Shown here one piece after another: positions 1-64,000 of a DNA stretch of 64,000 bases. The stretch covers positions 248,001 to 312,000 of the forward strand of contig NZ_PEDL01000002.1 in the NCBI RefSeq assembly GCF_002735925.1. The letters are read 5' to 3'. The notes below the pieces were generated by a model. That model had not been told where the DNA came from. It ran no database searches and was given only the letters and a program-made list of their open reading frames with translations. Source of the stretch: Sporanaerobium hydrogeniformans (GTDB lineage Bacteria > Bacillota > Clostridia > Lachnospirales > Cellulosilyticaceae). The position numbers and the translations under genes were made by a program. How positions within the stretch are numbered: position 1 is the stretch's first letter; every line of letters begins with the position of its first letter.

Positions 1-446
1 CTGCTCTTATAAATGAAGGAATTACTGCTTATTGCTATCAGCAAGGAGAAATTTCTGAAGAACAGAAGGGGCAACTATTAAAGTGGTTAGGAGCTTTTGG
101 AGTAGCAGTGGAAGTGGAAGAGAAACTAATGTCAGCAGTAGTTGCGACAACAGGAAGTTCACCAGCATATGGTTATTTGTTTATTGAGGCTATGGCAGAT
201 GCAGCAGTAAGCTTAGGTATTCCACGCGCTATGGCTTACAATTTATCAGCAATGGCCATTAAAGGAGCATGTGAAATGGTGCTTCAAACGGGCAAACATC
301 CAGGGGAATTAAAAGATGCGGTAACCTCTCCGGGTGGAACAACCATACGAGCTGTTACGAAGCTCGAAGAATGTGGTTTTAGAAATAGTGTAATACAAGC
401 CATGTTTGCGTGTTATGATAAGGCAGAAGAAATGAAGAAGCAATAG
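1..446 (+). CDS. proC: Pyrroline-5-carboxylate reductase, C-terminal part (5' end outside window)
   Basis: ProC reduces 1-pyrroline-5-carboxylate to L-proline with NAD(P)H, the last step of proline synthesis, in the cytosol. The frame is open from base 3 to the stop at 446, so the gene enters from the left without its N-terminal Rossmann domain. What remains is the all-helical dimerisation domain: ALINEGITAYC, a SGSSPAY-like loop (here TGSSPAYGYLFIEA), GACEMVLQTGKHPGELKD and the family signature VTSPGGTTIRAVTKLEECGF. Those motifs line the active site and the dimer interface in known ProC proteins. The internal ATG at 121-129 is not a start. The gene is not obviously part of the flagellar operon that follows. 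Confidence 0.93.
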   Translation, partial: ALINEGITAYCYQQGEISEEQKGQLLKWLGAFGVAVEVEEKLMSAVVATTGSSPAYGYLFIEAMADAAVSLGIPRAMAYNLSAMAIKGACEMVLQTGKHPGELKDAVTSPGGTTIRAVTKLEECGFRNSVIQAMFACYDKAEEMKKQ

Positions 447-486
447 CAAAAAGTACATTTTACCCTATAAGTTCTAAAAAAGGAAA

Positions 487-507
487 TTACATCATAGTTT
501 GATGTAA
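487..507. repeat. Short perfect inverted repeat between proC and the SpoIIM-like gene
   Basis: TTACATCA (487-494) and TGATGTAA (500-507) form an 8-bp perfect stem with a 5-base loop. No U-run follows, so it is a weak candidate for a terminator. It could be an operator or an mRNA 3' end stabiliser for proC. Confidence 0.4.
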
Positions 508-535
508 GACAAGCTAATTTTAAGGAGAGGGTAAG

Positions 536-1117
536 ATGCGTATGAATACAAGAATTAAGTGGAGAATGCAGTATATTAAGCTAGAGTTAGTAGAAGTCAT
601 TTTTGTATTAAGTGTTGTATTAGGGAGCTGTTATGCTTTGATGATGCAGCAGGAAAGGGCTACTTTATTTGTATTGCTAAATGACTTCTTTAGAGGAAAT
701 ACACAAGGCAAATTAGAGAATATACAAATAGTTAAAATAGTGTATCATTACTGTATACAGCTGTTTATGATTTGGCTAATGGGGCTTTTTACGTTAACGC
801 TGCCATTAGCTTTATTTTTGTTAGGTAGTATGATATTTTCTTATGCTTATACTATTACAGTTCTTTTATTAGGATATGGAGGAATGGGTTTAGCATTAAG
901 CATAATTCATTTTGGTATACAGGGTACATTGCTTGTTGGTATAGGGATAATAATTGGAAAGGAAGCTATAAAAAATAGGCTTCAATTTGATAAAATGTTA
1001 GTGCAAAATTATTATTGGCTACTTCTACCTGTTTTTTTAGGAAGTTGTCTTATTGCGGGAATAGAAATGGTTAAAATTTGTAAATTTAGCTATATTATAG
1101 AATTATTAAATAAATAA
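536..1117 (+). CDS. Probable stage II sporulation protein M-like membrane protein
   Basis: A 193-residue, strongly hydrophobic protein. About five membrane segments can be seen, near residues 18-36, 72-95, 96-118, 122-142 and 158-178, with a basic cytosolic N-terminus. Size, spacing of the segments and the pattern of a glycine-rich central pair fit SpoIIM, which works with SpoIID and SpoIIP in septal peptidoglycan remodelling during engulfment in spore formers. The ATG has an AAGGAGAGGG site just upstream (521-530). It stands alone between proC and the fla/che promoter. There is no catalytic motif to confirm the assignment, so it could also be another small SpoIIM/DUF95-like membrane protein. 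Confidence 0.5.
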   Translation: MRMNTRIKWRMQYIKLELVEVIFVLSVVLGSCYALMMQQERATLFVLLNDFFRGNTQGKLENIQIVKIVYHYCIQLFMIWLMGLFTLTLPLALFLLGSMIFSYAYTITVLLLGYGGMGLALSIIHFGIQGTLLVGIGIIIGKEAIKNRLQFDKMLVQNYYWLLLPVFLGSCLIAGIEMVKICKFSYIIELLNK

Positions 1118-1429
1118 AAGTCTTAATTTGTTTAAAAGCAGTCATAAAATCATCATATATACATATTAGAATTATAAAATAAAACAATATTTGTTAAAAT
1201 TCATAGTTAATTTTAAAATATTTAGACAAAATACACAATAAGATTCCTAAGGTTACAATAAAACCAAAAAGAAGAAGCTTTCAAGCAGTGAAGCTTTTTA
1301 TCAATATTTATTGATTTATATATAATATAAATATATAATTAATATACTGTTATAAATGTTACTTTAAGTGTACTAAATGTAGATTTTTAAACTTTAATGA
1401 GATAGATAGTGAATATAGGGGGGAAAAAG
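1118..1429. other. 312-base AT-rich intergenic region upstream of the fla/che operon
   Basis: No open frame of note. It holds a weak hairpin (AAGAAGCTT at 1272-1280 with AAGCTTTTT at 1291-1299, loop of 10) that may end upstream transcription, then the likely promoter at 1311-1339, and about 90 bases of leader before flgB. I saw no convincing SigD-type box. Confidence 0.5.
1311..1339 (+). promoter_or_regulatory. Candidate SigA promoter of the fla/che operon
   Basis: TTGATT (1311-1316), a 17-base spacer and TATAAT (1334-1339) lie about 90 bases upstream of flgB. The region is very AT-rich, so chance TATAAT boxes are common. The exact 17-base spacing and the position before a long co-directional operon support it. 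Confidence 0.45.
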
Positions 1430-1798
1430 GTGGAATTATTTTCAGACATTAACGTCATGAATAGGGCACTGGATGCTACGGTTTTGAAGCATACTGTGAT
1501 TAGTAATAATATTAGTAATGTAGATACTCCGGGATATAAGAGGCAAGATGTAGAATTTGAGAGATTACTTGCTCAAGAAATAAATAAAAAGGGTATAAAT
1601 AATTTGAATGAAACAGAGCTTAAACCACGTGTTTATGAGGATAAGAGTGGATATAGTTATCGTCTAGATGGTAGCAATGTGGATATTGATACAGAGATGG
1701 CAGAAGAAGCGAAGGTTGTAGCACGCTATAATGTTTTAACAGTTCGTGCGGCAGCACAACTCAATCGATTTAAAACAATCTTACAAACCTTGAAGTAA
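1430..1798 (+). CDS. flgB: Flagellar basal-body rod protein FlgB
   Basis: FlgB builds the proximal rod of the flagellum. The protein shows the rod/hook N-terminal signature NNISNVDTPGYKR and the C-terminal heptad-rich helix (ARYNVLTVRAAAQLNRFKTIL) that packs in the rod core. I chose the GTG at 1430 because AGGGGGG (1417-1423) sits 6 bases before it. An upstream in-frame GTG at 1409 has no good ribosome binding site. With this start the protein has 122 residues, normal for FlgB. It is the first gene of the fla/che operon and is followed by flgC after 15 bases. Confidence 0.93.
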   Translation: MELFSDINVMNRALDATVLKHTVISNNISNVDTPGYKRQDVEFERLLAQEINKKGINNLNETELKPRVYEDKSGYSYRLDGSNVDIDTEMAEEAKVVARYNVLTVRAAAQLNRFKTILQTLK

Positions 1799-1813
1799 TG
1801 AGGAGGAGTTAAA

Positions 1814-2254
1814 ATGAGTTTTTTTGGATCTATGGATACATCTACATCTGGCTTAACCGCTCAAAGATTAAGATTAGATATTATTTCACAGAATATTGCT
1901 AATGCTAATACAACAAGGACACCAGAGGGAGGACCTTACAGGAGGAAAACTGTTTTATTTGAGTCAATTACTAACCAATCTAATAATTTTGGTGATATAC
2001 TCAATCAAAAGATTAACTCTCAAAATAATGGAGTAAGGGTTTCGCAAATTGTAGAAGATAACAGTCCTTTTCCAGTTGTTTATGACCCCACACATCCAGA
2101 TGCAAATGCGCAAGGGTATGTGGAACAGCCTAATGTCAATATAGTAACAGAAATGGTGAATATGATTTCAGCCAGCCGCTCTTATGAAGCCAATGTAACA
2201 GCTTTTAATAATATGAAGAGTATGATAAATTCAGCATTAGCTATAGGTAAATAA
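1814..2254 (+). CDS. flgC: Flagellar basal-body rod protein FlgC
   Basis: FlgC is a second proximal rod subunit. It has the rod-protein motif in its N-terminal helix (SQNIANANTTRTPEGGPYRRK, residues about 29-49) and the C-terminal motif VNMVTEMVNMISASRSYEANV-like segment ending in NMKSMINSALAIGK. The length of 146 residues is usual. AGGAGGAG (1801-1808) precedes the ATG. It lies in the standard flgB-flgC-fliE order. Confidence 0.95.
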   Translation: MSFFGSMDTSTSGLTAQRLRLDIISQNIANANTTRTPEGGPYRRKTVLFESITNQSNNFGDILNQKINSQNNGVRVSQIVEDNSPFPVVYDPTHPDANAQGYVEQPNVNIVTEMVNMISASRSYEANVTAFNNMKSMINSALAIGK

Positions 2255-2271
2255 TATTAGGGGGATTAAAA

Positions 2272-2580
2272 ATGATTGAGGCGATTCAAGCACTTCAAAG
2301 TGCTTCTATAGGAACTGAGAAGGTAAATAAAGCAGCAACATTAACCAGTGATACAAGTTTTATGGATGCACTAGATGCAGCTAAAAAGTTAATTCAAGCT
2401 ACTAATGAAAGTGAACAAGAGGCTAAGGTGTTAACCTATGACTTTTTAACAGGTAAAAATGATAATATACATAGTTTACTCATTGCGCAAGAAAAATCCT
2501 CTATTATGCTAAATTTTACTTTACAAGTTAGGAATCAACTAATTGATGCATATAAGGAAATTATGAGATTGAATATCTAG
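2272..2580 (+). CDS. fliE: Flagellar hook-basal body complex protein FliE
   Basis: FliE joins the MS ring to the rod and is one of the first proteins exported. The 102-residue protein is helical and ends with the family pattern SIMLNFTLQVRNQLIDAYKEIMRLNI, which is nearly invariant in FliE. A GGGGG site precedes the ATG. It sits between flgC and fliF as in Bacillus subtilis. Confidence 0.93.
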   Translation: MIEAIQALQSASIGTEKVNKAATLTSDTSFMDALDAAKKLIQATNESEQEAKVLTYDFLTGKNDNIHSLLIAQEKSSIMLNFTLQVRNQLIDAYKEIMRLNI

Positions 2581-2614
2581 TTACCTACTTCAAATAGAGA
2601 GATGAGGTGGATAA

Positions 2615-4201
2615 ATGCAAGAAACATTGAAACAGATGTCGAGTCAGGTAACGGAAAAATGGAATAATTTGACTCAATCTCAGAAGATAAGGATATATAT
2701 TGGAATAGCAGCATGTATAGTTGCTATTGTAGCTGTAGCATTTATGCTACGCCCTAAAATGAGAGTATTATGCTCAGATGTAGATGCTAAATCAGCAGCA
2801 GATATTACCAATGTACTTACAGAGAGGAAAATTGAATATAAATTAAATCCAGAGGGAACTACCATAGAAGTTGATGAAAAAGACTACAGTGCAGCCCGTA
2901 TGGCATTAGCAGAAGAAGATGTGCCTAAAGTAGGCTATAGTTTTAGTGATGCTATGGCTAACTCTATGTCTACTACAGAAAATGATAAGAAGGTTAAATT
3001 AGATGAATATAATCGGGTTGACCTAGAAGAAAGTTTAGAGACAATTGAAAATATAAAATCAGCAAAGGTAAAGCTAGTTATTCCGCAAGAAAAAAATTCT
3101 TTTCTGCAATCTAAGCAACAAAGTAGTGCAAGTGTTATATTGAATCTGGCAAATCCATTAACTTCAAAACAAATAGAAGGGATTGCAAGATTAATTGCAA
3201 GTAGTGTGCAAAATTTAGATACTAAAAATATTACCATATTAGATACTCAAGGTAATAATTTGTACAGTGGGGCTGATGAACAGAGCTTTAGCCTAAGCAA
3301 GCAGCAAGAACATAAACAAGCTGCCGAATATGAGATAAAAAATAAAGTAAATGAACTATTAGGTGCTATGTATAGTGATGTACGGATTAGTGCAAACCTT
3401 ATTTTTGATTATGATCAATATGAAGAAGTCAGTGAAAGCTATACACCACAATTTGAGGATGATCCAAGAGGAATTATCCAAAGTGAAACAGTAAGTAGTG
3501 CCTCTTCAACTAATACACAAAATGGAGATGAGCCAGGCGTAGCGAATAATGGCGGTGATGCACCAACTTACCAAATGGGAGATGGTGGAACGGGTACAAC
3601 GAAAGAAAGTAACAAACAGGTAACTTATGTAACAGATAAAAAGGTAGCTACTTCGATTAAGAATGTAGGTGAACCTGATTTAAAAGCCTCTTCTTTAGCA
3701 GTCAATCTATTTAAAAATAAGATTTATAATGAAGAAGACTTAGAGAAAACTTTAGGGACCATGACTTGGAAAGAATTTAAAGAGCAAAATAGTCAGCAGG
3801 TTCCTTTAGCAGTAGATGAAAACTTGATAGCTTCTATTCAAAGTGCAACAGGGATTGAACAAGTGACGGTGCAATGTTATGAGAATCCTATTTTTATTGA
3901 TAAAGAAGAATATAGTATTGATTATAAAGACTACTTACCATTTATACTTATTTTACTTGTACTTCTCCTTGTTGTTGTAGTTGTTATGAAATTTAGAAAA
4001 CAAGAAGAAGTGGTAGAGATTGAACCCGAGCTAGAAGTAGAAGAAATGCTTAAGACAGCTAAAGAAGAAGTAGAGCTTGAGGAAATTGAGTTAAAAGAAG
4101 TACTAGAAACAAAACGACAAATTGATAAATTTGTAGATGAAAAACCAGAAGCGGTAGCAAACTTATTACGCAATTGGTTAACTGAGGAAGAGTGGGAGTG
4201 A
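2615..4201 (+). CDS. fliF: Flagellar MS-ring protein FliF
   Basis: FliF forms the MS ring in the cytoplasmic membrane, the base on which switch, export gate and rod assemble. Two membrane helices flank the large extracytoplasmic part: one near residues 25-45 (GIAACIVAIVAVAFML) and one near 441-463 (YLPFILILLVLLLVVVVVMKF-like). Between them are the ring-building motifs (RMALAEEDVPKVGYSF, residues about 88-104). The acidic cytosolic tail ends with AVANLLRNWLTEEEW, the FliG-binding segment. The 528-residue length is typical. The stop codon overlaps the fliG start by one base, which suggests coupled translation of these binding partners. Confidence 0.96.
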   Translation: MQETLKQMSSQVTEKWNNLTQSQKIRIYIGIAACIVAIVAVAFMLRPKMRVLCSDVDAKSAADITNVLTERKIEYKLNPEGTTIEVDEKDYSAARMALAEEDVPKVGYSFSDAMANSMSTTENDKKVKLDEYNRVDLEESLETIENIKSAKVKLVIPQEKNSFLQSKQQSSASVILNLANPLTSKQIEGIARLIASSVQNLDTKNITILDTQGNNLYSGADEQSFSLSKQQEHKQAAEYEIKNKVNELLGAMYSDVRISANLIFDYDQYEEVSESYTPQFEDDPRGIIQSETVSSASSTNTQNGDEPGVANNGGDAPTYQMGDGGTGTTKESNKQVTYVTDKKVATSIKNVGEPDLKASSLAVNLFKNKIYNEEDLEKTLGTMTWKEFKEQNSQQVPLAVDENLIASIQSATGIEQVTVQCYENPIFIDKEEYSIDYKDYLPFILILLVLLLVVVVVMKFRKQEEVVEIEPELEVEEMLKTAKEEVELEEIELKEVLETKRQIDKFVDEKPEAVANLLRNWLTEEEWE

Positions 4202-5214
4202 TGAGTTTGGCAAAAGGTGAATACAATAGCAAACAAAAGGCTGCAATGTTACTAATTGCTTTAGGTCCGGAAAAATCTGCAAAGATTTTTAAGTATTTAA
4301 AAGAAGAAGATATTGAACAGCTAACCTTGGAAATTGCTAGTATTCGAGCAATTTCTCCTAAGGCAAAGGAAGAGGTGCTTCGTGAATTTTATGAGATGTG
4401 TTTGGCACAAGAGTATATTGCAGAGGGTGGTATTGGCTATGCTAAACAATTGCTAGAACAAGCATTAGGAGCTGATAAGGCAGTTGAAGTGATTAATAAG
4501 TTAACTGTTTCTTTACAGGTAAGACCTTTTGAGTTTGCAAGAAAGACAGATGCTGCTCAGCTTGTAAACTTTATCCAAAATGAACATCCCCAAACAATCG
4601 CTTTAATTTTATCTTACTTAAAGCCATCACAAGCAGCTCAAATTATACGTTCATTACCATCAGAAATGCAGTCTGATACAGCTCGTAGGATAGCTTTGAT
4701 GGATCGTGCATCACCAGAAGTGATTAGCCAGATTGAAAAAGAATTTGAAAAAAGACTTTCAACACTTGTTTCAGAGGATTATACAACTATTGGTGGTATT
4801 GATTCCATCGTAGATATTATCAATCAAGTTGATCGTGGGACAGAGAAAAATATTATGGAAAACTTAGAGATTGAAGATCCGGAATTAGCTGAAGTTATTA
4901 AAAAACGTATGTTTGTGTTTGAGGATATTACCACTTTGGATAATAAATCTATACAACGTGTTCTTAGAGAAGTGGATAATCATCAGCTAGCTATTGCACT
5001 TAAAGGGACAGGTCAACAAGTTAAAGATGTCATCATGAGTAATATTTCTAAACGACTTGCAGCTATGATTGAGGAAGACTTAGAATACATGGGACCAAAG
5101 CGTGTTAAAGAAATTGAGGATGCGCAGCAGAAGATTGTTAATATTATACGTAAGCTAGAGGATGCGGGAGAAATTGTCATATCACGTGGAGCAGGAGATG
5201 AGGTCATTGTCTAG
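4201..5214 (+). CDS. fliG: Flagellar motor switch protein FliG
   Basis: FliG is the rotor protein that receives torque from MotA and sits between FliF and FliM. Domains in order: an N-terminal FliF-binding domain (KQKAAMLLIALGPEKSAKIF), a middle domain with the EHPQTIALILSYL motif (the EHPQ signature that contacts FliM), and a C-terminal charged torque helix region (DDI/FEDITTLDNKSIQRVLREVDN). I chose the ATG at 4201 overlapping the fliF stop by one base, giving 337 residues, the usual size. A GTG nine bases upstream is in frame but lies too near the ribosome binding site. Confidence 0.96.
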   Translation: MSLAKGEYNSKQKAAMLLIALGPEKSAKIFKYLKEEDIEQLTLEIASIRAISPKAKEEVLREFYEMCLAQEYIAEGGIGYAKQLLEQALGADKAVEVINKLTVSLQVRPFEFARKTDAAQLVNFIQNEHPQTIALILSYLKPSQAAQIIRSLPSEMQSDTARRIALMDRASPEVISQIEKEFEKRLSTLVSEDYTTIGGIDSIVDIINQVDRGTEKNIMENLEIEDPELAEVIKKRMFVFEDITTLDNKSIQRVLREVDNHQLAIALKGTGQQVKDVIMSNISKRLAAMIEEDLEYMGPKRVKEIEDAQQKIVNIIRKLEDAGEIVISRGAGDEVIV

Positions 5215-5971
5215 TATCATAAAAGGGGGACGTGTTCGTAACCAAACAGTTATTGCTTTAAAGGATAGAAGCGAAACAAACTATGTAGCTTCTTATATGG
5301 ATAATGATGAAAATCAAAACAATATGGGACAAGAAGAAAGAGAGCAAAGTTGGGAAAAACATATCCAAAATATGCTTCGAGAGGCACAAATAAATGCAGA
5401 GAAAATAATAGAAGAAGCGAATCGTCAAAAAGGCGTTATCATTAATGAGGCATTACAAGAAGCTGATCAAATCATTGAAAAGGCTATTCAAAGCAAAGAA
5501 GAAATTCTCAAAGAGGGCGAAGACTATAAGGAAAATAGGAAGATAGAAGCCAACCAGGAAGCAGAAGTCATTTTGCAAAAAGCTTATGAAGAAAAGGAAG
5601 CACTTATTGCAGCAACAGAAGGAGAACTTGTACAGACGCTTTGCAAACTTTTGGATTATCTCATAGGTGAAGAGGTTTATCATCATACGGCATGGCTTAC
5701 TTGTATTGTAAAACGTATGCTTAGCCATGAAAATTTTGAAGATCAGATACATATAAAAGTATCACCACAAGTTTTAGAACGTCTAACTGAGGAAGAAGAA
5801 AAGGCCCTCAAAGCACTTGGTAAACAAGTTGAAATAGAGGCAGATAATCATTTATCCAATACGATTTGTAAAGTAGTGACAGCACAGGGAAGTATTGAGT
5901 ATGATGTTATTCAAGGTTTAGAACGAGTGATTTCAGAACTTAAGCTTTTACAAAACCTTAATAAGGAGTAA
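5207..5971 (+). CDS. fliH: Flagellar assembly protein FliH
   Basis: FliH binds FliI and holds the export ATPase complex near the switch. The protein is rich in Glu, Lys and Gln with long predicted coiled coil (residues about 50-150, many alanine/glutamate heptads such as AQINAEKIIEEANRQKG) and a C-terminal domain of the V-ATPase subunit E type. The TTG at 5207 (LSSIIKGGRV) is preferred because AGGAG (5193-5197) is 9 bases upstream; the ATG at 5198 touches the same site directly. Either start overlaps the end of fliG. With TTG the protein has 254 residues. Confidence 0.85.
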   Translation: MSSIIKGGRVRNQTVIALKDRSETNYVASYMDNDENQNNMGQEEREQSWEKHIQNMLREAQINAEKIIEEANRQKGVIINEALQEADQIIEKAIQSKEEILKEGEDYKENRKIEANQEAEVILQKAYEEKEALIAATEGELVQTLCKLLDYLIGEEVYHHTAWLTCIVKRMLSHENFEDQIHIKVSPQVLERLTEEEEKALKALGKQVEIEADNHLSNTICKVVTAQGSIEYDVIQGLERVISELKLLQNLNKE

Positions 5972-5973
5972 TT

Positions 5974-7274
5974 ATGATTGATTTAAAACGCTATACACAG
6001 GTAACTAATAAACAATTATGGACTTATACAGGGATGGTTACACGCATTATTGGTATGGGAATTGAGTCTATTGGACCTATTAGTAATATAGGCGATGTCT
6101 GTGTGATTGAAACAAAAACTGGAAATAGAGAAGTGTTTGCAGAAGTTGTAGGTTTTAAAGATGAACATGTATTACTGATGCCGCTTGCAGATTTACAAGG
6201 TATAGGAGCAGGGTGTAAAGTGAAAAGTTACGGTGATAAACTTTCAGTGAAAGTAGGTTTCGAGCTTTTAGGTCATGTAGTAAACTGGCGTGCTGAACCT
6301 TTAACTGGTGAAGAGTTGCACTGTGAGATAAGTGTACCCATGGATAATGAAGCTCCAAATCCTTTAACACGAAATAGAATAAAGGAACAATTATACCTAG
6401 GAGTTAAAGCTATTGATGGCATGCTATCAGTAGGAAAAGGTCAACGTATTGGTATATTTGCTGGGAGTGGAGTAGGCAAAGTACTTTGATGGGAATGATT
6501 GCACGAAATGCGCTTTCTGATATTAATATTATCGCTTTGATAGGAGAGCGAGGGAGAGAGTTAAGAGAATTTATTGAAAAGGATTTAAAGGCAGAAGGAT
6601 TAGCACGTTCTATTGTAGTTGTAGCAACTTCTGATCAACCAGCTCTTATTCGTTTAAAAGCTGCAATGACTGCTACGGCTTTAGCGGAGTATTTTAGAGA
6701 TCAAGGGAAGGATGTTTTACTTTTAATGGACTCTTTAACACGTTTTTCTATGGCTCAGCGTGAGATTGGATTAGCTACAGGAGAACCACCCGTTTCACGT
6801 GGCTATACTCCTTCTGTATTTGCAGCTCTTCCAAAGCTATTGGAAAGGGCCGGTTACTCCGATAAAGGTAGTATAACAGGTATGTATACTGTTCTTGTAG
6901 ATGGTGATGACTTTAATGAACCGATTACAGATACTGCTAGAGGAATATTAGATGGGCATATTGTTTTATCGAGAAAGTTAGCTAATAAGGGACATTATCC
7001 TTCAATAGATGTATTAGCAAGTATATCCAGGGTAATGGGAGATATAACTTCTAATGAACATAAAGCTTATGCAAGAGAAATTAAGAAGCACTTAGCTATT
7101 TATAGAGAATCAGAAGATCTTATCAATGTAGGTGCTTATAATAAAGGAAGTAATATAGAAATCGATAAGGCTATTGAAAAAATAGGACCCATTAATCAGT
7201 TTCTTTGTCAAACAGTAGAGGAAAAAATACCTTTTGAAACGACACTGCATACAATGCGTCAAATAGTTAATTAG
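5974..7274 (+). pseudogene. fliI: Flagellar export ATPase FliI, frameshifted within Walker A
   Basis: FliI is the hexameric ATPase of flagellar type III export. The first frame (5974-6489) encodes the N-terminal beta-barrel and runs to GIFAGSGVGK, then reads VL and stops. The second frame (from about 6481 to 7274) resumes with TLMGMIARNALSDINIIALI, followed by Walker B (VLLLMDSLTRFSMAQREIG) and the GEPPVSRGYTPSVFAALP loop. One added A in the AAA at 6478-6480 restores GVGKSTLMGMIARN and a normal 433-residue protein. The rest of the gene is intact and well conserved, so the break is recent or an assembly error. As written, no active ATPase can be made, unless ribosomal frameshifting or RNA polymerase slippage rescues it. 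Confidence 0.93.
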
Positions 7275-7282
7275 GTGATACA

Positions 7283-7734
7283 ATGTTTAAATTTGAATTA
7301 GAATCTGTGCTTTCTCTTAAGGGGAATATAGAAGATACTAAAAAGAGAGAACTAGGTCTAGCTAATAGGGAGAAAGAAATTTTAGTAAGCCAAAAAGAAG
7401 CTCTGTTGAAAGAATACAATTTGGTTTGTCAGAATCTAAAAAAAGAAGCGGGAGAGAATGTTAATATTCAAGCATTAAAGGTTTCACGCATTTATGCAGA
7501 TTATATGCTAAAAAAAAATACAAGAAAAAAGAACTTCAAATTGAAAAAGCTATAGTAAAGATAGAAGAAAAAAGACAAGAACTTTACGAAGCAGTTAAAG
7601 AAAGAAAAATCCTTGAGAATCTTAAAGAACTTAAAAAAGAACAATTTAATGAAGAACAAAGAAAAGAAGAGCAGCTTATTGTTGATGGTATTGTAAGCTA
7701 TAAGTATAGCACAAGGGAAGGAAGTGAAGGATAA
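7283..7734 (+). pseudogene. fliJ: Flagellar export chaperone FliJ, frameshifted in a poly-A run
   Basis: FliJ is the coiled-coil stalk of the FliI ATPase ring and escorts export substrates. The first frame encodes MFKFELESVLSLKGNIEDTK and helical sequence to about residue 78 (YADYMLKK), then runs into an unrelated basic tail and stops at 7555. The frame +2 relative to it continues with ELQIEKAIVKIEEKRQELYE and ends at 7734. The shift falls in nine A at 7510-7518; ten A would give one 150-residue coiled coil, the normal FliJ size. This is the second apparent single-A loss in adjacent genes. Either it is a sequence error, a mutation, or slippage in the A-run supplies some full-length protein. 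Confidence 0.85.
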
Positions 7735-7735
7735 A

Positions 7736-8545
7736 ATGGCTAAGAAGCAAGAGAAAATAAAAGATGCAGAAAATAGGACTAACCCAGGTAAAAAGTTGGG
7801 TCCAGATAAGGTAGTACTTGCAGATGCTCCAGATGCTTTCCCCTTATCCAAGAAACGAAAAAAGCACAAGAGTCGGAATAGTAAAATTGTTTTTTTAATT
7901 CTTTTACTTGCATTGGTAGGAATAGGATATTCTTTTAGAAAACCTATTAATCAATTTATAGCTCCTAAAGTAGCAGATATCCCTTTTCTAAATAAGCTAT
8001 TTAAAGAGAAGATAGAGCAAAATCCTTATGTAGATCTAAATAAAGATACACTTATTCGGGAATTGGAGCAAAAAAAGTTAGAGATTGAAACGCTTAATCA
8101 ACAAGTAAGTTTAAAAGAACAAGAAATAACAAGCTTACAAGCTAAGATTAAAAATCTTCAAGAATATGAAGTTAAATATGATGATTTCCTAAAGCAAAAA
8201 GAAGAATGGGATGCCCAAATTGCTCAAACAGATAAAAATTTATTTATTAGTCAATTTGAAAAAATGTATCCTGATATAGCTCAAAAGCTTTATCAAGATA
8301 TTAAGATAGATATAATAACTACAAAAGAACAGAAAAATTTTAGTAGTATGGTAGCTAACATGGATGAAGAACAAGCTGCTAAAGCTTTAGAAGAGCTTAT
8401 AAAGACAGATCCAGAACTAGTTAAAGTAGTTGTTAAAGGTATGCAGTCAGAACGTAGATCACTAATACTTAGCAATATGAGTGCTCAAAATGCAGCGCTT
8501 GTCATTAAACTTGTATCACCAGAAGAAAATAAAGTAATACAATAA
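7736..8545 (+). CDS. MotE/YlxF-like flagellar membrane protein with MgtE-N-type domain
   Basis: A 269-residue protein with a basic N-terminus, one membrane helix at about residues 47-64 (IVFLILLLALVGIGYSF), a coiled coil (residues about 100-150, LEQKKLEIETLNQQVSLKEQ) and a C-terminal helical domain (ANMDEEQAAKALEEL, then VLKGMQSERRSLILSNMSAQNAA-like repeats) that resembles the MgtE N-terminal fold. Bacillus subtilis has YlxF at the same place between fliJ and fliK, and related MotE proteins help stator assembly. I chose the ATG at 7736, just after the fliJ stop, rather than the GTG at 7724. Role in motility is inferred from position and architecture. Confidence 0.75.
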   Translation: MAKKQEKIKDAENRTNPGKKLGPDKVVLADAPDAFPLSKKRKKHKSRNSKIVFLILLLALVGIGYSFRKPINQFIAPKVADIPFLNKLFKEKIEQNPYVDLNKDTLIRELEQKKLEIETLNQQVSLKEQEITSLQAKIKNLQEYEVKYDDFLKQKEEWDAQIAQTDKNLFISQFEKMYPDIAQKLYQDIKIDIITTKEQKNFSSMVANMDEEQAAKALEELIKTDPELVKVVVKGMQSERRSLILSNMSAQNAALVIKLVSPEENKVIQ

Positions 8546-8557
8546 GGGGGGAGAGGA

Positions 8558-9883
8558 ATGGATCATTCAGCGCTTCTAGTATTAACCTCTAACACTGCAG
8601 GTGTAGAGCTTAAAAGTACGCATTCAGCATCACGTCCGATGGAAAGCAATAAAAAGGAGAAGGTGAGTTTTGATTCGGCTTTAAATAAAGCAACCAATCT
8701 GGATAATAAGAATAAGACTCAAAGTGTTGTAAATGATAAGATAAAGGCTGTAAATAAGAAGAATTCTTTAGAGACAAAGACCACTAAAGAAGAAGAGATA
8801 CAACCTGACGAAGCAATTCTCTCTCTAATGAGTACTGCGTTACAGGTTCCTGTTGAGAAGTTAATAGAGACATTGCAAACATTAGAGCTAGAGCCAATAG
8901 ATTTATTGCAGTTAGATCATTTTAAGAATTTTATTGGAGCAATCTATCAAGAAACAAATGAAGGTGAGTTATTATTAGCTAATGTCAATTTGAAAAATAT
9001 CAGTAAGTTATTTGAAGAGCTTCAAGATTTAGGTGAAAATTTTGAAAATAATATACTTCAAAGTAAAGTAATTGAAACGGAAGAAGGAAGCTTTTTAGTA
9101 GAGGAAAAAATAATAACTGACAAAGTCGTGGATACTCAAGTAACAGCTTTGGATAAAGGGGAGGAAGATAGTTTAGTACAACAAGTGGTAGACGTGATAG
9201 AAGGAAATGAACAAGCTGTGAATGAGAAAGGACTTATGCTTCAGGAAACGATAGCTAACTTAGAAGTTGCTGCCCAAGGAGGAGAAAAAGATAATGAGCA
9301 AGTAGCAGCAAATCATACAGATGGAAATCTAGAAGAGACTTTTCTTAATTTAAAGGAGTTTGGTTTAGGACTTAGTGTGCCTATACAAGGCTTTACTCAC
9401 AGCTTTCAAATAAAAAATGGAGAAGGTCAACTAGCAACTAATTACTTGAATGAAGCGATGAGAGAAGCACCACTCACTAATCAAATCATTGATAGGATTG
9501 AAATGAAGACTTTTTTAAATACTCAAGAAGTAAATATGCAACTTTCTCCAAAGGAATTAGGCAATTTATCTATTAAGCTTACAGAGACAAATGGGATTCT
9601 TGTAGCAGATATAAAAGTTGATAATGACCGTACAAAGGAATTAATTTTAAGTGAAGTAGGTAGGCTTAAAGAAACCTTACAAGAACAAGGACTACAAGTA
9701 GGTGAAGTAAAGGTGGATGTAAGACAAAATTCTCATCACTCTCACATGGAAAAACAAAAGCAAAAGTCAACTAGACGTATACAGGAACTTATCCAAAAAC
9801 ATTTATATTCTGAAGAAATAAGTCAAGAGAAAGAGCAAATAAGAGAAAACATTAGCCAAAATCAAGTTGATTATATGGTATAA
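8558..9883 (+). CDS. fliK: Flagellar hook-length control protein FliK
   Basis: FliK is an exported molecular ruler that fixes hook length and triggers the FlhB substrate switch. The 441-residue protein has a long, poorly conserved, Glu/Gln/Asn-rich N-terminal part and a conserved C-terminal domain of the hook-length control family (residues about 310-400) with the motif VNMQLSPKELGNLSIKL and DNDRTKELILSEVGRLKETL. The tail is His/Lys/Gln-rich and likely disordered. A GGGGGGAGAGG site precedes the ATG. It lies next to flgD and flgE, the hook genes whose export it controls. Confidence 0.88.
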   Translation: MDHSALLVLTSNTAGVELKSTHSASRPMESNKKEKVSFDSALNKATNLDNKNKTQSVVNDKIKAVNKKNSLETKTTKEEEIQPDEAILSLMSTALQVPVEKLIETLQTLELEPIDLLQLDHFKNFIGAIYQETNEGELLLANVNLKNISKLFEELQDLGENFENNILQSKVIETEEGSFLVEEKIITDKVVDTQVTALDKGEEDSLVQQVVDVIEGNEQAVNEKGLMLQETIANLEVAAQGGEKDNEQVAANHTDGNLEETFLNLKEFGLGLSVPIQGFTHSFQIKNGEGQLATNYLNEAMREAPLTNQIIDRIEMKTFLNTQEVNMQLSPKELGNLSIKLTETNGILVADIKVDNDRTKELILSEVGRLKETLQEQGLQVGEVKVDVRQNSHHSHMEKQKQKSTRRIQELIQKHLYSEEISQEKEQIRENISQNQVDYMV

Positions 9884-9896
9884 AGGAGGAATGACT

Positions 9897-10706
9897 ATGA
9901 GTACAACTGAGGTAACAACACCCTCAAATCTTGTGACTCCTACAAGTGATTTGTTAAAGGTAGATAGTAAACGGACTATTAATCAAGAATTAGATAAGGA
10001 TGCTTTTATCAATTTATTAGTAACACAAATGAAGTACCAAGATCCTCTTAATCCTATGGATAATCAAGAGATGATGGCACAGATGGCACAGTTTTCAGCG
10101 CTTGAACAAATGATGAATGTAGCTAAGGCAATAGAACAACAATCAGCCCACGCTCTTATTGGACAACAAGTGCAGTATCAATATGAAGATGAGTCAGGGA
10201 CCACACAATATGCTATTGGTAAGATTGATTATGTGAAAACCCAAAATGGGGAGCAACTCTTTGGAATTGGTGAAAATGAAATTTCTAAGGATGGTATTAT
10301 TGCTGTAATTGATGCAACTAATATTCAATCTAATACTTCAGCTTTTGATTTGTTAGGAAAAACAGTTCAAGGAGTATTTACTGAGAAAAATGCACAAGGA
10401 GTAGAGAGTGAGGTTGTTGTAGAAGGAGAAATACAAGGTATTATCATGAAGTCTGGTTTACCCTACTTAACAATGGGAACTGATAAAAATAAAGTAGAAC
10501 TTGCTTTTGAAAACATACAAAATATTGTAGAGAAACCAACTTTAACCGGTAGATGGGTTACAGCTACCTATACAGATAAGGAAGGCAAAAAACAAGATAT
10601 AGAAGGATTGGCAGAATATATTAAGATTACAAAAGATAGTACTTATGTTTATGTGAATGGCCAATTCGTAGATTTTGATGATGTGAAGACGGTTACAAAC
10701 AAATAA
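9897..10706 (+). CDS. flgD: Flagellar hook-capping protein FlgD with three C-terminal repeats
   Basis: FlgD caps the growing hook so that FlgE can polymerise. The N-terminal export and cap segment is clear (FINLLVTQMKYQDPLNPMDN, then EMMAQMAQFSALEQMMN, residues about 37-74). The C-terminal part is longer than in many FlgD proteins: three degenerate modules of 50-60 residues start at LIGQQVQYQYEDESG (about 87), LLGKTVQGVFTEKNAQG (about 152) and LTGRWVTATYTDKEG (about 216). Each continues to a short beta-rich end such as FENIQNIVEK. AAGGAGG (9883-9889) is 7 bases before the ATG at 9897, which is preferred over ATG 9891. Total 269 residues. Confidence 0.9.
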   Translation: MSTTEVTTPSNLVTPTSDLLKVDSKRTINQELDKDAFINLLVTQMKYQDPLNPMDNQEMMAQMAQFSALEQMMNVAKAIEQQSAHALIGQQVQYQYEDESGTTQYAIGKIDYVKTQNGEQLFGIGENEISKDGIIAVIDATNIQSNTSAFDLLGKTVQGVFTEKNAQGVESEVVVEGEIQGIIMKSGLPYLTMGTDKNKVELAFENIQNIVEKPTLTGRWVTATYTDKEGKKQDIEGLAEYIKITKDSTYVYVNGQFVDFDDVKTVTNK

Positions 10707-10745
10707 TTTGATAAACTAAGAGATAGATTGAGGAGGAAAAATAGT

Positions 10746-12092
10746 ATGATGAGATCCATGTTTTCAGGGGTATCTGGACTTCGTGTGCATCAAACACGTA
10801 TGGATGTAATTGGTAATAATATTGCCAATGTTAATACAATTGGATATAAGTCACAACGTGTTACCTTTAATGAAGTTTTTTCTCAAACCTTACAAAGTGC
10901 AAGTGCAGCAAGTGATGAGACAGGTAGAGGTGGCCTTAACCCTATGCAGGTTGGTTTAGGTGTTAATATTTCTTCTATTGATATGCTTATGACTCAAGGG
11001 GCAGCTCAGCGTACAGATAATCCTTTTGACCTTATGATAAATGGAGAAGGATTTATTGTTGTAGGAGATGCGACAGGTAAATATTTCACACGTGCAGGAG
11101 CCTTGAGAATGGATGATGAAGGGAACCTTATTATTCCTAATGGAATGAAAGTACAGGGCTGGCCAGCAAGTAAAGATGGAAAAGAAATTACACGTAAAGA
11201 TGTAGAGCCTCTTAAGCTCAATGATCCAACTACTAAGTTTACATCTCCAGAGGCTACAACAGCTACCTCTCTTTCTGGTAATTTAAATACAGATGATGGT
11301 ACAGATGGTAAAGGGGTTCCGAGCCAGCTTAAGATGTATGATAGCTTAGGAAATTTATATTCTATCAATGTTTTCTTGAAATATGATGCTGGAAAATGGT
11401 CAGTAACAGATCAAAATGGTGAAACAGGTAAGCCCATTATATTAACAGATCAAAATGGTAATACCTATCAAGCAGCACAAGCTACTGAAATATTTCCAAA
11501 CAATATAGAGTTAGAGTTTGATGCTTCAGGGAAATTAACTACTACAGCTGCTTTTACACTTCCTACAATTGATATGAGTAAAGCACTACTACTAGATGAT
11601 ACAGGAGCAACCACTGCAACGACAGGACCTATAGCTAATATAAGTCAGATTACGATAGATTATAGTGGCTTAACTCAATATGCTTCTAAAACAAATGTCA
11701 ACACCAAAGTAGGTGATAAGGATGGGAAGAATGCTGGTAAAGCAGCTGGAACAATGAGTGGTTATGATGTAGGCACAGATGGTAAAATTACTGCTTATTA
11801 TAGTAATGGAGATAGACGTCTTCTTGGGCAGATTGTAGTGGCTCAGTTTGATAATCCAGCTGGGCTTGAGAAGAATGGTGATAACCTGTATACGGCAACA
11901 GCTAACTCAGGAGACTTTGATAATGTAGGTAAAGTAGGGAATTTTCAAGCAGGTGTTTTAGAGATGTCTAACGTAGACTTATCCAGTGAATTTACGGATA
12001 TGATTGTCACACAAAGAGGTTTTCAAGCTAACTCGCGTATTATTTCTGTGTCAGATGAAATGCTTCAAGAGTTAACAAACCTTAAACGTTAA
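10746..12092 (+). CDS. flgE: Flagellar hook protein FlgE
   Basis: FlgE is the hook subunit. It begins with the axial-protein signature MMRSMFSGVSGLRVHQTRMD and NNIANVNTIGYKSQRVTF (residues about 26-43), includes a central FlaE/FlgE D2-type domain around LYSINVFLKYDAGKWSV, and ends with the conserved VDLSSEFTDMIVTQRGFQAN and helix to LTNLKR. AGGAGG (10731-10736) is 9 bases before the ATG at 10746, so the ORF extension to 10728 is not used. 448 residues is normal for Gram-positive FlgE. It follows flgD by 39 bases. Confidence 0.94.
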   Translation: MMRSMFSGVSGLRVHQTRMDVIGNNIANVNTIGYKSQRVTFNEVFSQTLQSASAASDETGRGGLNPMQVGLGVNISSIDMLMTQGAAQRTDNPFDLMINGEGFIVVGDATGKYFTRAGALRMDDEGNLIIPNGMKVQGWPASKDGKEITRKDVEPLKLNDPTTKFTSPEATTATSLSGNLNTDDGTDGKGVPSQLKMYDSLGNLYSINVFLKYDAGKWSVTDQNGETGKPIILTDQNGNTYQAAQATEIFPNNIELEFDASGKLTTTAAFTLPTIDMSKALLLDDTGATTATTGPIANISQITIDYSGLTQYASKTNVNTKVGDKDGKNAGKAAGTMSGYDVGTDGKITAYYSNGDRRLLGQIVVAQFDNPAGLEKNGDNLYTATANSGDFDNVGKVGNFQAGVLEMSNVDLSSEFTDMIVTQRGFQANSRIISVSDEMLQELTNLKR

Positions 12093-12110
12093 GAGAGTTA
12101 GGTGAAATAC

Positions 12111-12305
12111 ATGATTACAGTTACAAGGCTTAATCACCAGGAGCTTACGCTAAATTCAGATTTAATAGAGACACTGGAGCAAACACCAGATACGGTGATT
12201 ACGATGACGACAGGTAATAAATTTATTGTGATAGAAAGTACAGCAGAGATCATAAAGAGAATTATAGATTACAAGAGGAAAATTCTACAGGTAGTAGAAG
12301 AGTAG
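12111..12305 (+). CDS. flbD: FlbD/SwrD-family small flagellar protein
   Basis: A 64-residue protein beginning MITVTRLNHQELTLNSDLIE, the hallmark of the FlbD (Bacillus SwrD/YlzI) family, and continuing with VITMTTGNKFIVIES. In B. subtilis SwrD raises motor power or torque and is encoded between flgE and fliL; here it precedes motA-motB, in line with a stator-related task. I chose the ATG at 12111, which has a TAGGTG site 8 bases upstream and gives the canonical N-terminus; an in-frame GTG at 12102 is an alternative. Confidence 0.88.
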   Translation: MITVTRLNHQELTLNSDLIETLEQTPDTVITMTTGNKFIVIESTAEIIKRIIDYKRKILQVVEE

Positions 12306-12317
12306 GAGGGGAAGGAA

Positions 12318-13103
12318 ATGGATATAGCAACAGTCATTGGGTTAGTATCCGGAACTGTATTCATTCTATTATCTATTGTTTTTTCAGGAGGGCGATTAGG
12401 GCTATTTGTTGATATTCCCTCTGTAATGATTGTTTTTGGAGGAACATTGGCAGCGTTACTTGTATCCTATCCTTTAAAACGATTTTTAGCGGCATTAAAA
12501 ACAGTAAAGCATGCATTTTCTAGTAAAGAGTCAGATCCTACTGCTGTTATTACTCAAATTAATGAATTAGCTCTTGCAGCACGAAAAGAAGGCTTATTAG
12601 CTCTAGAAGAAATTGCTCAAGGAATGGATGATGCTTTTTTACAAAAAGGTATTCTTCTTATAGTAGATGGTACAGACGCAGAGTTGTTACGTAGTATTCT
12701 TGAAACAGAAATTGCATTTGTAGAAAATAGGCATAAGGATAATCAAGGTTTTTGGGCAACTGTAGCAGAATTGGGACCTGCATGGGGAATGATTGGTACA
12801 CTTATCGGCCTTATTGCCATGTTGGATTCATTAGATGACCCTACCACAATAGGACCTAAAATGAGTGTTGCTTTAATTACAACATTATATGGTTCATTAT
12901 TAGCTAACTTTTTTGCTACTCCCGTTTCAAGCAAATTAAAGGGAATTAGTGATCAAGAAGTATTACATAAACAAGTTATGATAGAAGGACTTTTATCAAT
13001 ACAAGCAGGTGAGAATCCTCGTGTAATAGAAGAAAAGTTAAAAGCATTTTTATCTCCAGCTATGCGTAAAAACTTTGAAGTTCCTAAGAATGAAGAAGAA
13101 TAG
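12318..13103 (+). CDS. motA: Flagellar motor stator protein MotA
   Basis: MotA and MotB form the ion channel that drives rotation. The 261-residue protein has four membrane helices (near residues 5-22, 34-50, about 150-170 and 185-200), the conserved PSVMIVFGGTLAALLVSYPL segment, and the PAWGMIGTLIGLIAML and GPKMSVALITTLYGSLLANF helices that line the channel. The cytosolic loop between helices 2 and 3 contacts FliG. Start ATG has GGGGAAGG upstream. Unlike B. subtilis 168, where motAB is unlinked, here it sits inside the fla/che operon as in many Clostridia. Confidence 0.95.
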   Translation: MDIATVIGLVSGTVFILLSIVFSGGRLGLFVDIPSVMIVFGGTLAALLVSYPLKRFLAALKTVKHAFSSKESDPTAVITQINELALAARKEGLLALEEIAQGMDDAFLQKGILLIVDGTDAELLRSILETEIAFVENRHKDNQGFWATVAELGPAWGMIGTLIGLIAMLDSLDDPTTIGPKMSVALITTLYGSLLANFFATPVSSKLKGISDQEVLHKQVMIEGLLSIQAGENPRVIEEKLKAFLSPAMRKNFEVPKNEEE

Positions 13104-13115
13104 GTAGGTGGAAAA

Positions 13116-13883
13116 GTGAAAAAGAAAGAAGATGAACCTAAAAAGGGCGCTCCCGCCTATATGAATACTTACGGGGACATGATGACATTATTGCTCACTT
13201 TTTTTGTACTTCTTTTCTCCATGTCTACAGTTGATGTAGCAAAGTTTAAAGCACTTGTAGCTTCCTTTGAAGGGGCAGCAGGAATACTTACTGGTGGAGA
13301 GACTGTTCAGGAAAACACAAATATGTTAGGAAATGGTATTAATCAATATCCCACTAAAAAGAAGACAAATAATTCAGAAACAGATAATAATGCAAAGAAG
13401 GATGAAGGTATTCAAAAGCTTAAAGAGAGTTTACAAACGTATGTTGATGAAAAGAATTTAACTAATAAAGTAGAGATCCAACAAGATGGAGATGAGGTTA
13501 TCATACGTTTTGATGATATTTTATTATTTGATTCTGGTAAAGCAGATATCAAACCAGGGGCAATCCCGGTATTAAATACATTAGGTGTAAAATTACAAAA
13601 TTATTTATCTAGTGGATATCGCTTACGTTTTGAGGGACATACAGATAATCGACCTATAAAGACAGCACAATTTAAAAGCAATTGGTATTTATCTGCAGCA
13701 AGAGCTATAGCTGTTACAGAATTCTTTGTAAACGAGATGGAATTTAATCCTGCTCATATTTCTACAGAAGGCTTTGGTGAGCATAATCCTATTGCCACCA
13801 ATAATACACCTGAGGGAAGAGCTATGAATAGACGAGTAGAAATTAAAATAAGTAAAGATAATATAGAGAACTTGGAAAAGTAG
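13116..13883 (+). CDS. motB: Flagellar motor stator protein MotB
   Basis: MotB carries the ion-binding aspartate of the stator and anchors it to peptidoglycan. The N-terminus has YMNTYGDMMTLLLTFFVLLF, with the essential Asp at residue 21 at the start of the single membrane helix. The plug region follows, then an OmpA-like peptidoglycan-binding domain with FEGHTDNRPI and SAARAIAVTEFFVNEM (residues about 180-210). Start is GTG with TAGGTAGGTGG upstream, 12 bases after motA. 255 residues. Whether protons or sodium are used cannot be told from the sequence. Confidence 0.95.
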   Translation: MKKKEDEPKKGAPAYMNTYGDMMTLLLTFFVLLFSMSTVDVAKFKALVASFEGAAGILTGGETVQENTNMLGNGINQYPTKKKTNNSETDNNAKKDEGIQKLKESLQTYVDEKNLTNKVEIQQDGDEVIIRFDDILLFDSGKADIKPGAIPVLNTLGVKLQNYLSSGYRLRFEGHTDNRPIKTAQFKSNWYLSAARAIAVTEFFVNEMEFNPAHISTEGFGEHNPIATNNTPEGRAMNRRVEIKISKDNIENLEK

Positions 13884-13892
13884 GTGATTGAA

Positions 13893-14360
13893 GTGGACAA
13901 AAAATTCAAGATATTTGTTATAGTAACTCTTGCTATACTTCTTATTGCCATTGGTGGATGCACCTTTGTAGTTCTTAACTTAATAAACAAGACTAATAGT
14001 GCAGTAAGTGAAGCTGTAAAGGAAGAAAAACCCAAGGAACTTAAAGTTGTAGGACTAGGTGATGCGATTACTGTTAATCTTTCGGATGAATATGGAGAAT
14101 CTCATGTTATGCGTGTCGTTATTTCATTTGGAGTAGATGAAAAATCAAAAGAATTTAAGAAATTTAATAGTGATGTCACAGAAAAGAATGTAATCATTCG
14201 TGATGCTATTATTGATATTATGCGTGAACAAACTTTTGAGATGATGAATAAAAAGGATGGAAAAACAAAGCTCAGTGATGAGGTCAAAACAAAGATAAAT
14301 AAGCTTTTAGATACAAAGATTATAGAAAAAGTTTATTGCAGTGACTTCTTTATTCAATAA
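13893..14360 (+). CDS. fliL: Flagellar basal-body protein FliL
   Basis: FliL surrounds the stator and supports high-load rotation. The 155-residue protein has a short cytosolic N-terminus, one membrane helix at about residues 7-26 (IVTLAILLIAIGGCTFVV), and an extracytoplasmic stomatin/SPFH-like domain with LGDAITVNLSDEYGESHVMRV and ending with KVYCSDFFIQ. I chose GTG 13893, 6 bases after AGGTG, rather than the GTG at 13884 directly after the motB stop. The motA-motB-fliL order fits a stator module. Confidence 0.9.
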   Translation: MDKKFKIFVIVTLAILLIAIGGCTFVVLNLINKTNSAVSEAVKEEKPKELKVVGLGDAITVNLSDEYGESHVMRVVISFGVDEKSKEFKKFNSDVTEKNVIIRDAIIDIMREQTFEMMNKKDGKTKLSDEVKTKINKLLDTKIIEKVYCSDFFIQ

Positions 14361-14384
14361 ACCGTTACAAAAGGAGGTGACAAA

Positions 14385-15371
14385 GTGGGAGAGGTACTAT
14401 CTCAAAGTGAAATAGATGATTTATTTAAAGCCTTGAATACCGGTGAACTTGATGTAAGTGATATGCATGAGTCCAATGAACAAAAACCTATAAAAGCGTA
14501 TGATTTTGCTAGACCTTCTAAATTTTCTAAAGAGCAGCTACGTACATTGGAGATTATCTTTGAAAGTTATGCAAGGCTAGTATCTACCTACTTATCAGGG
14601 CACTTGCGTACAATGGTATCAGTGGAGGTAATGAATTCCGAAGCGGTCACTTATTCAGAATTCTCTAATGCACTTATTAATCCTGTTATTTTAGCTGTAA
14701 CGGATTTTAGACCATTAAAGGGGTCTATTCTTATGGAATTATCTCCTAATATGGGATATACTATAATAGATAGAGTTTTAGGTGGTAGTGGACAAGGATT
14801 AGAAAGAATTAGAGAGTTTACAGATATTGAGCATGTTATCTTAGAAAAGATTTTTCTTCAGTTTGTTCAATTGCTAGTAGAGCCATGGGAAAATGTTGTG
14901 GAGCTAGACCCACAGTTAGAGAAGATAGAGACAAACTCACAGGTTGTACAGATTATTTCACCAAATGAAATTATTGCATTAGTTACATTGAATGTTAAAA
15001 TAGGAAATGTGGCAGGCATGATGAATATTTGTATTCCACACCTTGTTCTTGAATCTATTATGGATAAAATAAACACCAGGTACTGGTTTTCACAGAAAGA
15101 GCAAGAACTGGGACCATCTTATGGGAGTTATATTCAGAAGATGGTTGAAAAAAGCCCTATTCCTATTAAGGCAATACTCGGTAAAACCCATATCACTATA
15201 GAAGAATTTCTGGAACTGCAAAGGGGCGATATTATCAAATTGGATAAAAGCATTGATGCAGACTTAGATGTATGCGTAGGTAATATTCTGAAATTTAGAG
15301 GCATTCCAGGAGAATATAAAAATAAAGTTGCAATAAAAATCAATCAAGTAGTAATGAGGGAGGATGAATAA
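14385..15371 (+). CDS. fliM: Flagellar motor switch protein FliM
   Basis: FliM is the main CheY-P receiver of the C ring. The N-terminal peptide LSQSEIDDLFKAL is the CheY-P docking motif. The middle CheC-like domain (about residues 45-225) includes GGSGQG (the FliG-contacting loop) and lacks the phosphatase residues; a C-terminal SpoA domain follows (about 245-325, GDIIKLDKSIDADLDVCVGN). Starts at GTG with AGGAGGTG 6 bases upstream. 328 residues is standard. Its stop overlaps the fliY ATG by one base. Confidence 0.95.
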   Translation: MGEVLSQSEIDDLFKALNTGELDVSDMHESNEQKPIKAYDFARPSKFSKEQLRTLEIIFESYARLVSTYLSGHLRTMVSVEVMNSEAVTYSEFSNALINPVILAVTDFRPLKGSILMELSPNMGYTIIDRVLGGSGQGLERIREFTDIEHVILEKIFLQFVQLLVEPWENVVELDPQLEKIETNSQVVQIISPNEIIALVTLNVKIGNVAGMMNICIPHLVLESIMDKINTRYWFSQKEQELGPSYGSYIQKMVEKSPIPIKAILGKTHITIEEFLELQRGDIIKLDKSIDADLDVCVGNILKFRGIPGEYKNKVAIKINQVVMREDE

Positions 15372-16648
15372 TGGTAGCCGAGATGCTTTCCCAGGAAGAA
15401 ATTAATGCATTACTAGGAAATATGTCACTAGATGACCCGAGTGAGATAAGTAATGCTTATGATACAAATAATATGAACAATACCAATAGTAATAGTTCAG
15501 AAGCTCTTCAAATAGGTTCTGAAGTATTGACACCTGAAGAAATAGATGCTTTGGGAGAAATTGGAAATATTAGTATGGGAACTGCTGCTACAACTTTGTT
15601 TACGTTGCTTAATCATAAAGTTATGATTACAACGCCTGTTGTTGAAGCAATGACATGGGACGAATTTTCAGAAATAATCTCTGATGATTTAATTGCTGTA
15701 TCAGTAGATTATACAGAAGGTTTAACAGGTGCCAATTTATTAATATTAAAAGAACATGATGTAAAAGTTATAGCAGATTTAATGATGGGGGGAACCGGAA
15801 GTTATATAGAGGGGCCGATTACAGACCTACATTTAAGTGCTATTGCGGAGTCAATGAACCAAATGATTGGTTCATCCTCTACATCTATGGCTCAAATATT
15901 TAATAAAAAAATAGATATTAGCCCTCCACAAGCTATCCGTTTAGGTTCTGATTTAGAGAGTGTTTTTGGACCTAAAGGAGATGTTGTTAAGATCTCCTTT
16001 AGACTTCAAATTGAAGAAAACATTATAGATAGTGAACTCATGCAGGTCTTACCTATACAATTTGCAAAAGACCTCATATCAGGTTTATTAGCTTCTACTG
16101 AAACTGAAATAGTAATAGAAGAAAAACCAGTAACATCACGAGAAAATCGAACACCAGAGTTAGCACCGCCACCTGTACAACCAACACCAACGCCTACACC
16201 TAATTATAGGGAGAGTGATGGACAGCCTTATTATAATCCACAACCAGATCCTTACTATAATCAAGTAACTCCTCCTCAAAATATGCATTATTATGGTGAA
16301 GGGCAGCAAGGAACTAATTATGGCAATACATATAGAAGAGATGTGGATGTACAAACACCACAATTTCAGTCTTTTGATAAAGTGAAAAAGGTTTATCCAA
16401 AAGAAAATATGGATTTATTAATGGATGTATCTTTGGAGGTATCAACAGAACTTGGAAGGACAACAAGGAAGATTAAAGAGATTCTTGAGTTTGGTCCAGG
16501 AAGTATTATCGAACTTAATCGATTGGTTGGAGAGCCTGTAGATGTATTAGTGAATGGTAAGTTTATTGCTACAGGTGAGGTGGTTGTTATCGATGAAAAC
16601 TTTGGAATTCGTATTACAGATATAATTAATCCCGAAGATAGAATATAG
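15371..16648 (+). CDS. fliY: Flagellar motor switch phosphatase FliY
   Basis: FliY combines a CheC-type CheY-P phosphatase with a FliN-type C-ring domain, the form found in Bacillus and many Clostridia. An N-terminal FliM-like peptide (MLSQEEINALLGNMSL) may bind CheY-P. Two phosphatase helices are intact: EIDALGEIGNISMGTA and SAIAESMNQMIGSS, each with the E-x-x-N pair. A linker at about residues 265-330 is rich in Pro, Tyr, Gln and Asn (PPPVQPTPTPTP, then YYNPQPDPYYN). The C-terminal SpoA domain (LLMDVSLEVSTELGRTTRKI, about 350-420) replaces FliN. 425 residues, longer than B. subtilis FliY mainly because of the linker. Confidence 0.94.
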   Translation: MVAEMLSQEEINALLGNMSLDDPSEISNAYDTNNMNNTNSNSSEALQIGSEVLTPEEIDALGEIGNISMGTAATTLFTLLNHKVMITTPVVEAMTWDEFSEIISDDLIAVSVDYTEGLTGANLLILKEHDVKVIADLMMGGTGSYIEGPITDLHLSAIAESMNQMIGSSSTSMAQIFNKKIDISPPQAIRLGSDLESVFGPKGDVVKISFRLQIEENIIDSELMQVLPIQFAKDLISGLLASTETEIVIEEKPVTSRENRTPELAPPPVQPTPTPTPNYRESDGQPYYNPQPDPYYNQVTPPQNMHYYGEGQQGTNYGNTYRRDVDVQTPQFQSFDKVKKVYPKENMDLLMDVSLEVSTELGRTTRKIKEILEFGPGSIIELNRLVGEPVDVLVNGKFIATGEVVVIDENFGIRITDIINPEDRI

Positions 16649-16665
16649 GAGAGGTGTATAAGATA

Positions 16666-17028
16666 ATGGCAAAGAGTGTATTAATAGTTGATGATGCAGC
16701 ATTTATGAGAATGATGATTAAGGACATCTTAAGTAAAAATGGTTATGATGTAGCAGGTGAAGCTGATAATGGGCTTAAGGCGGTTGATAAGTACAAAGAA
16801 CTAAATCCAGATTTGGTTCTTATGGATATTACTATGCCTGAAATGAATGGAATTGATGCAGTAAAAAATATTAAAGCTTTTGATCCAAGTGCAAAGATTG
16901 TAATGTGTTCAGCAATGGGTCAACAAGCAATGGTTATTGAATCTATACAAGCAGGGGCAAGAGATTTTATCGTAAAGCCTTTCCAAGCGGACCGTGTACT
17001 TGAAGCTGTGCGTAAAGTGTTAGGTTAA
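16666..17028 (+). CDS. cheY: Chemotaxis response regulator CheY
   Basis: CheY carries the phosphoryl signal from CheA to FliM/FliY. It is a stand-alone receiver domain of 120 residues with the acidic pair in LIVDDAAF (Asp9, Asp10), phosphoacceptor Asp54 in LMDITMPEMNG, Ser82 in MCSAMGQQ and Lys104 in FIVKPF. The ATG at 16666 has AGGAGAGGTG upstream (16648-16657); the longer frame from GTG 16654 starts inside that site. It follows fliY, its phosphatase, by 17 bases. A strong hairpin lies just downstream. Confidence 0.95.
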   Translation: MAKSVLIVDDAAFMRMMIKDILSKNGYDVAGEADNGLKAVDKYKELNPDLVLMDITMPEMNGIDAVKNIKAFDPSAKIVMCSAMGQQAMVIESIQAGARDFIVKPFQADRVLEAVRKVLG

Positions 17029-17043
17029 TAGATTAATAGAACA

Positions 17044-17081
17044 AATATTAGTGGTATTTGGTTATAAATACCACTAATATT
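17044..17081 (+). repeat. 16-bp perfect hairpin between cheY and fliO
   Basis: AATATTAGTGGTATTT (17044-17059) and its exact complement at 17066-17081 enclose a 6-base loop. No run of T follows, so it does not look like an efficient intrinsic terminator. It could be an RNA processing or stability element that separates cheY levels from the export-gate genes, or a protein-binding palindrome. Confidence 0.8.
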
Positions 17082-17116
17082 GTATACGAAATAATATAAA
17101 ACATAACGGTGAGTAT

Positions 17117-17464
17117 ATGGAGATAAAAGATTTTTTTGAAATTCTATTGTTATTAATTGTTTTTGGTGGTGTTCTTTTTTTGACTTATTTTGTTACTCGA
17201 AAAATGGCAATGATAAATAAAAAAATGCATTTCAATAAAAATATGCAAATTATAGAGGTCTTACAATTAGGACAAGCTCATTATTTATATATTGTTAAAA
17301 TAGGAAAAGAGTATCATTTAATGAGCTGTGGAAAAGAAGGGATACGTTATTGTGCAAAATTGGATGGGGTAGAACTTGAGATAAATATTCCCCAGGAAAA
17401 GTCCTTCCAAGAACATTTAATAGCATTTGCAAAAGATTGGCAGGTAAAAAAACATGAGAAATAA
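17117..17464 (+). CDS. fliO: Flagellar biosynthesis protein FliO (FliZ family)
   Basis: FliO helps assemble the FliP pore of the export gate. The 115-residue protein has one N-terminal membrane helix (residues about 9-27, LLLLIVFGGVLFLTYFV) and a small cytosolic domain with IIEVLQLGQAHYLYIVKIGKEYHL, the usual FliO pattern in which the mQIIe...lG....ylv.vg.k.yll core recurs. It overlaps fliP by 11 bases and lies in the fliO-P-Q-R order. Confidence 0.82.
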   Translation: MEIKDFFEILLLLIVFGGVLFLTYFVTRKMAMINKKMHFNKNMQIIEVLQLGQAHYLYIVKIGKEYHLMSCGKEGIRYCAKLDGVELEINIPQEKSFQEHLIAFAKDWQVKKHEK

Positions 17465-18239
17465 GAAGAAAATGCTTTTATACATAATAGGAGTAAGTAT
17501 GCTATTTTTTTCATTTATTAATATTACATATGGAAATCCTATTGAATCTGCTGGCTTACCAGGTATTAATATATCAATCGATAAGGCGAACTCCCCACAA
17601 GAGGTAAGTAGTAGTCTGCAAATCATTTTTATTATTACAATCCTTGCTCTAGCACCGTCAATTTTAATTATGATGACGGCTTTTTTGCGTATTATCATTA
17701 CATTACATTTTTTAAGGGCAGCTATCGGTACGCAGACAATGCCTTCTAATCAAATCTTAATTGGGCTTGCCTTGTTTTTAACATTTTTTGTAATGAGTCC
17801 TGTATTTTCGGAAATAAAAACAAATGCTCTAGAGCCCTATCAGCGACAAGAAATTACTCAACAAGCTGCTCTAGAGCGAGGAGTAGAGCCTCTTAAAGGT
17901 TTTATGCTTAAACAGACGCGAGATGAAGATATTAAATTGTTTATGGACTTATCAGGAAGAGAACCTTTAGAAGATGATTCGAATCTTGAAAAGCAGCTTC
18001 CATTACATATTGTTGTACCAGCTTTTATTATTAGTGAATTACGTGCAGGATTTATTATCGGTTTCTTACTTTATTTACCTTTTATTGTAATTGATATGGT
18101 AGTGGCGTCCACTCTTATGTCCATGGGGATGATGATGTTACCACCAGTTATGATTTCCTTACCTTTTAAGATTTTACTTTTCATATTAGTTGATGGATGG
18201 AATTTGATTATTGCCCAGCTTATTCAAACATTTCAGTAG
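17454..18239 (+). CDS. fliP: Flagellar export gate protein FliP
   Basis: FliP forms the core of the type III export pore with FliQ and FliR. A cleavable signal peptide is likely (residues 1-27, KKMLLYIIGVSMLFFSFINI). The mature protein has four membrane helices and the family segments TAFLRIIITLHFLRAAIGTQ, IVVPAFIISELRAGFIIGFL and MSMGMMMLPPVMISLPFKIL. The 261-residue length is usual. The start overlaps fliO; the AGGTAAAAAAAC stretch within fliO gives a modest binding site, so translation may be coupled. Confidence 0.95.
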   Translation: MRNKKKMLLYIIGVSMLFFSFINITYGNPIESAGLPGINISIDKANSPQEVSSSLQIIFIITILALAPSILIMMTAFLRIIITLHFLRAAIGTQTMPSNQILIGLALFLTFFVMSPVFSEIKTNALEPYQRQEITQQAALERGVEPLKGFMLKQTRDEDIKLFMDLSGREPLEDDSNLEKQLPLHIVVPAFIISELRAGFIIGFLLYLPFIVIDMVVASTLMSMGMMMLPPVMISLPFKILLFILVDGWNLIIAQLIQTFQ

Positions 18240-18250
18240 GAGGATTGAAT

Positions 18251-18517
18251 ATGGAAGAACTAGTAATAGATATAATGCGTGAAACCTTATTAACTATTAT
18301 TAAGGTTTCTTTACCTGTTTTACTAACAGGATTAAGTGTAGGATTAGTTGTGAGTATTTTTCAGACAGCTACATCTATCCAAGAACAAACATTAGCATTT
18401 ATTCCTAAAATTATAGCTACTTTTATGGCAATCATTTTATTTGGTGGATGGATGATGAATACATTAATTGGTTTTACTACGCGAATTATAAGTAGTTTTA
18501 GTAATTTTATAGCCTAG
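18251..18517 (+). CDS. fliQ: Flagellar export gate protein FliQ
   Basis: FliQ is an 88-residue two-helix subunit of the export pore. It shows MRETLLTIIKVSLPVLLTGL and GLVVSIFQTATSIQEQTLAF, the family signature, followed by a second helix. TAGGAGGATT is 6-8 bases before the ATG at 18251. The open frame extends upstream into fliP, but that part has no ribosome binding site and no similarity. Confidence 0.94.
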   Translation: MEELVIDIMRETLLTIIKVSLPVLLTGLSVGLVVSIFQTATSIQEQTLAFIPKIIATFMAIILFGGWMMNTLIGFTTRIISSFSNFIA

Positions 18518-18532
18518 ATGAAGGACAAACTT

Positions 18533-19315
18533 ATGGAAGAGTTAATGAGTTTATATAAGGATATAGATATTTTTTTACTCGTATTTTGCAGGATTATTTG
18601 TGCCTTTATTTTTTTGCCAGTAACAGAGGAATCCAAAATTCCACCTCTAGCTTTATCAGGACTTAGTGCAATCCTAGCACTTATTACAATTTATACGGGT
18701 CAAGTAACAAAGCCAATCTATAATCCTACATTACTAGGGTATACTTTTGTTATTGTTAAAGAATGTATGGTAGGACTTATTATTAGTTTTGGAATGAAGA
18801 TTTTTTTTCAAGTTTATTATTTTATGGGAATGCTGTTCGGAATGCAAAGTGGAATGTCAATGAGTCAACTTTATGATCCTGCTGCAGGTGCACAAGTACC
18901 TACTATTGGTCGTTTTTACATGTTGGGCTTTAGTGTGATTTTTATACTAAGTGGAGGATATGAGTGGTTTATAACAATACTTATTGATTCCTATAAGAAA
19001 ATTCCTATTGATCAAGCTGTTTTTGGGCCTCATGTAATGAAAGCTATAGTTGAAGCAATTTCAAATTATTGGTTAATTAGCTTTAAACTGACAATGCCTA
19101 TTTTAGGTGTTTTACTCATTATTGATTGGGGCTTAGGAATATTAGCACGTACTGTACCTCAAATGAATATGTTCATCATCGGTATTCCACTTAAAATGCT
19201 TGTTTTATTTTTCTTACTTATTGTAACACTAGGTCTATTTACTGTATTTAATGACATTATTTTAGATGAGCTAATAGGTACTGTAATGAGTTTAATACAA
19301 GGAATGATATCATGA
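18533..19315 (+). CDS. fliR: Flagellar export gate protein FliR
   Basis: FliR completes the FliPQR pore. The 260-residue protein is polytopic with segments IFLLVFCRIICAFIFLPVT, GLIISFGMKIFFQVYYFMGM and GMQSGMSMSQLYDPAAGAQV, the last being the family signature. I chose ATG 18533 because AAGGAC (18521-18526) lies 6-7 bases upstream; ATG 18518, directly after the fliQ stop, is possible. The 3' end overlaps flhB by four bases. Confidence 0.93.
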   Translation: MEELMSLYKDIDIFLLVFCRIICAFIFLPVTEESKIPPLALSGLSAILALITIYTGQVTKPIYNPTLLGYTFVIVKECMVGLIISFGMKIFFQVYYFMGMLFGMQSGMSMSQLYDPAAGAQVPTIGRFYMLGFSVIFILSGGYEWFITILIDSYKKIPIDQAVFGPHVMKAIVEAISNYWLISFKLTMPILGVLLIIDWGLGILARTVPQMNMFIIGIPLKMLVLFFLLIVTLGLFTVFNDIILDELIGTVMSLIQGMIS

Positions 19316-20448
19316 GAAATGAGTGTGTAGAGGTAAAACAACTTTATTTTTTAAATTTAACCTTTTTTTCAGCGGAGGATGAAGGTAGAACAGAAAAGGC
19401 AACAGATAAAAAACGGGAGGATGCTAGAAAAAAAGGACAAGTAGCTAAGAGCCAGGAACTCAATACAGCCGTACTCATTGTAGGTTTTTGTGCATTTATG
19501 TTAGTTTTAGCAGGCTATATGTTAAACAATATAGAGCAGATGGTGACCATTTCAATTAATGGTTGGACAGAAGCTTTAAAACAAACAGAAGTGAATTATT
19601 TTTATAACTTAACTGGAAAAGCTATAATGGATATTATTATAACTTCTGCCCCGTTATGGGGAGGCTTATTTTTAATAGCTTTTCTAATATGTTACATTCA
19701 AGTAGGCTATAAGCCAAGTGGTAAACCTTTTGAACCTAAATTTTCAAAAATGGATCCTCTATCAGGATTGAAAAGAATTTTTTCTGCAGAGTCAGGTTTT
19801 AAATTACTTATTTCTGTGGGAAAAGTTATTATTCTAGGTTACATTGTTTATTCCATTATTCAGTCACGTATCCCTACTTTCTTAAAGTTTTATGATTTTG
19901 CGCCACGTCAGATTTTATTTAATTTAGGAAGCACCGTTATTTATATAGGCTTTTATGTAGGAGGAGCTTTTCTTATATTATCCGTATTAGATTATTTGTA
20001 TCAAAAGCATAAACATGAAGAGAGTATTAAAATGACAAAGCAAGAAGTGAAAGAGGAATATAAAAACATGGAAGGTGACCCGCAAATAAAAGGAAAAATC
20101 AAACAAAAAATGAGAGAAGCTTCAATGAAACGTATGATGCAAGCCGTGCCTGAAGCAGATGTTATTATTACAAACCCAACGCACTTTGCAGTAGCTATTA
20201 AGTATGATGCTGAAAAAAACAGTGCGCCTATTGTTACTGCAAAGGGTGTAGATTATGTAGCACAAAAAATTAAAGAAAAAGCAAAAGAATCGCATATACA
20301 AATTGTAGAAAATAAACCGTTAGCACGTGCGCTTTATTATACAGTTGATTTGGGAAAAGAAGTGCCACCAGAGTTATACGGTGCAGTAGCAGAAGTACTG
20401 GCATTTGTGTATAACCTCAATCAGAAGAAAGTAGATAGGAGGAAATAA
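19312..20448 (+). CDS. flhB: Flagellar export switch protein FlhB
   Basis: FlhB controls the change of export from rod/hook to filament substrates. The N-terminus has the RTEKATDKKREDARKKGQVA motif common to the family. Four membrane helices follow (about residues 50-70, 100-125, 160-185, 200-225). The cytosolic domain has the linker MTKQEVKEEYKNMEGDPQIK and the autocleavage site NPTH in ITNPTHFAVAIKYD, then the PLARALYYTVDLGKEVP end. 378 residues. AAGGA lies 7 bases before the ATG, which overlaps the fliR stop. Confidence 0.95.
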   Translation: MRNECVEVKQLYFLNLTFFSAEDEGRTEKATDKKREDARKKGQVAKSQELNTAVLIVGFCAFMLVLAGYMLNNIEQMVTISINGWTEALKQTEVNYFYNLTGKAIMDIIITSAPLWGGLFLIAFLICYIQVGYKPSGKPFEPKFSKMDPLSGLKRIFSAESGFKLLISVGKVIILGYIVYSIIQSRIPTFLKFYDFAPRQILFNLGSTVIYIGFYVGGAFLILSVLDYLYQKHKHEESIKMTKQEVKEEYKNMEGDPQIKGKIKQKMREASMKRMMQAVPEADVIITNPTHFAVAIKYDAEKNSAPIVTAKGVDYVAQKIKEKAKESHIQIVENKPLARALYYTVDLGKEVPPELYGAVAEVLAFVYNLNQKKVDRRK

Positions 20449-20450
20449 AG

Positions 20451-22490
20451 ATGAAGTTCAAATCAGGAGATATTTTACTAGGGATTTTTGTAATTGGTGT
20501 TATTTTCCTAGTTATTATTCCATTACCAGACTTTATATTAAGTTTGCTTATGATTATAAATATTTCTATTGCAGCTATGATTTTATTAAGTGCTTTATTT
20601 TCTAAAGAATCTTTGGATTTATCTTTATTCCCAACTATGCTTCTTTTAACAACACTTTTTAGATTGGGACTAAATATTTCATCTACTCGTTTGATTCTTC
20701 AAAATGGTTATGCAGGTGAAGTTGTACAAGCTTTCGGAGAATTCGTAGCTGGTGGAGATATTGTTATCGGTGCCGTTATCTTTATTATTATTACTATTGT
20801 AAACTTTAAGGTTATTACAAAAGGTTCTGAGCGTGTAGCAGAGGTTACAGCTCGATTCACATTAGATGCTATGCCAGGAAAACAAATGGCTATTGATGCA
20901 GATCTTAATACGGGTTTTATTGATGAAACGCAGGCAAAAGAGAGAAGAAAAAAAATTCAAGATGAAGCTGCTTTTTTTGGAGCTATGGATGGTGCTTCTA
21001 AATTTGTAAAGAATGATGCGGTGGTGGGGCTTTTTATTACAGGTGTTAATATTGTAGGTGGACTTATTATCGGTATGGTAATGAAGGATATGGCATTTAT
21101 GGATGCTCTCCAAAAATATACAATTGTAACAATTGGTGATGGACTTGTAAGTTCTATACCTGCTCTGTTTATTTCAACAGGAACAGGTATCCTTGTTACA
21201 AAGACGAACACAGATGATGGGATGAGTAGCATTATTCTTAAGCAGTTAGTTTACTCCCCTATTGTTTTATATGTAGTAGGGATTACGCTTGTAGCACTTG
21301 GATTATTTACACCGATGGGACCTCTTGTTACCTTTCCTATTGCTATTGTTTGGTTTGTTATAGCTTTTCGATTTTCAAACAAGAAAAAAGTATCAGCTAT
21401 TGAATCTGCTATAGATGAAAAGGATGAACAAGCAGAAGAAATAAGGAAACCAGAAAATGTTATTTCACTCCTTCAAGTAGATCCAATAGAGTTAGAATTT
21501 GGATATGGAATTATCCCTTTAGCTGATGTAAACCAAGGAGGAGACCTTTTAGATCGAGTTGTTATGATTAGAAGGCAAATTGCGCTAGAATTAGGAAGTA
21601 TTGTGCCAATTGTCCGTTTAAGAGACAACATTCAACTTGCTCCTAATGCTTATAGTATAAAGATTAAAGGTGTAGAAGTAGCAAAAGGAGAAATTCTCTT
21701 TGATCATTATATGGCCATGAACCCAGGTTATGTGGAAGAAGAAATAGATGGTATCCAGACAATGGAGCCAGCCTTTGGTTTGCCAGCTCTTTGGATAACA
21801 GAGATGCAGCGTGAAAAAGCAGAAATTAAAGGATATACTGTTGTAGATTGTCCATCTATTATAGCAACACATTTAACAGAAGTCATTAAAGCACATCTAC
21901 ATGAATTACTTAGTAGGCAAGATGTTAAGACACTTATTAACCATGTTAATGAAACACATTCTACGCTTATAGAGGAATTAACACCTAAGCTATTAAGTGT
22001 AGGGGACATTCAAAAGGTACTTAGTAATTTATTGAAAGAAGGAATATCTATACGCGATCTGGTAACAATTTGTGAAATATTAGCAGACTATGCTCCGACT
22101 ATTCGTGACACAGATGTTCTAACAGAATACGTGAGACAGGGCCTTTCTAGGGCTATCTCTAAAAAAATATTTATGGAGGGAACTAATCAGGTTATTACAC
22201 TTGACCCAGCTGTTGAACAACAGATAATGGAACATGTTCAGCATACAGAGCAAGGTGCTTATGTGGCTCTAGACCCTAAAACAATTCAAAGTATTGTTAT
22301 GCAACTAAAAAAGGAAATTGCCAAGTTAACGACAATTGGATTACAACCTATTATCTTAACTTCCCCCATTGTACGTATTTATTTTAAACAGTTAACTGAG
22401 CAGTACATACCAGATTTAATTGTAATTTCTTATAATGAAATTGAACAAAGTGTAGAAATACAGTCAATAGGAATGGTGAGTATAGCATGA
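20451..22490 (+). CDS. flhA: Flagellar export protein FlhA
   Basis: FlhA forms the nonameric export gate ring and uses the ion gradient. The N-terminal half has eight membrane helices and the FHIPEP motif region, seen as RFTLDAMPGKQMAIDADLNT (about residues 138-157) with FAEVTAR before it. The C-terminal cytosolic half (from about residue 330) docks export chaperones and includes GIIPLADVNQGGDLLDRVVM. The 679-residue length is usual. AGGAGG lies in the 3' end of flhB, 7 bases before the ATG. It overlaps flhF by four bases. Confidence 0.96.
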   Translation: MKFKSGDILLGIFVIGVIFLVIIPLPDFILSLLMIINISIAAMILLSALFSKESLDLSLFPTMLLLTTLFRLGLNISSTRLILQNGYAGEVVQAFGEFVAGGDIVIGAVIFIIITIVNFKVITKGSERVAEVTARFTLDAMPGKQMAIDADLNTGFIDETQAKERRKKIQDEAAFFGAMDGASKFVKNDAVVGLFITGVNIVGGLIIGMVMKDMAFMDALQKYTIVTIGDGLVSSIPALFISTGTGILVTKTNTDDGMSSIILKQLVYSPIVLYVVGITLVALGLFTPMGPLVTFPIAIVWFVIAFRFSNKKKVSAIESAIDEKDEQAEEIRKPENVISLLQVDPIELEFGYGIIPLADVNQGGDLLDRVVMIRRQIALELGSIVPIVRLRDNIQLAPNAYSIKIKGVEVAKGEILFDHYMAMNPGYVEEEIDGIQTMEPAFGLPALWITEMQREKAEIKGYTVVDCPSIIATHLTEVIKAHLHELLSRQDVKTLINHVNETHSTLIEELTPKLLSVGDIQKVLSNLLKEGISIRDLVTICEILADYAPTIRDTDVLTEYVRQGLSRAISKKIFMEGTNQVITLDPAVEQQIMEHVQHTEQGAYVALDPKTIQSIVMQLKKEIAKLTTIGLQPIILTSPIVRIYFKQLTEQYIPDLIVISYNEIEQSVEIQSIGMVSIA

Positions 22491-23620
22491 GAATTTTAAA
22501 GATTAAAGGAAAGAGTGAAGAAATTATTTACGAACAAATAAAGAAGGAATATGGTGAATCAGCTCTTATTTTAAGCACACAAAAAGAAAAGGAGAAAGGG
22601 ATTTTAAATTGGTTTAGACCTACTAAAACGGTAGTAACAGTAGCTGTTCCAGAAAATGAACCTACTTTCGCTGAAAAACTAGAAGAAAAAGTTAATCAAA
22701 ATCAAACATTAGGAGAGCCCTTTCATATTTCTATGGAGATGTTAAATGCATTAAAAATTCAAATGAATGAAATGCAGGCTTCACTTGCTAAGCTTAGTCA
22801 TGTTGAAGGGAATGATACGAATAAGAAGTTTTTAGAGTACTCAGAAGCGGATAAGATGAAAGATTTATTAAATAAAAAATTAATTGAGCAAGGCCTTCAA
22901 CAAGAAGTTATAGATAAACTTATGAGGGACAATCAAGAAGAAGATATAGAAGGAATCGTAAGATTTTTTTATAGCCGAGTGGAGGAGTTACTAACTCAAT
23001 CTGTAGATAATAGTAGGATGTTACCTAAAGTTGTTTTTTTTGTAGGTCCTACAGGAGTAGGAAAAACGACAACAATTGCTAAACTTACAGCTGATTATGT
23101 ACTGAATAGGAATAAAAAGGTTGTACTATTTACTTCAGATACATACCGCATTGCAGCTATTGACCAATTAAAGACTTATGCAGATATTTTAGGTGTTAGT
23201 ATTGAGATCATTTATGAAGAAAAAGAGCTTTTACATTATCTTGATAAGTGGCAAGATATAGATCATATTTTTATTGATACAGCAGGACGCTCTCATAAGA
23301 ATGTAGAGCAACTTAAAGATGTTAAATTTTTAATTGATAGTGTGTCTGAGAAAGAAGTGCTCTTAGTAATGAATGCAAGTACAGCCTATAAAGATGTTAA
23401 GAAGATTATAGAAACCTATGAGGGTTTATGTGGTGAGTTTAAGCTTATTATTACTAAACTAGATGAAACGGATCAAATAGGTAATATTTTAAATATTGCA
23501 TATAGCTCTCAAAAACCTATCCTCTATTTAACGGTAGGGCAAAATGTGCCAGCTGATATTATAACTTTTGAGGTAGAACGTTACACAAGTGATTTATTAG
23601 GGAGAATAAACTATGAATGA
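22487..23620 (+). CDS. flhF: Flagellar SRP-like GTPase FlhF
   Basis: FlhF is a SIMIBI-class GTPase that sets number and position of flagella with FlhG. An N-terminal B domain (residues 1-100) precedes the NG domain: Walker A GPTGVGKTTTIAKL (about residue 186), DTYRIAAIDQLKTYA, the DTAGR motif (IDTAGRSHKN) and TKLDETDQIGN. 377 residues. ATGA overlap with flhA and an 8-base overlap with flhG show tight coupling. Confidence 0.94.
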   Translation: MRILKIKGKSEEIIYEQIKKEYGESALILSTQKEKEKGILNWFRPTKTVVTVAVPENEPTFAEKLEEKVNQNQTLGEPFHISMEMLNALKIQMNEMQASLAKLSHVEGNDTNKKFLEYSEADKMKDLLNKKLIEQGLQQEVIDKLMRDNQEEDIEGIVRFFYSRVEELLTQSVDNSRMLPKVVFFVGPTGVGKTTTIAKLTADYVLNRNKKVVLFTSDTYRIAAIDQLKTYADILGVSIEIIYEEKELLHYLDKWQDIDHIFIDTAGRSHKNVEQLKDVKFLIDSVSEKEVLLVMNASTAYKDVKKIIETYEGLCGEFKLIITKLDETDQIGNILNIAYSSQKPILYLTVGQNVPADIITFEVERYTSDLLGRINYE

Positions 23621-24491
23621 TCAAGCAGAGCAATTAAGAAAAATGGTTTCTTCAAATAAAGAAGTGAGGCCTATAGGTAATATGAAAATAGTTACTATTG
23701 CCAGTGGAAAAGGGGGGGTAGGTAAAAGTAACTTTGTAGTTAATTTAGCTCTATGTCTCAAGACATTAGGAAAATCTCCCATTATATTAGATGCAGACTT
23801 TGGTTTAGCAAATGTGGAAATTATATTAGGAGAGCGACCAAAGTATAATATGGCACAGCTTATTAATGAAGAATGTCAATTAAAAGATTTAGTTACTCAA
23901 AGTAAATATGATATTTCTTTTATATCTGGTGGATCAGGAATTAAAGAAATGATGTTTTTACCCAATGAAAAGATAGAAGAAATAGGGAAAGCACTTGTAT
24001 ATTTAGAAGATATGACAGATATGTTACTTATTGATACAGGTGCAGGTATCAACGATATCGTACTAAAGTTCTGCATGTTAGCTCATGAAATTTTTATCAT
24101 TGTTACACCAGAGCCTACATCTATAACGGATGCTTATGCACTTATTAAAACATTAATAGCTACACTACCTATTAAACCAGAGATTAAAATAGTAATTAAT
24201 AAGGCTGAAAATAGAGAAGAGGCATATGATGTATTTAATAAATTATCCTATGTGACAAAGAGTTTTTTAAAGACAACAATAAATTATGCAGGTTTTGTGC
24301 CATATGATGAATTAATTTTAGCTGCAGTAAAGAGACAAATTCCTATTTTCTTACATGATAAAAAAGCAAAAGCAAGTACAGCATATTATCAAATTGCTCA
24401 AAGTCTGTTACAAGATAGTCAAACAATAAATAAAATAGATGAGCAAAAGATAAGTTGGGTACAGCGTTTTAAAAAAATATTTTCACATTAA
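23613..24491 (+). CDS. flhG: MinD-like ATPase FlhG (YlxH)
   Basis: FlhG limits flagellar number and stimulates FlhF. It is a ParA/MinD ATPase with a deviant Walker A ASGKGGVGKSNFVVNLA (about residues 31-47), LDADFGLANVEIILG, and the Walker B region MLLIDTGAGINDIV. The N-terminus has a Q-E-rich segment (DQAEQLRKMV) that matches the FlhF-activating peptide of the family. An amphipathic C-terminal helix (VQRFKKIFSH) may bind the membrane. 292 residues. Confidence 0.93.
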   Translation: MNDQAEQLRKMVSSNKEVRPIGNMKIVTIASGKGGVGKSNFVVNLALCLKTLGKSPIILDADFGLANVEIILGERPKYNMAQLINEECQLKDLVTQSKYDISFISGGSGIKEMMFLPNEKIEEIGKALVYLEDMTDMLLIDTGAGINDIVLKFCMLAHEIFIIVTPEPTSITDAYALIKTLIATLPIKPEIKIVINKAENREEAYDVFNKLSYVTKSFLKTTINYAGFVPYDELILAAVKRQIPIFLHDKKAKASTAYYQIAQSLLQDSQTINKIDEQKISWVQRFKKIFSH

Positions 24492-24602
24492 GGATTAAGT
24501 CTTTTTTTCTGATAGTTATCAATAATGCATATAAATAAAAAATAATAAGATGTATAATAGAATGTATAAATAGAGGTTATTTAATATTTTAGGAGACAGA
24601 AT

Positions 24603-25235
24603 ATGAAGGTGAATAGACAAATAGATTCTGGATGGGTGGGAGAAGATGGCACAACTTATGAGTATATTGTAACCATAGGTATTTCTACAGGCGGTCCTAA
24701 ATTACTTAATCAATTAGTAACACTAATAGACGAAAAATTGCCTGCTACTTATGTAATTGCACAACATATGCCAGATGGTTTTACAAAGCCGTTAGCAGAA
24801 CGACTCAATGCGATGAGTGAGCTTGTCGTAAAAGAAGCTGAAGAGGGGGATAAACTGAAACGGGGTGTTATTTATATTGCACCTGGAGGAAAGCAGTTAC
24901 GAATTGTGAATAATATTAACCCTCAAATAGCAATTATGGAGGATGCACTTTTTAAGGGGGCAAAGCCTTCCGTTAATATTATGATGGAATCATTGGCTTC
25001 ATTAAAATTAAATAATAAAAAAATAATTGCCATTATTATGACAGGAATGGGTAATGATGGACTAGAAGGCGTTAAATCGTTAAAGCTAAAGCAAGATTGT
25101 AAAGTGATTGCTCAAGACCAAGCTACTTCAACAGTTTACGGTATGCCAAAGGCGATTATTAATGCAGAATTAGCAGACTACATTGTACCAGCAGATAAAA
25201 TTGCGCAAACAATTAAAAAGATAGTGGGGGATTAA
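24603..25235 (+). CDS. cheB: Receiver-less chemotaxis methylesterase CheB
   Basis: CheB removes methyl groups from, or deamidates, chemoreceptor glutamates. The 210 residues hold only the catalytic domain: Ser28 in GISTGGPKLL, His55 in AQHMPDGFTKPLAERLN and Asp152 in IMTGMGNDGLEG form the expected triad. The normal N-terminal CheY-like receiver and linker (about 140 residues) are missing, and the 111-base gap upstream has no room for them. A short N-terminal tail of about 20 residues replaces it. Its activity therefore cannot be switched by CheA phosphorylation in the usual way. The stop is one base before cheA. A possible -10 box (TATAAT, 24553-24558) upstream has no good -35. Confidence 0.9.
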   Translation: MKVNRQIDSGWVGEDGTTYEYIVTIGISTGGPKLLNQLVTLIDEKLPATYVIAQHMPDGFTKPLAERLNAMSELVVKEAEEGDKLKRGVIYIAPGGKQLRIVNNINPQIAIMEDALFKGAKPSVNIMMESLASLKLNNKKIIAIIMTGMGNDGLEGVKSLKLKQDCKVIAQDQATSTVYGMPKAIINAELADYIVPADKIAQTIKKIVGD

Positions 25236-25236
25236 A

Positions 25237-27258
25237 ATGGATGTTAGTCAATACTTACAAATGTTTATTGAAGAATCAAAAGACAATCTACAAAGGTTAA
25301 ACGAAAATTTATTAAAATTAGAGAATACACCCGAAGATATTCAAACACTTAATGAAATATTTAGAGTAGCTCATACCTTAAAAGGTATGGCTGGGACCAT
25401 GGGTTTTACTAGGATGCAGAAATTAACCCATAATATCGAGAATGTTTTATCTGAAATTAGAACAGGAAAAATTAAAGTAAATAGTAATATGCTAGATACA
25501 TTATTTCAGTGTTTAGATGCTCTTGAGAATTATGTAGAAGAAATTATAAATACAGCAGGAGAGGGTACAGAAGATTATGCCCAATTAATCAGTGAATTAG
25601 AAAGAATAGTTAATCAGAAAAAAGAGGAAGTAGTAGAAACAAGCAAAGAAAGAATTATTTCAGCAAGTCCTTCTCATATAGAAATTATAGCTTTACCAGA
25701 AGCGCAAGAAACGATAAAGAATAAAGCTTTAGCAATGGATATGAATGTTTTTCAGGTAAATATTCATCTTTCAGCTAATTGTGTATTGAAATCTGCCAGA
25801 GCTTTTGTTATTTTTACAGACTTAGAGAGAATGGGCGAAATCATTCATTGTATACCAAGTGTGCAAGATATAGAAGATGAGCAATTTGAAGATTCTTTTG
25901 TCATTGTCTTTGTAACTAAGGAATCACAACAGCGTCTTCAAGAAGTTATTTTAGGTGTATCAGAAGTGTCTAATGTAGAAATTGTAGCACTTCATCAAGG
26001 AGTACAGGAAAAAGTAATTACTTCAGCAGAAAGTCAGATAGAAGAAAATCAAGAAACTCATCTGAACTCAGCAGAAGCTAATGCACAACAAAATGGAAAA
26101 CAACAGGTGTCAAGTAAAACAGTAAGAGTAAATATTGATCGGCTTGATACGCTTATGAATTTGGTGAGCGAATTAATCATTGTTAAAACACAGTTAGAAG
26201 GACTCAATGTCAATGTTCAAGATTCAAGTAGTAACTACAATGATTCAGTAGAATATCTTGAAAGGGTAACTACCAGTTTACATGATGCAGTTATGAAAGT
26301 ACGAATGGTACCTGTTGAAACAGTATTCAATCGATTCCCAAGACTTATTAGAGATGTATCTCGTAAGTTAGGAAAAGATATTGAACTTGTTATGTTAGGT
26401 GAGGAAACAGAATTAGACCGAACAGTTATTGATGAAATAGGAGATCCACTTATTCACCTTTTACGTAATGCTGCTGATCATGGACTTGAGACAACTGAAG
26501 CACGAATAGCAAGTGGAAAGCCAAAAAAAGGAACCATTAGGCTTGAAGCTTATCAAGATGGTAATAGCGTTGTTATCGAAGTACAAGATGATGGTAAGGG
26601 CATAGATGTTAGTAAAATTAAAAATAAGGCTATTCAAAAAGGAACAATTACAAAAGAAGAAGCTGGAACAATGTCTGATCAAGAAATAGTAGAACTCTTA
26701 TTTAGACCAAGTTTTAGTACATCAGAAGAAATAACAGATTTGTCTGGTCGTGGAGTTGGTTTAGATGTTGTTAAAAGTAAAATAACAACCCTGGGGGGAC
26801 ATGTTGAGGTACAGACAGAATTAAATAAGGGGAGTATTTTTAGAATACGTTTACCACTGACTTTAGCTATTATTCAGGCACTTATGATTAATATAGGTTC
26901 AGAAAAGTATGCCATCCCACTTAATAACATTCAAAATATTGAGGATGTACGAAAAGAAGATATTAAGCTAGTTCAAAAGCAAGAAGTTATTGTAGTAAGA
27001 GACGAGATCATTCCAATTATTCGTTTACATCGTGTACTAGGTTTACCAGAACAAGAGGATAAGGAGCTAATGATGGGCGTTATTGTGAAGAAGGGAGAAC
27101 GTCAAGTTGGATTTATTATTGATTCTCTCATTGGACAGCAAGAAATAGTTATTAAGTCATTAGGTAAGTATCTAAGTGGAATTGATATTATTGCAGGTGC
27201 TACGATTTTAGGTAATGGTGAAGTAGCATTGATTCTGGATGTTAACTCATTAATATAG
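25237..27258 (+). CDS. cheA: Chemotaxis sensor histidine kinase CheA
   Basis: CheA phosphorylates CheY in response to receptor state. Domains: P1/HPt with phospho-His46 in FRVAHTLKGMAGTMGF; P2 around residues 170-255 for docking CheY; P3 dimerisation from about 290; P4 kinase with N-box HLLRNAADHGLE, G1 VQDDGKGID and G2 GRGVGLDVVK; P5 CheW-like domain from about 540 (ALMINIGSEKYAIPLNNIQ). 673 residues. A GGGGG site lies in the cheB 3' end. Confidence 0.96.
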   Translation: MDVSQYLQMFIEESKDNLQRLNENLLKLENTPEDIQTLNEIFRVAHTLKGMAGTMGFTRMQKLTHNIENVLSEIRTGKIKVNSNMLDTLFQCLDALENYVEEIINTAGEGTEDYAQLISELERIVNQKKEEVVETSKERIISASPSHIEIIALPEAQETIKNKALAMDMNVFQVNIHLSANCVLKSARAFVIFTDLERMGEIIHCIPSVQDIEDEQFEDSFVIVFVTKESQQRLQEVILGVSEVSNVEIVALHQGVQEKVITSAESQIEENQETHLNSAEANAQQNGKQQVSSKTVRVNIDRLDTLMNLVSELIIVKTQLEGLNVNVQDSSSNYNDSVEYLERVTTSLHDAVMKVRMVPVETVFNRFPRLIRDVSRKLGKDIELVMLGEETELDRTVIDEIGDPLIHLLRNAADHGLETTEARIASGKPKKGTIRLEAYQDGNSVVIEVQDDGKGIDVSKIKNKAIQKGTITKEEAGTMSDQEIVELLFRPSFSTSEEITDLSGRGVGLDVVKSKITTLGGHVEVQTELNKGSIFRIRLPLTLAIIQALMINIGSEKYAIPLNNIQNIEDVRKEDIKLVQKQEVIVVRDEIIPIIRLHRVLGLPEQEDKELMMGVIVKKGERQVGFIIDSLIGQQEIVIKSLGKYLSGIDIIAGATILGNGEVALILDVNSLI

Positions 27259-27269
27259 GAGGTGAGAAT

Positions 27270-27725
27270 ATGAATTATGCAGCTCAAGCAATAAGACAGT
27301 TTATTGTCTTTAAATTAGATGAACAACTTTATGGAATTGATATACAGAATGTACAAATTATTGAGAGAATGAAACCCATTATGCGTGTTCCTAAAGCGCC
27401 TAATTGCGTAAAAGGAGTTATGAACTTAAGAGGAGAAATTATTCCTGTTATTAGTTTAAGAGAAGAGTTTGAACTTTTGCAAACAGAAACTACAGATAAA
27501 ACACGTATCATTATTGTAAAATTGGAAGATGCAATGGTAGGAATTATAGTAGATGAAGTAAAAGAAGTTATTGAACTTGCAGATGTAGCTATAGAAGTTG
27601 TACAGAATGTACAAGGCAAAATGAAGTCAAATCATTTATTAGGTGTAGGGAAGGTTCAAAGTGATAACAATATTGTGACCTTGTTGAATCTTCAGAATAT
27701 AATTGAAGAATCTTTTGAAAAGTAA
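27270..27725 (+). CDS. cheW: Chemotaxis coupling protein CheW
   Basis: CheW links receptors to CheA. The 151-residue single CheW domain includes FKLDEQLYGIDIQNVQIIER, VPKAPNCVKGVMNLRGEIIP (the signature) and VGIIVDEVKEVIEL. It begins 11 bases after cheA with AGGAGGTGAG 6 bases before the ATG, so it is probably translated strongly. Confidence 0.95.
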   Translation: MNYAAQAIRQFIVFKLDEQLYGIDIQNVQIIERMKPIMRVPKAPNCVKGVMNLRGEIIPVISLREEFELLQTETTDKTRIIIVKLEDAMVGIIVDEVKEVIELADVAIEVVQNVQGKMKSNHLLGVGKVQSDNNIVTLLNLQNIIEESFEK

Positions 27726-27744
27726 AGGTTAGGAGAATAAGGTC

Positions 27745-28368
27745 TTGAAAGAAAGAGATTATCGAAATTTAACCAATGAAGAGCTAGATATTATTAGAGA
27801 AGCAGGGAATATCGGGGCAGGAAATGCAATGACCTCTTTAGGTAAATTAGTAGGGCGTACTTTGGATATAAGTATAACAGAAGTACATATAGAAAAAATA
27901 CAAGAGTTAGGAAGTGTTTTAGGTGATCCTGAGAAGTATATTGCAGGAATGCTTATTAATGTACATGGGGATTTAAATGCTATGTTACTTCTTGCATTAG
28001 AAACGGAAAGTGCAATAAAAATGGTTAACCTCATTTTAAATAAAAATGTTACCTCTGTTGAAGAATTTGATGAAATGGATTTATCTGTTCTATGTGAGAC
28101 AGGTAACATTTTAGGTGGTTCTTATGTTAATGCACTGAATAGTCTAACAGGTCTTGATTTAGATGTATCTATTCCACAGATGGCTATTGACATGGCAGGA
28201 GCTATTTTAAGTTATCCTGCTATAGAGTTTGCAAGAAATGATAATACAATGTTATTTATTGAAACTAAATTTACGGAAGCGACTAATATACTGAAAGGAA
28301 CTTATATCATCATCTTAGATAATGCATCATTTAGTAATATTGTAAATGTATTAGGTGATTGGGTATGA
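27745..28368 (+). CDS. cheC: CheY-P phosphatase CheC
   Basis: CheC dephosphorylates CheY-P and binds CheD, forming the adaptation feedback typical of Bacillus-like chemotaxis. Two active-site helices are present: LDIIREAGNIGAGNAMTSLG and LSVLCETGNILGGSYVNALN, each with E-x-x-N. 207 residues. The start is TTG at 27745 with TAGGAG upstream. The 3' end overlaps cheD by four bases (ATGA), consistent with the CheC-CheD complex. Confidence 0.93.
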   Translation: MKERDYRNLTNEELDIIREAGNIGAGNAMTSLGKLVGRTLDISITEVHIEKIQELGSVLGDPEKYIAGMLINVHGDLNAMLLLALETESAIKMVNLILNKNVTSVEEFDEMDLSVLCETGNILGGSYVNALNSLTGLDLDVSIPQMAIDMAGAILSYPAIEFARNDNTMLFIETKFTEATNILKGTYIIILDNASFSNIVNVLGDWV

Positions 28369-28856
28369 GTGAGGGGAATGTAGTTAAAGTAGGTATGGCA
28401 GATTTAAATGTTGCAAAGGCACCCGATATACTTACTACATTGGGTTTAGGTTCATGTGTAGGGATTGCTCTTTACGACAATATAACTAAAATAGGTGGAT
28501 TAGCACATATTATGCTTCCAGATAGTACACAAATAAAAAATAATGAGAACGTTGCTAAGTTTGCAGATACAGCAATTGAGAAATTAATTTGTGATATGAG
28601 TATAATAGGTGCTAAACCTAGCCGTCTTGTGGCTAAAATCGCAGGTGGGGCACATATGTTTGAATTTAAAAATATGGATGATATGATGCGAATAGGGACA
28701 AGAAACGTAACAGCAGTTATGGAGATTTTAAAGAAGTTGAATATACCTATTTTAGCAAATGATACAGGAAGTAATTATGGTAGAACAATAGAGCTACATA
28801 CGGATACAGGTATATTATTGGTTAGAACTATAGGGCATGGAATAAAAGAAATATAG
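28365..28856 (+). CDS. cheD: Chemoreceptor glutamine deamidase CheD
   Basis: CheD deamidates receptor glutamines and is held by CheC. The catalytic Cys is in LGLGSCVGIALYD (about residue 32) and the His in GGLAHIMLPDS (about 49); the Thr/Ser partner lies near GGAHMF. 163 residues with start ATG 28365 overlapping the cheC stop and AGGTGA 6-11 bases upstream. With a CheB lacking its receiver, CheD-CheC may carry much of the adaptation load; this is inference. Confidence 0.94.
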   Translation: MSEGNVVKVGMADLNVAKAPDILTTLGLGSCVGIALYDNITKIGGLAHIMLPDSTQIKNNENVAKFADTAIEKLICDMSIIGAKPSRLVAKIAGGAHMFEFKNMDDMMRIGTRNVTAVMEILKKLNIPILANDTGSNYGRTIELHTDTGILLVRTIGHGIKEI

Positions 28857-28877
28857 CAAAGTATCGGAGGTTCTAAC

Positions 28878-29627
28878 ATGTTAAAAGATAATATAGATAA
28901 AATTTGGCAACAATATGTAGAAAGAAAAGATTTACAAACAAAGCAATGGCTCATTGAACATTATATTTATTTGGTAAAATTAGTAGCAGGTCGATTAGGA
29001 ATTTATTTAAATCAATATGTAGACTTAGATGACCTGGTGAGCTATGGAATTTTAGGGCTTATTGATGCAATTGATAAATTTGATCCCTATAAAAATGTAA
29101 AATTTGAGACGTATGCATCTTTACGTATTAGAGGGGCTATTTTGGATGCGATTCGTAAATTAGATTGGGTACCACGTACTTTAAGAAAAAAACAAAAGGA
29201 AGTGGATAGGGCCTATGTAGAATTAGAAACCCAATTAGGAAGACAGCCTGAAGATGAGGAAGTAGCAAAGTATTTAGGTATTAAATTAGAAGAGTATAAT
29301 GAGCTACTAAAAGAGGTTAATATTACGACACTTATTTCTGTAGATGAGTACTCATATCAACTAGAAGCCATTAAAGATACAACAGCTGAGAGCCCAGCTC
29401 ATTATGTTCAAGAGCAAGAAACAAAGGAAATGCTTACTAAGTCAATAGAGGATTTACCAGATAGAGAAAAACAAGTGATTTTCCTCTATTATTTTGAAGA
29501 ATTAACATTAAAAGAAATTAGTAATGTTTTAGAAGTATCTGAATCAAGGGTATCCCAATTACATACAAAAGCAGTGTCACGCTTACGCAGTAAAATGGAG
29601 AAATATGATAGAGTATTACCTTTATAA
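28878..29627 (+). CDS. fliA: Flagellar sigma factor FliA (SigD/WhiG family)
   Basis: FliA directs transcription of late flagellar and chemoreceptor genes. The 249-residue sigma-70 type protein shows region 2 (DLVSYGILGLIDAIDKFDPY, FETYASLRIRGAILDAIRKL, DWVPRTLRKKQK), region 3 and region 4 with the HTH LTLKEISNVLEVSESRVSQL. CGGAGG precedes the ATG. Position at the end of fla/che before rpsB matches sigD in B. subtilis. No FlgM anti-sigma gene is in the window. Confidence 0.95.
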   Translation: MLKDNIDKIWQQYVERKDLQTKQWLIEHYIYLVKLVAGRLGIYLNQYVDLDDLVSYGILGLIDAIDKFDPYKNVKFETYASLRIRGAILDAIRKLDWVPRTLRKKQKEVDRAYVELETQLGRQPEDEEVAKYLGIKLEEYNELLKEVNITTLISVDEYSYQLEAIKDTTAESPAHYVQEQETKEMLTKSIEDLPDREKQVIFLYYFEELTLKEISNVLEVSESRVSQLHTKAVSRLRSKMEKYDRVLPL

Positions 29628-29650
29628 AAAATTTAGTTGAGGGGGGTATA

Positions 29651-29956
29651 ATGATTAGGCCAATTGATACACAGACTATTTATCAGCAAACACAGGAGAT
29701 AAGTGGACGTCAGCAAACTCACAATCAAGCGGAACAAATACAACAGAGCCATTTCTCACATATTATGCAAAAAGAAACAGAGATTAAGAAGGAGCAAATA
29801 CACCAGCTTGATAAAGATGAGAAAGTAGATAATGATTTAGATAAAAAGCGGGAAAAGGATAAAAATAGGGGACAAAAAGAAAAATCAAAAGAAGAACCAG
29901 GGGTTAAAAAAAATAAAAAAAATATAAAACAAAATAAATTTGATATGCGTATATAG
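29651..29956 (+). CDS. Small hydrophilic protein of unknown function downstream of fliA
   Basis: 101 residues, very rich in Lys, Glu, Gln and Asp, with no membrane segment. The N-terminus MIRPIDTQTIYQQTQEISGR looks structured; the rest (from about residue 55) is a highly charged, probably disordered Lys/Asp tail. A GGGGGG site (29641-29646) precedes the ATG. I recall similar short proteins starting with a PIDxQ motif after fliA in other Clostridia, but I cannot name a function. Co-transcription with fliA and the next two genes is likely. Confidence 0.65.
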   Translation: MIRPIDTQTIYQQTQEISGRQQTHNQAEQIQQSHFSHIMQKETEIKKEQIHQLDKDEKVDNDLDKKREKDKNRGQKEKSKEEPGVKKNKKNIKQNKFDMRI

Positions 29957-29967
29957 GAGGAGCATCA

Positions 29968-30381
29968 ATGGCTATAACTATACAAAATATACCCTTTTTC
30001 TGTTTGATTTGGATAGGAATAGGGTTTCTTTTTATTATGATAGGTGTACTTATGATGGCTAGTCGAAATGAAGAAGATTACTATACGGTAGACCGTTCTA
30101 TTTCTGAATCAAGTAGTCATATTCAAGATCTCTTTTCTTATTTTTTAGAAGAAGAGGAAAAGAAAAATAGAAATTTAAGAGAAATGGTTTTAAATCACTC
30201 AAGTCAAAAAAAAGAGGAAGTAGTAGGCAAGGAAAATAACATAAAAGAAAATCCCAGTATGATTAATAGTGAGATGATACAAATGTATGAAGAAGGCTAT
30301 AGTATAGAGGAAATTGCTAAAAAATTAAAAAAGGGGATAGGTGAAGTGAATCTCATGATTTCACTTTATACCATGAGATAA
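29968..30381 (+). CDS. SwrB-like protein (DUF6115 type)
   Basis: 137 residues: one N-terminal membrane helix (about residues 10-30, FFCLIWIGIGFLFIMIGVLM), a charged helical middle, and a C-terminal helix-turn-helix-like module MIQMYEEGYSIEEIAKKLKK followed by GIGEVNLMISLY. This layout and the place between fliA and rpsB match SwrB of B. subtilis, a membrane protein that promotes basal body maturation and high SigD activity. The link to SwrB is by position and architecture; sequence similarity is limited to the C-terminal motif. Confidence 0.65.
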   Translation: MAITIQNIPFFCLIWIGIGFLFIMIGVLMMASRNEEDYYTVDRSISESSSHIQDLFSYFLEEEEKKNRNLREMVLNHSSQKKEEVVGKENNIKENPSMINSEMIQMYEEGYSIEEIAKKLKKGIGEVNLMISLYTMR

Positions 30382-30384
30382 ATA

Positions 30385-30906
30385 ATGAGGATAAGAAATA
30401 ATAAAAAAGTAACATTTTGGCTTATTGGATTAGGGTGTGGAATGATTATTTCAGGTATTACTATGATGGTATATATATTAAGTTGTGAGTCGGCTATAAG
30501 GGAAATAGTAAAAGAAAATGAAGTACATGCCGAAAAACAAACAGATGAAATAAAGGCACAGCAAATAGAAATACCATCTAATGAAAAAATATCTTCTGCT
30601 TTACAAGAATTAAAGCAAGAAATAAGTGGATTAAAAAAAGAAACTCAAGAGGAGGAGGGTATAGAAAAATCAAGTACCCTTACTGATGAAAATCAAAATG
30701 AAAAGATTAAAGTATTTATTTCTAAAAGAATGAATGCTATTGAAATTTGTAAGCTTCTTAAAGAAGCAGGGGTAATAGAAGATGAAAAAAACTTTTTTGA
30801 CTATGTTAGTGCTCAAAATAAAACGAGATATTTAAAAAGTGGGGTTTTAGAATTTGAAAAAGAAGCCTCTAATGAGGAGATTTTAGCTATTTTAGCTATA
30901 AGATAA
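30385..30906 (+). CDS. Membrane-anchored protein with MltG/YceG-like C-terminal segment
   Basis: 173 residues: a basic N-terminus, one membrane helix (about residues 9-31, FWLIGLGCGMIISGITMMVY), a coiled and Glu/Gln-rich stretch (about 38-105) and a C-terminal domain FISKRMNAIEICKLLKEAGV then YLKSGVLEFEKEASNEEILA. The last part resembles the LysM-like N-terminal region of endolytic transglycosylase MltG/YceG, but the catalytic domain is absent. It could bind peptidoglycan near the flagellar base; that is inference. It starts 3 bases after the SwrB-like gene. Confidence 0.6.
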   Translation: MRIRNNKKVTFWLIGLGCGMIISGITMMVYILSCESAIREIVKENEVHAEKQTDEIKAQQIEIPSNEKISSALQELKQEISGLKKETQEEEGIEKSSTLTDENQNEKIKVFISKRMNAIEICKLLKEAGVIEDEKNFFDYVSAQNKTRYLKSGVLEFEKEASNEEILAILAIR

Positions 30907-30926
30907 AAGAAAAAGATGATTTAGGA

Positions 30927-30955
30927 TTGTATTTAGCAGACAAGTATGATATACT
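30927..30955 (+). promoter_or_regulatory. SigA promoter of rpsB-tsf
   Basis: TTGTAT (30927-30932), 17-base spacer and TATACT (30950-30955) with an extended TGA before the -10. It starts transcription about 95 bases before rpsB, separating the ribosomal genes from the fla/che operon. Confidence 0.72.
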
Positions 30956-30961
30956 TTAGAG

Positions 30962-31056
30962 CGAAAATAAAACACACGTATTTAATAGGATAGCATGGTG
31001 CTGAAACAGTTTGCTATTTCTGAATAAATACGGAGGACTAACCAGGAGGTATTAAA
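30962..31056 (+). promoter_or_regulatory. Structured rpsB leader, candidate S2 autoregulatory element
   Basis: The leader can fold with an outer stem CGTATTTA (30977-30984) / TAAATACG (31025-31032) and an inner stem ATAGCA (30990-30995) / TGCTAT (31012-31017), just before GGAGG sites at 31032-31048. A folded leader directly before the ribosome binding site of a ribosomal protein gene suggests feedback by S2. No known family is recognised. Confidence 0.45.
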
Positions 31057-31800
31057 ATGGCAGTAATTTCAATGAAACAACTTTTAGAAGCAGGTGTACA
31101 CTTTGGTCACCAAACAAGAAGATGGAATCCTAAAATGAAAGAATACATCTTCACAGAAAGAAATGGTATTTACATTATTGACTTACAAAAAACAGCAAAA
31201 AAAGTAGATGAAGCTTATGCAGCTATTCGTGAAGTAGCTGAGGCAGGTGGAAAGGTTCTTTTTGTTGGTACAAAAAAACAAGCTCAAGAATCTATTAAAT
31301 CAGAAGCTGAAAGAAGTGGTATGTACTACGTAAATCAAAGATGGTTAGGTGGTATGCTTACTAACTTTTCTACTATTAAAAGCCGTGTAGCTAGACTTAA
31401 ACAATTAGAAGAAATGGAAAAAGATGGTACATTTGATGTACTTCCTAAAAAAGAAGTTATTGAACTTCGTAAAGAGATGGATAAACTTGAGAAGAACTTA
31501 GGTGGTATTAAAGAAATGAAAGAAATTCCAAGCCTTATGTTCGTAGTAGACCCACGCAAAGAAAGAATTGCTATCCAAGAAGCACATATTTTAGGTATAC
31601 CAGTTGTATCTATTGTAGATACTAACTGTGATCCAGAAGAAGTAGATTATGTAATTCCTGGTAATGATGATGCTATTCGTGCGGTTAAATTAATCGTTGC
31701 AAAAATGGCAGATGCTATTATTGAAGCAAATCAAGGTGAAATCTTTGAAACAACAGAAGAAGCAAACAGCGAAGTAACTGAAGAAGCAATCGCTGAATAA
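31057..31800 (+). CDS. rpsB: 30S ribosomal protein S2
   Basis: S2 binds the 30S neck and is needed for S1/S21-type late assembly. Clear signatures: [20 protein letters not shown] at residues about 6-25, [19 protein letters not shown] and [20 protein letters not shown]. 247 residues, with an acidic, Glu/Thr-rich C-terminal tail after the core. AGGAGG lies 8 bases before the ATG. Followed by tsf after 19 bases, the universal pair. Confidence 0.98.
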
Positions 31801-31819
31801 TTTTTGGGAGGAAACTAAA

Positions 31820-32728
31820 ATGGCAATAACAGCTGCTATGGTAAAAGAATTACGTGAAAGAACACAAGCAGGTATGATGGACTGTAAAAAAGCATTAAAC
31901 GCAGTAGACGGTGACATGGACAAAGCCATCGAATACTTACGTGAAAATGGTTTAGCAAAAGCTGCTAAAAAAGCTGATAGAGTTGCTGCAGAAGGACTTA
32001 TTAAAGATGCTATCTCTGCTGATTGTAAAAAGGCTGCTATCGTTGAAGTAAACTCTGAAACAGATTTTGTTGCTAAAAATGAACAATTCATTAGTTTTGT
32101 TAATGAAGTAGCACAAATTGTTCTTAATAATGATGTGGCAGATGTAGAGGCTTTAAAAGCTCTTCCATGGTCATCAGATGCTTCTAAAACGGTTAATGAT
32201 GTACTAACAGAAAAGATTGCAACAATTGGGGAAAACTTATCTATTCGTCGTTTTGCAAAATTATCAACAGAAGGAACAATTGCTTCTTATACACATGGTG
32301 GTGGAAAAATTGTTTCTTTAGTAGAAGTTCTTGCAGAAGGTGAAAAAGCTCAAGAAGTAGGAAGAAATATTGCAATGCAAGTTGCAGCTGCTAACCCAGA
32401 ATTTGTTTCTGTAAATGAAGTACCAGAAGAAAAGAAAGCGCATGAAAAAGAAATTTTAATGCATCAAGCACTTAACGAAAATCCAGGTAAACCTGAAAAT
32501 ATCATTGAAAAAATGGTTATAGGTAGACTGAATAAACAACTTAAAGAAATCTGTTTACTTGAACAAGAATATGTTAAGGATCCAGATTTTACAGTTGGTA
32601 AATATGTAGCAGCTGAAATTGGTAAAGCTGATATGGTAAAAGCATTTGTTCGCTTTGAAGCTGGTGAAGGTATTGAGAAGAAAGAAGAAAACTTTGCTGA
32701 AGAAGTTGCAAAACAAATGCAAGGTTAA
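31820..32728 (+). CDS. tsf: Translation elongation factor Ts
   Basis: EF-Ts recycles EF-Tu by releasing GDP. It begins with the UBA-like domain VKELRERTQAGMMDCKKALN and has the core motif VEVNSETDFVAKNEQF (the TDFV signature that contacts EF-Tu). The second core repeat and coiled coil follow, ending with RFEAGEGIEKKEENFAEEVA. 302 residues, normal. GGGAGG precedes the ATG. A strong terminator closes the rpsB-tsf unit. Confidence 0.98.
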   Translation: MAITAAMVKELRERTQAGMMDCKKALNAVDGDMDKAIEYLRENGLAKAAKKADRVAAEGLIKDAISADCKKAAIVEVNSETDFVAKNEQFISFVNEVAQIVLNNDVADVEALKALPWSSDASKTVNDVLTEKIATIGENLSIRRFAKLSTEGTIASYTHGGGKIVSLVEVLAEGEKAQEVGRNIAMQVAAANPEFVSVNEVPEEKKAHEKEILMHQALNENPGKPENIIEKMVIGRLNKQLKEICLLEQEYVKDPDFTVGKYVAAEIGKADMVKAFVRFEAGEGIEKKEENFAEEVAKQMQG

Positions 32729-32736
32729 GTCTATGG

Positions 32737-32762
32737 AGGGACACAGCAGTGTCCCTTTTTTT
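32737..32762 (+). terminator. Intrinsic terminator after tsf
   Basis: AGGGACAC / GTGTCCCT with an AGCA tetraloop, followed by seven T. A classic rho-independent terminator 9 bases after the tsf stop. Confidence 0.92.
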
Positions 32763-32840
32763 ATGAATATAAAAGTTAAAATACATCTAGAAATTAATAA
32801 GCTTTTATGATAGAGTAGTGATAGCAGGAAGGAGCAGACA

Positions 32841-33551
32841 ATGAACGGTTATAGGCGTGTATTAATAAAGCTAAGTGGAGAAGCTTTAGCAGGAACATTA
32901 CAAAGAGGATTTGATCATTTAATTATTACAGATGTTGTAAAACAATTGAAAATTCTTGTCGAAAACAAAGTGGAAGTTTCAGTTGTAATAGGTGGGGGAA
33001 ATTTCTGGAGAGGAAGAACTTCAGGAAGTATGGATCGCACCAAGGCTGATCAAATTGGTATGTTAGCAACGGTCATGAATGCTATTTATGTAGCAGATGT
33101 TTGTAGAGCAGAGGGTATACCAAGTGTTGTACAAACACCTTTTCAGATTGGAAGTATGACAGAGCTGTTTTCTAAAGATGCAGCTTTAGCACATATGCAA
33201 GCTGGAAAAATTGTTTTCTTTGCAGGTGGAACAGGGCACCCATTTTTTTCAACAGATACGGGAGCTGCATTAAGAGGCTGCGAGATTGAAGCCGATGCAT
33301 TATTATTTGCTAAGAATATAGATGGTGTTTATGATAGTGATCCTAAACAAAATCCAGAGGCTAAGAAGTATACACAAATTTCATGTCAAGAACTTTTACG
33401 TCAGAACCTAAAGGCTATTGACGCAGCTGCTGCAACGTTATGTATTGAGCAAAAATTACCTATAGTTGTTTTTGACCTAGGAGCTACTGATGGTATAGTA
33501 AGAGTAGCTAAAGGTGAACACATCGGTACAACTATTTCTATAGAAGAGTAA
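32841..33551 (+). CDS. pyrH: UMP kinase
   Basis: PyrH phosphorylates UMP to UDP for pyrimidine nucleotide supply. The amino acid kinase fold is seen in RVLIKLSGEALAG, VVIGGGNFWRGRTS, GTGHPFFSTDTGAALR and ALLFAKNIDGVYDSDPKQNP. 236 residues, typical. GGAAGGAG lies upstream of the ATG. It is followed by frr in the conserved order; a promoter must lie in 32763-32840 but I could not fix a -35 (a TATGAT at 32806-32811 is a candidate -10). Confidence 0.97.
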   Translation: MNGYRRVLIKLSGEALAGTLQRGFDHLIITDVVKQLKILVENKVEVSVVIGGGNFWRGRTSGSMDRTKADQIGMLATVMNAIYVADVCRAEGIPSVVQTPFQIGSMTELFSKDAALAHMQAGKIVFFAGGTGHPFFSTDTGAALRGCEIEADALLFAKNIDGVYDSDPKQNPEAKKYTQISCQELLRQNLKAIDAAAATLCIEQKLPIVVFDLGATDGIVRVAKGEHIGTTISIEE

Positions 33552-33567
33552 TTTAAGGAGGATTATA

Positions 33568-34122
33568 ATGAAAGAAACGCTTAAAAAATTTGAAGAAAAA
33601 ATGCAAAAGACGATTCAATCTCTAGGTGATGAATTTGGGACTATTCGTGCAGGAAGAGCTAATCCTCATGTATTAGATCGTATCACAGTAGATTATTATG
33701 GTGTACCTACACCTATTCAACAAGTAGGTAATATGAGTGTTCCAGAAGCACGTATTTTACAAATCCAACCATGGGATACTTCTCTTCTTAAAGCTATTGA
33801 AAAGGCTATTCACGAATCAGATCTTGGAATAAATCCTTCTAATGATGGAAAGGTTATACGTCTTGTTTTTCCTGAACTTACTGAGGAACGTAGAAAAGAT
33901 TTAACTAAAGATATTAAGAAAAAAGGTGAAAATGCAAAGATAGCCATTCGTAATATTCGTCGTGATGCTTTAGAAACTTTAAAAAAGATGGAAAAAGCAA
34001 ATGAAATCACAGAAGATGAGCAAGAAGTAGGCGAAAAAGATGTACAGAAATTAACAGATCGTTTCGTAGATGAAATTGATAGGCTAGTTGATAATAAAAG
34101 TAAAGAATTATTATCTGTATAA
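33568..34122 (+). CDS. frr: Ribosome recycling factor
   Basis: RRF splits post-termination ribosomes with EF-G. Signatures: IRAGRANPHVLDRITVDYYG, PEARILQIQPWDTSLLKAIE, INPSNDGKVIRLVFPELTEE and the long helices of domain I (RKDLTKDIKKKGENAKIAIR). 184 residues, standard. AAGGAGG precedes the ATG. A terminator follows. Confidence 0.98.
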   Translation: MKETLKKFEEKMQKTIQSLGDEFGTIRAGRANPHVLDRITVDYYGVPTPIQQVGNMSVPEARILQIQPWDTSLLKAIEKAIHESDLGINPSNDGKVIRLVFPELTEERRKDLTKDIKKKGENAKIAIRNIRRDALETLKKMEKANEITEDEQEVGEKDVQKLTDRFVDEIDRLVDNKSKELLSV

Positions 34123-34132
34123 ATGTAGAAGG

Positions 34133-34155
34133 CTCCTCTGTAAGAGGAGTTTTTT
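34133..34155 (+). terminator. Intrinsic terminator after frr
   Basis: CTCCTCT (34133-34139), GTA loop, AGAGGAG (34143-34149) and six T. The short stem may allow some read-through into uppS, which has no clear promoter of its own. Confidence 0.85.
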
Positions 34156-34175
34156 AGTATAGGAGGAACTTATAG

Positions 34176-34892
34176 ATGGAGGATATCAAAATCCCACAAC
34201 ATATAGCTATTATTATGGATGGCAATGGAAGATGGGCCAAAGAACATAATATGCCACGTAATGAAGGGCATAGGCGAGGAACAAAGGTTCTAGAAGAAAT
34301 CATTAAATATGCCAATCAATTAGGGGTTAGATATTTAACTGTTTATGCTTTTTCTACGGAAAATTGGAGAAGACCAAAAGAGGAAGTAGATGGTCTAATG
34401 AAACTTTTTAAAAAATATTTAGATGAAAATATTAAAAAAGCCAGTAAAGATGACGTACGGTTTAATGCCATAGGAGATATGGATTCTAAATATATCCCAC
34501 AAGAGATTAGAGATAAGATTAAGAAATTAGAAGAAATAACAAAGGATAAACAAGGTTTATGCTTTAATATGGCCTTCAATTATGGTGGACGTGATGAATT
34601 GATTAGAGCCTGTAAAAAGATAATAAGTGATGTAGAAAAAGGAGATTTAAAAAAGGAACAATTAACAGAAAGTGTATTTGAAAGCTACCTAGATACAAAA
34701 GGGCAACCTGATCCAGACCTTATGATTCGAACAAGTGGAGAAGAACGAACAAGTAATTTTTTACCTTGGCAGCTGACTTATAGTGAATTTTATTTTACGC
34801 CTTGTTTATGGCCAGATTTTACAAAAAAAGAATTTGATAGGGCATTAGAAGTATACAGTAAGAGACAACGTCGTTTTGGAAAAAGTGAATAG
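34176..34892 (+). CDS. uppS: Undecaprenyl diphosphate synthase
   Basis: UppS makes the C55 lipid carrier for peptidoglycan from FPP and IPP (cis-prenyltransferase). Motifs: IMDGNGRWAKEHNMPRNEGH (catalytic Asp near residue 14), TVYAFSTENWRRP, FNYGGRDEL and DLMIRTSGEERTSNFLPWQL. 238 residues. Start ATG with AGGAGG upstream, 20 bases after the frr terminator. It heads the uppS-cdsA-dxr-rseP-ispG envelope/isoprenoid cluster. Confidence 0.97.
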   Translation: MEDIKIPQHIAIIMDGNGRWAKEHNMPRNEGHRRGTKVLEEIIKYANQLGVRYLTVYAFSTENWRRPKEEVDGLMKLFKKYLDENIKKASKDDVRFNAIGDMDSKYIPQEIRDKIKKLEEITKDKQGLCFNMAFNYGGRDELIRACKKIISDVEKGDLKKEQLTESVFESYLDTKGQPDPDLMIRTSGEERTSNFLPWQLTYSEFYFTPCLWPDFTKKEFDRALEVYSKRQRRFGKSE

Positions 34893-34903
34893 GAGGAAAA
34901 AGG

Positions 34904-35713
34904 ATGCTTACTCGAATTTTAACCTCTCTTGTAGGAATACCTTTAGTTGTTGCATTAATTCTATTAGGAGGGCCTATCCTTCGCTATACAATGCTAACAA
35001 TAAGTTGTATAGGTCTTTATGAGTTGTATCATGTACTTGGGAAGAAACATAAACCTTTAGTAGAGGTGGGTTATAGTGTTACTATCTTATTTTTTATTTT
35101 TCTTTCATTTTGGATGGAGCATTATTTGATTTATATAGCTCTTACTGCTATTATTCTATTAGTTTATATGGTTATCTTTTATCCTAAGTATAATTTGACA
35201 GATGTAGCTCTTACTTTATTTTCTGTTGTGTATGTAGGGCTTTTATTTAGCTTTATTGTACTCATTACAGATTTAAAATATGGGGCATTTTGGATTTGGC
35301 TTATTGTGTTAAGTTCATGGGGATCAGATACTTTCGCTTATTTTACAGGGGTGCTCTGTGGTAAACATAAACTTGCACCAAAACTTAGTCCTAAAAAAAC
35401 AATTGAAGGAAGTATAGGAGGGGTTATAGGTGCAGGTGTATTAGGGTATATTTATGCTGTTATTTATACACACTATTTCTTTATAGAGTTAAGAAGTTTG
35501 GCTTATTTAAGTGTAGGAATAGTAGTATTAGGTGCTATTCTTTCCCAGTTTGGAGATTTAGCAGCTTCAGCTATTAAACGTTTTTTTGAGCAAAAAGACT
35601 TTGGATATATACTACCAGGACATGGCGGTATTTTAGACCGGTTTGATAGTTTTTTATTTGTTTCACCACTTATCTATGTAGTAGCTTTTTTTGCGGAAAA
35701 AATCATAGGGTAG
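34904..35713 (+). CDS. cdsA: Phosphatidate cytidylyltransferase CdsA
   Basis: CdsA makes CDP-diacylglycerol from phosphatidic acid and CTP in the membrane. About seven membrane segments; the CDS signature is in SWGSDTFAYFTGVLCGKHKL and SPKKTIEGSIGG (residues about 140-175), and the C-terminal GHGGILDRFDSFLFVSP. 269 residues. AGGAGG site 7 bases before the ATG. Confidence 0.96.
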   Translation: MLTRILTSLVGIPLVVALILLGGPILRYTMLTISCIGLYELYHVLGKKHKPLVEVGYSVTILFFIFLSFWMEHYLIYIALTAIILLVYMVIFYPKYNLTDVALTLFSVVYVGLLFSFIVLITDLKYGAFWIWLIVLSSWGSDTFAYFTGVLCGKHKLAPKLSPKKTIEGSIGGVIGAGVLGYIYAVIYTHYFFIELRSLAYLSVGIVVLGAILSQFGDLAASAIKRFFEQKDFGYILPGHGGILDRFDSFLFVSPLIYVVAFFAEKIIG

Positions 35714-35725
35714 GAGTAAAGAGCA

Positions 35726-36904
35726 ATGCGAACAAAAAAAATAGCAATTTTAGGATCTACTGGCTCTATTGGAACACAAACGTTAGATGTCATAAAAAAA
35801 GATGGCGACATACAGGTTTTAGGCCTAACAACCCATGTAAATATAGAGCTTTTAGAAGAACAAATAGAAGTTTTTTCACCCCAAGTAGTAGGTGTATTTA
35901 ACAGTGATAAAGCTATAGAATTGCAAAGGAAATTAAAGCAAAAAGGTTCGAAAGTTGAGGTTATCACAGGTATAGAAGGTTTAATTACAGTGGCGACTTT
36001 AAGCGAAGCTGAAATGATTGTCACGGCTGTAGTAGGAATGATTGGATTACTACCTACTATAGAAGCTATAAAAGCAGGTAAGACTATTGCTTTAGCCAAT
36101 AAAGAAACATTGGTGACAGCAGGTGAATTAGTGATGAATTTAGCAAAAAAGTACAATACACCTATTTTACCTGTGGATAGTGAGCATTCAGCTATTTTTC
36201 AATGTCTTAGGGGAAACGAGGCAACTAGTATATCACGACTTATTTTAACCGCTTCAGGAGGTCCTTTCAGAGACTATACAAAAGAACAACTAAGAGAAGT
36301 AACGGTAGAACAAGCCCTTAAACACCCCAATTGGGTAATGGGAAGTAAGATTACTATTGATTCAGCTACTTTAATGAATAAAGGACTTGAAGTCATTGAA
36401 GCTAAGTATTTATTTGATGTAGAAGCTAGTCAAATTGATGTTGTTGTGCATAAAGAGAGTATTATTCATTCGATGGTAGAATATAAAGATGGTTCAACAA
36501 TAGCACAATTAGGTGTGCCAGATATGAGACATCCTATTGCTTACGCGCTTTATTATCCAGAACGTAAAGAGGCAGAGTATATTCATCGACTTGATTGGAC
36601 AAAGCTAAGTGCATTATCTTTTTCTCCTCCTAAAAAGGATTTATTTCCATGTTTAGACCTAGCTTATGAAGCACTAAAAATAGGTGGGACGATGCCAACA
36701 GTTTTAAATGCTACCAATGAAATTGTTGTAGAAAGCTTTTTAAAAAAGCATCTTCCCTTCAATGAAATTCCTACTATCATTCATAATGCTATGGAAAAAC
36801 ACATATGTATAAATAGTCCAAGTCTTGACGATATTTTAAAGAGTGACGAATGGGCGAGAGAATGGAGTAGAAAGAAGGTGGAGGCATGTTGGCAAAAATT
36901 ATAA
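35726..36904 (+). CDS. dxr: 1-deoxy-D-xylulose-5-phosphate reductoisomerase
   Basis: Dxr forms MEP from DXP with NADPH, the committed step of the non-mevalonate isoprenoid route. NADPH loop ILGSTGSIGTQTLDVI at the N-terminus; ANKETLVTAGEL; catalytic and metal-binding segment VDSEHSAIFQCLRG; LTASGGPFRDY; and WVMGSKITIDSATLMNKGLE. 392 residues, slightly above average. It overlaps rseP by 19 bases. Confidence 0.97.
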   Translation: MRTKKIAILGSTGSIGTQTLDVIKKDGDIQVLGLTTHVNIELLEEQIEVFSPQVVGVFNSDKAIELQRKLKQKGSKVEVITGIEGLITVATLSEAEMIVTAVVGMIGLLPTIEAIKAGKTIALANKETLVTAGELVMNLAKKYNTPILPVDSEHSAIFQCLRGNEATSISRLILTASGGPFRDYTKEQLREVTVEQALKHPNWVMGSKITIDSATLMNKGLEVIEAKYLFDVEASQIDVVVHKESIIHSMVEYKDGSTIAQLGVPDMRHPIAYALYYPERKEAEYIHRLDWTKLSALSFSPPKKDLFPCLDLAYEALKIGGTMPTVLNATNEIVVESFLKKHLPFNEIPTIIHNAMEKHICINSPSLDDILKSDEWAREWSRKKVEACWQKL

Positions 36905-37926
36905 TTATTTTGCTAATGTTTAATTTCATTGTAGTTATTCATGAATGGGGACATTATATTACGGCAAAGAAAAACGGTGTTTTAGTCCATGAATTTGCAG
37001 TAGGTATGGGACCTCGATTTTGGCACTTTACTAAAGGAGAAACCATTTACTCACTGCGAATTTTTCCAATAGGAGGATTTTGTAGCCTAGAAGAGGAGTT
37101 AGGAGATATACCTAATCCACGTGCAATGGGTTCTAAAAAAGCTTGGCAAAGACTAATCATTGTAAGTTTTGGAGCAATTATGAACTTTTTGCTGGCATGG
37201 CTTTTATTCAGCATTGTATCTGGCTATATAGGCTATGGAAGTAATGTGATTCAAAGTATAGAAGCATCTATGCCAGCAGATCAGGCTGGTCTTGTAAAAG
37301 GTGATAAGATTTTAGCTATTGATGGTGTTAAAGTAAAGCGGTTAAGTGATATTTCGGCACATCTTGTTGACAAAGAAAAAACTTATCAATTCACTGTTAA
37401 AAGGACTAATAGTGAGGTGGTTGAAAAAGAAGTAACTTCTAAGTGGATACAAGAAGAAGGAAGAGCACGTTTTGGATTTACACCGGAGATTGTACATTGG
37501 GACTTAGGCTATAATATGAAAATGGGATTATTGAACACCTTTTATGTTATTAAACAAGTGTGGTCAGGTGTGATTTCTCTATTTACAGGAGCGGTATCAG
37601 TAGATCAAATGTCAGGTATTGTAGGTGTAGTGGATTTTAGTGCAAAACAATGGGATACAGGTATTCAAAATGGTGGACTAAGCCTTGCTATTATGAATAT
37701 GATTTATATTACTGCTTTGCTTTCAGCTAACCTAGGTGTTATTAATTTACTTCCACTACCTGCATTAGACGGTGGTCGTATTTTATTTATACTTATTGAA
37801 TTATTAAGAGGAAAGCCATTAGCAGTAGATAAAGAGGCAGCTGTTCATTTTGTAGGCCTTGTCTTACTTATGCTTTTAACAGTAGTGGTTTTATATAATG
37901 ATATTGTAAAGGTGTTTAATATATGA
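36886..37926 (+). CDS. rseP: RIP site-2 metalloprotease RseP/RasP
   Basis: An intramembrane zinc protease that cleaves membrane anti-sigma factors and leftover signal peptides. HExxH is in VVIHEWGHYITAKKNG (residues about 17-32), a single PDZ domain spans about 115-190 (ASMPADQAGLVKGDKILAID), and the third-ligand motif is NLLPLPALDGGRI (about 286-298). Four membrane helices. 346 residues. The start overlaps the dxr 3' end, with AAGGTGGAGG upstream. ispG overlaps its end by four bases. Confidence 0.95.
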   Translation: MLAKIIIILLMFNFIVVIHEWGHYITAKKNGVLVHEFAVGMGPRFWHFTKGETIYSLRIFPIGGFCSLEEELGDIPNPRAMGSKKAWQRLIIVSFGAIMNFLLAWLLFSIVSGYIGYGSNVIQSIEASMPADQAGLVKGDKILAIDGVKVKRLSDISAHLVDKEKTYQFTVKRTNSEVVEKEVTSKWIQEEGRARFGFTPEIVHWDLGYNMKMGLLNTFYVIKQVWSGVISLFTGAVSVDQMSGIVGVVDFSAKQWDTGIQNGGLSLAIMNMIYITALLSANLGVINLLPLPALDGGRILFILIELLRGKPLAVDKEAAVHFVGLVLLMLLTVVVLYNDIVKVFNI

Positions 37927-38981
37927 TGATGTACACAAGAGAACAAACAAGGATCATAAAGATAAAGGATAAACTAATAGGTGGTGGACATCCCGTTGCC
38001 ATTCAATCCATGACAAATACAAAAACAGAGGATGTAGAAGCTACAGTGGAGCAAATCTTAGAATTAGAAGAAGCTGGTTGTGAGATTGTACGTGTAGCAG
38101 TTCCCCATAAAGCAGCAGCAGAGGCCATTGATAAAATTGTTTCACGCATTCATATTCCACTTGTAGCAGATATTCATTTTGACTATAAGCTTGCGCTTTT
38201 AGCTATTGAAAATGGAGTAAATAAGCTACGTATTAATCCTGGAAATATAGGGGGAAGGGAGCGTGTAGTTGCCGTTGTAGAAAAAGCTAAGGCGTATCAT
38301 ATTCCCTTACGAATTGGTGTGAATTCTGGCTCTATTGAAAAGAGTATTATTGATAAGTGTGGAGGAGTTAATGCTGAGGCTATGCTGTTGGGAGCTAAGA
38401 GTCATATAGATATACTGGAAGCACTTGATTTTCAAGATATTGTTGTATCACTTAAAGCATCCAATGTACCATTAGCTTTAAAAGCCTATACTACTTTTGC
38501 CGAGCACTATAATTATCCTTTACATGTAGGGATTACAGAGTCTGGTACTCAGTATAAAGGGACTATCAAATCATCTGTAGGTTTAGGTGCTATTCTTTCA
38601 CAGGGCATTGGTGATACAGTAAGGGTTTCACTTTCGGATGATCCTGTAAAAGAAATAGAATGTGCAAAGGCTGTGTTGCAGTCTCTAGAACTAAGACAAT
38701 TTGGTCCGGAAATTATTTCCTGCCCAACTTGTGGGCGTACACAAGTTAATTTGATTGGACTAGCTCAAAAGGTAGAAGAGGCAACTAAGCATTTAAAAAA
38801 AGACATTAAAATTGCCGTAATGGGATGTGCAGTAAATGGTCCAGGAGAAGCAAGAGAGGCAGATATAGGTATTGCTGGCGGCAAGGGAGAAGGTCTTATC
38901 TTTAAGAAGGGTCAAATTATAAAAAAGGTAAGAGAAGAAGAACTCTTTGAAACTTTTATGAAAGAAATTGAAAACCTTTAA
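37923..38981 (+). CDS. ispG: 4-hydroxy-3-methylbut-2-enyl diphosphate synthase (IspG)
   Basis: IspG converts MEcPP to HMBPP in the MEP pathway with a [4Fe-4S] cluster. TIM-barrel part: IQSMTNTKTEDVEATVEQI, LVADIHFDYKLAL, KLRINPGNIG; C-terminal iron-sulfur domain with Cys in ISCPTCGRTQ and VMGCAVNGPGE. 352 residues, the short bacterial form. The presence of dxr and ispG in one cluster ties isoprenoid supply to undecaprenyl carrier synthesis by UppS. In many Clostridia polC follows here; in this window it does not. Confidence 0.97.
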   Translation: MMMYTREQTRIIKIKDKLIGGGHPVAIQSMTNTKTEDVEATVEQILELEEAGCEIVRVAVPHKAAAEAIDKIVSRIHIPLVADIHFDYKLALLAIENGVNKLRINPGNIGGRERVVAVVEKAKAYHIPLRIGVNSGSIEKSIIDKCGGVNAEAMLLGAKSHIDILEALDFQDIVVSLKASNVPLALKAYTTFAEHYNYPLHVGITESGTQYKGTIKSSVGLGAILSQGIGDTVRVSLSDDPVKEIECAKAVLQSLELRQFGPEIISCPTCGRTQVNLIGLAQKVEEATKHLKKDIKIAVMGCAVNGPGEAREADIGIAGGKGEGLIFKKGQIIKKVREEELFETFMKEIENL

Positions 38982-39003
38982 AAAGCCTTGTTTAATAAGA
39001 AAC

Positions 39004-39032
39004 TTGATTTTTAGAGGGAAAAGGAGTATAAT
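39004..39032 (+). promoter_or_regulatory. SigA promoter of the rimP-nusA-infB operon
   Basis: TTGATT (39004-39009), 17-base spacer and TATAAT (39027-39032), about 120 bases before rimP. Spacing and a consensus -10 support it. Confidence 0.65.
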
Positions 39033-39058
39033 TAATAATTATAATTCTAGAACGTTTC

Positions 39059-39134
39059 AGAAAGAGTGGGTATATGCCCACTCTTTCTATATTGTTTATA
39101 TGTATATATCCTATGGTTTATGCCAAACTATAGG
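39059..39134 (+). promoter_or_regulatory. Two-hairpin leader of rimP-nusA operon
   Basis: Hairpin 1 has a perfect 12-bp stem AGAAAGAGTGGG (39059-39070) / 39077-39088 with loop TATATG. Hairpin 2 pairs CCTATGGTTT (39110-39119) with AAACTATAGG (39125-39134), one G-U. Both lie between the promoter and the rimP ribosome binding site. No strong U-run follows hairpin 1, so it may be an attenuator or RNA-processing element, or the ispG terminator with a weak tail. Confidence 0.5.
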
Positions 39135-39153
39135 CTATAGAAAGGATGAGAGT

Positions 39154-39615
39154 ATGAATAAAAAACAAATTATTGAAGAGGTAACATCACTTGTAACACC
39201 TATTTTAGAGCAGGGAGATTATGAGTTAGTAGATATAGAATTTGTTAAAGAAGGACCTAATTATTATTTAAGAATCTTTGTAGATAAAGAGGGTGGGATA
39301 ACAGTTGATGATTGTGTAACAATTACACGTGCACTTAATCCGCTACTAGATGAAAAAGATCCAATTGAGCCAGCTTATATGCTAGAAGTGAGTTCACCTG
39401 GTTTAGATCGTATCTTAAAGAGAGAGAAAGACTTTGAACGCTTTAAAGGTGAAATGGTAGATGTTAAATTGTATGAAGCCTTTAATAAGAAAAAGCATTT
39501 TATAGCAAAGTTACTATCTAAAACAGATGAATTGTTAACACTAGAAGATGAGGATGAAGTCATCAATATACCTATGAAAAACGTAGCTATTGTAAGATTA
39601 GCCATTCTTTTTTAA
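39154..39615 (+). CDS. rimP: Ribosome maturation factor RimP
   Basis: RimP supports 30S maturation around S12 and the central pseudoknot. The 153-residue protein shows YELVDIEFVKEGPNYYLRIF, VDKEGGITVDDCVTITRALN and the motif EVSSPGLDRILKREKDFERF. I chose ATG 39154, preceded by AAAGGATGAG; the open frame extends upstream to 38968 across the intergenic hairpins, but that part has no family similarity. It heads rimP-nusA-rnpM-ylxQ-infB-rbfA, as in B. subtilis. Confidence 0.96.
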   Translation: MNKKQIIEEVTSLVTPILEQGDYELVDIEFVKEGPNYYLRIFVDKEGGITVDDCVTITRALNPLLDEKDPIEPAYMLEVSSPGLDRILKREKDFERFKGEMVDVKLYEAFNKKKHFIAKLLSKTDELLTLEDEDEVINIPMKNVAIVRLAILF

Positions 39616-39687
39616 TGTTGTCCTATTAAATGACAGGGCATAAAGGATTATTTTAGGAAAGTGTAATGACCTTGGAGGAGGATAAAA

Positions 39688-40809
39688 ATGAATCAAGAAT
39701 TTATTATGGCAATTGACCAAATTGCAAAATCAAAGGGGATTAACAAGGATAAGCTAATAGATGCGATTAAACAATCCATTGAGGTAGCTTGTAAAAAGCA
39801 TTTTGGAATCAGTGCATCAGGAAAACAGAATTTAAAAATAGATATTGATGAAACAAAAGGTGAAGTTAAAGTTTTTGCTACCAAAAAAGTTGTAGCAGAT
39901 GAAGAATTAATGAATGAACTTTTTGAAATTGGCTTAACAGAGGCTAAAAGACTCAGTAGTCATGTTCAATTAGAGGATATGATGGATATAGAAATTACAC
40001 CTAAAAACTTTGGTCGTATTGCAGCTCAAAATGCAAAACAAGTTGTTATCCAAAAAATTAAAGAAGCTGAACGTCAAATGGTATATGAAGAATATAGCGT
40101 TAAATTAAATGACATTGTTAAAGGTAAAGTGCTTAGAAAAGAAAAAAATGGCTATATTGTACAGCTTGATTTTACAGAAGCTTCTCTTCCTTTAACAGAA
40201 GCTATACCAACAGAAGATCTAGAATCACAAATGCAGCAAGAAGATGGTATGGGGGGGTATAAAGCTTTCTATTTACTTAACGTAAAGGATTTTAATAAAA
40301 ATGAAGGCAAGTTAGAAGTGAAGAGTAAAAATGCAGGCGCTCAAGTGATTGTATCACGTACACATCCTGAACTCGTTAAACGTTTATTTGAGCAAGAAGT
40401 TGTAGAGATTAAAGATGGAACAGTTGTTATTAAAAGTATTGCAAGAGAAGCAGGCTCACGTACAAAAATTGCCGTATACTCTAATGATCCACAAGTAGAT
40501 CCAGTAGGAGCTTGTGTAGGTGAAAAAGGAAAACGTATCAATACAATTGTTAATGAGTTATGTGGTGAAAAAATAGATGTGGTACGTTGGCAAGAAGACT
40601 CTAAAGAGTTTATAAAAGAAGCTTTAAGTCCAGCTAAAGTCTTAGATGTGGAGCTAGTAGAAAATGAAGGTGAAAGAAGTGCGAAGGTCCTTGTACCTGC
40701 TAATATTTTGACCCTTGCCATTGGTAAAGGCGGACAAAATGTACGCTTAGCGGCCAAATTAACAGGTTGGAAAATAGATATTAAAAGTGTGCAAGAAGAT
40801 AATGTATAA
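39688..40809 (+). CDS. nusA: Transcription termination/antitermination protein NusA
   Basis: NusA binds RNA polymerase and influences pausing and termination. Domains: N-terminal polymerase-binding domain (1-125), S1 domain (about 135-200, VKGKVLRKEKNGYIVQLDF), and KH1/KH2 (GARTKIAV-like EAGSRTKIAVYSNDPQVDPV, GEKGKRINTIVNEL, and ILTLAIGKGGQNVRLAAKLT). 373 residues; it lacks the C-terminal acidic repeats of E. coli, as usual in Firmicutes. GGAGGAG before the ATG. Confidence 0.97.
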   Translation: MNQEFIMAIDQIAKSKGINKDKLIDAIKQSIEVACKKHFGISASGKQNLKIDIDETKGEVKVFATKKVVADEELMNELFEIGLTEAKRLSSHVQLEDMMDIEITPKNFGRIAAQNAKQVVIQKIKEAERQMVYEEYSVKLNDIVKGKVLRKEKNGYIVQLDFTEASLPLTEAIPTEDLESQMQQEDGMGGYKAFYLLNVKDFNKNEGKLEVKSKNAGAQVIVSRTHPELVKRLFEQEVVEIKDGTVVIKSIAREAGSRTKIAVYSNDPQVDPVGACVGEKGKRINTIVNELCGEKIDVVRWQEDSKEFIKEALSPAKVLDVELVENEGERSAKVLVPANILTLAIGKGGQNVRLAAKLTGWKIDIKSVQEDNV

Positions 40810-40825
40810 GTAAGGGAGGGATAAA

Positions 40826-41101
40826 ATGAAGCAACGAAAGATTCCTTTGCGTAAATGTACGGGTTGCAATGAAATGAAGAATAAAAAAGAAATGATTCGT
40901 GTTGTAAGAAATAATGAAGGTGAATTTTCTTTAGACTTCAATGGAAAGAAACCGGGACGAGGGGCGTATATTTGCAAAAATGTAGAATGTCTTAATCATG
41001 CTGAAAAGAATAAAGGATTGGAACGTTCTTTTAAAACCCCTGTAGACAAAGAAATATATAACACGTTAAGAGAAGAGTTTAAACAATATGATGGACAGTA
41101 G
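40826..41101 (+). CDS. rnpM: YlxR/RnpM family RNA-binding protein
   Basis: A 91-residue basic protein with LRKCTGCNEMKNKKEMIRVV and the DUF448 core GRGAYICKNVECLNHAEKNK. In B. subtilis YlxR (RnpM) binds and modulates RNase P and affects expression of many genes. GGGAGG precedes the ATG. Its 3' end overlaps ylxQ by 14 bases, within the nusA-infB cluster. Confidence 0.92.
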   Translation: MKQRKIPLRKCTGCNEMKNKKEMIRVVRNNEGEFSLDFNGKKPGRGAYICKNVECLNHAEKNKGLERSFKTPVDKEIYNTLREEFKQYDGQ

Positions 41102-41399
41102 AATTTATCAGATGATTGCTTTATGTCAAAAAGCGCGTAAATTGACAGCGGGAGAATTCACAGTTAAACAAGCTATTAAGGAACAAGCTGCTTATCTTGT
41201 TATAGTAGCAAGTGATGCTTCAGCAAATACTAAAAAATGCTTTTCTGATAAGTGTGCCTATCGTAAAGTCCCTTATGTAGAATGGGGAACTAAAGAGGAG
41301 CTAGGAAAAGTATTAGGAAAAGAGATAAGAGCCACAGTTGCCTTATTAGATGAAAATTTTGCGAATAGAATAAGTGAGATGATAAGTGGTATCCATTAA
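41088..41399 (+). CDS. ylxQ: L7Ae-family RNA-binding protein YlxQ
   Basis: A 103-residue L7Ae/L30e-fold protein: YQMIALCQKARKLTAGEFTV, LVIVASDASANTKKCFSDK and VPYVEWGTKEELGKVLGKE. Such proteins bind kink-turn RNAs; the exact RNA of YlxQ is not settled. The Cys/Lys around NTKKCFSDKC is typical. Starts at ATG 41088 or the adjacent ATG 41091, inside the rnpM 3' end. Confidence 0.9.
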   Translation: MMDSRIYQMIALCQKARKLTAGEFTVKQAIKEQAAYLVIVASDASANTKKCFSDKCAYRKVPYVEWGTKEELGKVLGKEIRATVALLDENFANRISEMISGIH

Positions 41400-41417
41400 A
41401 TATGTGGAGGTGGATGT

Positions 41418-43535
41418 ATGTCTAAGGTAAGAGTATATGAAGTAGCTAAACAACTGGACATTAGTACAAAAGATATTATGGATAAGTTAAAGGAATATGG
41501 TTTCAAGGTACATAGCCATATGAGTTCACTAGAGAAAGAAGAAGCTGAACTGATTATGAGCTACTATAAAGAAGCCGCTAAAGAAGTTAATAATACCCAA
41601 AAGGTAGAAATGAGTAAAGAATTAGAGCCTACTCCTGTAGAGGAGAAAAAAGCACCAAAAGAAGATAGTAAACAAGAAATAGCAAAGAAAAATAAAAACA
41701 GCAAAGAGAATGGAAATATGACCGAAAACAAAAAAAATAATGAAAATCAAACCCAACCAACCCAATTAGTAGAAAATAATGATATAAAAATTATTCAGGT
41801 TCCAGTAAGTATTTCAATCAAGAATTTAGGAGGACTCCTAGGAGTATCTGCTACTGACATTATTAAAAATTTAATGAAAAAAGGTAAGATTGCTAATATC
41901 AATCAAGAAATTGATTATGACACGGCAGCTCAAATTGCAGAGGATTTTGATATCCTTGTAGAGATGGAAGAAGAAAAAGACTTAATGGAAGAGGCTTTTG
42001 GAGAAATCGTTGATAATGAAAAAGATTTAGTAGAAAGGCCTCCTGTAGTTGTTGTTATGGGACACGTAGACCATGGTAAAACATCTTTACTAGATGCCAT
42101 TCGCTCAACACACGTAACAGCTAAAGAAGCAGGTGGTATTACTCAACATATAGGGGCTTACTCAGTAAGCATCAGTGGAAAGAAAATAACTTTTTTAGAT
42201 ACACCTGGGCACGAAGCTTTTACAGCTATGCGTATGCGTGGTGCACAAGTGACAGATATTGCTATTCTTGTAGTAGCAGCTGATGACGGTGTAATGCCTC
42301 AAACAATCGAAGCTATTAATCATGCAAAGGCAGCTAATGTTCAAATTATTGTAGCTATGAATAAAATAGATAAAGTAGGAGCCAACCCTGACCGTGTAAA
42401 ACAAGAACTTTCTGAGCATGGATTGATTGTAGAGGAATGGGGCGGAGATACTATCTGTGTACCCGTATCGGCTATTAAAAAAGAAGGGTTAGATACTTTA
42501 CTTGAAATGGTTCTTCTTGTTTCTGAAATGGGAGATCTTAAGGCAAATCCTAATCGTAAAGCAAGAGGCACAATTATTGAAGCACAGCTTGATAAAGGAA
42601 GAGGACCAGTAGCGACTGTTCTTGTTCAAAGTGGAACACTTCAAGTAGGAGATCCTATTGTAGCAGGTGCTTCTTATGGTAGAATTCGTGCAATGGTTGA
42701 TGATAAGGGCCGTATAGTTAAAAAGGCAGGACCTTCTACACCAGTAGAAATATTAGGGCTTTCAGAAGTACCTACAGCAGGGGATATGTTCTATGTAGCC
42801 AATAATGATAAGCAAGCTCGTCAGGTAGCAGAACGTATCAAAGCACAAGGTCGTGTTCAAATGATGGGGCAGACGCCACAAAAAGTTTCACTTGATGACC
42901 TCTTTACACAAATTCAAGAAGGTAAAATGAAAGAACTTAATATTGTTATTAAAGCAGATGTACAGGGGTCTGTAGAAGCTGTACGTCAAAGCTTAGAACG
43001 TCTAAGTAATGAAGAGGTACGTATTCGTACAATTCATGGTGGTGTAGGAACTATTACAGAATCAGATGTTATGCTTGCTTCAGCTTCAGGTGCAATTATC
43101 ATTGGTTTTAATGTAAGACCAGAGGCTAGCGTAAAGTCTATTGCAGAAAAAGAGCAAGTAGATATGAGATTGTATCGTGTTATTTATAGTGCCATAGAAG
43201 ATATTCAAGCAGCGATGAAAGGTATGCTTGATCCAGAATATGTGGAAAAAGTAATTGGTCATGCACAAATTAGACAAACCTTTAAAGTATCTGGTGTAGG
43301 AACTGTTGGTGGAGCTTATGTACAAGATGGTAAAATTGTACGTAATTCAGGTGTACGTATTGTAAGAGATGGTATTGTTGTTTATGAAGGACATTTAACT
43401 TCTCTTAAACGTTTTAAAGATGATGCTAAGGAAGTAGCAACAAACTATGAATGTGGTGTTATGTTTGAACGCTTCAACGACCTTAAAGAAGGTGACATCG
43501 TAGAAGCCTTTATTATGGAAGAAGTGCCTAGATAA
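41418..43535 (+). CDS. infB: Translation initiation factor IF-2
   Basis: IF-2 brings fMet-tRNA to the ribosome. N-terminal IF2-N domain ([20 protein letters not shown]), a short Lys/Glu/Asn-rich linker (about 60-125), then a second IF2-N-like domain, and the GTPase with [28 protein letters not shown] and NKID, then domains II, III and the tRNA-binding C2. 705 residues is on the short side for Clostridia, where the linker is often longer. AGGTGG site precedes the ATG. Confidence 0.97.
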
Positions 43536-43566
43536 CATTATTTTACAGATAAAGGGATGAGATAAA

Positions 43567-43926
43567 ATGGCAAGTCAAAGACTTACTCGCATTAACGAAG
43601 AAATTAGACGTGAATTATCTGAAATTATTCGTACAGAAATTAAAGATCCACGCGTAAATGATACAATGATTAGTGTGGTTCATGTAGACACAACAAATGA
43701 CCTTAAGACATCTAAGGTATATATTAGTATTTTAGAGGAAAATAAAAAGACAGATGCGATGGCTGGGCTTCATGCAGCACAAGGTTATATTCGTAAGGAA
43801 ATTGCACGTCGTATTAACTTAAGAAATACACCTGAATTTATTTTTAAACTAGATGAGTCTATTGAATATGGACTTCGTATGTCTAAAATGATTAATGATG
43901 TAATGAAAGATAGTGAAGATAAATGA
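43567..43926 (+). CDS. rbfA: Ribosome-binding factor A
   Basis: RbfA binds the 30S subunit during maturation near the 16S 5' end. 119 residues with TRINEEIRRELSEIIRTEIK, DPRVNDTMISVVHVDTTNDL and a KH-like core ending PEFIFKLDESIEYGLRMSKM. B. subtilis has ylxP just before rbfA; it is absent here. The ATGA overlap with the next gene shows translational coupling. Confidence 0.95.
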   Translation: MASQRLTRINEEIRRELSEIIRTEIKDPRVNDTMISVVHVDTTNDLKTSKVYISILEENKKTDAMAGLHAAQGYIRKEIARRINLRNTPEFIFKLDESIEYGLRMSKMINDVMKDSEDK

Positions 43927-44864
43927 TTGAAAAAATAATAGGAGTTTTAAAAAATGCACAGCATATTTTAATTGCTACACATATGAGTCCTGATGGGGAT
44001 GCTATTGGTTCGAGTGTGGCGATGGCGCATCTTTGTCAATACTATGATGTGCCTTATACGCTCCTTTTAGAGGAGTTACCAACTGAATATGCTTTTCTTT
44101 TAGAAAAGGTTTCCATAAGTAAAGAATGGGAAAAGCCTGTTGATGTTTTTTTAAGCCTGGATTGTGGCGATACTAAAAGACTAGGGAATTATGAAAAATT
44201 ATTTGAAAAGGCTAAGGTAACAATCAATATTGACCATCATGTTACGAATGAAGGTCTTGGTAATTATGCATTTATTCAGGCAGAAGCTTCCTCTACTTCA
44301 GAGCTTGTTTATAAAATTATTAAGGAGGCAGGTATGCCCATTACTGCACAGGTTGCTGAAAGTCTGTATACAGGGCTTGTTACAGATACAGGTGGATTCA
44401 TGCATTCATGTACCCATTCCAGTACACACTTAGCAGTGGCTGACCTCCTTCAAACACCTTTTAACTTTACAACTCTTTATTATAAGCTCATTCATGAAAA
44501 GACAGAGGCAACTGTACGTTTACAAAGTAGAGCTATTCAGCAACTCATAAAATGGGGGCAAGGACAAATTTATGTATCCTATCTTACGCCAGAAAATCTA
44601 AAAGAAGAGGGTGCAACGAGAGAAGATGCCTCCCACATTGTAACCTATCTTAAAAATATAAAAGGGTGTGAAGTAGCTATTGTAATTTATCCAGGTAAAA
44701 TAGAGGGGGAATACAAAGTAAGTCTAAGAAGTAATCCACCTTATGATGTAGCGGCTATAGCTAAGTGTTTAGGTGGTGGAGGACATGAACGTGCTGCAGG
44801 TGCAAGTATTATAGGTACGCTAGAAGAAGTTTTTATAGTCCTCAAAGATCACATGAACTTTTAA
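43923..44864 (+). CDS. nrnA: DHH-family bifunctional oligoribonuclease / pAp phosphatase NrnA
   Basis: NrnA degrades very short RNAs and dephosphorylates pAp. DHH phosphoesterase motifs: ATHMSPDGDAIGSSVAM (residues about 19-35), SLDCGDTKRLG, IDHHVTNEGLGNYAF and the DHHA1 C-terminal GGGGHERAAGASI. 313 residues, the NrnA size and much smaller than RecJ. It lies between rbfA and truB, a common Firmicute arrangement. Confidence 0.92.
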   Translation: MIEKIIGVLKNAQHILIATHMSPDGDAIGSSVAMAHLCQYYDVPYTLLLEELPTEYAFLLEKVSISKEWEKPVDVFLSLDCGDTKRLGNYEKLFEKAKVTINIDHHVTNEGLGNYAFIQAEASSTSELVYKIIKEAGMPITAQVAESLYTGLVTDTGGFMHSCTHSSTHLAVADLLQTPFNFTTLYYKLIHEKTEATVRLQSRAIQQLIKWGQGQIYVSYLTPENLKEEGATREDASHIVTYLKNIKGCEVAIVIYPGKIEGEYKVSLRSNPPYDVAAIAKCLGGGGHERAAGASIIGTLEEVFIVLKDHMNF

Positions 44865-44901
44865 AAGGATGCAAGCTTCTTAGTTTTAGAAAGGATTTAC
44901 C

Positions 44902-45795
44902 ATGCTAAATGGAATAATTAATATTTACAAAGAAAAAGGATACACATCTCATGATGTAGTTGCAAAAGCAAGACGTATCCTTTCAGAAAGAAAAATTGGG
45001 CATACAGGTACCTTAGATCCAGAAGCAGAAGGGGTACTTCCTATTTGTATAGGGAAAGCCACAGGAGTTGTTCCTTACTTAACAGATGCAGACAAATGCT
45101 ATGAAGCAGAAGTTATTTTGGGTGCTTATACAACAACAGAAGATGCTACAGGTGAAGTGATAGAGCGTTTTGAGGTAGCTACTACCAAGGAACAGATAAG
45201 TGAGGTCATTAAAAGCTTTGAAGGAAGTTATATTCAAACACCACCTATGTATTCAGCTATTAAAGTAAATGGTGTAAGGCTTTATGAACTAGCACGACAA
45301 GGGTTAGTAGTAGATAGACCTTCACGTGAAGTAAAGATTTATAGCTGTGAAATGATAGAATGGTTAAGTGAATTACGTTTTAAAATACGTGTGTGTTGCT
45401 CCAAAGGAACTTATATTCGTACACTTTGCACAGACATTGGTAGGAAGCTAGGGTGTGGTGCATATATGGGGGAACTTTTGCGTACACAAGTAGGGACTTT
45501 TTTAGTAGAAGATAGTGTTACTTTAGATGTTTTAGAGAGTCATCGTGAAGAGGTGCAAAGTTATCTTTATCCTTTTGAAGAGATTTTTAAAGATTATAAG
45601 GTTGTTACAGTAAAGGAAAATGGGATCAAGTTACTTCAAAATGGTAATAAGCTTCAATTTAAATACTTAGAAGAAGTAGGGGCTTGGAATGAGGGGGAGC
45701 TTATTCGTGTCCATACACCTAAAGGAGACTTTATCGCTCTTTATAAGGTAAATAAAACACAAAAAATATTGCAGGTAGAGAAAATGTTCCTTTAA
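44902..45795 (+). CDS. truB: tRNA pseudouridine-55 synthase TruB
   Basis: TruB makes pseudouridine 55 in the T loop of tRNA. Motif I KIGHTGTLDPEAEGVLPICI contains the catalytic Asp. IQTPPMYSAIKVNGVRLYEL and CSKGTYIRTLCTDIGRKLGC are the other family blocks. 297 residues with a C-terminal PUA-like end (GNKLQFKYL ... GDFIALYKV). 38 bases after nrnA; AAAGGA is the binding site. Confidence 0.95.
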   Translation: MLNGIINIYKEKGYTSHDVVAKARRILSERKIGHTGTLDPEAEGVLPICIGKATGVVPYLTDADKCYEAEVILGAYTTTEDATGEVIERFEVATTKEQISEVIKSFEGSYIQTPPMYSAIKVNGVRLYELARQGLVVDRPSREVKIYSCEMIEWLSELRFKIRVCCSKGTYIRTLCTDIGRKLGCGAYMGELLRTQVGTFLVEDSVTLDVLESHREEVQSYLYPFEEIFKDYKVVTVKENGIKLLQNGNKLQFKYLEEVGAWNEGELIRVHTPKGDFIALYKVNKTQKILQVEKMFL

Positions 45796-45846
45796 TACAA
45801 CAGAAAATAACAGTAAGAGAGAATTTGTTAGTAAGAGGTGTAAAGG

Positions 45847-46767
45847 ATGCAATATATTTACGGGACAAAGGATATCACACAAAATGAAGCCTGTGTTGTT
45901 ATATTGGGCAATTTTGATGGTGTACATAAAGGCCATCAAAAATTATTTAAAATAGCTAAGGATAAAGCCAAACAGTATGGCTTAAAAACAGTTGTTTTTT
46001 CGTTCTATCCACATCCTACATGGGTGATTGGTAAAGAACCTAAACCTCTTATTATGTCACGAAAAGATAAGAAGGAAACAATAAGTGAGTTAGGGATGGA
46101 TTTACTTATTGAGTATCCTTTCACAGAAGCATTTGCTATGATTTCACCTCAAGCTTTTTTTGAAGAAATACTCTTAAAGGAATTAAAAGCAAAGGTATTA
46201 ATAGTTGGAAGTAATTACTTTTTTGGTGAAGGTAAGAAAGGCAATGTGACTTATTTACAAGAATGCGGTAATAAGTACCAAGTGGAAGTTTATATTGTAG
46301 ATGCTGTTATGCAAGAAGGAAAGGTGATTTCTAGTTCACGTATTCGAGAGCTAATAAAAAAAGGGAATATTGAAAAAGCCAATGCATTGCTTGGACATCC
46401 CTACTTGATAATTGGACAAGTTATACACGGCAAACAACTTGGGCGAACAATAGGATTTCCAACCATTAACCTTATTGCAGATCCGGACCGTATTTATCCA
46501 CCCAATGGTGTTTATGCGACGAAGGTATACATCTATAATAAATGGTACAAGGCAATAACAAATATTGGATTTAATCCAACAGTAGATGGTACAAGTAAAC
46601 GTATTGAAACGCATATTTTTAATATAAGTGAAGACTTATACGGACAAGAAGTAAAAGTCGCTTTCTATAAGTATATTCGTTCTGAAAGAAAGTTTCCTTC
46701 TTTTGAAGATTTGAGAAGACAAATTGAAAAGGATAAAGAAGGGGTAGAAGTCTTTTTTCAGTCCTAA
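45847..46767 (+). CDS. ribF: Bifunctional riboflavin kinase / FAD synthetase
   Basis: RibF makes FMN and FAD from riboflavin. The N-terminal nucleotidyltransferase half has LGNFDGVHKGHQKLF and SSSRIRELIKKGNIEKANAL; the C-terminal kinase half has VIHGKQLGRTIGFPTINL and GVYATKVYI, NIGFNPTV and ETHIFN. 306 residues. It follows truB after 51 bases, the usual order before rpsO. Confidence 0.95.
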   Translation: MQYIYGTKDITQNEACVVILGNFDGVHKGHQKLFKIAKDKAKQYGLKTVVFSFYPHPTWVIGKEPKPLIMSRKDKKETISELGMDLLIEYPFTEAFAMISPQAFFEEILLKELKAKVLIVGSNYFFGEGKKGNVTYLQECGNKYQVEVYIVDAVMQEGKVISSSRIRELIKKGNIEKANALLGHPYLIIGQVIHGKQLGRTIGFPTINLIADPDRIYPPNGVYATKVYIYNKWYKAITNIGFNPTVDGTSKRIETHIFNISEDLYGQEVKVAFYKYIRSERKFPSFEDLRRQIEKDKEGVEVFFQS

Positions 46768-46776
46768 AGGATTTAT

Positions 46777-46805
46777 TTGCAAAATAACTAGGTGTATGTT
46801 ATACT
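46777..46805 (+). promoter_or_regulatory. SigA promoter of rpsO
   Basis: TTGCAA (46777-46782), 17-base spacer and TATACT (46800-46805), with TGT extending the -10. Located 9 bases after the ribF stop, about 90 bases before rpsO. Confidence 0.75.
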
Positions 46806-46890
46806 AGCAAGTGGTGTATACCTTTACTCGGATTTGGGACACTCCGACCCAATCTTAGTAAGTGGTGTAATTTATAATTTAAGGAGGTCA
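46804..46890 (+). promoter_or_regulatory. rpsO leader with direct repeat, candidate S15 control element
   Basis: The leader holds a 15-base direct repeat, CTAGCAAGTGGTGTA (46804-46818) and TTAGTAAGTGGTGTA (46855-46869), 13 of 15 identical. Between them TCGGA (46829-46833) can pair with TCCGA (46843-46847), and GATTTGGG with CCCAATC (46848-46854), which are alternative or pseudoknotted pairings. rpsO leaders bind S15 in several bacteria; this one could do the same, but the match to a known class is unproven. Confidence 0.4.
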
Positions 46891-46895
46891 TAAAA

Positions 46896-47159
46896 ATGAC
46901 AAAAGAACGCAAACAAGAATTAATGGAAAAATATGGAAGAACTACAAACGATACAGGTTCTCCAGAAGTGCAAATTGCTTTATTAACAGAAAGAATTAAT
47001 CATTTAACAGAGCATTTACGTGCACATAAAAAAGATCACCATTCTCGTCGTGGATTATTAATGATGGTTGGTAAAAGAAGAGGTCTTCTTGACTATCTTA
47101 TTAAAACTGATATCGAAAGATACCGTGCAATCATTGCTGAACTTGGAATTAGAAAATAA
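46896..47159 (+). CDS. rpsO: 30S ribosomal protein S15
   Basis: S15 binds the central domain of 16S rRNA. The 87-residue protein contains [40 protein letters not shown] and [20 protein letters not shown], all diagnostic. AAGGAGG lies 9 bases before the ATG. Followed by a terminator and then pnp, an order kept in many bacteria. Confidence 0.98.
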
Positions 47160-47162
47160 TAA

Positions 47163-47189
47163 AAAGGGCGGATTATTCCGCTCTTTTTT
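47163..47189 (+). terminator. Intrinsic terminator after rpsO
   Basis: AAAGGGCGG (47163-47171) pairs with CCGCTCTTT (47178-47186), one G-U, loop ATTATT, then T-run. As in E. coli, partial read-through into pnp is possible. Confidence 0.88.
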
Positions 47190-47201
47190 ATCAATTTAAC
47201 A

Positions 47202-47291
47202 AAGAAGAGAGAGGGATGTTTTTGTGCAATGTTATAAAACTCTCAAACAGTGAGAGCTTTATAAGATTGCGCAACAGACGTTTCTCTTCTT
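47202..47291 (+). promoter_or_regulatory. Long stem-loop leader of pnp
   Basis: The pnp leader folds into one long hairpin: AAGAAGAGA (47202-47210) pairs with TCTCTTCTT (47283-47291), and TTGTGCAAT..TTATAAA.CTCTC (47222-47244) pairs with GAGAG.TTTATAA.ATTGCGCAA (47252-47274), loop AAACAGT. It ends 25 bases before the pnp start. In E. coli a pnp leader hairpin is cut by RNase III and lets PNPase repress itself; a similar role is inferred here. Confidence 0.65.
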
Positions 47292-47316
47292 ACTACACTG
47301 TGAAGGGAGAAAGAAA

Positions 47317-49440
47317 ATGGTAAGAAATTATTCAACAACACTTGCTGGAAGAAAGTTTTCAGTGGAAATTGGTAAAGTAGCAGAGCTTGCAAATGCAGCA
47401 GCTATGGTAAGTTATGGAGATACCGTGATTTTAGCTACAGTAGTAGCTAGTGACGAACCTAAGGAGGGGATTGACTTTTTCCCACTTAGTGTCAATTATG
47501 AAGAAAAGTTTTATGCAGTAGGTAAAATACCAGGAGGATTTATTAAACGTGAAGGACGCCCTTCTGAAAGAGCGATTTTAACCTCTCGTGTTATTGACCG
47601 TCCTATGCGCCCACTTTTCCCAAAGGATTATCGTAATGATGTGGTTATTACAACAACTGTTATGTCTGTAGACCCTGAATGTAGTCCAGAAGTAACAGCA
47701 ATGATTGCGGCTTCTTTAGTAGTGGATATTTCAGATATTCCATTTAAAGGTCCCGTTGGTTCTGTGCAAGTAGGGTATATTGATGGAGAATTTATCATTA
47801 ATCCTAATTCAGAACAACGTACATTATCTGATTTAGCCTTAACTGTTTCATCAACAAATGAAAAAGTGATGATGATTGAAGCAGGTGCTAATGAAATTTC
47901 AGATGAGATTATGTTTGAGGCAATTATGAAAGGACATGAGGCTAATCAAGAAATCGTAGCCTTCATTAATCAAATTAAAGCAGATTGTGGTAAAGAAAAA
48001 AATGAAAATTATGTTAGATTCAATGTGCCAGAAGATGTTTATGCGGATATTGTAGCCTGCATTGGTGATAAAGAGATGGAAGAAGCAGTTTTCACAGATG
48101 ATAAACAAGTGCGTGAAAAACAACTTAAAGTATTAAAAGAAAGAGTTATTCAGAATTTAACAGAAGCAGGTAAAGAAGAAGAATTAGGGTATTTAGAAGA
48201 AGCTTTTTATAATTTTGAAAAGAAGACAGTAAGACGTATGATTTTAAAGGAATCTAAACGCCCAGATGGTCGTGCTTTGGATGAAATCAGACATCTTGCT
48301 GCGGAGGTAGATATCTTACCACGTACACACGGTACAGGTCTTTTTACCAGAGGACAAACACAAGTGCTTACAGTAACTACCTTAGGACCTTTAGCTGAAA
48401 TGCAAATGTTAGATGGCTTAGATGAATTAGAGGTGTCTAAGCGTTATATGCATCACTATAATTTCCCACCTTATTCAGTAGGTGAAGCACGTTCACCACG
48501 TGCACCAGGGCGTAGGGAAGTTGGACATGGCGCATTAGCTGAGAGAGCACTTATACCTGTACTTCCAACAGAGCAGGAATTCCCTTATGCTCTTCGTTTA
48601 GTATCAGAAGTTTTGAGCTCAAATGGATCAACTTCTCAAGCAAGTATTTGTGGTTCAACCCTATCTTTGATGGCTGCTGGTGTACCTATCAAAGCACCAG
48701 TGGCAGGGATTTCAGTAGGTCTTGTAACAGGAGAAACAGATGAAGATTTTGTCCTTTTAACAGATATCCAAGGCTTAGAAGACTTTTTTGGAGATATGGA
48801 CTTTAAAGTAGGTGGTACACACAAAGGGATTACAGCTATTCAAATGGATATGAAAATTCAAGGATTAACACCTGCCATTATTAAGGGAGCTTTAGAGCAA
48901 ACACGTAAAGCACGTTATTATATTTTGGATGAGGTCATGTTAAAAGCTATTTCAGAACCTCGCAAAGAATTATCACCTTATGCTCCAGTTATTACACAGA
49001 TTGTTATTGACCCTGAAAAGATTAGTGAAGTAATTGGACCAAAAGGTAAGATGATTAATCGTATTATTGATGAAACAGGTGTAAAAATTGATATTGAAGA
49101 TGATGGACGTGTATTTATCTGTGGTAATGATAGTGAGAAAACAGCACGTGCTATTGAAATGATTGAAGGTATTGCAAAACCTATTGAAGAAGGACAAATC
49201 TTTAAGGGAAAAGTAATGCGTCTTATGAACTTTGGTGCCTTTGTAGAGCTTGTACCAGGTAAAGAAGGTTTAGTGCACATTTCTCAATTAGCACATGAGC
49301 GTGTAGCAAAAGTAGAAGATGTAGTAGCTGTTGGCGATGAACTTCAAGTAAAAGTTATTGAAATTGATAAACAAGGTCGTGTGAATCTATCCCATAAAGT
49401 ACTCTTGCCAAAACCAGAGACCAAAACAACAGAAGAATAA
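47317..49440 (+). CDS. pnp: Polyribonucleotide nucleotidyltransferase (PNPase)
   Basis: PNPase degrades RNA 3' to 5' using phosphate. Two RNase PH domains (first: GDTVILATVVASDEPKEGID, FIKREGRPSERAILTSRVID; second: RTHGTGLFTRGQTQVLTVTT and the catalytic FGDMDFKVGGTHKGITAIQM), a helical linker, then KH (VIGPKGKMINRIIDETGVKI) and S1 (GKVMRLMNFGAFVELVPGKE) domains. 707 residues, full length. GAAGGGAG precedes the ATG. Confidence 0.98.
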   Translation: MVRNYSTTLAGRKFSVEIGKVAELANAAAMVSYGDTVILATVVASDEPKEGIDFFPLSVNYEEKFYAVGKIPGGFIKREGRPSERAILTSRVIDRPMRPLFPKDYRNDVVITTTVMSVDPECSPEVTAMIAASLVVDISDIPFKGPVGSVQVGYIDGEFIINPNSEQRTLSDLALTVSSTNEKVMMIEAGANEISDEIMFEAIMKGHEANQEIVAFINQIKADCGKEKNENYVRFNVPEDVYADIVACIGDKEMEEAVFTDDKQVREKQLKVLKERVIQNLTEAGKEEELGYLEEAFYNFEKKTVRRMILKESKRPDGRALDEIRHLAAEVDILPRTHGTGLFTRGQTQVLTVTTLGPLAEMQMLDGLDELEVSKRYMHHYNFPPYSVGEARSPRAPGRREVGHGALAERALIPVLPTEQEFPYALRLVSEVLSSNGSTSQASICGSTLSLMAAGVPIKAPVAGISVGLVTGETDEDFVLLTDIQGLEDFFGDMDFKVGGTHKGITAIQMDMKIQGLTPAIIKGALEQTRKARYYILDEVMLKAISEPRKELSPYAPVITQIVIDPEKISEVIGPKGKMINRIIDETGVKIDIEDDGRVFICGNDSEKTARAIEMIEGIAKPIEEGQIFKGKVMRLMNFGAFVELVPGKEGLVHISQLAHERVAKVEDVVAVGDELQVKVIEIDKQGRVNLSHKVLLPKPETKTTEE

Positions 49441-49446
49441 GTAAGT

Positions 49447-49475
49447 GGGGACTAGGGAACTAGTCTCTTCTTTTT
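49447..49475 (+). terminator. Intrinsic terminator after pnp
   Basis: GGGGACTAG (49447-49455), GGAA tetraloop, CTAGTCTCT (49460-49468), then CTTTTT. Two G-U pairs. Confidence 0.85.
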
Positions 49476-49496
49476 ATAGACTAAGAGGTAAAAAAG

Positions 49497-50171
49497 ATGT
49501 ATAAAAAAGTAGAAGTAGTGTGTAAAGCTTTTGGATTAGTAGCGTTCTTTATACTTATGCAGTACAGTATAATGGCTCTATTTAAGATCGGTATAGAGTT
49601 AAAGGGAGTACCCTTTCAAAGCTATTATGAGACGCATCTATATTTAATTAATGGAACCATACAAGCAAGTTATCTTTTCATACTACTTATAGTGGATAAG
49701 CTAAAGAAAGAAGATTTAAAACAAGTTTTTGGATTAATGGTTTCTCAAAAATGGATAAGTTATATAGGATATGGGATAGGTTTATGGATGCTTTCAACAT
49801 TACTCAATGCCTTTCTATTGCCCTTTTTTGAAGAATATGGTACACATATAAGTCAATTATTTGCCAATAATGAAAGAGTTTTACGTTTTATTAATCTAAT
49901 TATTTTAGCTCCATTTGTAGAGGAATACTTATTCCGCTATAAGATTCAAGAGGTTCTAAAGAAAGGCTTTGGTCCTACTTTAGCTATTATTTTTCAAGGT
50001 GTATTATTTGGGCTTATTCATGCAATAGCTTTACAAAAAATTTATGCTATTGTATTAGGAATAGGTTTGGGTTTTATACGTGAAAAAGAGAAACATTTAC
50101 AAAGTAGTATTATAGCGCATATGACGATTAACAGTATTGGTTTTTTAGTAGGGACCTTTCTAATAAGTTAG
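49497..50171 (+). CDS. CPBP family intramembrane metalloprotease
   Basis: A 224-residue protein with about six membrane helices. The CPBP (type II CAAX protease-like, Abi) motifs are in order: APFVEEYLFRYKIQ (EExxxR, residues about 138-151), GVLFGLIHAI (FxxxH, about 169) and SIIAHMTINSIG (HxxxN, about 204). In bacteria such proteins process membrane peptides or confer immunity to bacteriocins; no substrate can be named here. Binding site AGAGGTAAAAA is moderate. No bacteriocin genes lie nearby. Confidence 0.85.
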   Translation: MYKKVEVVCKAFGLVAFFILMQYSIMALFKIGIELKGVPFQSYYETHLYLINGTIQASYLFILLIVDKLKKEDLKQVFGLMVSQKWISYIGYGIGLWMLSTLLNAFLLPFFEEYGTHISQLFANNERVLRFINLIILAPFVEEYLFRYKIQEVLKKGFGPTLAIIFQGVLFGLIHAIALQKIYAIVLGIGLGFIREKEKHLQSSIIAHMTINSIGFLVGTFLIS

Positions 50172-50250
50172 AATAAGATTAGAACAGAGAAGTGAATAAT
50201 TAAAAAGTAATAGATGCAAAATAAGGACATAACATACATAAAGGAGAGAA

Positions 50251-51228
50251 ATGATGAGTTATCTATTATTAATAATAGGTTTTGTTTTATTGATTAAGGG
50301 GGCAGATTTTTTTGTAGAGGGAGCTTCTAATTTAGCAGAACGCTTAAAAGTGCCGCCCCTAGTGATTGGTTTAACAATTGTGGCCTTTGGAACAAGTGCA
50401 CCAGAAGCAGCAGTAAGTATTACTTCTGCGCTAAATGGACAAAATGCCATCGCAATTGGAAATATAGTAGGTTCAAACCTGTTTAACTTATTATTTGTAG
50501 TAGGGATTGCTGCATTTATTTATCCGTTGCAAGTTAAAAGATCAATCATCACAAAAGAGTTTCCTTTTGCTATTCTTTCAAGCTTTATGCTTCTTATCTT
50601 AGCACAAGATCAACTATTTCAACAAATGCCGAATAACTTGCTAACACGTGCAGATGGAGTAGTTCTTTTAGTTTTATTTGGTATTTATATGTATTATTTG
50701 ATTGATATTGCAATGAATCATAGAAGAAGTGTGCTGGAAAGTGAACGTTATGAAGAAGAGCAACAAGAAATGCATAAAGAGATGGGCCTAACTAAACAGA
50801 TTTTGATTGCTATAGGTGGCATGATAGGAATTATTATAGGTGGTAAGCTAGTAGTAGATGGAGCTACAGATATTGCTTTGGCGTGGGGAATGAGTGAAAA
50901 TTTAGTAGGATTAACGATTGTAGCTATAGGAACCTCTTTACCAGAGTTAATTACTTCTATCGTAGCAGCTACTAAAGAGAAAAGTGATATAGCATTAGGA
51001 AATGTTATTGGTTCGAATATATTTAATGTTTTCTTTATTTTAGGTTTATCAGCAACTATTTCTCCAATGGCAGTACAAGGAGAAGTTTTGGTAGATATGG
51101 TTATTTTATTAGTTGTTAGCTTATTAGCCTATCTATTTGCTATTACAAAAACGAAAATCAATAAAGTAGAAGGAAGCTTATTGGTTCTTCTCTATGCAAT
51201 TTATATGGTTTATATTATAGGACGTTAA
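50251..51228 (+). CDS. Calcium/sodium antiporter, YrbG type
   Basis: An inner membrane cation exchanger of the CaCA superfamily. Two inverted alpha repeats are plain: GTSAPEAAVSITSALNGQNA with IGNIVGSNLFNLLFV (residues about 49-85) and GTSLPELITSIVAATKEKSD with LGNVIGSNIFNVFFI (about 230-268). About ten membrane helices, and a cytosolic loop rich in Glu in the middle (SERYEEEQQEMHKEMG). 325 residues. AAGGAGAG precedes ATG 50251; the next codon is also ATG. A terminator starts inside the stop codon. Confidence 0.9.
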   Translation: MMSYLLLIIGFVLLIKGADFFVEGASNLAERLKVPPLVIGLTIVAFGTSAPEAAVSITSALNGQNAIAIGNIVGSNLFNLLFVVGIAAFIYPLQVKRSIITKEFPFAILSSFMLLILAQDQLFQQMPNNLLTRADGVVLLVLFGIYMYYLIDIAMNHRRSVLESERYEEEQQEMHKEMGLTKQILIAIGGMIGIIIGGKLVVDGATDIALAWGMSENLVGLTIVAIGTSLPELITSIVAATKEKSDIALGNVIGSNIFNVFFILGLSATISPMAVQGEVLVDMVILLVVSLLAYLFAITKTKINKVEGSLLVLLYAIYMVYIIGR

Positions 51229-51250
51229 AAAGAGGCTATGCCTCTTTTTT
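51228..51250 (+). terminator. Intrinsic terminator after the antiporter gene
   Basis: AAAAGAGGC (51228-51236), TAT loop, GCCTCTTTT (51240-51248), then further T. Confidence 0.88.
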
Positions 51251-51303
51251 GTTTATGTTCATGAAGAATTGAGAAAATAGAAAGAATTAATCTGAAAATG
51301 AAG

Positions 51304-51332
51304 TTTACATTATAAAGAGCTTATATTACTAT
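51304..51332 (+). promoter_or_regulatory. Candidate SigA promoter of the flavodoxin-like gene
   Basis: TTTACA (51304-51309), 17-base spacer, TACTAT (51327-51332), 55 bases before the gene. The -10 is imperfect. Confidence 0.4.
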
Positions 51333-51387
51333 TAAAGTATTAAAATTAGTAGGAATAGGTAATCGTTTAAAAATAGGGGAGAAAAAA

Positions 51388-52089
51388 ATGAGACTAACAA
51401 TTGTTTATGGAACAGAGCATAAAGGAGCAACTTATCATATTGCACAAGAAGTAATTAGCAGTTTTAAAGGAGCAGAAATAGAAGAGATTTTTTTACCTCG
51501 AGATTTACCAGAGTATTGCAGTGCTTGTTTACGTTGTTTTTGTGAAGAAAAAGGGAGTTGTTCACATAAACACTATACAGAGCCCTTGCGTGCCAAGCTT
51601 TTAGCAGCAGATATACTTATTTTAACATCACCTGTTTATGCTTATCACATGTCGGGGCAAATGAAGGTTTTTCTCGATCATTTTGCAAATATGTGGATGG
51701 TTCATCGCCCCGAAAAAGCCATGTTTTTAAAGCAAGCTATTGTGATTGCAGCAGCCAGTGGACCTGTTTATGCTAAAACCTTAAATGGGATAAAGGATAG
51801 CTTAGACTTTTGGGGAGTAGCGAAGACCTATAAAATAGGGGTAGCTCTTATGGAGTCTGAATGGCAAAGAGTATCACCTAAAGTGAAGGCAAGGGTGAGT
51901 AGACGTATTCAGAAGGTAATAGCCCAAGTCAAGAAAAGACAGGGAAAAGTTAAACCCTGTTGGAGAGTAAAAAAGTGGTTTTATATCAGCCGCTTCATGC
52001 AAAAGAAAATAAAAGCTAATCCACCAGATGTTTTATACTGGGAAGAGCAAGGTTGGACAGGAAAGGTACGCCCTTGGAAGAACAACTAA
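51388..52089 (+). CDS. Flavodoxin-fold NAD(P)H-dependent oxidoreductase
   Basis: 233 residues. An N-terminal flavodoxin-like fold: TIVYGTEHKGATYHIAQEV binds the FMN phosphate, followed by YCSACLRCFCEEKGSCSH (residues about 47-64), a cysteine-rich segment typical of the iron-sulfur flavoprotein/NADPH-dependent FMN reductase group, and ILTSPVYAYHMSGQMKVFLD. The C-terminal 70 residues are basic (VKARVSRRIQKVIAQVKKRQ). Role in redox metabolism; substrate unknown. GGGGAG precedes the ATG. The neighbouring XRE-desulfoferrodoxin gene also suggests a redox stress setting. Confidence 0.8.
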   Translation: MRLTIVYGTEHKGATYHIAQEVISSFKGAEIEEIFLPRDLPEYCSACLRCFCEEKGSCSHKHYTEPLRAKLLAADILILTSPVYAYHMSGQMKVFLDHFANMWMVHRPEKAMFLKQAIVIAAASGPVYAKTLNGIKDSLDFWGVAKTYKIGVALMESEWQRVSPKVKARVSRRIQKVIAQVKKRQGKVKPCWRVKKWFYISRFMQKKIKANPPDVLYWEEQGWTGKVRPWKNN

Positions 52090-52328
52090 TTTGCAAAAGA
52101 TACTATCTAGGACAACTACCCTATATCCAATGTGAACATCAATCACTCTTACTTAGGCAGCTCTGTGATGTAGATATGCAGTATCAATATAATAAGATAA
52201 TTAATTTAAAGTTGGCTGTAGAAAAGCTAGATGGAGTGACTTGTATCTATCCTTATCGTGATTTGATGATTTATAATGATACAACACAGGATTATCAGCT
52301 ATGTTTAAAAGTAGGAAAAAATATCTAG
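52053..52328 (+). pseudogene. VanW family protein, internally deleted and truncated remnant
   Basis: The 91-residue frame overlaps the upstream gene by 37 bases and has no good start. Its middle (EHQSLLLRQLCDVDMQYQYN and KIINLKLAVEKLDGV) matches the N-terminal core of VanW proteins, and its end (YRDLMIYNDTTQDYQLCLKV) matches a segment about 120 residues further on. The intervening conserved block (PGETFSFW, GGGLCQ and the HS-x-D motif) is missing, with the join near 52235-52245, and the C-terminus stops early. It therefore looks like the debris of a once normal VanW gene of about 275 residues. VanW occurs in some vancomycin resistance clusters but is mostly a housekeeping gene of unknown function; no resistance is implied. 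Confidence 0.65.
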
Positions 52329-52463
52329 AGGGACAATGGTGAGTAAACTGTACTCGCCCTTTCTAACTCAAAAAAGAAGTCAAGTATAGAAAGGTAAAAC
52401 TCTACGGAGCGTGGATTGAAAAATAACACATCAGCTATTAAGATAAAGGAGGAGGTGAGACTA

Positions 52464-53042
52464 ATGGATTGTAGTAAAGTAGGAAAATTATTAACCTATT
52501 TACGCAAAGAAAGGGGTATGACTCAAAAAGAGGTAGCTGACATCCTCTCTTTAAGTGATAAGACCATCTCTAAATGGGAGCGTGGATTAGGGTGTCCAGA
52601 TATTTCACTACTCAACGAACTCTCTACCCTATTTGGTGTAAATATTGAAAAAATCTTAATAGGGGATTTAAATCCTAATGATGCTGATGGAGGAAATATG
52701 AAACGAATTAAATTTTATGTATGCCCAAGTTGCGGTAATGTGATGACTGCAACAGGAGAAGCAGATATCTCCTGTTGTGGGAGGAAATTAGAAGCGCTTA
52801 AAGCCCAAAAGCAAGACAAAAAACATACAATGCTATTAGAAGAGATAGAAGATGATTATTATATCACTTTTTCGCATGAGATGCGCAAAGAACATTTTAT
52901 TTCATTTGTAGCTTATGTGAGATACGATAGAGTTTTACTTGTCAAGTTATATCCAGAACAAAATGCAGAAGTTCGTATACCCCAAATGCGAGGGGGGCAA
53001 TTTTATGCCTATTGTACTTGTGATGGTCTATGGGCTTTTTAG
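52464..53042 (+). CDS. XRE regulator fused to a desulfoferrodoxin/superoxide reductase-like domain
   Basis: 192 residues from ATG 52464 (GGAGGAGG at 52448-52455). Residues 1-65 form an XRE helix-turn-helix (LLTYLRKERGMTQKEVADIL, SLSDKTISKWERGLGCPD). Residues 83-112 are a desulfoferrodoxin N-terminal iron site: Cys87 and Cys90 in FYVCPSCGNV and Cys104-Cys105 in DISCCGRKLE. Residues 118-192 resemble the superoxide reductase catalytic domain: His121 (KKHTML), His138 (SHEM), His144 (KEHF) and Cys184 are kept, but the last ligand His in the C-x-x-H-G-L-W motif is Asp187 (CTCDGLW). It likely senses oxygen, superoxide or iron through its iron centres and controls transcription; enzymatic activity may be lost. 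Its targets are unknown. Confidence 0.85.
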   Translation: MDCSKVGKLLTYLRKERGMTQKEVADILSLSDKTISKWERGLGCPDISLLNELSTLFGVNIEKILIGDLNPNDADGGNMKRIKFYVCPSCGNVMTATGEADISCCGRKLEALKAQKQDKKHTMLLEEIEDDYYITFSHEMRKEHFISFVAYVRYDRVLLVKLYPEQNAEVRIPQMRGGQFYAYCTCDGLWAF

Positions 53043-53072
53043 AAAATAGAATGATATAAGCATTTTAGATAG

Positions 53073-53144
53073 TAATGATAATTAGAAAAGTAGCAATTAT
53101 TAGTGTATAAACACTAGAAATTGCTACTTTTCTAATTATCATTA
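53073..53144. repeat. 34-base-arm near-perfect palindrome
   Basis: 53073-53106 is the reverse complement of 53111-53144 except for two mismatches close to the tip (CAATTAT versus CAATTTC sides), with a loop of four bases (ATAA). It lies between the XRE-desulfoferrodoxin gene and the acetyltransferase gene. No T-run follows on either side, so it is not a plain terminator. A transcript through it would form a long double-stranded hairpin. It could be a small palindromic repeat element, an mRNA end structure or a protein-binding site. A TATAAT (53166-53171) with extended TGA right after it may serve the downstream gene. Confidence 0.85.
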
Positions 53145-53291
53145 TGTATATTTATAAAATTATGATATAATATTAAATAAAATTCATAATAAAATATAAG
53201 TAACTATCAACAAGTATTATAAGACAATGAGAATTAGAATGAGGATAATAAAAAAAGAGTAAGTTAAATAAAAAAGGAAAGGTGAAAAGGA

Positions 53292-53798
53292 ATGATCAGG
53301 CAAGAGCAACCAACGGATTATGAAACCATTTATGAGGTGATTAAAACAGCGTTTGAAACAGCTGCAGTTAAGGATGGTGATGAACAAGATTATGTAAGTC
53401 ATTTAAGAAAAAGTTCAAAATACATACCTGAACTAGCCCTTGTTGCGGAAAAAGATGGACATATTGTAGGTCATATCATGTTAACTAAAATGGTGATTAA
53501 TGGGAAAGAGCAAACCTTTGATGCCCTTTTACTGTCTCCACTATGTGTGGCTTATGCTTATAGAAATAGAGGAATTGGTGGTAAGTTAATCGAAAAAAGC
53601 TTTAAGTTAGCTCGCGAAAAAGGGTATTCTTCTGTGTTTTTATGTGGAAATCCTGAATATTATAGTCATTTTGGCTTTAAAGAAACCTGTGCTTTTGGAA
53701 TTATTAATGAAAGTAATGTACCTCAAAAATATATAATGGCTTGTGAACTTTTCCCAGGAGCATTAAAAGGGAAGGAAGGTAAAATTCATATTGTATAG
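53292..53798 (+). CDS. GNAT family N-acetyltransferase
   Basis: 168 residues of the YhbS-type GNAT fold. Motif A for acetyl-CoA is AYAYRNRGIGGKLIEKSFKL (residues about 93-112), followed by LAREKGYSSVFLCGNPEYYS and HFGFKETCAFGI, which are typical of this subgroup. An acetyl acceptor cannot be inferred. AAGGAAAGGTG precedes the ATG. 249 bases without genes lie upstream, holding the palindrome. Confidence 0.85.
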   Translation: MIRQEQPTDYETIYEVIKTAFETAAVKDGDEQDYVSHLRKSSKYIPELALVAEKDGHIVGHIMLTKMVINGKEQTFDALLLSPLCVAYAYRNRGIGGKLIEKSFKLAREKGYSSVFLCGNPEYYSHFGFKETCAFGIINESNVPQKYIMACELFPGALKGKEGKIHIV

Positions 53799-53831
53799 GG
53801 ACAAAAAATGGAAAAGTGAGAGAGAGGATTC

Positions 53832-53860
53832 TTTACATTAAAAAATACTTCTGTTACAAT
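53832..53860 (+). promoter_or_regulatory. SigA promoter of dinB
   Basis: TTTACA (53832-53837), 17-base spacer, TACAAT (53855-53860) preceded by TGT. It lies inside the longest open frame of dinB, which supports the downstream GTG 53894 as the true start. I saw no clear LexA box. Confidence 0.65.
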
Positions 53861-53893
53861 AAAACCAAACAAGTGTTCGAGAGGGTGGGAAAT

Positions 53894-55159
53894 GTGGAGC
53901 AGAAGGTAATTTTTCATATTGATGTCAACTCTGCTTTTTTAAGTTGGGAGGCTGTACACCGATTAAGAGATTTAGGAGAATCTTTAGATTTGAGGGAAAT
54001 CCCTTCGGCTATTGGAGGAGATCAAGAGAAGCGAAGAGGGGTTATATTGGCACGTTCTATTCCAGCAAAAGCCTATAAAGTACAGACTGGAGAACCGATT
54101 ATTCGAGCTCTTTCTAAATGTCCACAGCTTCAACTAACTAAGCCCAATTTTGAAATTTATGTGAAGTATTCCACAGCTTTTATAGCTATTTTAAAAGAGT
54201 ATTCACCTGTAGTAGAGCAGTGTTCCATTGATGAGGCCTTTATGGATATGACAGGAACAGAAGGGCTTTATGGTGATTTAATTGCTTTGGCTCACCGGCT
54301 TAAAGAACGTATTTATAGTGAGCTGGGCTTTACAGTGAATGTGGGGATTTCTTCTAACAAACTCCTAGCTAAAATGGCTAGTGATTTTGAAAAACCCTAT
54401 CGTGTGCACACCTTATTTCCAGAAGAAATAAGCAAAAAGATGTGGCCTATGCCAGTAGGTGAATTATTTTTTGTAGGAAAGGCAGCAGAGGCAACTTTAA
54501 TTAAGTTAGGTATTAAAACCATTGGACAATTGGCAAAAGCTGATGTAAATTTACTTAAGAAGCATCTGCACAAACAAGGAGAAATCATTTATGGTTATGC
54601 TAATGGTAGAGACAGTCGTTTAGTCATAGAAGAGAAGCAGGCTAATAGGGGGTATGGCAATTTGATGACGATTCCTTATGATGTTGATTCGGTAGAAGGA
54701 GCTAAAAGTGTATTGCTTTCTTTATGTGAGACAGTAGGCATAAGATTAAGGCAAGGTGGAGTAAAAGCAGGGTTACTTAGCGTAAGTTTAGTGGATACCT
54801 TTTTTGAGCAGCATTCCAAACAAAAAACATTGACTTCCTCTACGGATGTTACGAAGGAACTGTATATAGAAGCTTTAAATCTTTTTGAAGACTTATGGAA
54901 TCACCGCACACCCATTAGACAACTAGGTGTTCATACAAGCAAACTCTCAGATGGACAGACTTATCAATATAATCTTTTTTCTGGAGAGTGTTATGAGAAG
55001 TATGGTAAGCTAGATAAAGCTTTAGATACCATTCGTCAAAGATATGGGGACAGTGCTGTTATGAGGGCTACCTTTATTGACTCAGCCATTACTCCCATAG
55101 CAGAAAGCCTATCTAAAGAGATGTCACCCTTAAAACTAAAAATGCCTCAGAACCAGTGA
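53894..55159 (+). CDS. dinB: Y-family DNA polymerase (DinB/Pol IV type)
   Basis: A translesion DNA polymerase. The catalytic core begins at VIFHIDVNSAFLSWEA with metal-binding Asp, and continues with the steric and finger segment GVILARSIPAKAYKVQTGEP and the second metal motif EQCSIDEAFMDMTG. Helix-hairpin-helix KLGIKTIGQLAKADVNLLKK and a little-finger domain follow. 421 residues from GTG 53894, preceded by GAGAGGGTGGG. The longer frame (from 53816) overlaps the promoter, so it is not used. The last 28 bases form one arm of a bidirectional terminator. Confidence 0.92.
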   Translation: MEQKVIFHIDVNSAFLSWEAVHRLRDLGESLDLREIPSAIGGDQEKRRGVILARSIPAKAYKVQTGEPIIRALSKCPQLQLTKPNFEIYVKYSTAFIAILKEYSPVVEQCSIDEAFMDMTGTEGLYGDLIALAHRLKERIYSELGFTVNVGISSNKLLAKMASDFEKPYRVHTLFPEEISKKMWPMPVGELFFVGKAAEATLIKLGIKTIGQLAKADVNLLKKHLHKQGEIIYGYANGRDSRLVIEEKQANRGYGNLMTIPYDVDSVEGAKSVLLSLCETVGIRLRQGGVKAGLLSVSLVDTFFEQHSKQKTLTSSTDVTKELYIEALNLFEDLWNHRTPIRQLGVHTSKLSDGQTYQYNLFSGECYEKYGKLDKALDTIRQRYGDSAVMRATFIDSAITPIAESLSKEMSPLKLKMPQNQ

Positions 55160-55185
55160 ATGGGTTCTAAGGCATTTTTAGTTTT
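55132..55185. terminator. Bidirectional terminator holding both stop codons of dinB and gltA
   Basis: 55132-55154 pairs with 55163-55185 over 23 bases with one C-A mismatch and an 8-base loop. The outer arms are A-rich on the left and T-rich on the right, so the structure acts as a hairpin plus U-run in both directions. The dinB stop (55157-55159) is in the loop and the gltA stop (55184-55186) overlaps the right end. Confidence 0.88.
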
Positions 55186-56566
55186 ATTTTTCTACTTTGG
55201 AAGCTCTTTCCTCTAAAGGAATATAAGAATTCTTAGGACAAACATTTTTGTAAGCTGGGCGGATAATCTTACCTTTTTGAACGAGTTCTTCAAGGCGGTG
55301 TGCACTCCAACCAGCAATACGTGCTACGGCAAAAAGAGGGGTATAAAGTTCTTGAGGCAAGCCGAGTAGACTGTAAACAAAGCCTGAATAGAAGTCCACG
55401 TTGGCACTAACACCTTTATACATCTTGCGGCTTTTACTAATAATTTTAGGTGCTAGTTCTTCCACTTTATTGTAGAAATTATATTCTTTTTCTAGTCCTT
55501 TTTCAATAGCAAGCTTAGCAGCATATTCTTTAAGAATAATAGCTCGAGGATCAGAAACGGAATAAATCGCATGCCCAATACCATAAATCAGACCAGACTT
55601 ATCAAAAGCTTGTTTATTAAGAAGTTTTGTAAGGTAATCTTCAATTTGTGCTTCATCCTCTAAATCACTGATATGAGCTTTCATATCTTCAAACATATGA
55701 ACAACCTTGATATTGGCACCACCATGTTTAGGTCCTTTAAGAGAACCAAGAGCAGCCGCCATAACAGAATAGGTATCTGTACCTGAAGAGGTTACAAGGT
55801 GAGTTGTAAAGGATGAGTTGTTTCCGCCACCATGCTCTGCGTGTAAAATAAGAGCAAGGTCTAAAAGAGTTGCTTCGAGTTTGGTATATTGTTTATCTGC
55901 ACGAAGCATATAAAGGATATTTTCCGCTGTAGAAAGCTCAGGTTTAGGCGTATGTATAAATAGGCTACGGTGACAGTGATAATGCTTATAGGCTTGGTAA
56001 CCATATACCGCTAAAGCAGGAAAGGCTGCAATAAGAGAAAGACACTGCCTTAAAACATTTTCAATAGAGGTATCATCAGGATTTTCATCAAAGCTGTAGA
56101 GGGCTAAAACACTACGGGCCAGTGAATTCATAACATCCTTACTAGGTGCTTTTAAAATCATATCATTGACAAAGGAAATAGGGAGTTGACGATAACTACC
56201 TAAAAGCGCTTCGAAGTTACTAAGTTCTTCTTTGGTAGGAAGTTTACCGAAAAGAAGAAGGTAGGTTGTTTCTTCAAAACCAAAGCGTCCGTCTGTTAAG
56301 TAACCTTGTGTGATTTCAGCAACATCGATTCCACGATAGCTGAGTTTACCAGGAACAGGAATGATTTCGTTCTCATCCACGATATAAGAGTGGACATCAC
56401 CTATTTCTGTTAAACCTACGAGTACACCACGTCCATCAAGGTCACGTAAACCACGTTTTACTTGATATTTGGTATAGAGCTCCGGGTCAATGACACCATT
56501 ACGTTCGCATAAGAGGCTAAGTTCATGTAGGAGCTGGTTACAATTGTTTAATGGGCTTGTGTTCAT
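55184..56566 (-). CDS. gltA: Citrate synthase
   Basis: Condenses acetyl-CoA and oxaloacetate to citrate, probably for glutamate synthesis in this anaerobe. 460 residues. Family segments: GKLSYRGIDVAEITQGYLT (residues about 93-111), the catalytic HAEHGGGNNSSFTTHLV, GPKHGGANIKV and GIGHAIYSVSDPR, and the C-terminal FYSGFVYSLLGLPQELYTPL. An N-terminal extension of about 60 residues precedes the core, as in other clostridial forms. The start ATG (56564-56566) has AAAGGTGAT upstream on the minus strand. No aconitase or isocitrate dehydrogenase gene lies beside it. Confidence 0.95.
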   Translation of the reverse strand: MNTSPLNNCNQLLHELSLLCERNGVIDPELYTKYQVKRGLRDLDGRGVLVGLTEIGDVHSYIVDENEIIPVPGKLSYRGIDVAEITQGYLTDGRFGFEETTYLLLFGKLPTKEELSNFEALLGSYRQLPISFVNDMILKAPSKDVMNSLARSVLALYSFDENPDDTSIENVLRQCLSLIAAFPALAVYGYQAYKHYHCHRSLFIHTPKPELSTAENILYMLRADKQYTKLEATLLDLALILHAEHGGGNNSSFTTHLVTSSGTDTYSVMAAALGSLKGPKHGGANIKVVHMFEDMKAHISDLEDEAQIEDYLTKLLNKQAFDKSGLIYGIGHAIYSVSDPRAIILKEYAAKLAIEKGLEKEYNFYNKVEELAPKIISKSRKMYKGVSANVDFYSGFVYSLLGLPQELYTPLFAVARIAGWSAHRLEELVQKGKIIRPAYKNVCPKNSYIPLEERASKVEK

Positions 56567-56619
56567 TTCTCATCACCTTTCTCTTTTTAAAATTAACATA
56601 GAAATATGCTATTGTTTCT

Positions 56620-56648
56620 AATTTAACATAAATTGGCAGACAAATCAA
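56620..56648 (-). promoter_or_regulatory. Candidate SigA promoter of gltA
   Basis: On the minus strand: TTGATT (56648-56643), 17-base spacer, TAAATT (56625-56620) with an extended TGT. It is about 55 bases upstream of gltA. A TAGAAA/TTTCTA inverted repeat around 56600-56621 lies just downstream and might be an operator. Confidence 0.5.
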
Positions 56649-56717
56649 TAATATTCGCATTAATGTATGGTTAAACATATCGTATGAGAGGTGGGAAAAG
56701 CTAAAAAGAAGCAGGAA

Positions 56718-56756
56718 AGCCGTAGAAAAAAGGAGCAAGCCCTTTAAACTACGGCT
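56718..56756 (-). terminator. Intrinsic terminator of rqcH (minus strand)
   Basis: In the minus direction AGCCGTAG (56756-56749) pairs with CTACGGCT (56725-56718), and inside it AAAGG/CCTTT is followed by six T. It lies 11 bases after the rqcH stop. Confidence 0.6.
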
Positions 56757-56766
56757 ATTAATAGCT

Positions 56767-58530
56767 TTAATGCGAAAGAAGTTTTTTAACAGCTTGTTCA
56801 GTAGGAGTTACAAAAAGCGTTTTGAAATTTGTATAAATAACCATTCCTGGTTTAGCATTTGGGACTTTTTTTACATACTTTTTAAGGGTATAGTCAATAG
56901 GAACATGGCTAGAGAGCTTACCACTGCTGTAGTAAGCAGCTAGAGTAGCTGCTTCTAAGAGGGAGGTTTCATCGATTTCTTCTAAATGCTCTAAGCGAAC
57001 AATGACATGAGAACCTGGTCCATCTTTAATATGAAGCCAAAGATCGTTATTTTTAGCAAACTTCATCGTGAGTTGATCATTTTGAAAATTATTTTTACCT
57101 ACATAAATAGGTAATCCTGTTGAAGAAGTAAACTGTAAATAGGGAAGCTGCTTTTTTACAGACATCTTTTTGCCACCGTTTTTACGTTTTTTAATATACC
57201 CCATAGTGAAAAGCTCTTCACGAAGCTGCAAAATATCCTCCTTAGTTTCCAAAAAGTCTAATGAAAGAAGGACTGAATCTAAATATTTCAAGTCTTCTTC
57301 GATTTGGATAAGCTGCTCACTAGCTGCAACTTGTGTGCGTTTGGCCTTACTATAAAGTTTAAAATAGCGCTGTGCATTTTGAATAGCTGTAAGTTTTTCA
57401 TCTAAAGGAATGGTAATGTCCTCATAAGGTTCTTGATAATAGTTGATGGTGGTAAAACAAGTTACCTTTTCAGGTACTTGATGGGAATAAGCAGTTAAGA
57501 GCTCCCCATATATTTTGTAGAGTTCTTTTTGTTTACATTCTTCAAGGGCTTTTTCTTGAATTTGTTTTTTACGTACACTACGATCAATAAAAGTATGCAC
57601 TAATTTTTTTATGTCTCCCGTTTTTTGAGAAACATTAAAACGTGTACTTTTTTCAAAATAAAAATGTTCTAACAATTTACTCATAGAAGGGAAGATGCGC
57701 TGGTGGTAAGCAGAGTACAATGAAAGTTCGAAAGCGTAAAAGTCAAAGGGGAGTTCATCCTCATGACAATAGAGAACAGGTACAAATTGATTTTTTTGAG
57801 TGTGCACTAGGACCTGTTCAAAGCTTTTATAAAGCATACTAAGGGTATGTGCATCCGCTGTTTCACCTAATTCATCTTCATTACAACCTGCATCTAGACA
57901 AATTTCATGGGCAATTGCAGGACTAAGACCACTATAGGAAAGATAAAGCCCTTTAAAAAGTGGTACAGCTTTACTTTTTAAAGCCTCAATAAAAGCTTCC
58001 TTAGTTGTTGCTAAAGGATTAAGCTTATTCTGATTGGGAGGATAGACATAACATCTACCAGGAAGTACTTCCCGAACACTACTTGTATCAAAAGAAATAT
58101 GCTTGATACTATCAATAATGGTTCCTTCTTCACGGGTAAGAATGATATTACTATGTCTGCCCATTATTTCAATAATGAGTTTTTTAACTTCTTTATCTCC
58201 CATTTCATTTGTTGCCTCAATATCAAGTTCCACAATACGTTCAAAATGAGGTTGTGTAATAGCTAAAATTTTGCCACCCCCAATATGTTTTCTAAGCATC
58301 ATACAAAACATGGGAGGTTCAGTTGCTGCATTTTTAGCTAGTTCAGTAAGGTGTAACCGAGGGTAATTACTATTAGCTGTTAAAAGTAATTTATAGGTAG
58401 AGCTGTTATTGCGTACAGCCACTAAAAGATCTTCTTTTTCGATTTGGTAAATTTTATCAATACGTCCTCCTACAAGAGCAGTACGTAGTTCATGTAAAAG
58501 ACTTGCAAGGACAATGCCATCTAAAGCCAT
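56767..58530 (-). CDS. rqcH: Ribosome quality control protein RqcH (NFACT/FbpA family)
   Basis: RqcH binds stalled 50S subunits and recruits Ala-tRNA to add alanine tails for degradation. Domains: NFACT-N (MALDGIVLASLLHELRTALV, GGRIDKIYQIEKEDLLVAVR), two helix-hairpin-helix motifs, long coiled coil (about 290-440), and NFACT-R (ASTGLPIYVGKNNFQNDQLT, HIKDGPGSHVIVR; residues about 455-570). 587 residues from ATG 58530, with AAAGGAGG 10 bases upstream. A longer frame reaching 58746 would run through the yicC promoter and start, so it is not used. Divergent from yicC. Confidence 0.93.
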   Translation of the reverse strand: MALDGIVLASLLHELRTALVGGRIDKIYQIEKEDLLVAVRNNSSTYKLLLTANSNYPRLHLTELAKNAATEPPMFCMMLRKHIGGGKILAITQPHFERIVELDIEATNEMGDKEVKKLIIEIMGRHSNIILTREEGTIIDSIKHISFDTSSVREVLPGRCYVYPPNQNKLNPLATTKEAFIEALKSKAVPLFKGLYLSYSGLSPAIAHEICLDAGCNEDELGETADAHTLSMLYKSFEQVLVHTQKNQFVPVLYCHEDELPFDFYAFELSLYSAYHQRIFPSMSKLLEHFYFEKSTRFNVSQKTGDIKKLVHTFIDRSVRKKQIQEKALEECKQKELYKIYGELLTAYSHQVPEKVTCFTTINYYQEPYEDITIPLDEKLTAIQNAQRYFKLYSKAKRTQVAASEQLIQIEEDLKYLDSVLLSLDFLETKEDILQLREELFTMGYIKKRKNGGKKMSVKKQLPYLQFTSSTGLPIYVGKNNFQNDQLTMKFAKNNDLWLHIKDGPGSHVIVRLEHLEEIDETSLLEAATLAAYYSSGKLSSHVPIDYTLKKYVKKVPNAKPGMVIYTNFKTLFVTPTEQAVKKLLSH

Positions 58531-58561
58531 AATGTAATGACCTCCTTTAGTTAATGGACAA

Positions 58562-58567
58562 AGTATA
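58562..58567 (-). promoter_or_regulatory. Candidate extended -10 of the rqcH promoter
   Basis: On the minus strand TGC-TATACT (58570-58562) lies about 30 bases before rqcH. The -35 is poor (TTTTAT at 58590-58585), so the extended -10 would have to carry it. It lies back to back with the yicC promoter. Confidence 0.4.
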
Positions 58568-58578
58568 GCATAATTTTT

Positions 58579-58607
58579 TTGAAAATAAAAGTCAGCTGTG
58601 CTATAAT
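58579..58607 (+). promoter_or_regulatory. SigA promoter of yicC-remA-gmk-rpoZ
   Basis: TTGAAA (58579-58584), 17-base spacer and TATAAT (58602-58607) with TGC before the -10; 53 bases before yicC. Confidence 0.78.
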
Positions 58608-58659
58608 AAAAGGCAATGAAGAAATAAATTAAAGACAGAATGGGGAAGTAGGGAAGTAT

Positions 58660-59538
58660 ATGATTTATAGCATGACAGGCTATGGAAGAAGTGAGAAGCA
58701 GGAAAACAATCGTAAAATAACAGTAGAGATGAGTACCATTAATCATCGTTATTGTGATGTAAACATTAAATTGCCCCGTACTTTAGCTAGTCTTGAAGAA
58801 AAAATTAAAGAGCGGATTAAGCAAAAGATACAAAGAGGAAAATTAGAAGCTTCTATTTTTTATGTCTCTACTGCAGAAGAAGATCTTGAATTTACAATCA
58901 ATACGGCTCTATGTGAAGGCTATTTAAAAGGTTTTCGTGAAATAGGGAAAAGCTTTGCACTAGAAGATGACCTTAAGCTATCCCACCTCTTAGAACTAAG
59001 TGATGTGGTGACTTTGCAAAAAAAAGCAGGAGATCAAGAGGCTGTAGAGGAGCTTCTCTTTGAAAGCCTTGATGAAGCACTCATAGAACTTTTGGCTATG
59101 CGTCAAAAAGAAGGAGAGGCTCTTAAAGAGGATATTCTTCTTAAAAATAATAGCATTAAGGATTTAGTAGCAAGTATTGAAGAGCGTAGTCCTTTGGTAG
59201 TAGAAGAATATAAGAAGAGGTTAGAAACCAAGCTAGAAATGCTTCTTGGAAAAGACATTGTAGACCCAAACCGATTAGCTACAGAAGTAGCTATTATGGC
59301 AGATAAATGTGCAATTGATGAAGAATTAACACGCCTTAAAAGTCACTGTTCCCAACTCACTACTATTTTACAAGAGGAGGGGGCTATTGGGCGCAAGCTT
59401 GACTTTTTAATGCAAGAGATGAATCGTGAAGCCAATACCATTGGTTCAAAGGCCAATGACTATAGGATTACCAAGGATGTTGTACTTCTTAAGGCAGAAA
59501 TTGAAAAAGTAAGAGAACAAGTGCAGAATATAGAGTAG
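58660..59538 (+). CDS. yicC: YicC family endoribonuclease-related protein
   Basis: 292 residues, N-terminus [19 protein letters not shown] is the diagnostic start, followed by [20 protein letters not shown]. The C-terminal DUF1732 block has [40 protein letters not shown] and [20 protein letters not shown]. YicC (and YloC in Bacillus) has been described as an RNase acting on small RNAs or mRNA ends. GGGAAG sites precede the ATG. It starts the conserved yicC-remA-gmk-rpoZ-priA-def-fmt order. Confidence 0.93.
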
Positions 59539-59546
59539 GTGAGAAA

Positions 59547-59801
59547 ATGAGCCATTTTATAAATATTGGTTATGGAAATATTGTTTCAACAGACCGCATT
59601 GTAGCCATTGTAGCTGCAGAGTCAGCTCCTATTAAGCGCCTCATTAACAAGGCAAAGGAAAACTCTGAACTTATTGATGCCACTCAAGGTAGAAAGACAA
59701 GGGGTGTGATTATTACTGATAATCATCAGGTAATATTATCTGCACTTCAGCCAGAGACAATGGCGAGTCGGCTTATGACATCTAAAGAAGAAAGAAGTTA
59801 A
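59547..59801 (+). CDS. remA: RemA family DNA-binding regulator (DUF370)
   Basis: 84 residues: [20 protein letters not shown], then [20 protein letters not shown] and [20 protein letters not shown]. In B. subtilis RemA binds arrays of DNA sites and activates biofilm matrix and osmoprotection genes. It lies between yicC and gmk as in Bacillus. TAGGTGAG is the binding site. Confidence 0.93.
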
Positions 59802-59812
59802 AGGAGAAGGGC

Positions 59813-60418
59813 ATGAAAGCTGAAGGATTAAAAATTATTTTATCAGGGCCATCTGGTTCAGGGAAAGGGACCATCGTTAGGGAGCTTATTAAGAAAGAAC
59901 ATTTTATCCTTTCTGTGTCAGCAACCACACGTTTACCTAGACAAGGAGAACAAGATGGTGTACACTATTTTTTTAAAACAAAAGAAGAGTTTGAGACGAT
60001 GATTAAGGATGATGAACTTTTAGAGTATGCACAGTTTTGTGATAACTACTACGGTACGCCTAAAACTTTTATTGAAGAAAGTGTAAAAAATGGAAAAGAT
60101 GTTATACTAGAAATAGAAGTACAAGGAGCATTGCAAGTAAAAGCAATTTATCCTGAAGCTCTTTTTGTTTTTGTTATGCCACCTACTCTTACAGAGCTGG
60201 AAAATAGGCTAGTAGGTAGAAACACAGAAACACCGGCTGTGATTGCTCAGAGATTAGCAAGAGCGAAAGAAGAGGTTGCTTTTTACAAAGAATATGACTA
60301 CGTAGTTATTAATGATAGTCTTGAGGAAGCCATTTGTGATATTGAGACCATTGTTGCGGCAGAAAAGTTAAGAAGCTCTCGTTTTAAACAAGAAATAGAA
60401 AAGGTATGGAATGCCTAA
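59813..60418 (+). CDS. gmk: Guanylate kinase
   Basis: Phosphorylates GMP to GDP. P-loop GPSGSGKGTIVRELI (residues about 12-26), the GMP-binding SATTRLPRQGEQDGVHYFF and the lid region RLARAKEEVAFYKEYDYVVI. 201 residues. AAAGGAGAAGG precedes the ATG, 11 bases after remA. Confidence 0.97.
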   Translation: MKAEGLKIILSGPSGSGKGTIVRELIKKEHFILSVSATTRLPRQGEQDGVHYFFKTKEEFETMIKDDELLEYAQFCDNYYGTPKTFIEESVKNGKDVILEIEVQGALQVKAIYPEALFVFVMPPTLTELENRLVGRNTETPAVIAQRLARAKEEVAFYKEYDYVVINDSLEEAICDIETIVAAEKLRSSRFKQEIEKVWNA

Positions 60419-60430
60419 GGAGGATTTTAA

Positions 60431-60766
60431 ATGTTACAACCATCTTATACACAAATTATGAAGAAGTTAAATGCGGAGGGAGACTCAAAGCTTACGAGTC
60501 GTTACTCAATTGTTATTGCTACAGCAAAACGTGCAAGACAAATTATTGATGTTGTTAATGAACAAGCGAGTATTAATAAAGAAGCGGATAAAACAGGAGA
60601 AAAAATCATTGACCCTGTTAAAATGAAAAAAGCAGCTGAACTAAATGAAAAATTAAAAACAAAAAAGCCAATCTCTATTGCAGTTGATGAAATCTATAAT
60701 AGTAAAATTCATATGTGTGAGTTTCATCAAGAAAAGGAAGAGGACGCTATAAGGGGAGAAGAGTAA
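60431..60766 (+). CDS. rpoZ: RNA polymerase omega subunit
   Basis: Omega supports RNA polymerase assembly. The conserved core is LTSRYSIVIATAKRARQIID (residues about 22-41) and MKKAAELNEKLKTKKPISIAVDEI region. 111 residues; the tail (FHQEKEEDAIRGEE) is acidic. AAGGAGG precedes the ATG, 12 bases after gmk, the usual neighbour. Confidence 0.9.
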   Translation: MLQPSYTQIMKKLNAEGDSKLTSRYSIVIATAKRARQIIDVVNEQASINKEADKTGEKIIDPVKMKKAAELNEKLKTKKPISIAVDEIYNSKIHMCEFHQEKEEDAIRGEE

Positions 60767-60800
60767 GTAAAGAAAGCAAACTAAAATAAAGGCTGAAGGT

Positions 60801-60838
60801 AAAGGGGTAATGGGTGTAAATAGATACCATGCCCTTTT
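60801..60838 (+). terminator. Likely terminator after rpoZ
   Basis: AAAGGGG-TAATGGGTGT and ATACCAT-GCCCTTTT can pair (outer AAAGGG/CCCTTT, inner ATGG.TGT/ATACCAT). The T-run is short, so read-through to priA is possible. Confidence 0.5.
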
Positions 60839-60885
60839 CCTATATTTAAAAGAAGCTATTTTTAATGAGGAGTGGAGAAAAGGTG

Positions 60886-63141
60886 ATGTACAAGTATGCA
60901 CAGGTTATTATCCAATTTGCTACCCTACCTGAAATTGACCGCTTCTTTACTTATGAAATTCCAGAAGCGTTTCGTCCTCACATAAGGGTAGGACAAAGAG
61001 TTAAGGTGCCTTTTGGTAATCATAATGCCCCACAAGTAGGTTATGTAGCTTTTTTATTAGAAGAGATAGAAGAGCTTGGCTATACGACTAAGCCTCTAAT
61101 GGGGTTAGTAGATGAAGCGCCTATTATAAATAGTAAACAGTGGGAAATCATTCACTTTATGGTCATGTATTATGGGACCAGTTTTGCTGCTGCCATTGAT
61201 GCTGTACTCCCACCGGGATTAAATGCAAAACCCTTTTCACTTGAAGAAGAGGAAACTTACGTGGCACTTACACCTGATACAAAAGAAGTCACGCTTTACA
61301 CCCTTCAAAATCAGCATAAAAAGACTTTTGAAAAGCAACGGCTACTCCTTAACTACTTAAAAGAAAAAGGCCCTATCAGACAAAGAGATTTAAAAACACA
61401 AGAGGAAGTGAGCCTTTCTTCTTTAAAAACTTTAGAACAGAAAGGGCTTATTCGTGTTTTTAAAGCACCTTTAAGTTTTCGACCGGACCCCATAGCAGAG
61501 GAGAAGTTTAAAATCTTAAATAGTGAACAAAGTGCTGCAAAAGAAAGACTTGTACAAAAGATTCGAGCAGGTGAGTATGGTGTTTTCTTGTTAAAGGGTG
61601 TAACAGGCAGTGGAAAAACAGAGGTTTTTTTATATGCTATACGTGAGGTAATAGAAAGTGGCGGACAGGTCATAGTAATGGTACCTGAAATTGCTTTAAC
61701 AAAGCAAACCTTAGAACGCTTTCAAGAGCGTTTTGGGAACCAAGTGGCCCTTACCCATAGCCGAATGACACCTAAAGAAAGACAAAGGCTTTATGCCAAG
61801 GTAGCTCGTGGTGAAGTAACGATTGTGATAGGACCTCGTAGTGCAATTTTTATGCCATTTACTCATCTTAAAATGGTAGTGATTGATGAAGCCCATGAAG
61901 CCAGTTATAAATCAGAAATGAATCCTAAATATCATGCTATTGATGTGGCGCTTAAAAGGATGCAAAGTGAAGAAGGGGTTGTTTTGCTTGCAACGGCTAC
62001 GCCTAGTCTTGAAAGCTATTACAAGGTTCAAATAGGTGAGTATGAGGAGCTTGTTTTAAAGAGCCGGGTTGGAGAAGCTACCTTGCCTGAGGTTCAAATG
62101 GTAGATATGCGGCTCGAACTTAGAGAAGGTAATAATCAAGCCATTAGCCGTGCTTTGCATCAAGGTATTTTAGAAACCCTTGAAAGAGGGCATCAAGTGA
62201 TGCTTCTCATTAATAGGAGAGGGCACTCTACCTTTATTAATTGCAGGAATTGTGGCTATGTTATAAAATGTCATCATTGCGATGTTTCCATGACCTATCA
62301 TCGTTCCAGGCAGCAACTGGAGTGTCATTACTGTGGACATAAAGAAAAAATCCCAGAAACCTGTCCAGGCTGCGGTTCTTCACATATCAAGTTTTTTGGG
62401 AGTGGAACGGAGAAGATAGAGGAATATTTAGAGAAATATTTTCATGCATATGGTATTGGGCGTATGGATCTTGATACAACCGGTGGTAAGGATGGGCATA
62501 CTGTTATTTTAGAAGCCTTTAGGAAACGAGAAATCAACCTTTTAGTAGGTACACAAATGATTGCAAAAGGACATGACTTTCCAGCAGTAGGCCTAGTAGG
62601 GATTGTGTCAGCGGATATGTCTCTTTATATGCAAGATTTTAGGAGTAATGAAAGAACCTTTCAGCTCCTCACACAAGCTATGGGGCGGGCAGGTAGGAGT
62701 CATATTAAAGGAAAAGTAATCATACAAAGCTATAATCCTGAGCATAGCGTATTAGAGGCTATTAGGCTGAATGCAGGGGAAGCCTTTTATAAAGAGGAGC
62801 TTGCTAACCGTAAGCTTTTAGAATATCCGCCTTATGGGCATATTTTTACTGTGATGGTAACAGGGAAAAGTGAAAAGGAAGTCATAAGGAGTATCAGTCT
62901 TTTAGGAAATTATTATCGGCACTATGCCCAACGTGCAAAAACAGATTTTCGCATTATAGGACCTAGTGTAGCAACAATTGGAAAGCTAGTTGACGAATAC
63001 CGATGGCGTATTATAATAGTATCAGATAATCGTGAGAAATTACTTGTCTATGGGCGTTATTGTTTAACTCGTTTTGAAGAGCAAGAAAAAATAAAAACTG
63101 TAAAAATGCAGTGGGATATTGACCCACTGACTATGTTATAA
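60886..63141 (+). CDS. priA: Primosomal helicase PriA
   Basis: PriA restarts stalled replication forks. N-terminal DNA-binding part (YAQVIIQFATLPEIDRFFTY, VGQRVKVPFGNH), winged helix, helicase with LLKGVTGSGKTEVFLYAIRE and DEAH in VVIDEAHEASYK, then eight zinc-binding Cys (CRNCGYVIKCHHC and CHYCGHKEKIPETCPGCG). Motif VI TQAMGRAGRS. 751 residues. ATG 60886 is preferred over ATG 60865 because the latter lies inside the GGAGTGGAG site. Confidence 0.95.
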   Translation: MYKYAQVIIQFATLPEIDRFFTYEIPEAFRPHIRVGQRVKVPFGNHNAPQVGYVAFLLEEIEELGYTTKPLMGLVDEAPIINSKQWEIIHFMVMYYGTSFAAAIDAVLPPGLNAKPFSLEEEETYVALTPDTKEVTLYTLQNQHKKTFEKQRLLLNYLKEKGPIRQRDLKTQEEVSLSSLKTLEQKGLIRVFKAPLSFRPDPIAEEKFKILNSEQSAAKERLVQKIRAGEYGVFLLKGVTGSGKTEVFLYAIREVIESGGQVIVMVPEIALTKQTLERFQERFGNQVALTHSRMTPKERQRLYAKVARGEVTIVIGPRSAIFMPFTHLKMVVIDEAHEASYKSEMNPKYHAIDVALKRMQSEEGVVLLATATPSLESYYKVQIGEYEELVLKSRVGEATLPEVQMVDMRLELREGNNQAISRALHQGILETLERGHQVMLLINRRGHSTFINCRNCGYVIKCHHCDVSMTYHRSRQQLECHYCGHKEKIPETCPGCGSSHIKFFGSGTEKIEEYLEKYFHAYGIGRMDLDTTGGKDGHTVILEAFRKREINLLVGTQMIAKGHDFPAVGLVGIVSADMSLYMQDFRSNERTFQLLTQAMGRAGRSHIKGKVIIQSYNPEHSVLEAIRLNAGEAFYKEELANRKLLEYPPYGHIFTVMVTGKSEKEVIRSISLLGNYYRHYAQRAKTDFRIIGPSVATIGKLVDEYRWRIIIVSDNREKLLVYGRYCLTRFEEQEKIKTVKMQWDIDPLTML

Positions 63142-63155
63142 ATAAGGAGGATCTA

Positions 63156-63626
63156 ATGGCTGTTCGTACTATTCGCACTGAGAAAGAAGAATTACTTAGA
63201 AAAAAATCCAAGGTAGTTAAAAAATTTGATGAGAACTTAGCAAGCCTTATAGAAGATATGAAGGAAACCATGTATTTGGCCCAGGGTGTAGGGATTGCTG
63301 CACCTCAAGTAGGTGTATTAAAGCGTGTATTTGTAGTAGATATCGGTGAAGGCCCTATTGAGTTTGTCAATCCTGAGATTTTGGAAGTAGAAGGAGAACA
63401 ATTTGGAGAAGAAGGGTGCCTAAGTGTCCCTAAACGCTATGGACATGTAAGACGTCCGAATTATGTTAAGATGCGTGCACAAGACCGTAAGGGAGAGTGG
63501 TTTGAAATAGAAGGTGAAGAGTTTATGGCAAGAGCCATGCTTCATGAAAATGATCATTTAGAAGGAACCCTTTTTATTGATAAAGTAGAAGGGGAATTAG
63601 TTGAGATAACAAATCAAGATGAATAA
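63156..63626 (+). CDS. def: Peptide deformylase
   Basis: Removes the formyl group from new proteins. Metal motifs in order: [11 protein letters not shown] (residues about 47-57), [11 protein letters not shown] (about 88-98) and [12 protein letters not shown] (HExxH, about 130-141). 156 residues. AAGGAGG precedes the ATG. Its partner fmt follows 10 bases later. Confidence 0.97.
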
Positions 63627-63636
63627 GGAGGCTGCC

Positions 63637-64000
63637 ATGCGTGTTGTTTTTATGGGAACCCCTGATTTTGCGGTTCCAACTCTACAAATGTTAATTGATG
63701 AGGGGCATACGCTGTGTGCGGTAGTCACTCAGCCAGATAAACCCAAAGGGCGTGGAAAGAAAGAGGCGATGCCTCCTATAAAGGAATTAGCACTAAGGTA
63801 TAATTTACCTGTTCTACAGCCCCAACGTATTCGTGGGGATGAAGCTTTTTTTACCCACATACAATCTTTAAATCCAGACATTATAGTAGTAGTAGCATTT
63901 GGACAGATTCTTCCAGAGAGCATACTCACTATTCCAAAGTACGGCTGTATCAACATCCATGGTTCTTTACTTCCTAAGTACCGTGGTGCTGCACCGATTC
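63637..64000 (+). CDS. fmt: Methionyl-tRNA formyltransferase, N-terminal part (runs off window)
   Basis: Formylates Met-tRNA for initiation. The first 121 residues are present: [48 protein letters not shown] and the active-site region [17 protein letters not shown]. The rest lies beyond base 64000. AAGGAGG precedes the ATG. It forms the def-fmt pair. Confidence 0.97.

Follow-up and report, generated by a model that had tools for sequence, protein, structure and literature searches.

HTH-Dx-SOR proteins of Clostridia as candidate metal-sensing regulators: a recurrent His/Asp switch at one metal ligand and a conserved promoter site

The closest described enzymes are the 2Fe-SOR/desulfoferrodoxin proteins (TIGR00320; PF06397 with PF01880), for which the published motif is C(xx)C(x)15CC and (E)(K)H(x)19-27H(x)5H(x)40-63C(x)2H (PMC11980386). 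Proteins in which an N-terminal helix-turn-helix (HTH) stands ahead of a Dx-SOR module were named HTH-Dx-SOR in SORGOdb in 2011, with 19 members (PMC3116461); the fusion class itself is thus already known. The portions of that paper considered here give neither a function nor an operator for the class, and hold no description of a His-to-Asp/Glu change or of a loss of the catalytic Lys. In the open-licence literature, we found no reported function for HTH-Dx-SOR proteins, and no paper on XRE plus SOR regulators in clostridia or on the site sequence described below.

Here we analyze such a gene in a window of 64,000 nucleotides from Sporanaerobium hydrogeniformans. Its product has the order described for that class, an N-terminal HTH and then a Dx-SOR module (PMC3116461). 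We computed the architecture, the ligand conservation, the recurrent His/Asp switch, the conserved site, the promoter geometry and the co-occurrence of site and protein across genomes. The new elements are the ligand survey with its His/Asp/Glu pattern, and the dyad site with a two-promoter set in the organism’s own genome.

Among regulators, the XRE/lambda-CI-type proteins SinR, P22 c2 and DdrO share the HTH fold and, likely, dimeric binding to a short dyad located at the protein’s own promoter, but in its C-terminal half the window protein has a metal-site SOR fold instead. SoxR and PerR combine metal-based redox sensing with a small detoxification regulon. The resemblance to them would lie in the proposed role only, as they have a different DNA-binding fold (MerR and Fur, respectively) and a different metal site, and the window protein lacks a 2Fe-2S cluster. 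Membership of the SoxR family was rejected, since the HTH is of the HTH_3/XRE type and the matches included no MerR family. TrtA of Treponema denticola, an oxygen-responsive XRE protein, was set aside as a counterpart because it has 104 aa and no reported similarity to SOR (PMC12724145).

Gene and domain layout

The features of the locus are collected in Table 1, with the reading frame taken from the window sequence. The ATG at 52464 is likely the start codon; it is favored because the longer alternative, a TTG at 52416, falls on the putative −35 box. Automatic gene calling that takes this longest frame may therefore begin the regulator gene 48 bp too early.

Table 1. Features of the HTH-Dx-SOR locus, in window coordinates
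Feature	Position	Strand	Basis or remark
Conserved site ACTCTACGGAGCGTGGATTG	52399..52418	+	Dyad core CTACG-N3-CGTGG 52402-52414; proposed operator of the XRE domain
Putative −35 box TTGAAA, adjoining the dyad	52416..52421	+	Promoter scan; fixed geometry across the family
Putative −10 box TAAGAT	52439..52444	+	17 bp from the −35 box
RBS GGAGGAGGT	52448..52456	+	7 bp upstream of the start codon; read directly
HTH-Dx-SOR regulator gene	52464..53042	+	192 aa; ORF, Pfam, TIGR00320, PDB 2ji2 alignment, AlphaFold
XRE helix-turn-helix domain, residues 6-70	52479..52673	+	PF01381 51.7 bits; P22 c2/SinR-type fold, residues 1-70
Centre I (Dx-like) C87-x2-C90-x13-C104-C105	52722..52778	+	Family conservation, 205 fusion proteins
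Centre II ligands H121, H138, H144, C184 and Asp187 (last SOR His replaced)	52824..53024	+	PDB 2ji2 alignment; survey

The HTH_3 match (PF01381), which spans residues 12-63, lies well over the Pfam cut-off of 23 bits and places the N-terminal part among the XRE proteins. Residues 80-190 of the 192 aligned with the superoxide reductase of PDB entry 2ji2 (phmmer, E 2.4e-7), and the protein matched TIGR00320 with an E value of 1.4e-11, although its 44.7 bits are under the cut-off of 146.9; the scores for PF01880 (15.0 bits against 22.2) and PF06397 (15.0 bits against 23) were likewise under their cut-offs. An AlphaFold model computed from 74 sequences reached a mean pLDDT of 93.9. In structure comparison, model residues 78-192 matched the Treponema SOR 1y07 (Z 14.1, 2.1 angstrom over 113 residues) and the D. 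baarsii SOR (Z 12.7-12.8), and residues 1-70 resembled P22 c2/SinR-type repressors. Foldseek agreed on the SOR fold (model against 2ji2, E 8.5e-10). This layout is not a chance arrangement, because many orthologues have it as well. An MqsA-type antitoxin, considered for its combination of zinc ribbon and HTH, was rejected: PF15731 (14.9 against 30 bits) and TIGR03830 (31.1 against 61.8) covered the HTH part only, and the domain order is reversed relative to the window protein.

In the alignment to 2ji2, the C-x-x-H motif of the enzyme (YCNIHGHW) pairs with YCTCDGLW; therefore, Cys184 takes the place of the axial ligand and Asp187 that of the last His. The remaining SOR ligands align with H121, H138 and H144, and the Cys4 site with C87, C90, C104 and C105. 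As such, two observations of a preliminary description of this DNA were borne out: that one chain joins an XRE domain, a Cys4 site and an SOR fold, and that three His and the Cys of the catalytic site are kept while the last His is replaced by Asp187.

Metal ligands and the enzyme signature

That description had also proposed a survey of other Clostridia for the fusion and the His-to-Asp change, and both were found repeatedly. Counting as strong the matches with E below 1e-33, we found the fusion in 170 of 745 sampled genomes (103 of 392 from the order, and 67 of 353 from elsewhere in the class), with additional strong matches in records of Spirochaetota, Actinomycetota and Paenibacillus. The HTH is present in nearly all strong matches, and stand-alone SORs score clearly lower. 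The resulting survey set comprises 205 distinct fusion proteins. At centre I, the first three Cys are invariant, and the fourth is Cys in 178 and His in 27. At centre II, the ligand residue is kept at the position of H121 in 168 of the 205, of H138 in all, of H144 in 193 and of C184 in 194. The last ligand is His in 144 proteins, Asp in 48, Lys in 6, Glu in 4 and another residue in 3.

The last position behaves differently depending on the state of the site. When the other four centre-II ligands are intact (n = 167), it is occupied by His (118), Asp (46) or Glu (3) and by nothing else; proteins that lack at least one of the four also show Lys, Thr, Gln and Gly there. A single base change in a His codon can produce Asp, and just as readily Asn, Tyr, Leu, Pro, Arg or Gln, none of which fills the position in the 167 intact proteins. 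On a tree of 169 fusion proteins and 6 outgroup rows, computed with the trait residue masked, Asp accounts for 16 changes, of which 8 are forced by well-supported branches, and Glu for 3. His/Asp switching at the last ligand is thus recurrent, with at least 8 changes on the tree, and near relatives differ at this position (Glu in L124, His in L131). The altered iron ligand of the preliminary description is therefore real as a substitution, and is not peculiar to the window protein.

The simplest account of this pattern would be that the last ligand position is under selection and that a carboxylate is tolerated there. Because only His, Asp and Glu occur when the other ligands are intact, Asp187 can be read as a retained ligand, and we consider it rather probable that it binds metal. 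Iron is known to accept such a carboxylate ligand in Fe-superoxide dismutase (His3Asp). Separately, we observed that 26 of the 27 proteins with His as the fourth centre I residue also have Asp at the last centre-II ligand, which may mean that changes at the two centres went hand in hand.

A different view of the module is that it mainly serves dimerization or ligand binding, with zinc at the Cys4 site, a decaying centre II and His/Asp variation as a sign of relaxed constraint, and that the protein senses something else or nothing. The better conservation of Cys4 than of centre II, the loss of several centre-II ligands in some relatives and the tolerance of Cys-to-His at centre I in 27 proteins would fit this. 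We nevertheless judge it unlikely, as free decay would not confine the last ligand to three residues (His, Asp and Glu) in every one of the 167 proteins whose other four ligands are intact, and the position of H138 is invariant.

Compared with 2Fe-SORs, the window protein shares the fold, the Cys4 centre and four of the five centre-II ligands but carries an added HTH, scores under the curated cut-offs and reads C(xx)C(x)13CC and KKH(x)16H(x)5H(x)39C(x)2D. All four Cys of centre I are there at a spacing of x13 rather than x15, and centre II departs from the published motif with KKH instead of EKH, H-x16-H, and CxxD instead of CxxH; overall, the motif is missed at four points. A Lys is present at the catalytic position of the window protein, with the preceding Glu lost, and across the class this position is Lys in 17 of 205 fusion proteins. 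In contrast, EKH and the last His are kept in all 54 stand-alone Dx-SORs; apparent ligand losses in 12 of these were discarded as alignment shifts, since all 54 hold EKH. The organism’s own genome also encodes a stand-alone Dx-SOR (contig C11, L001), and the cell therefore has an enzyme besides the fusion protein.

These comparisons bear on the possibility that the fusion protein is still a working superoxide reductase, whose HTH just autoregulates or tethers the enzyme to DNA and whose Asp187 is a tolerated ligand. The preserved SOR fold, the four of five ligands and the Lys of the KKH motif speak for it; yet the Glu-Lys pair is gone in most of the class, the published motif is missed, a separate enzyme is encoded and centre II is wholly lost in some relatives, and we regard this possibility as very unlikely. 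The earlier suggestion that a detoxifying enzyme was turned into a sensor that acts on DNA is accordingly supported in part: the enzyme fold is joined to an HTH and is probably non-catalytic, and a conserved candidate site adjoins the gene’s own promoter.

A conserved site at the regulator promoter and across genomes

We compared the 220 bp ahead of 163 diverged fusion genes. The sequence ACTCTACG occurs in 61 of the 163 regions, with 0.2 expected, and CTAC-N5-GTAG in 45, with 0.0 expected; the consensus site is ACTCTACGnnnCGTnkrTTG. When the core matrix is restricted to the first 17 columns, the 99% shuffle threshold is exceeded in 128 of the 163 regions. A −10 box lies at offset 40 from the site start in 69 regions and at offset 39 in 13, and the final TTG of the site is the beginning of the −35 box.

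In the window, the dyad center is approximately 43 bp ahead of the point where transcription is expected to start. From the same position, at OR2, lambda CI activates PRM. The position fits class II activation and repression alike, and a repressor there would also work. At four CatA-like promoters, poor −35 boxes (TAGTTT, TAGCTT, TGGTTT) favor activation; at other promoters, strong boxes (TTGTCA with TATAAT) favor repression.

In the organism’s own 3.74-Mb genome, the 20-base site has one perfect match, and the site together with a −10 box occurs without mismatch at two places, ahead of the regulator gene and ahead of a CatA-like gene on another contig (G000, C19:20032-20077; L281, L373). The latter pattern of site and −10 box, at C19:20032-20075, lies about 50-70 bp upstream of a gene whose product matches PF00302 (145 bits), carries an SHAVVDG motif and scores 166 bits with the NCBIfam model for chloramphenicol CatA, against a cut-off of 270. 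This gene for a CatA-like O-acetyltransferase is the best candidate target in the genome. Only two other XRE genes of the genome resemble the HTH at E below 1e-6, and neither is among its perfect matches to site plus −10 box. A match to CTCTACGG at 54838 of the window was taken as chance, as it lies inside the Pol IV gene.

Across genomes, the site stands ahead of CatA-like genes in 9 cases, and nearly all sites have a −10 box at the same offset. At 16 of 169 loci, a CatA-like gene also neighbors the regulator on the same strand, in 14 of them within 400 bp. Other genes behind the site include a flavodoxin-like reductase operon (L149), a DUF2087 gene and a Dabb gene, and the targets and neighbors include acetyltransferases, a flavin reductase, and MATE and ABC-type exporters. 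In L015, L059, L168, L207 and L224, a gene for a small protein of GIY-YIG-like appearance, to which no Pfam family matched, follows the operator and often precedes the regulator gene. A neighbor cluster of 10 loci on the opposite strand at distance 0 was discarded, as it consists merely of antisense frames of the regulator gene.

Of the 170 genomes with the fusion, 50 have the site, as do 4 of the 575 without it (Fisher p 2e-30, uncorrected for kinship; this value overstates the case because the genomes are related). Expressed the other way, the fusion is present in 50 of 54 site-bearing genomes (34 of 35 in the order and 16 of 19 in the rest of the class, two groups in agreement) and in 120 of 691 other genomes. 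The four exceptions fall into two kinds. In two genomes that lack HTH-Dx-SOR, the site and a −10 box precede an XRE-GNAT acetyltransferase fusion with a like HTH (L344 of G200, near 1500; L355 of G616, reverse strand, near 616); therefore, the site belongs to the HTH type and not to the SOR domain. The other two (G480 and G536) are matches inside open frames without a −10 box and were taken as chance, as was a match in G332 that also lacks one. Further site matches lie at G126:C1:1142883 and in G202:C19. One operator type thus appears common to regulators with differing C-terminal halves.

Altogether, the site is best read, from these sequence patterns, as the operator of this HTH type. The assignment is by association (conservation and co-occurrence), and on this basis the fusion protein very likely binds the candidate operator. 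That another factor reads the site and controls the regulator and CatA-like genes while the fusion protein acts elsewhere could draw on the sites before XRE-GNAT genes in two fusion-less genomes, but it is very unlikely given that 50 of 54 site-bearing genomes encode the fusion, that two of the exceptions have a like-HTH XRE protein directly behind the site and the other two are in-frame matches without a −10 box, and that the site stands at the fusion gene’s own promoter in 128 of 163 regions, the usual place for autoregulation.

The flavodoxin-like gene at 51388-52089, which the preliminary description had suggested as a possible part of the regulator's circuit, was rejected as a partner in the window. 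It ends about 310 bp upstream of the operator site, no conserved site was found near it in the window, and such a neighbor is near only 5 of 168 other loci; in at least one relative (L149), nevertheless, an operon behind the site joins a flavodoxin-like reductase and the regulator.

Proposed regulation

From these observations, we infer the binding of the site by this HTH, the identity of the metal, the signal and the sign of regulation. We propose, with moderate confidence, that the protein is an autoregulated one-component regulator whose metal sites serve as the sensor and whose outputs resemble detoxification functions. The XRE domain, probably as a dimer, would bind the dyad upstream of its own −35 box and the same site ahead of the CatA-like acetyltransferase gene. 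The Dx-SOR part, with the Glu-Lys pair and loop lengths changed, would no longer be a superoxide reductase and would keep the Cys4 site and the five-ligand His3-Cys-Asp site as metal centres. A change in metal occupancy or redox state, caused by superoxide, oxygen, a redox-cycling compound or iron itself, would then alter DNA binding. Asp187 would be a working iron ligand and would make the midpoint potential lower than that of the His4Cys form; that a carboxylate lowers the redox potential is itself something we infer.

Redox or iron state is a reasonably likely signal. The metals could also have a structural role, as zinc, especially at Cys4. A centre-II sensor cannot be general, since several centre-II ligands are missing from some fusion proteins that still have the site. 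In L193, L201, L203, L207 and L236, the last ligand is Lys, Thr or Gln, mostly with several centre-II ligands lost (for example, EHNSK), and both the Cys4 site and the operator are kept; the signal in these proteins must therefore differ.

A more specific form of the proposal would make the protein a SoxR-like direct sensor of superoxide or redox drugs in anaerobic Firmicutes, working without an iron-sulfur cluster, with a regulon of CatA-like acetyltransferase and reductase genes controlled through one fixed operator and a potential tuned by repeated His-to-Asp changes. It is suggested by the mix of targets and neighbors (acetyltransferases, flavin reductase, and MATE and ABC-type exporters), which resembles the SoxR regulons of non-enteric bacteria, and we offer it tentatively, as a possibility that may well not hold.

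The exact candidate operator, the two-promoter regulon and the recurrent ligand swap make the HTH-Dx-SOR class directly testable. If the metal site is the sensor, the class would represent an SOR-based regulator of anaerobes, and its members would form a natural series for studying what a single carboxylate does to the tuning of a His4Cys iron site.
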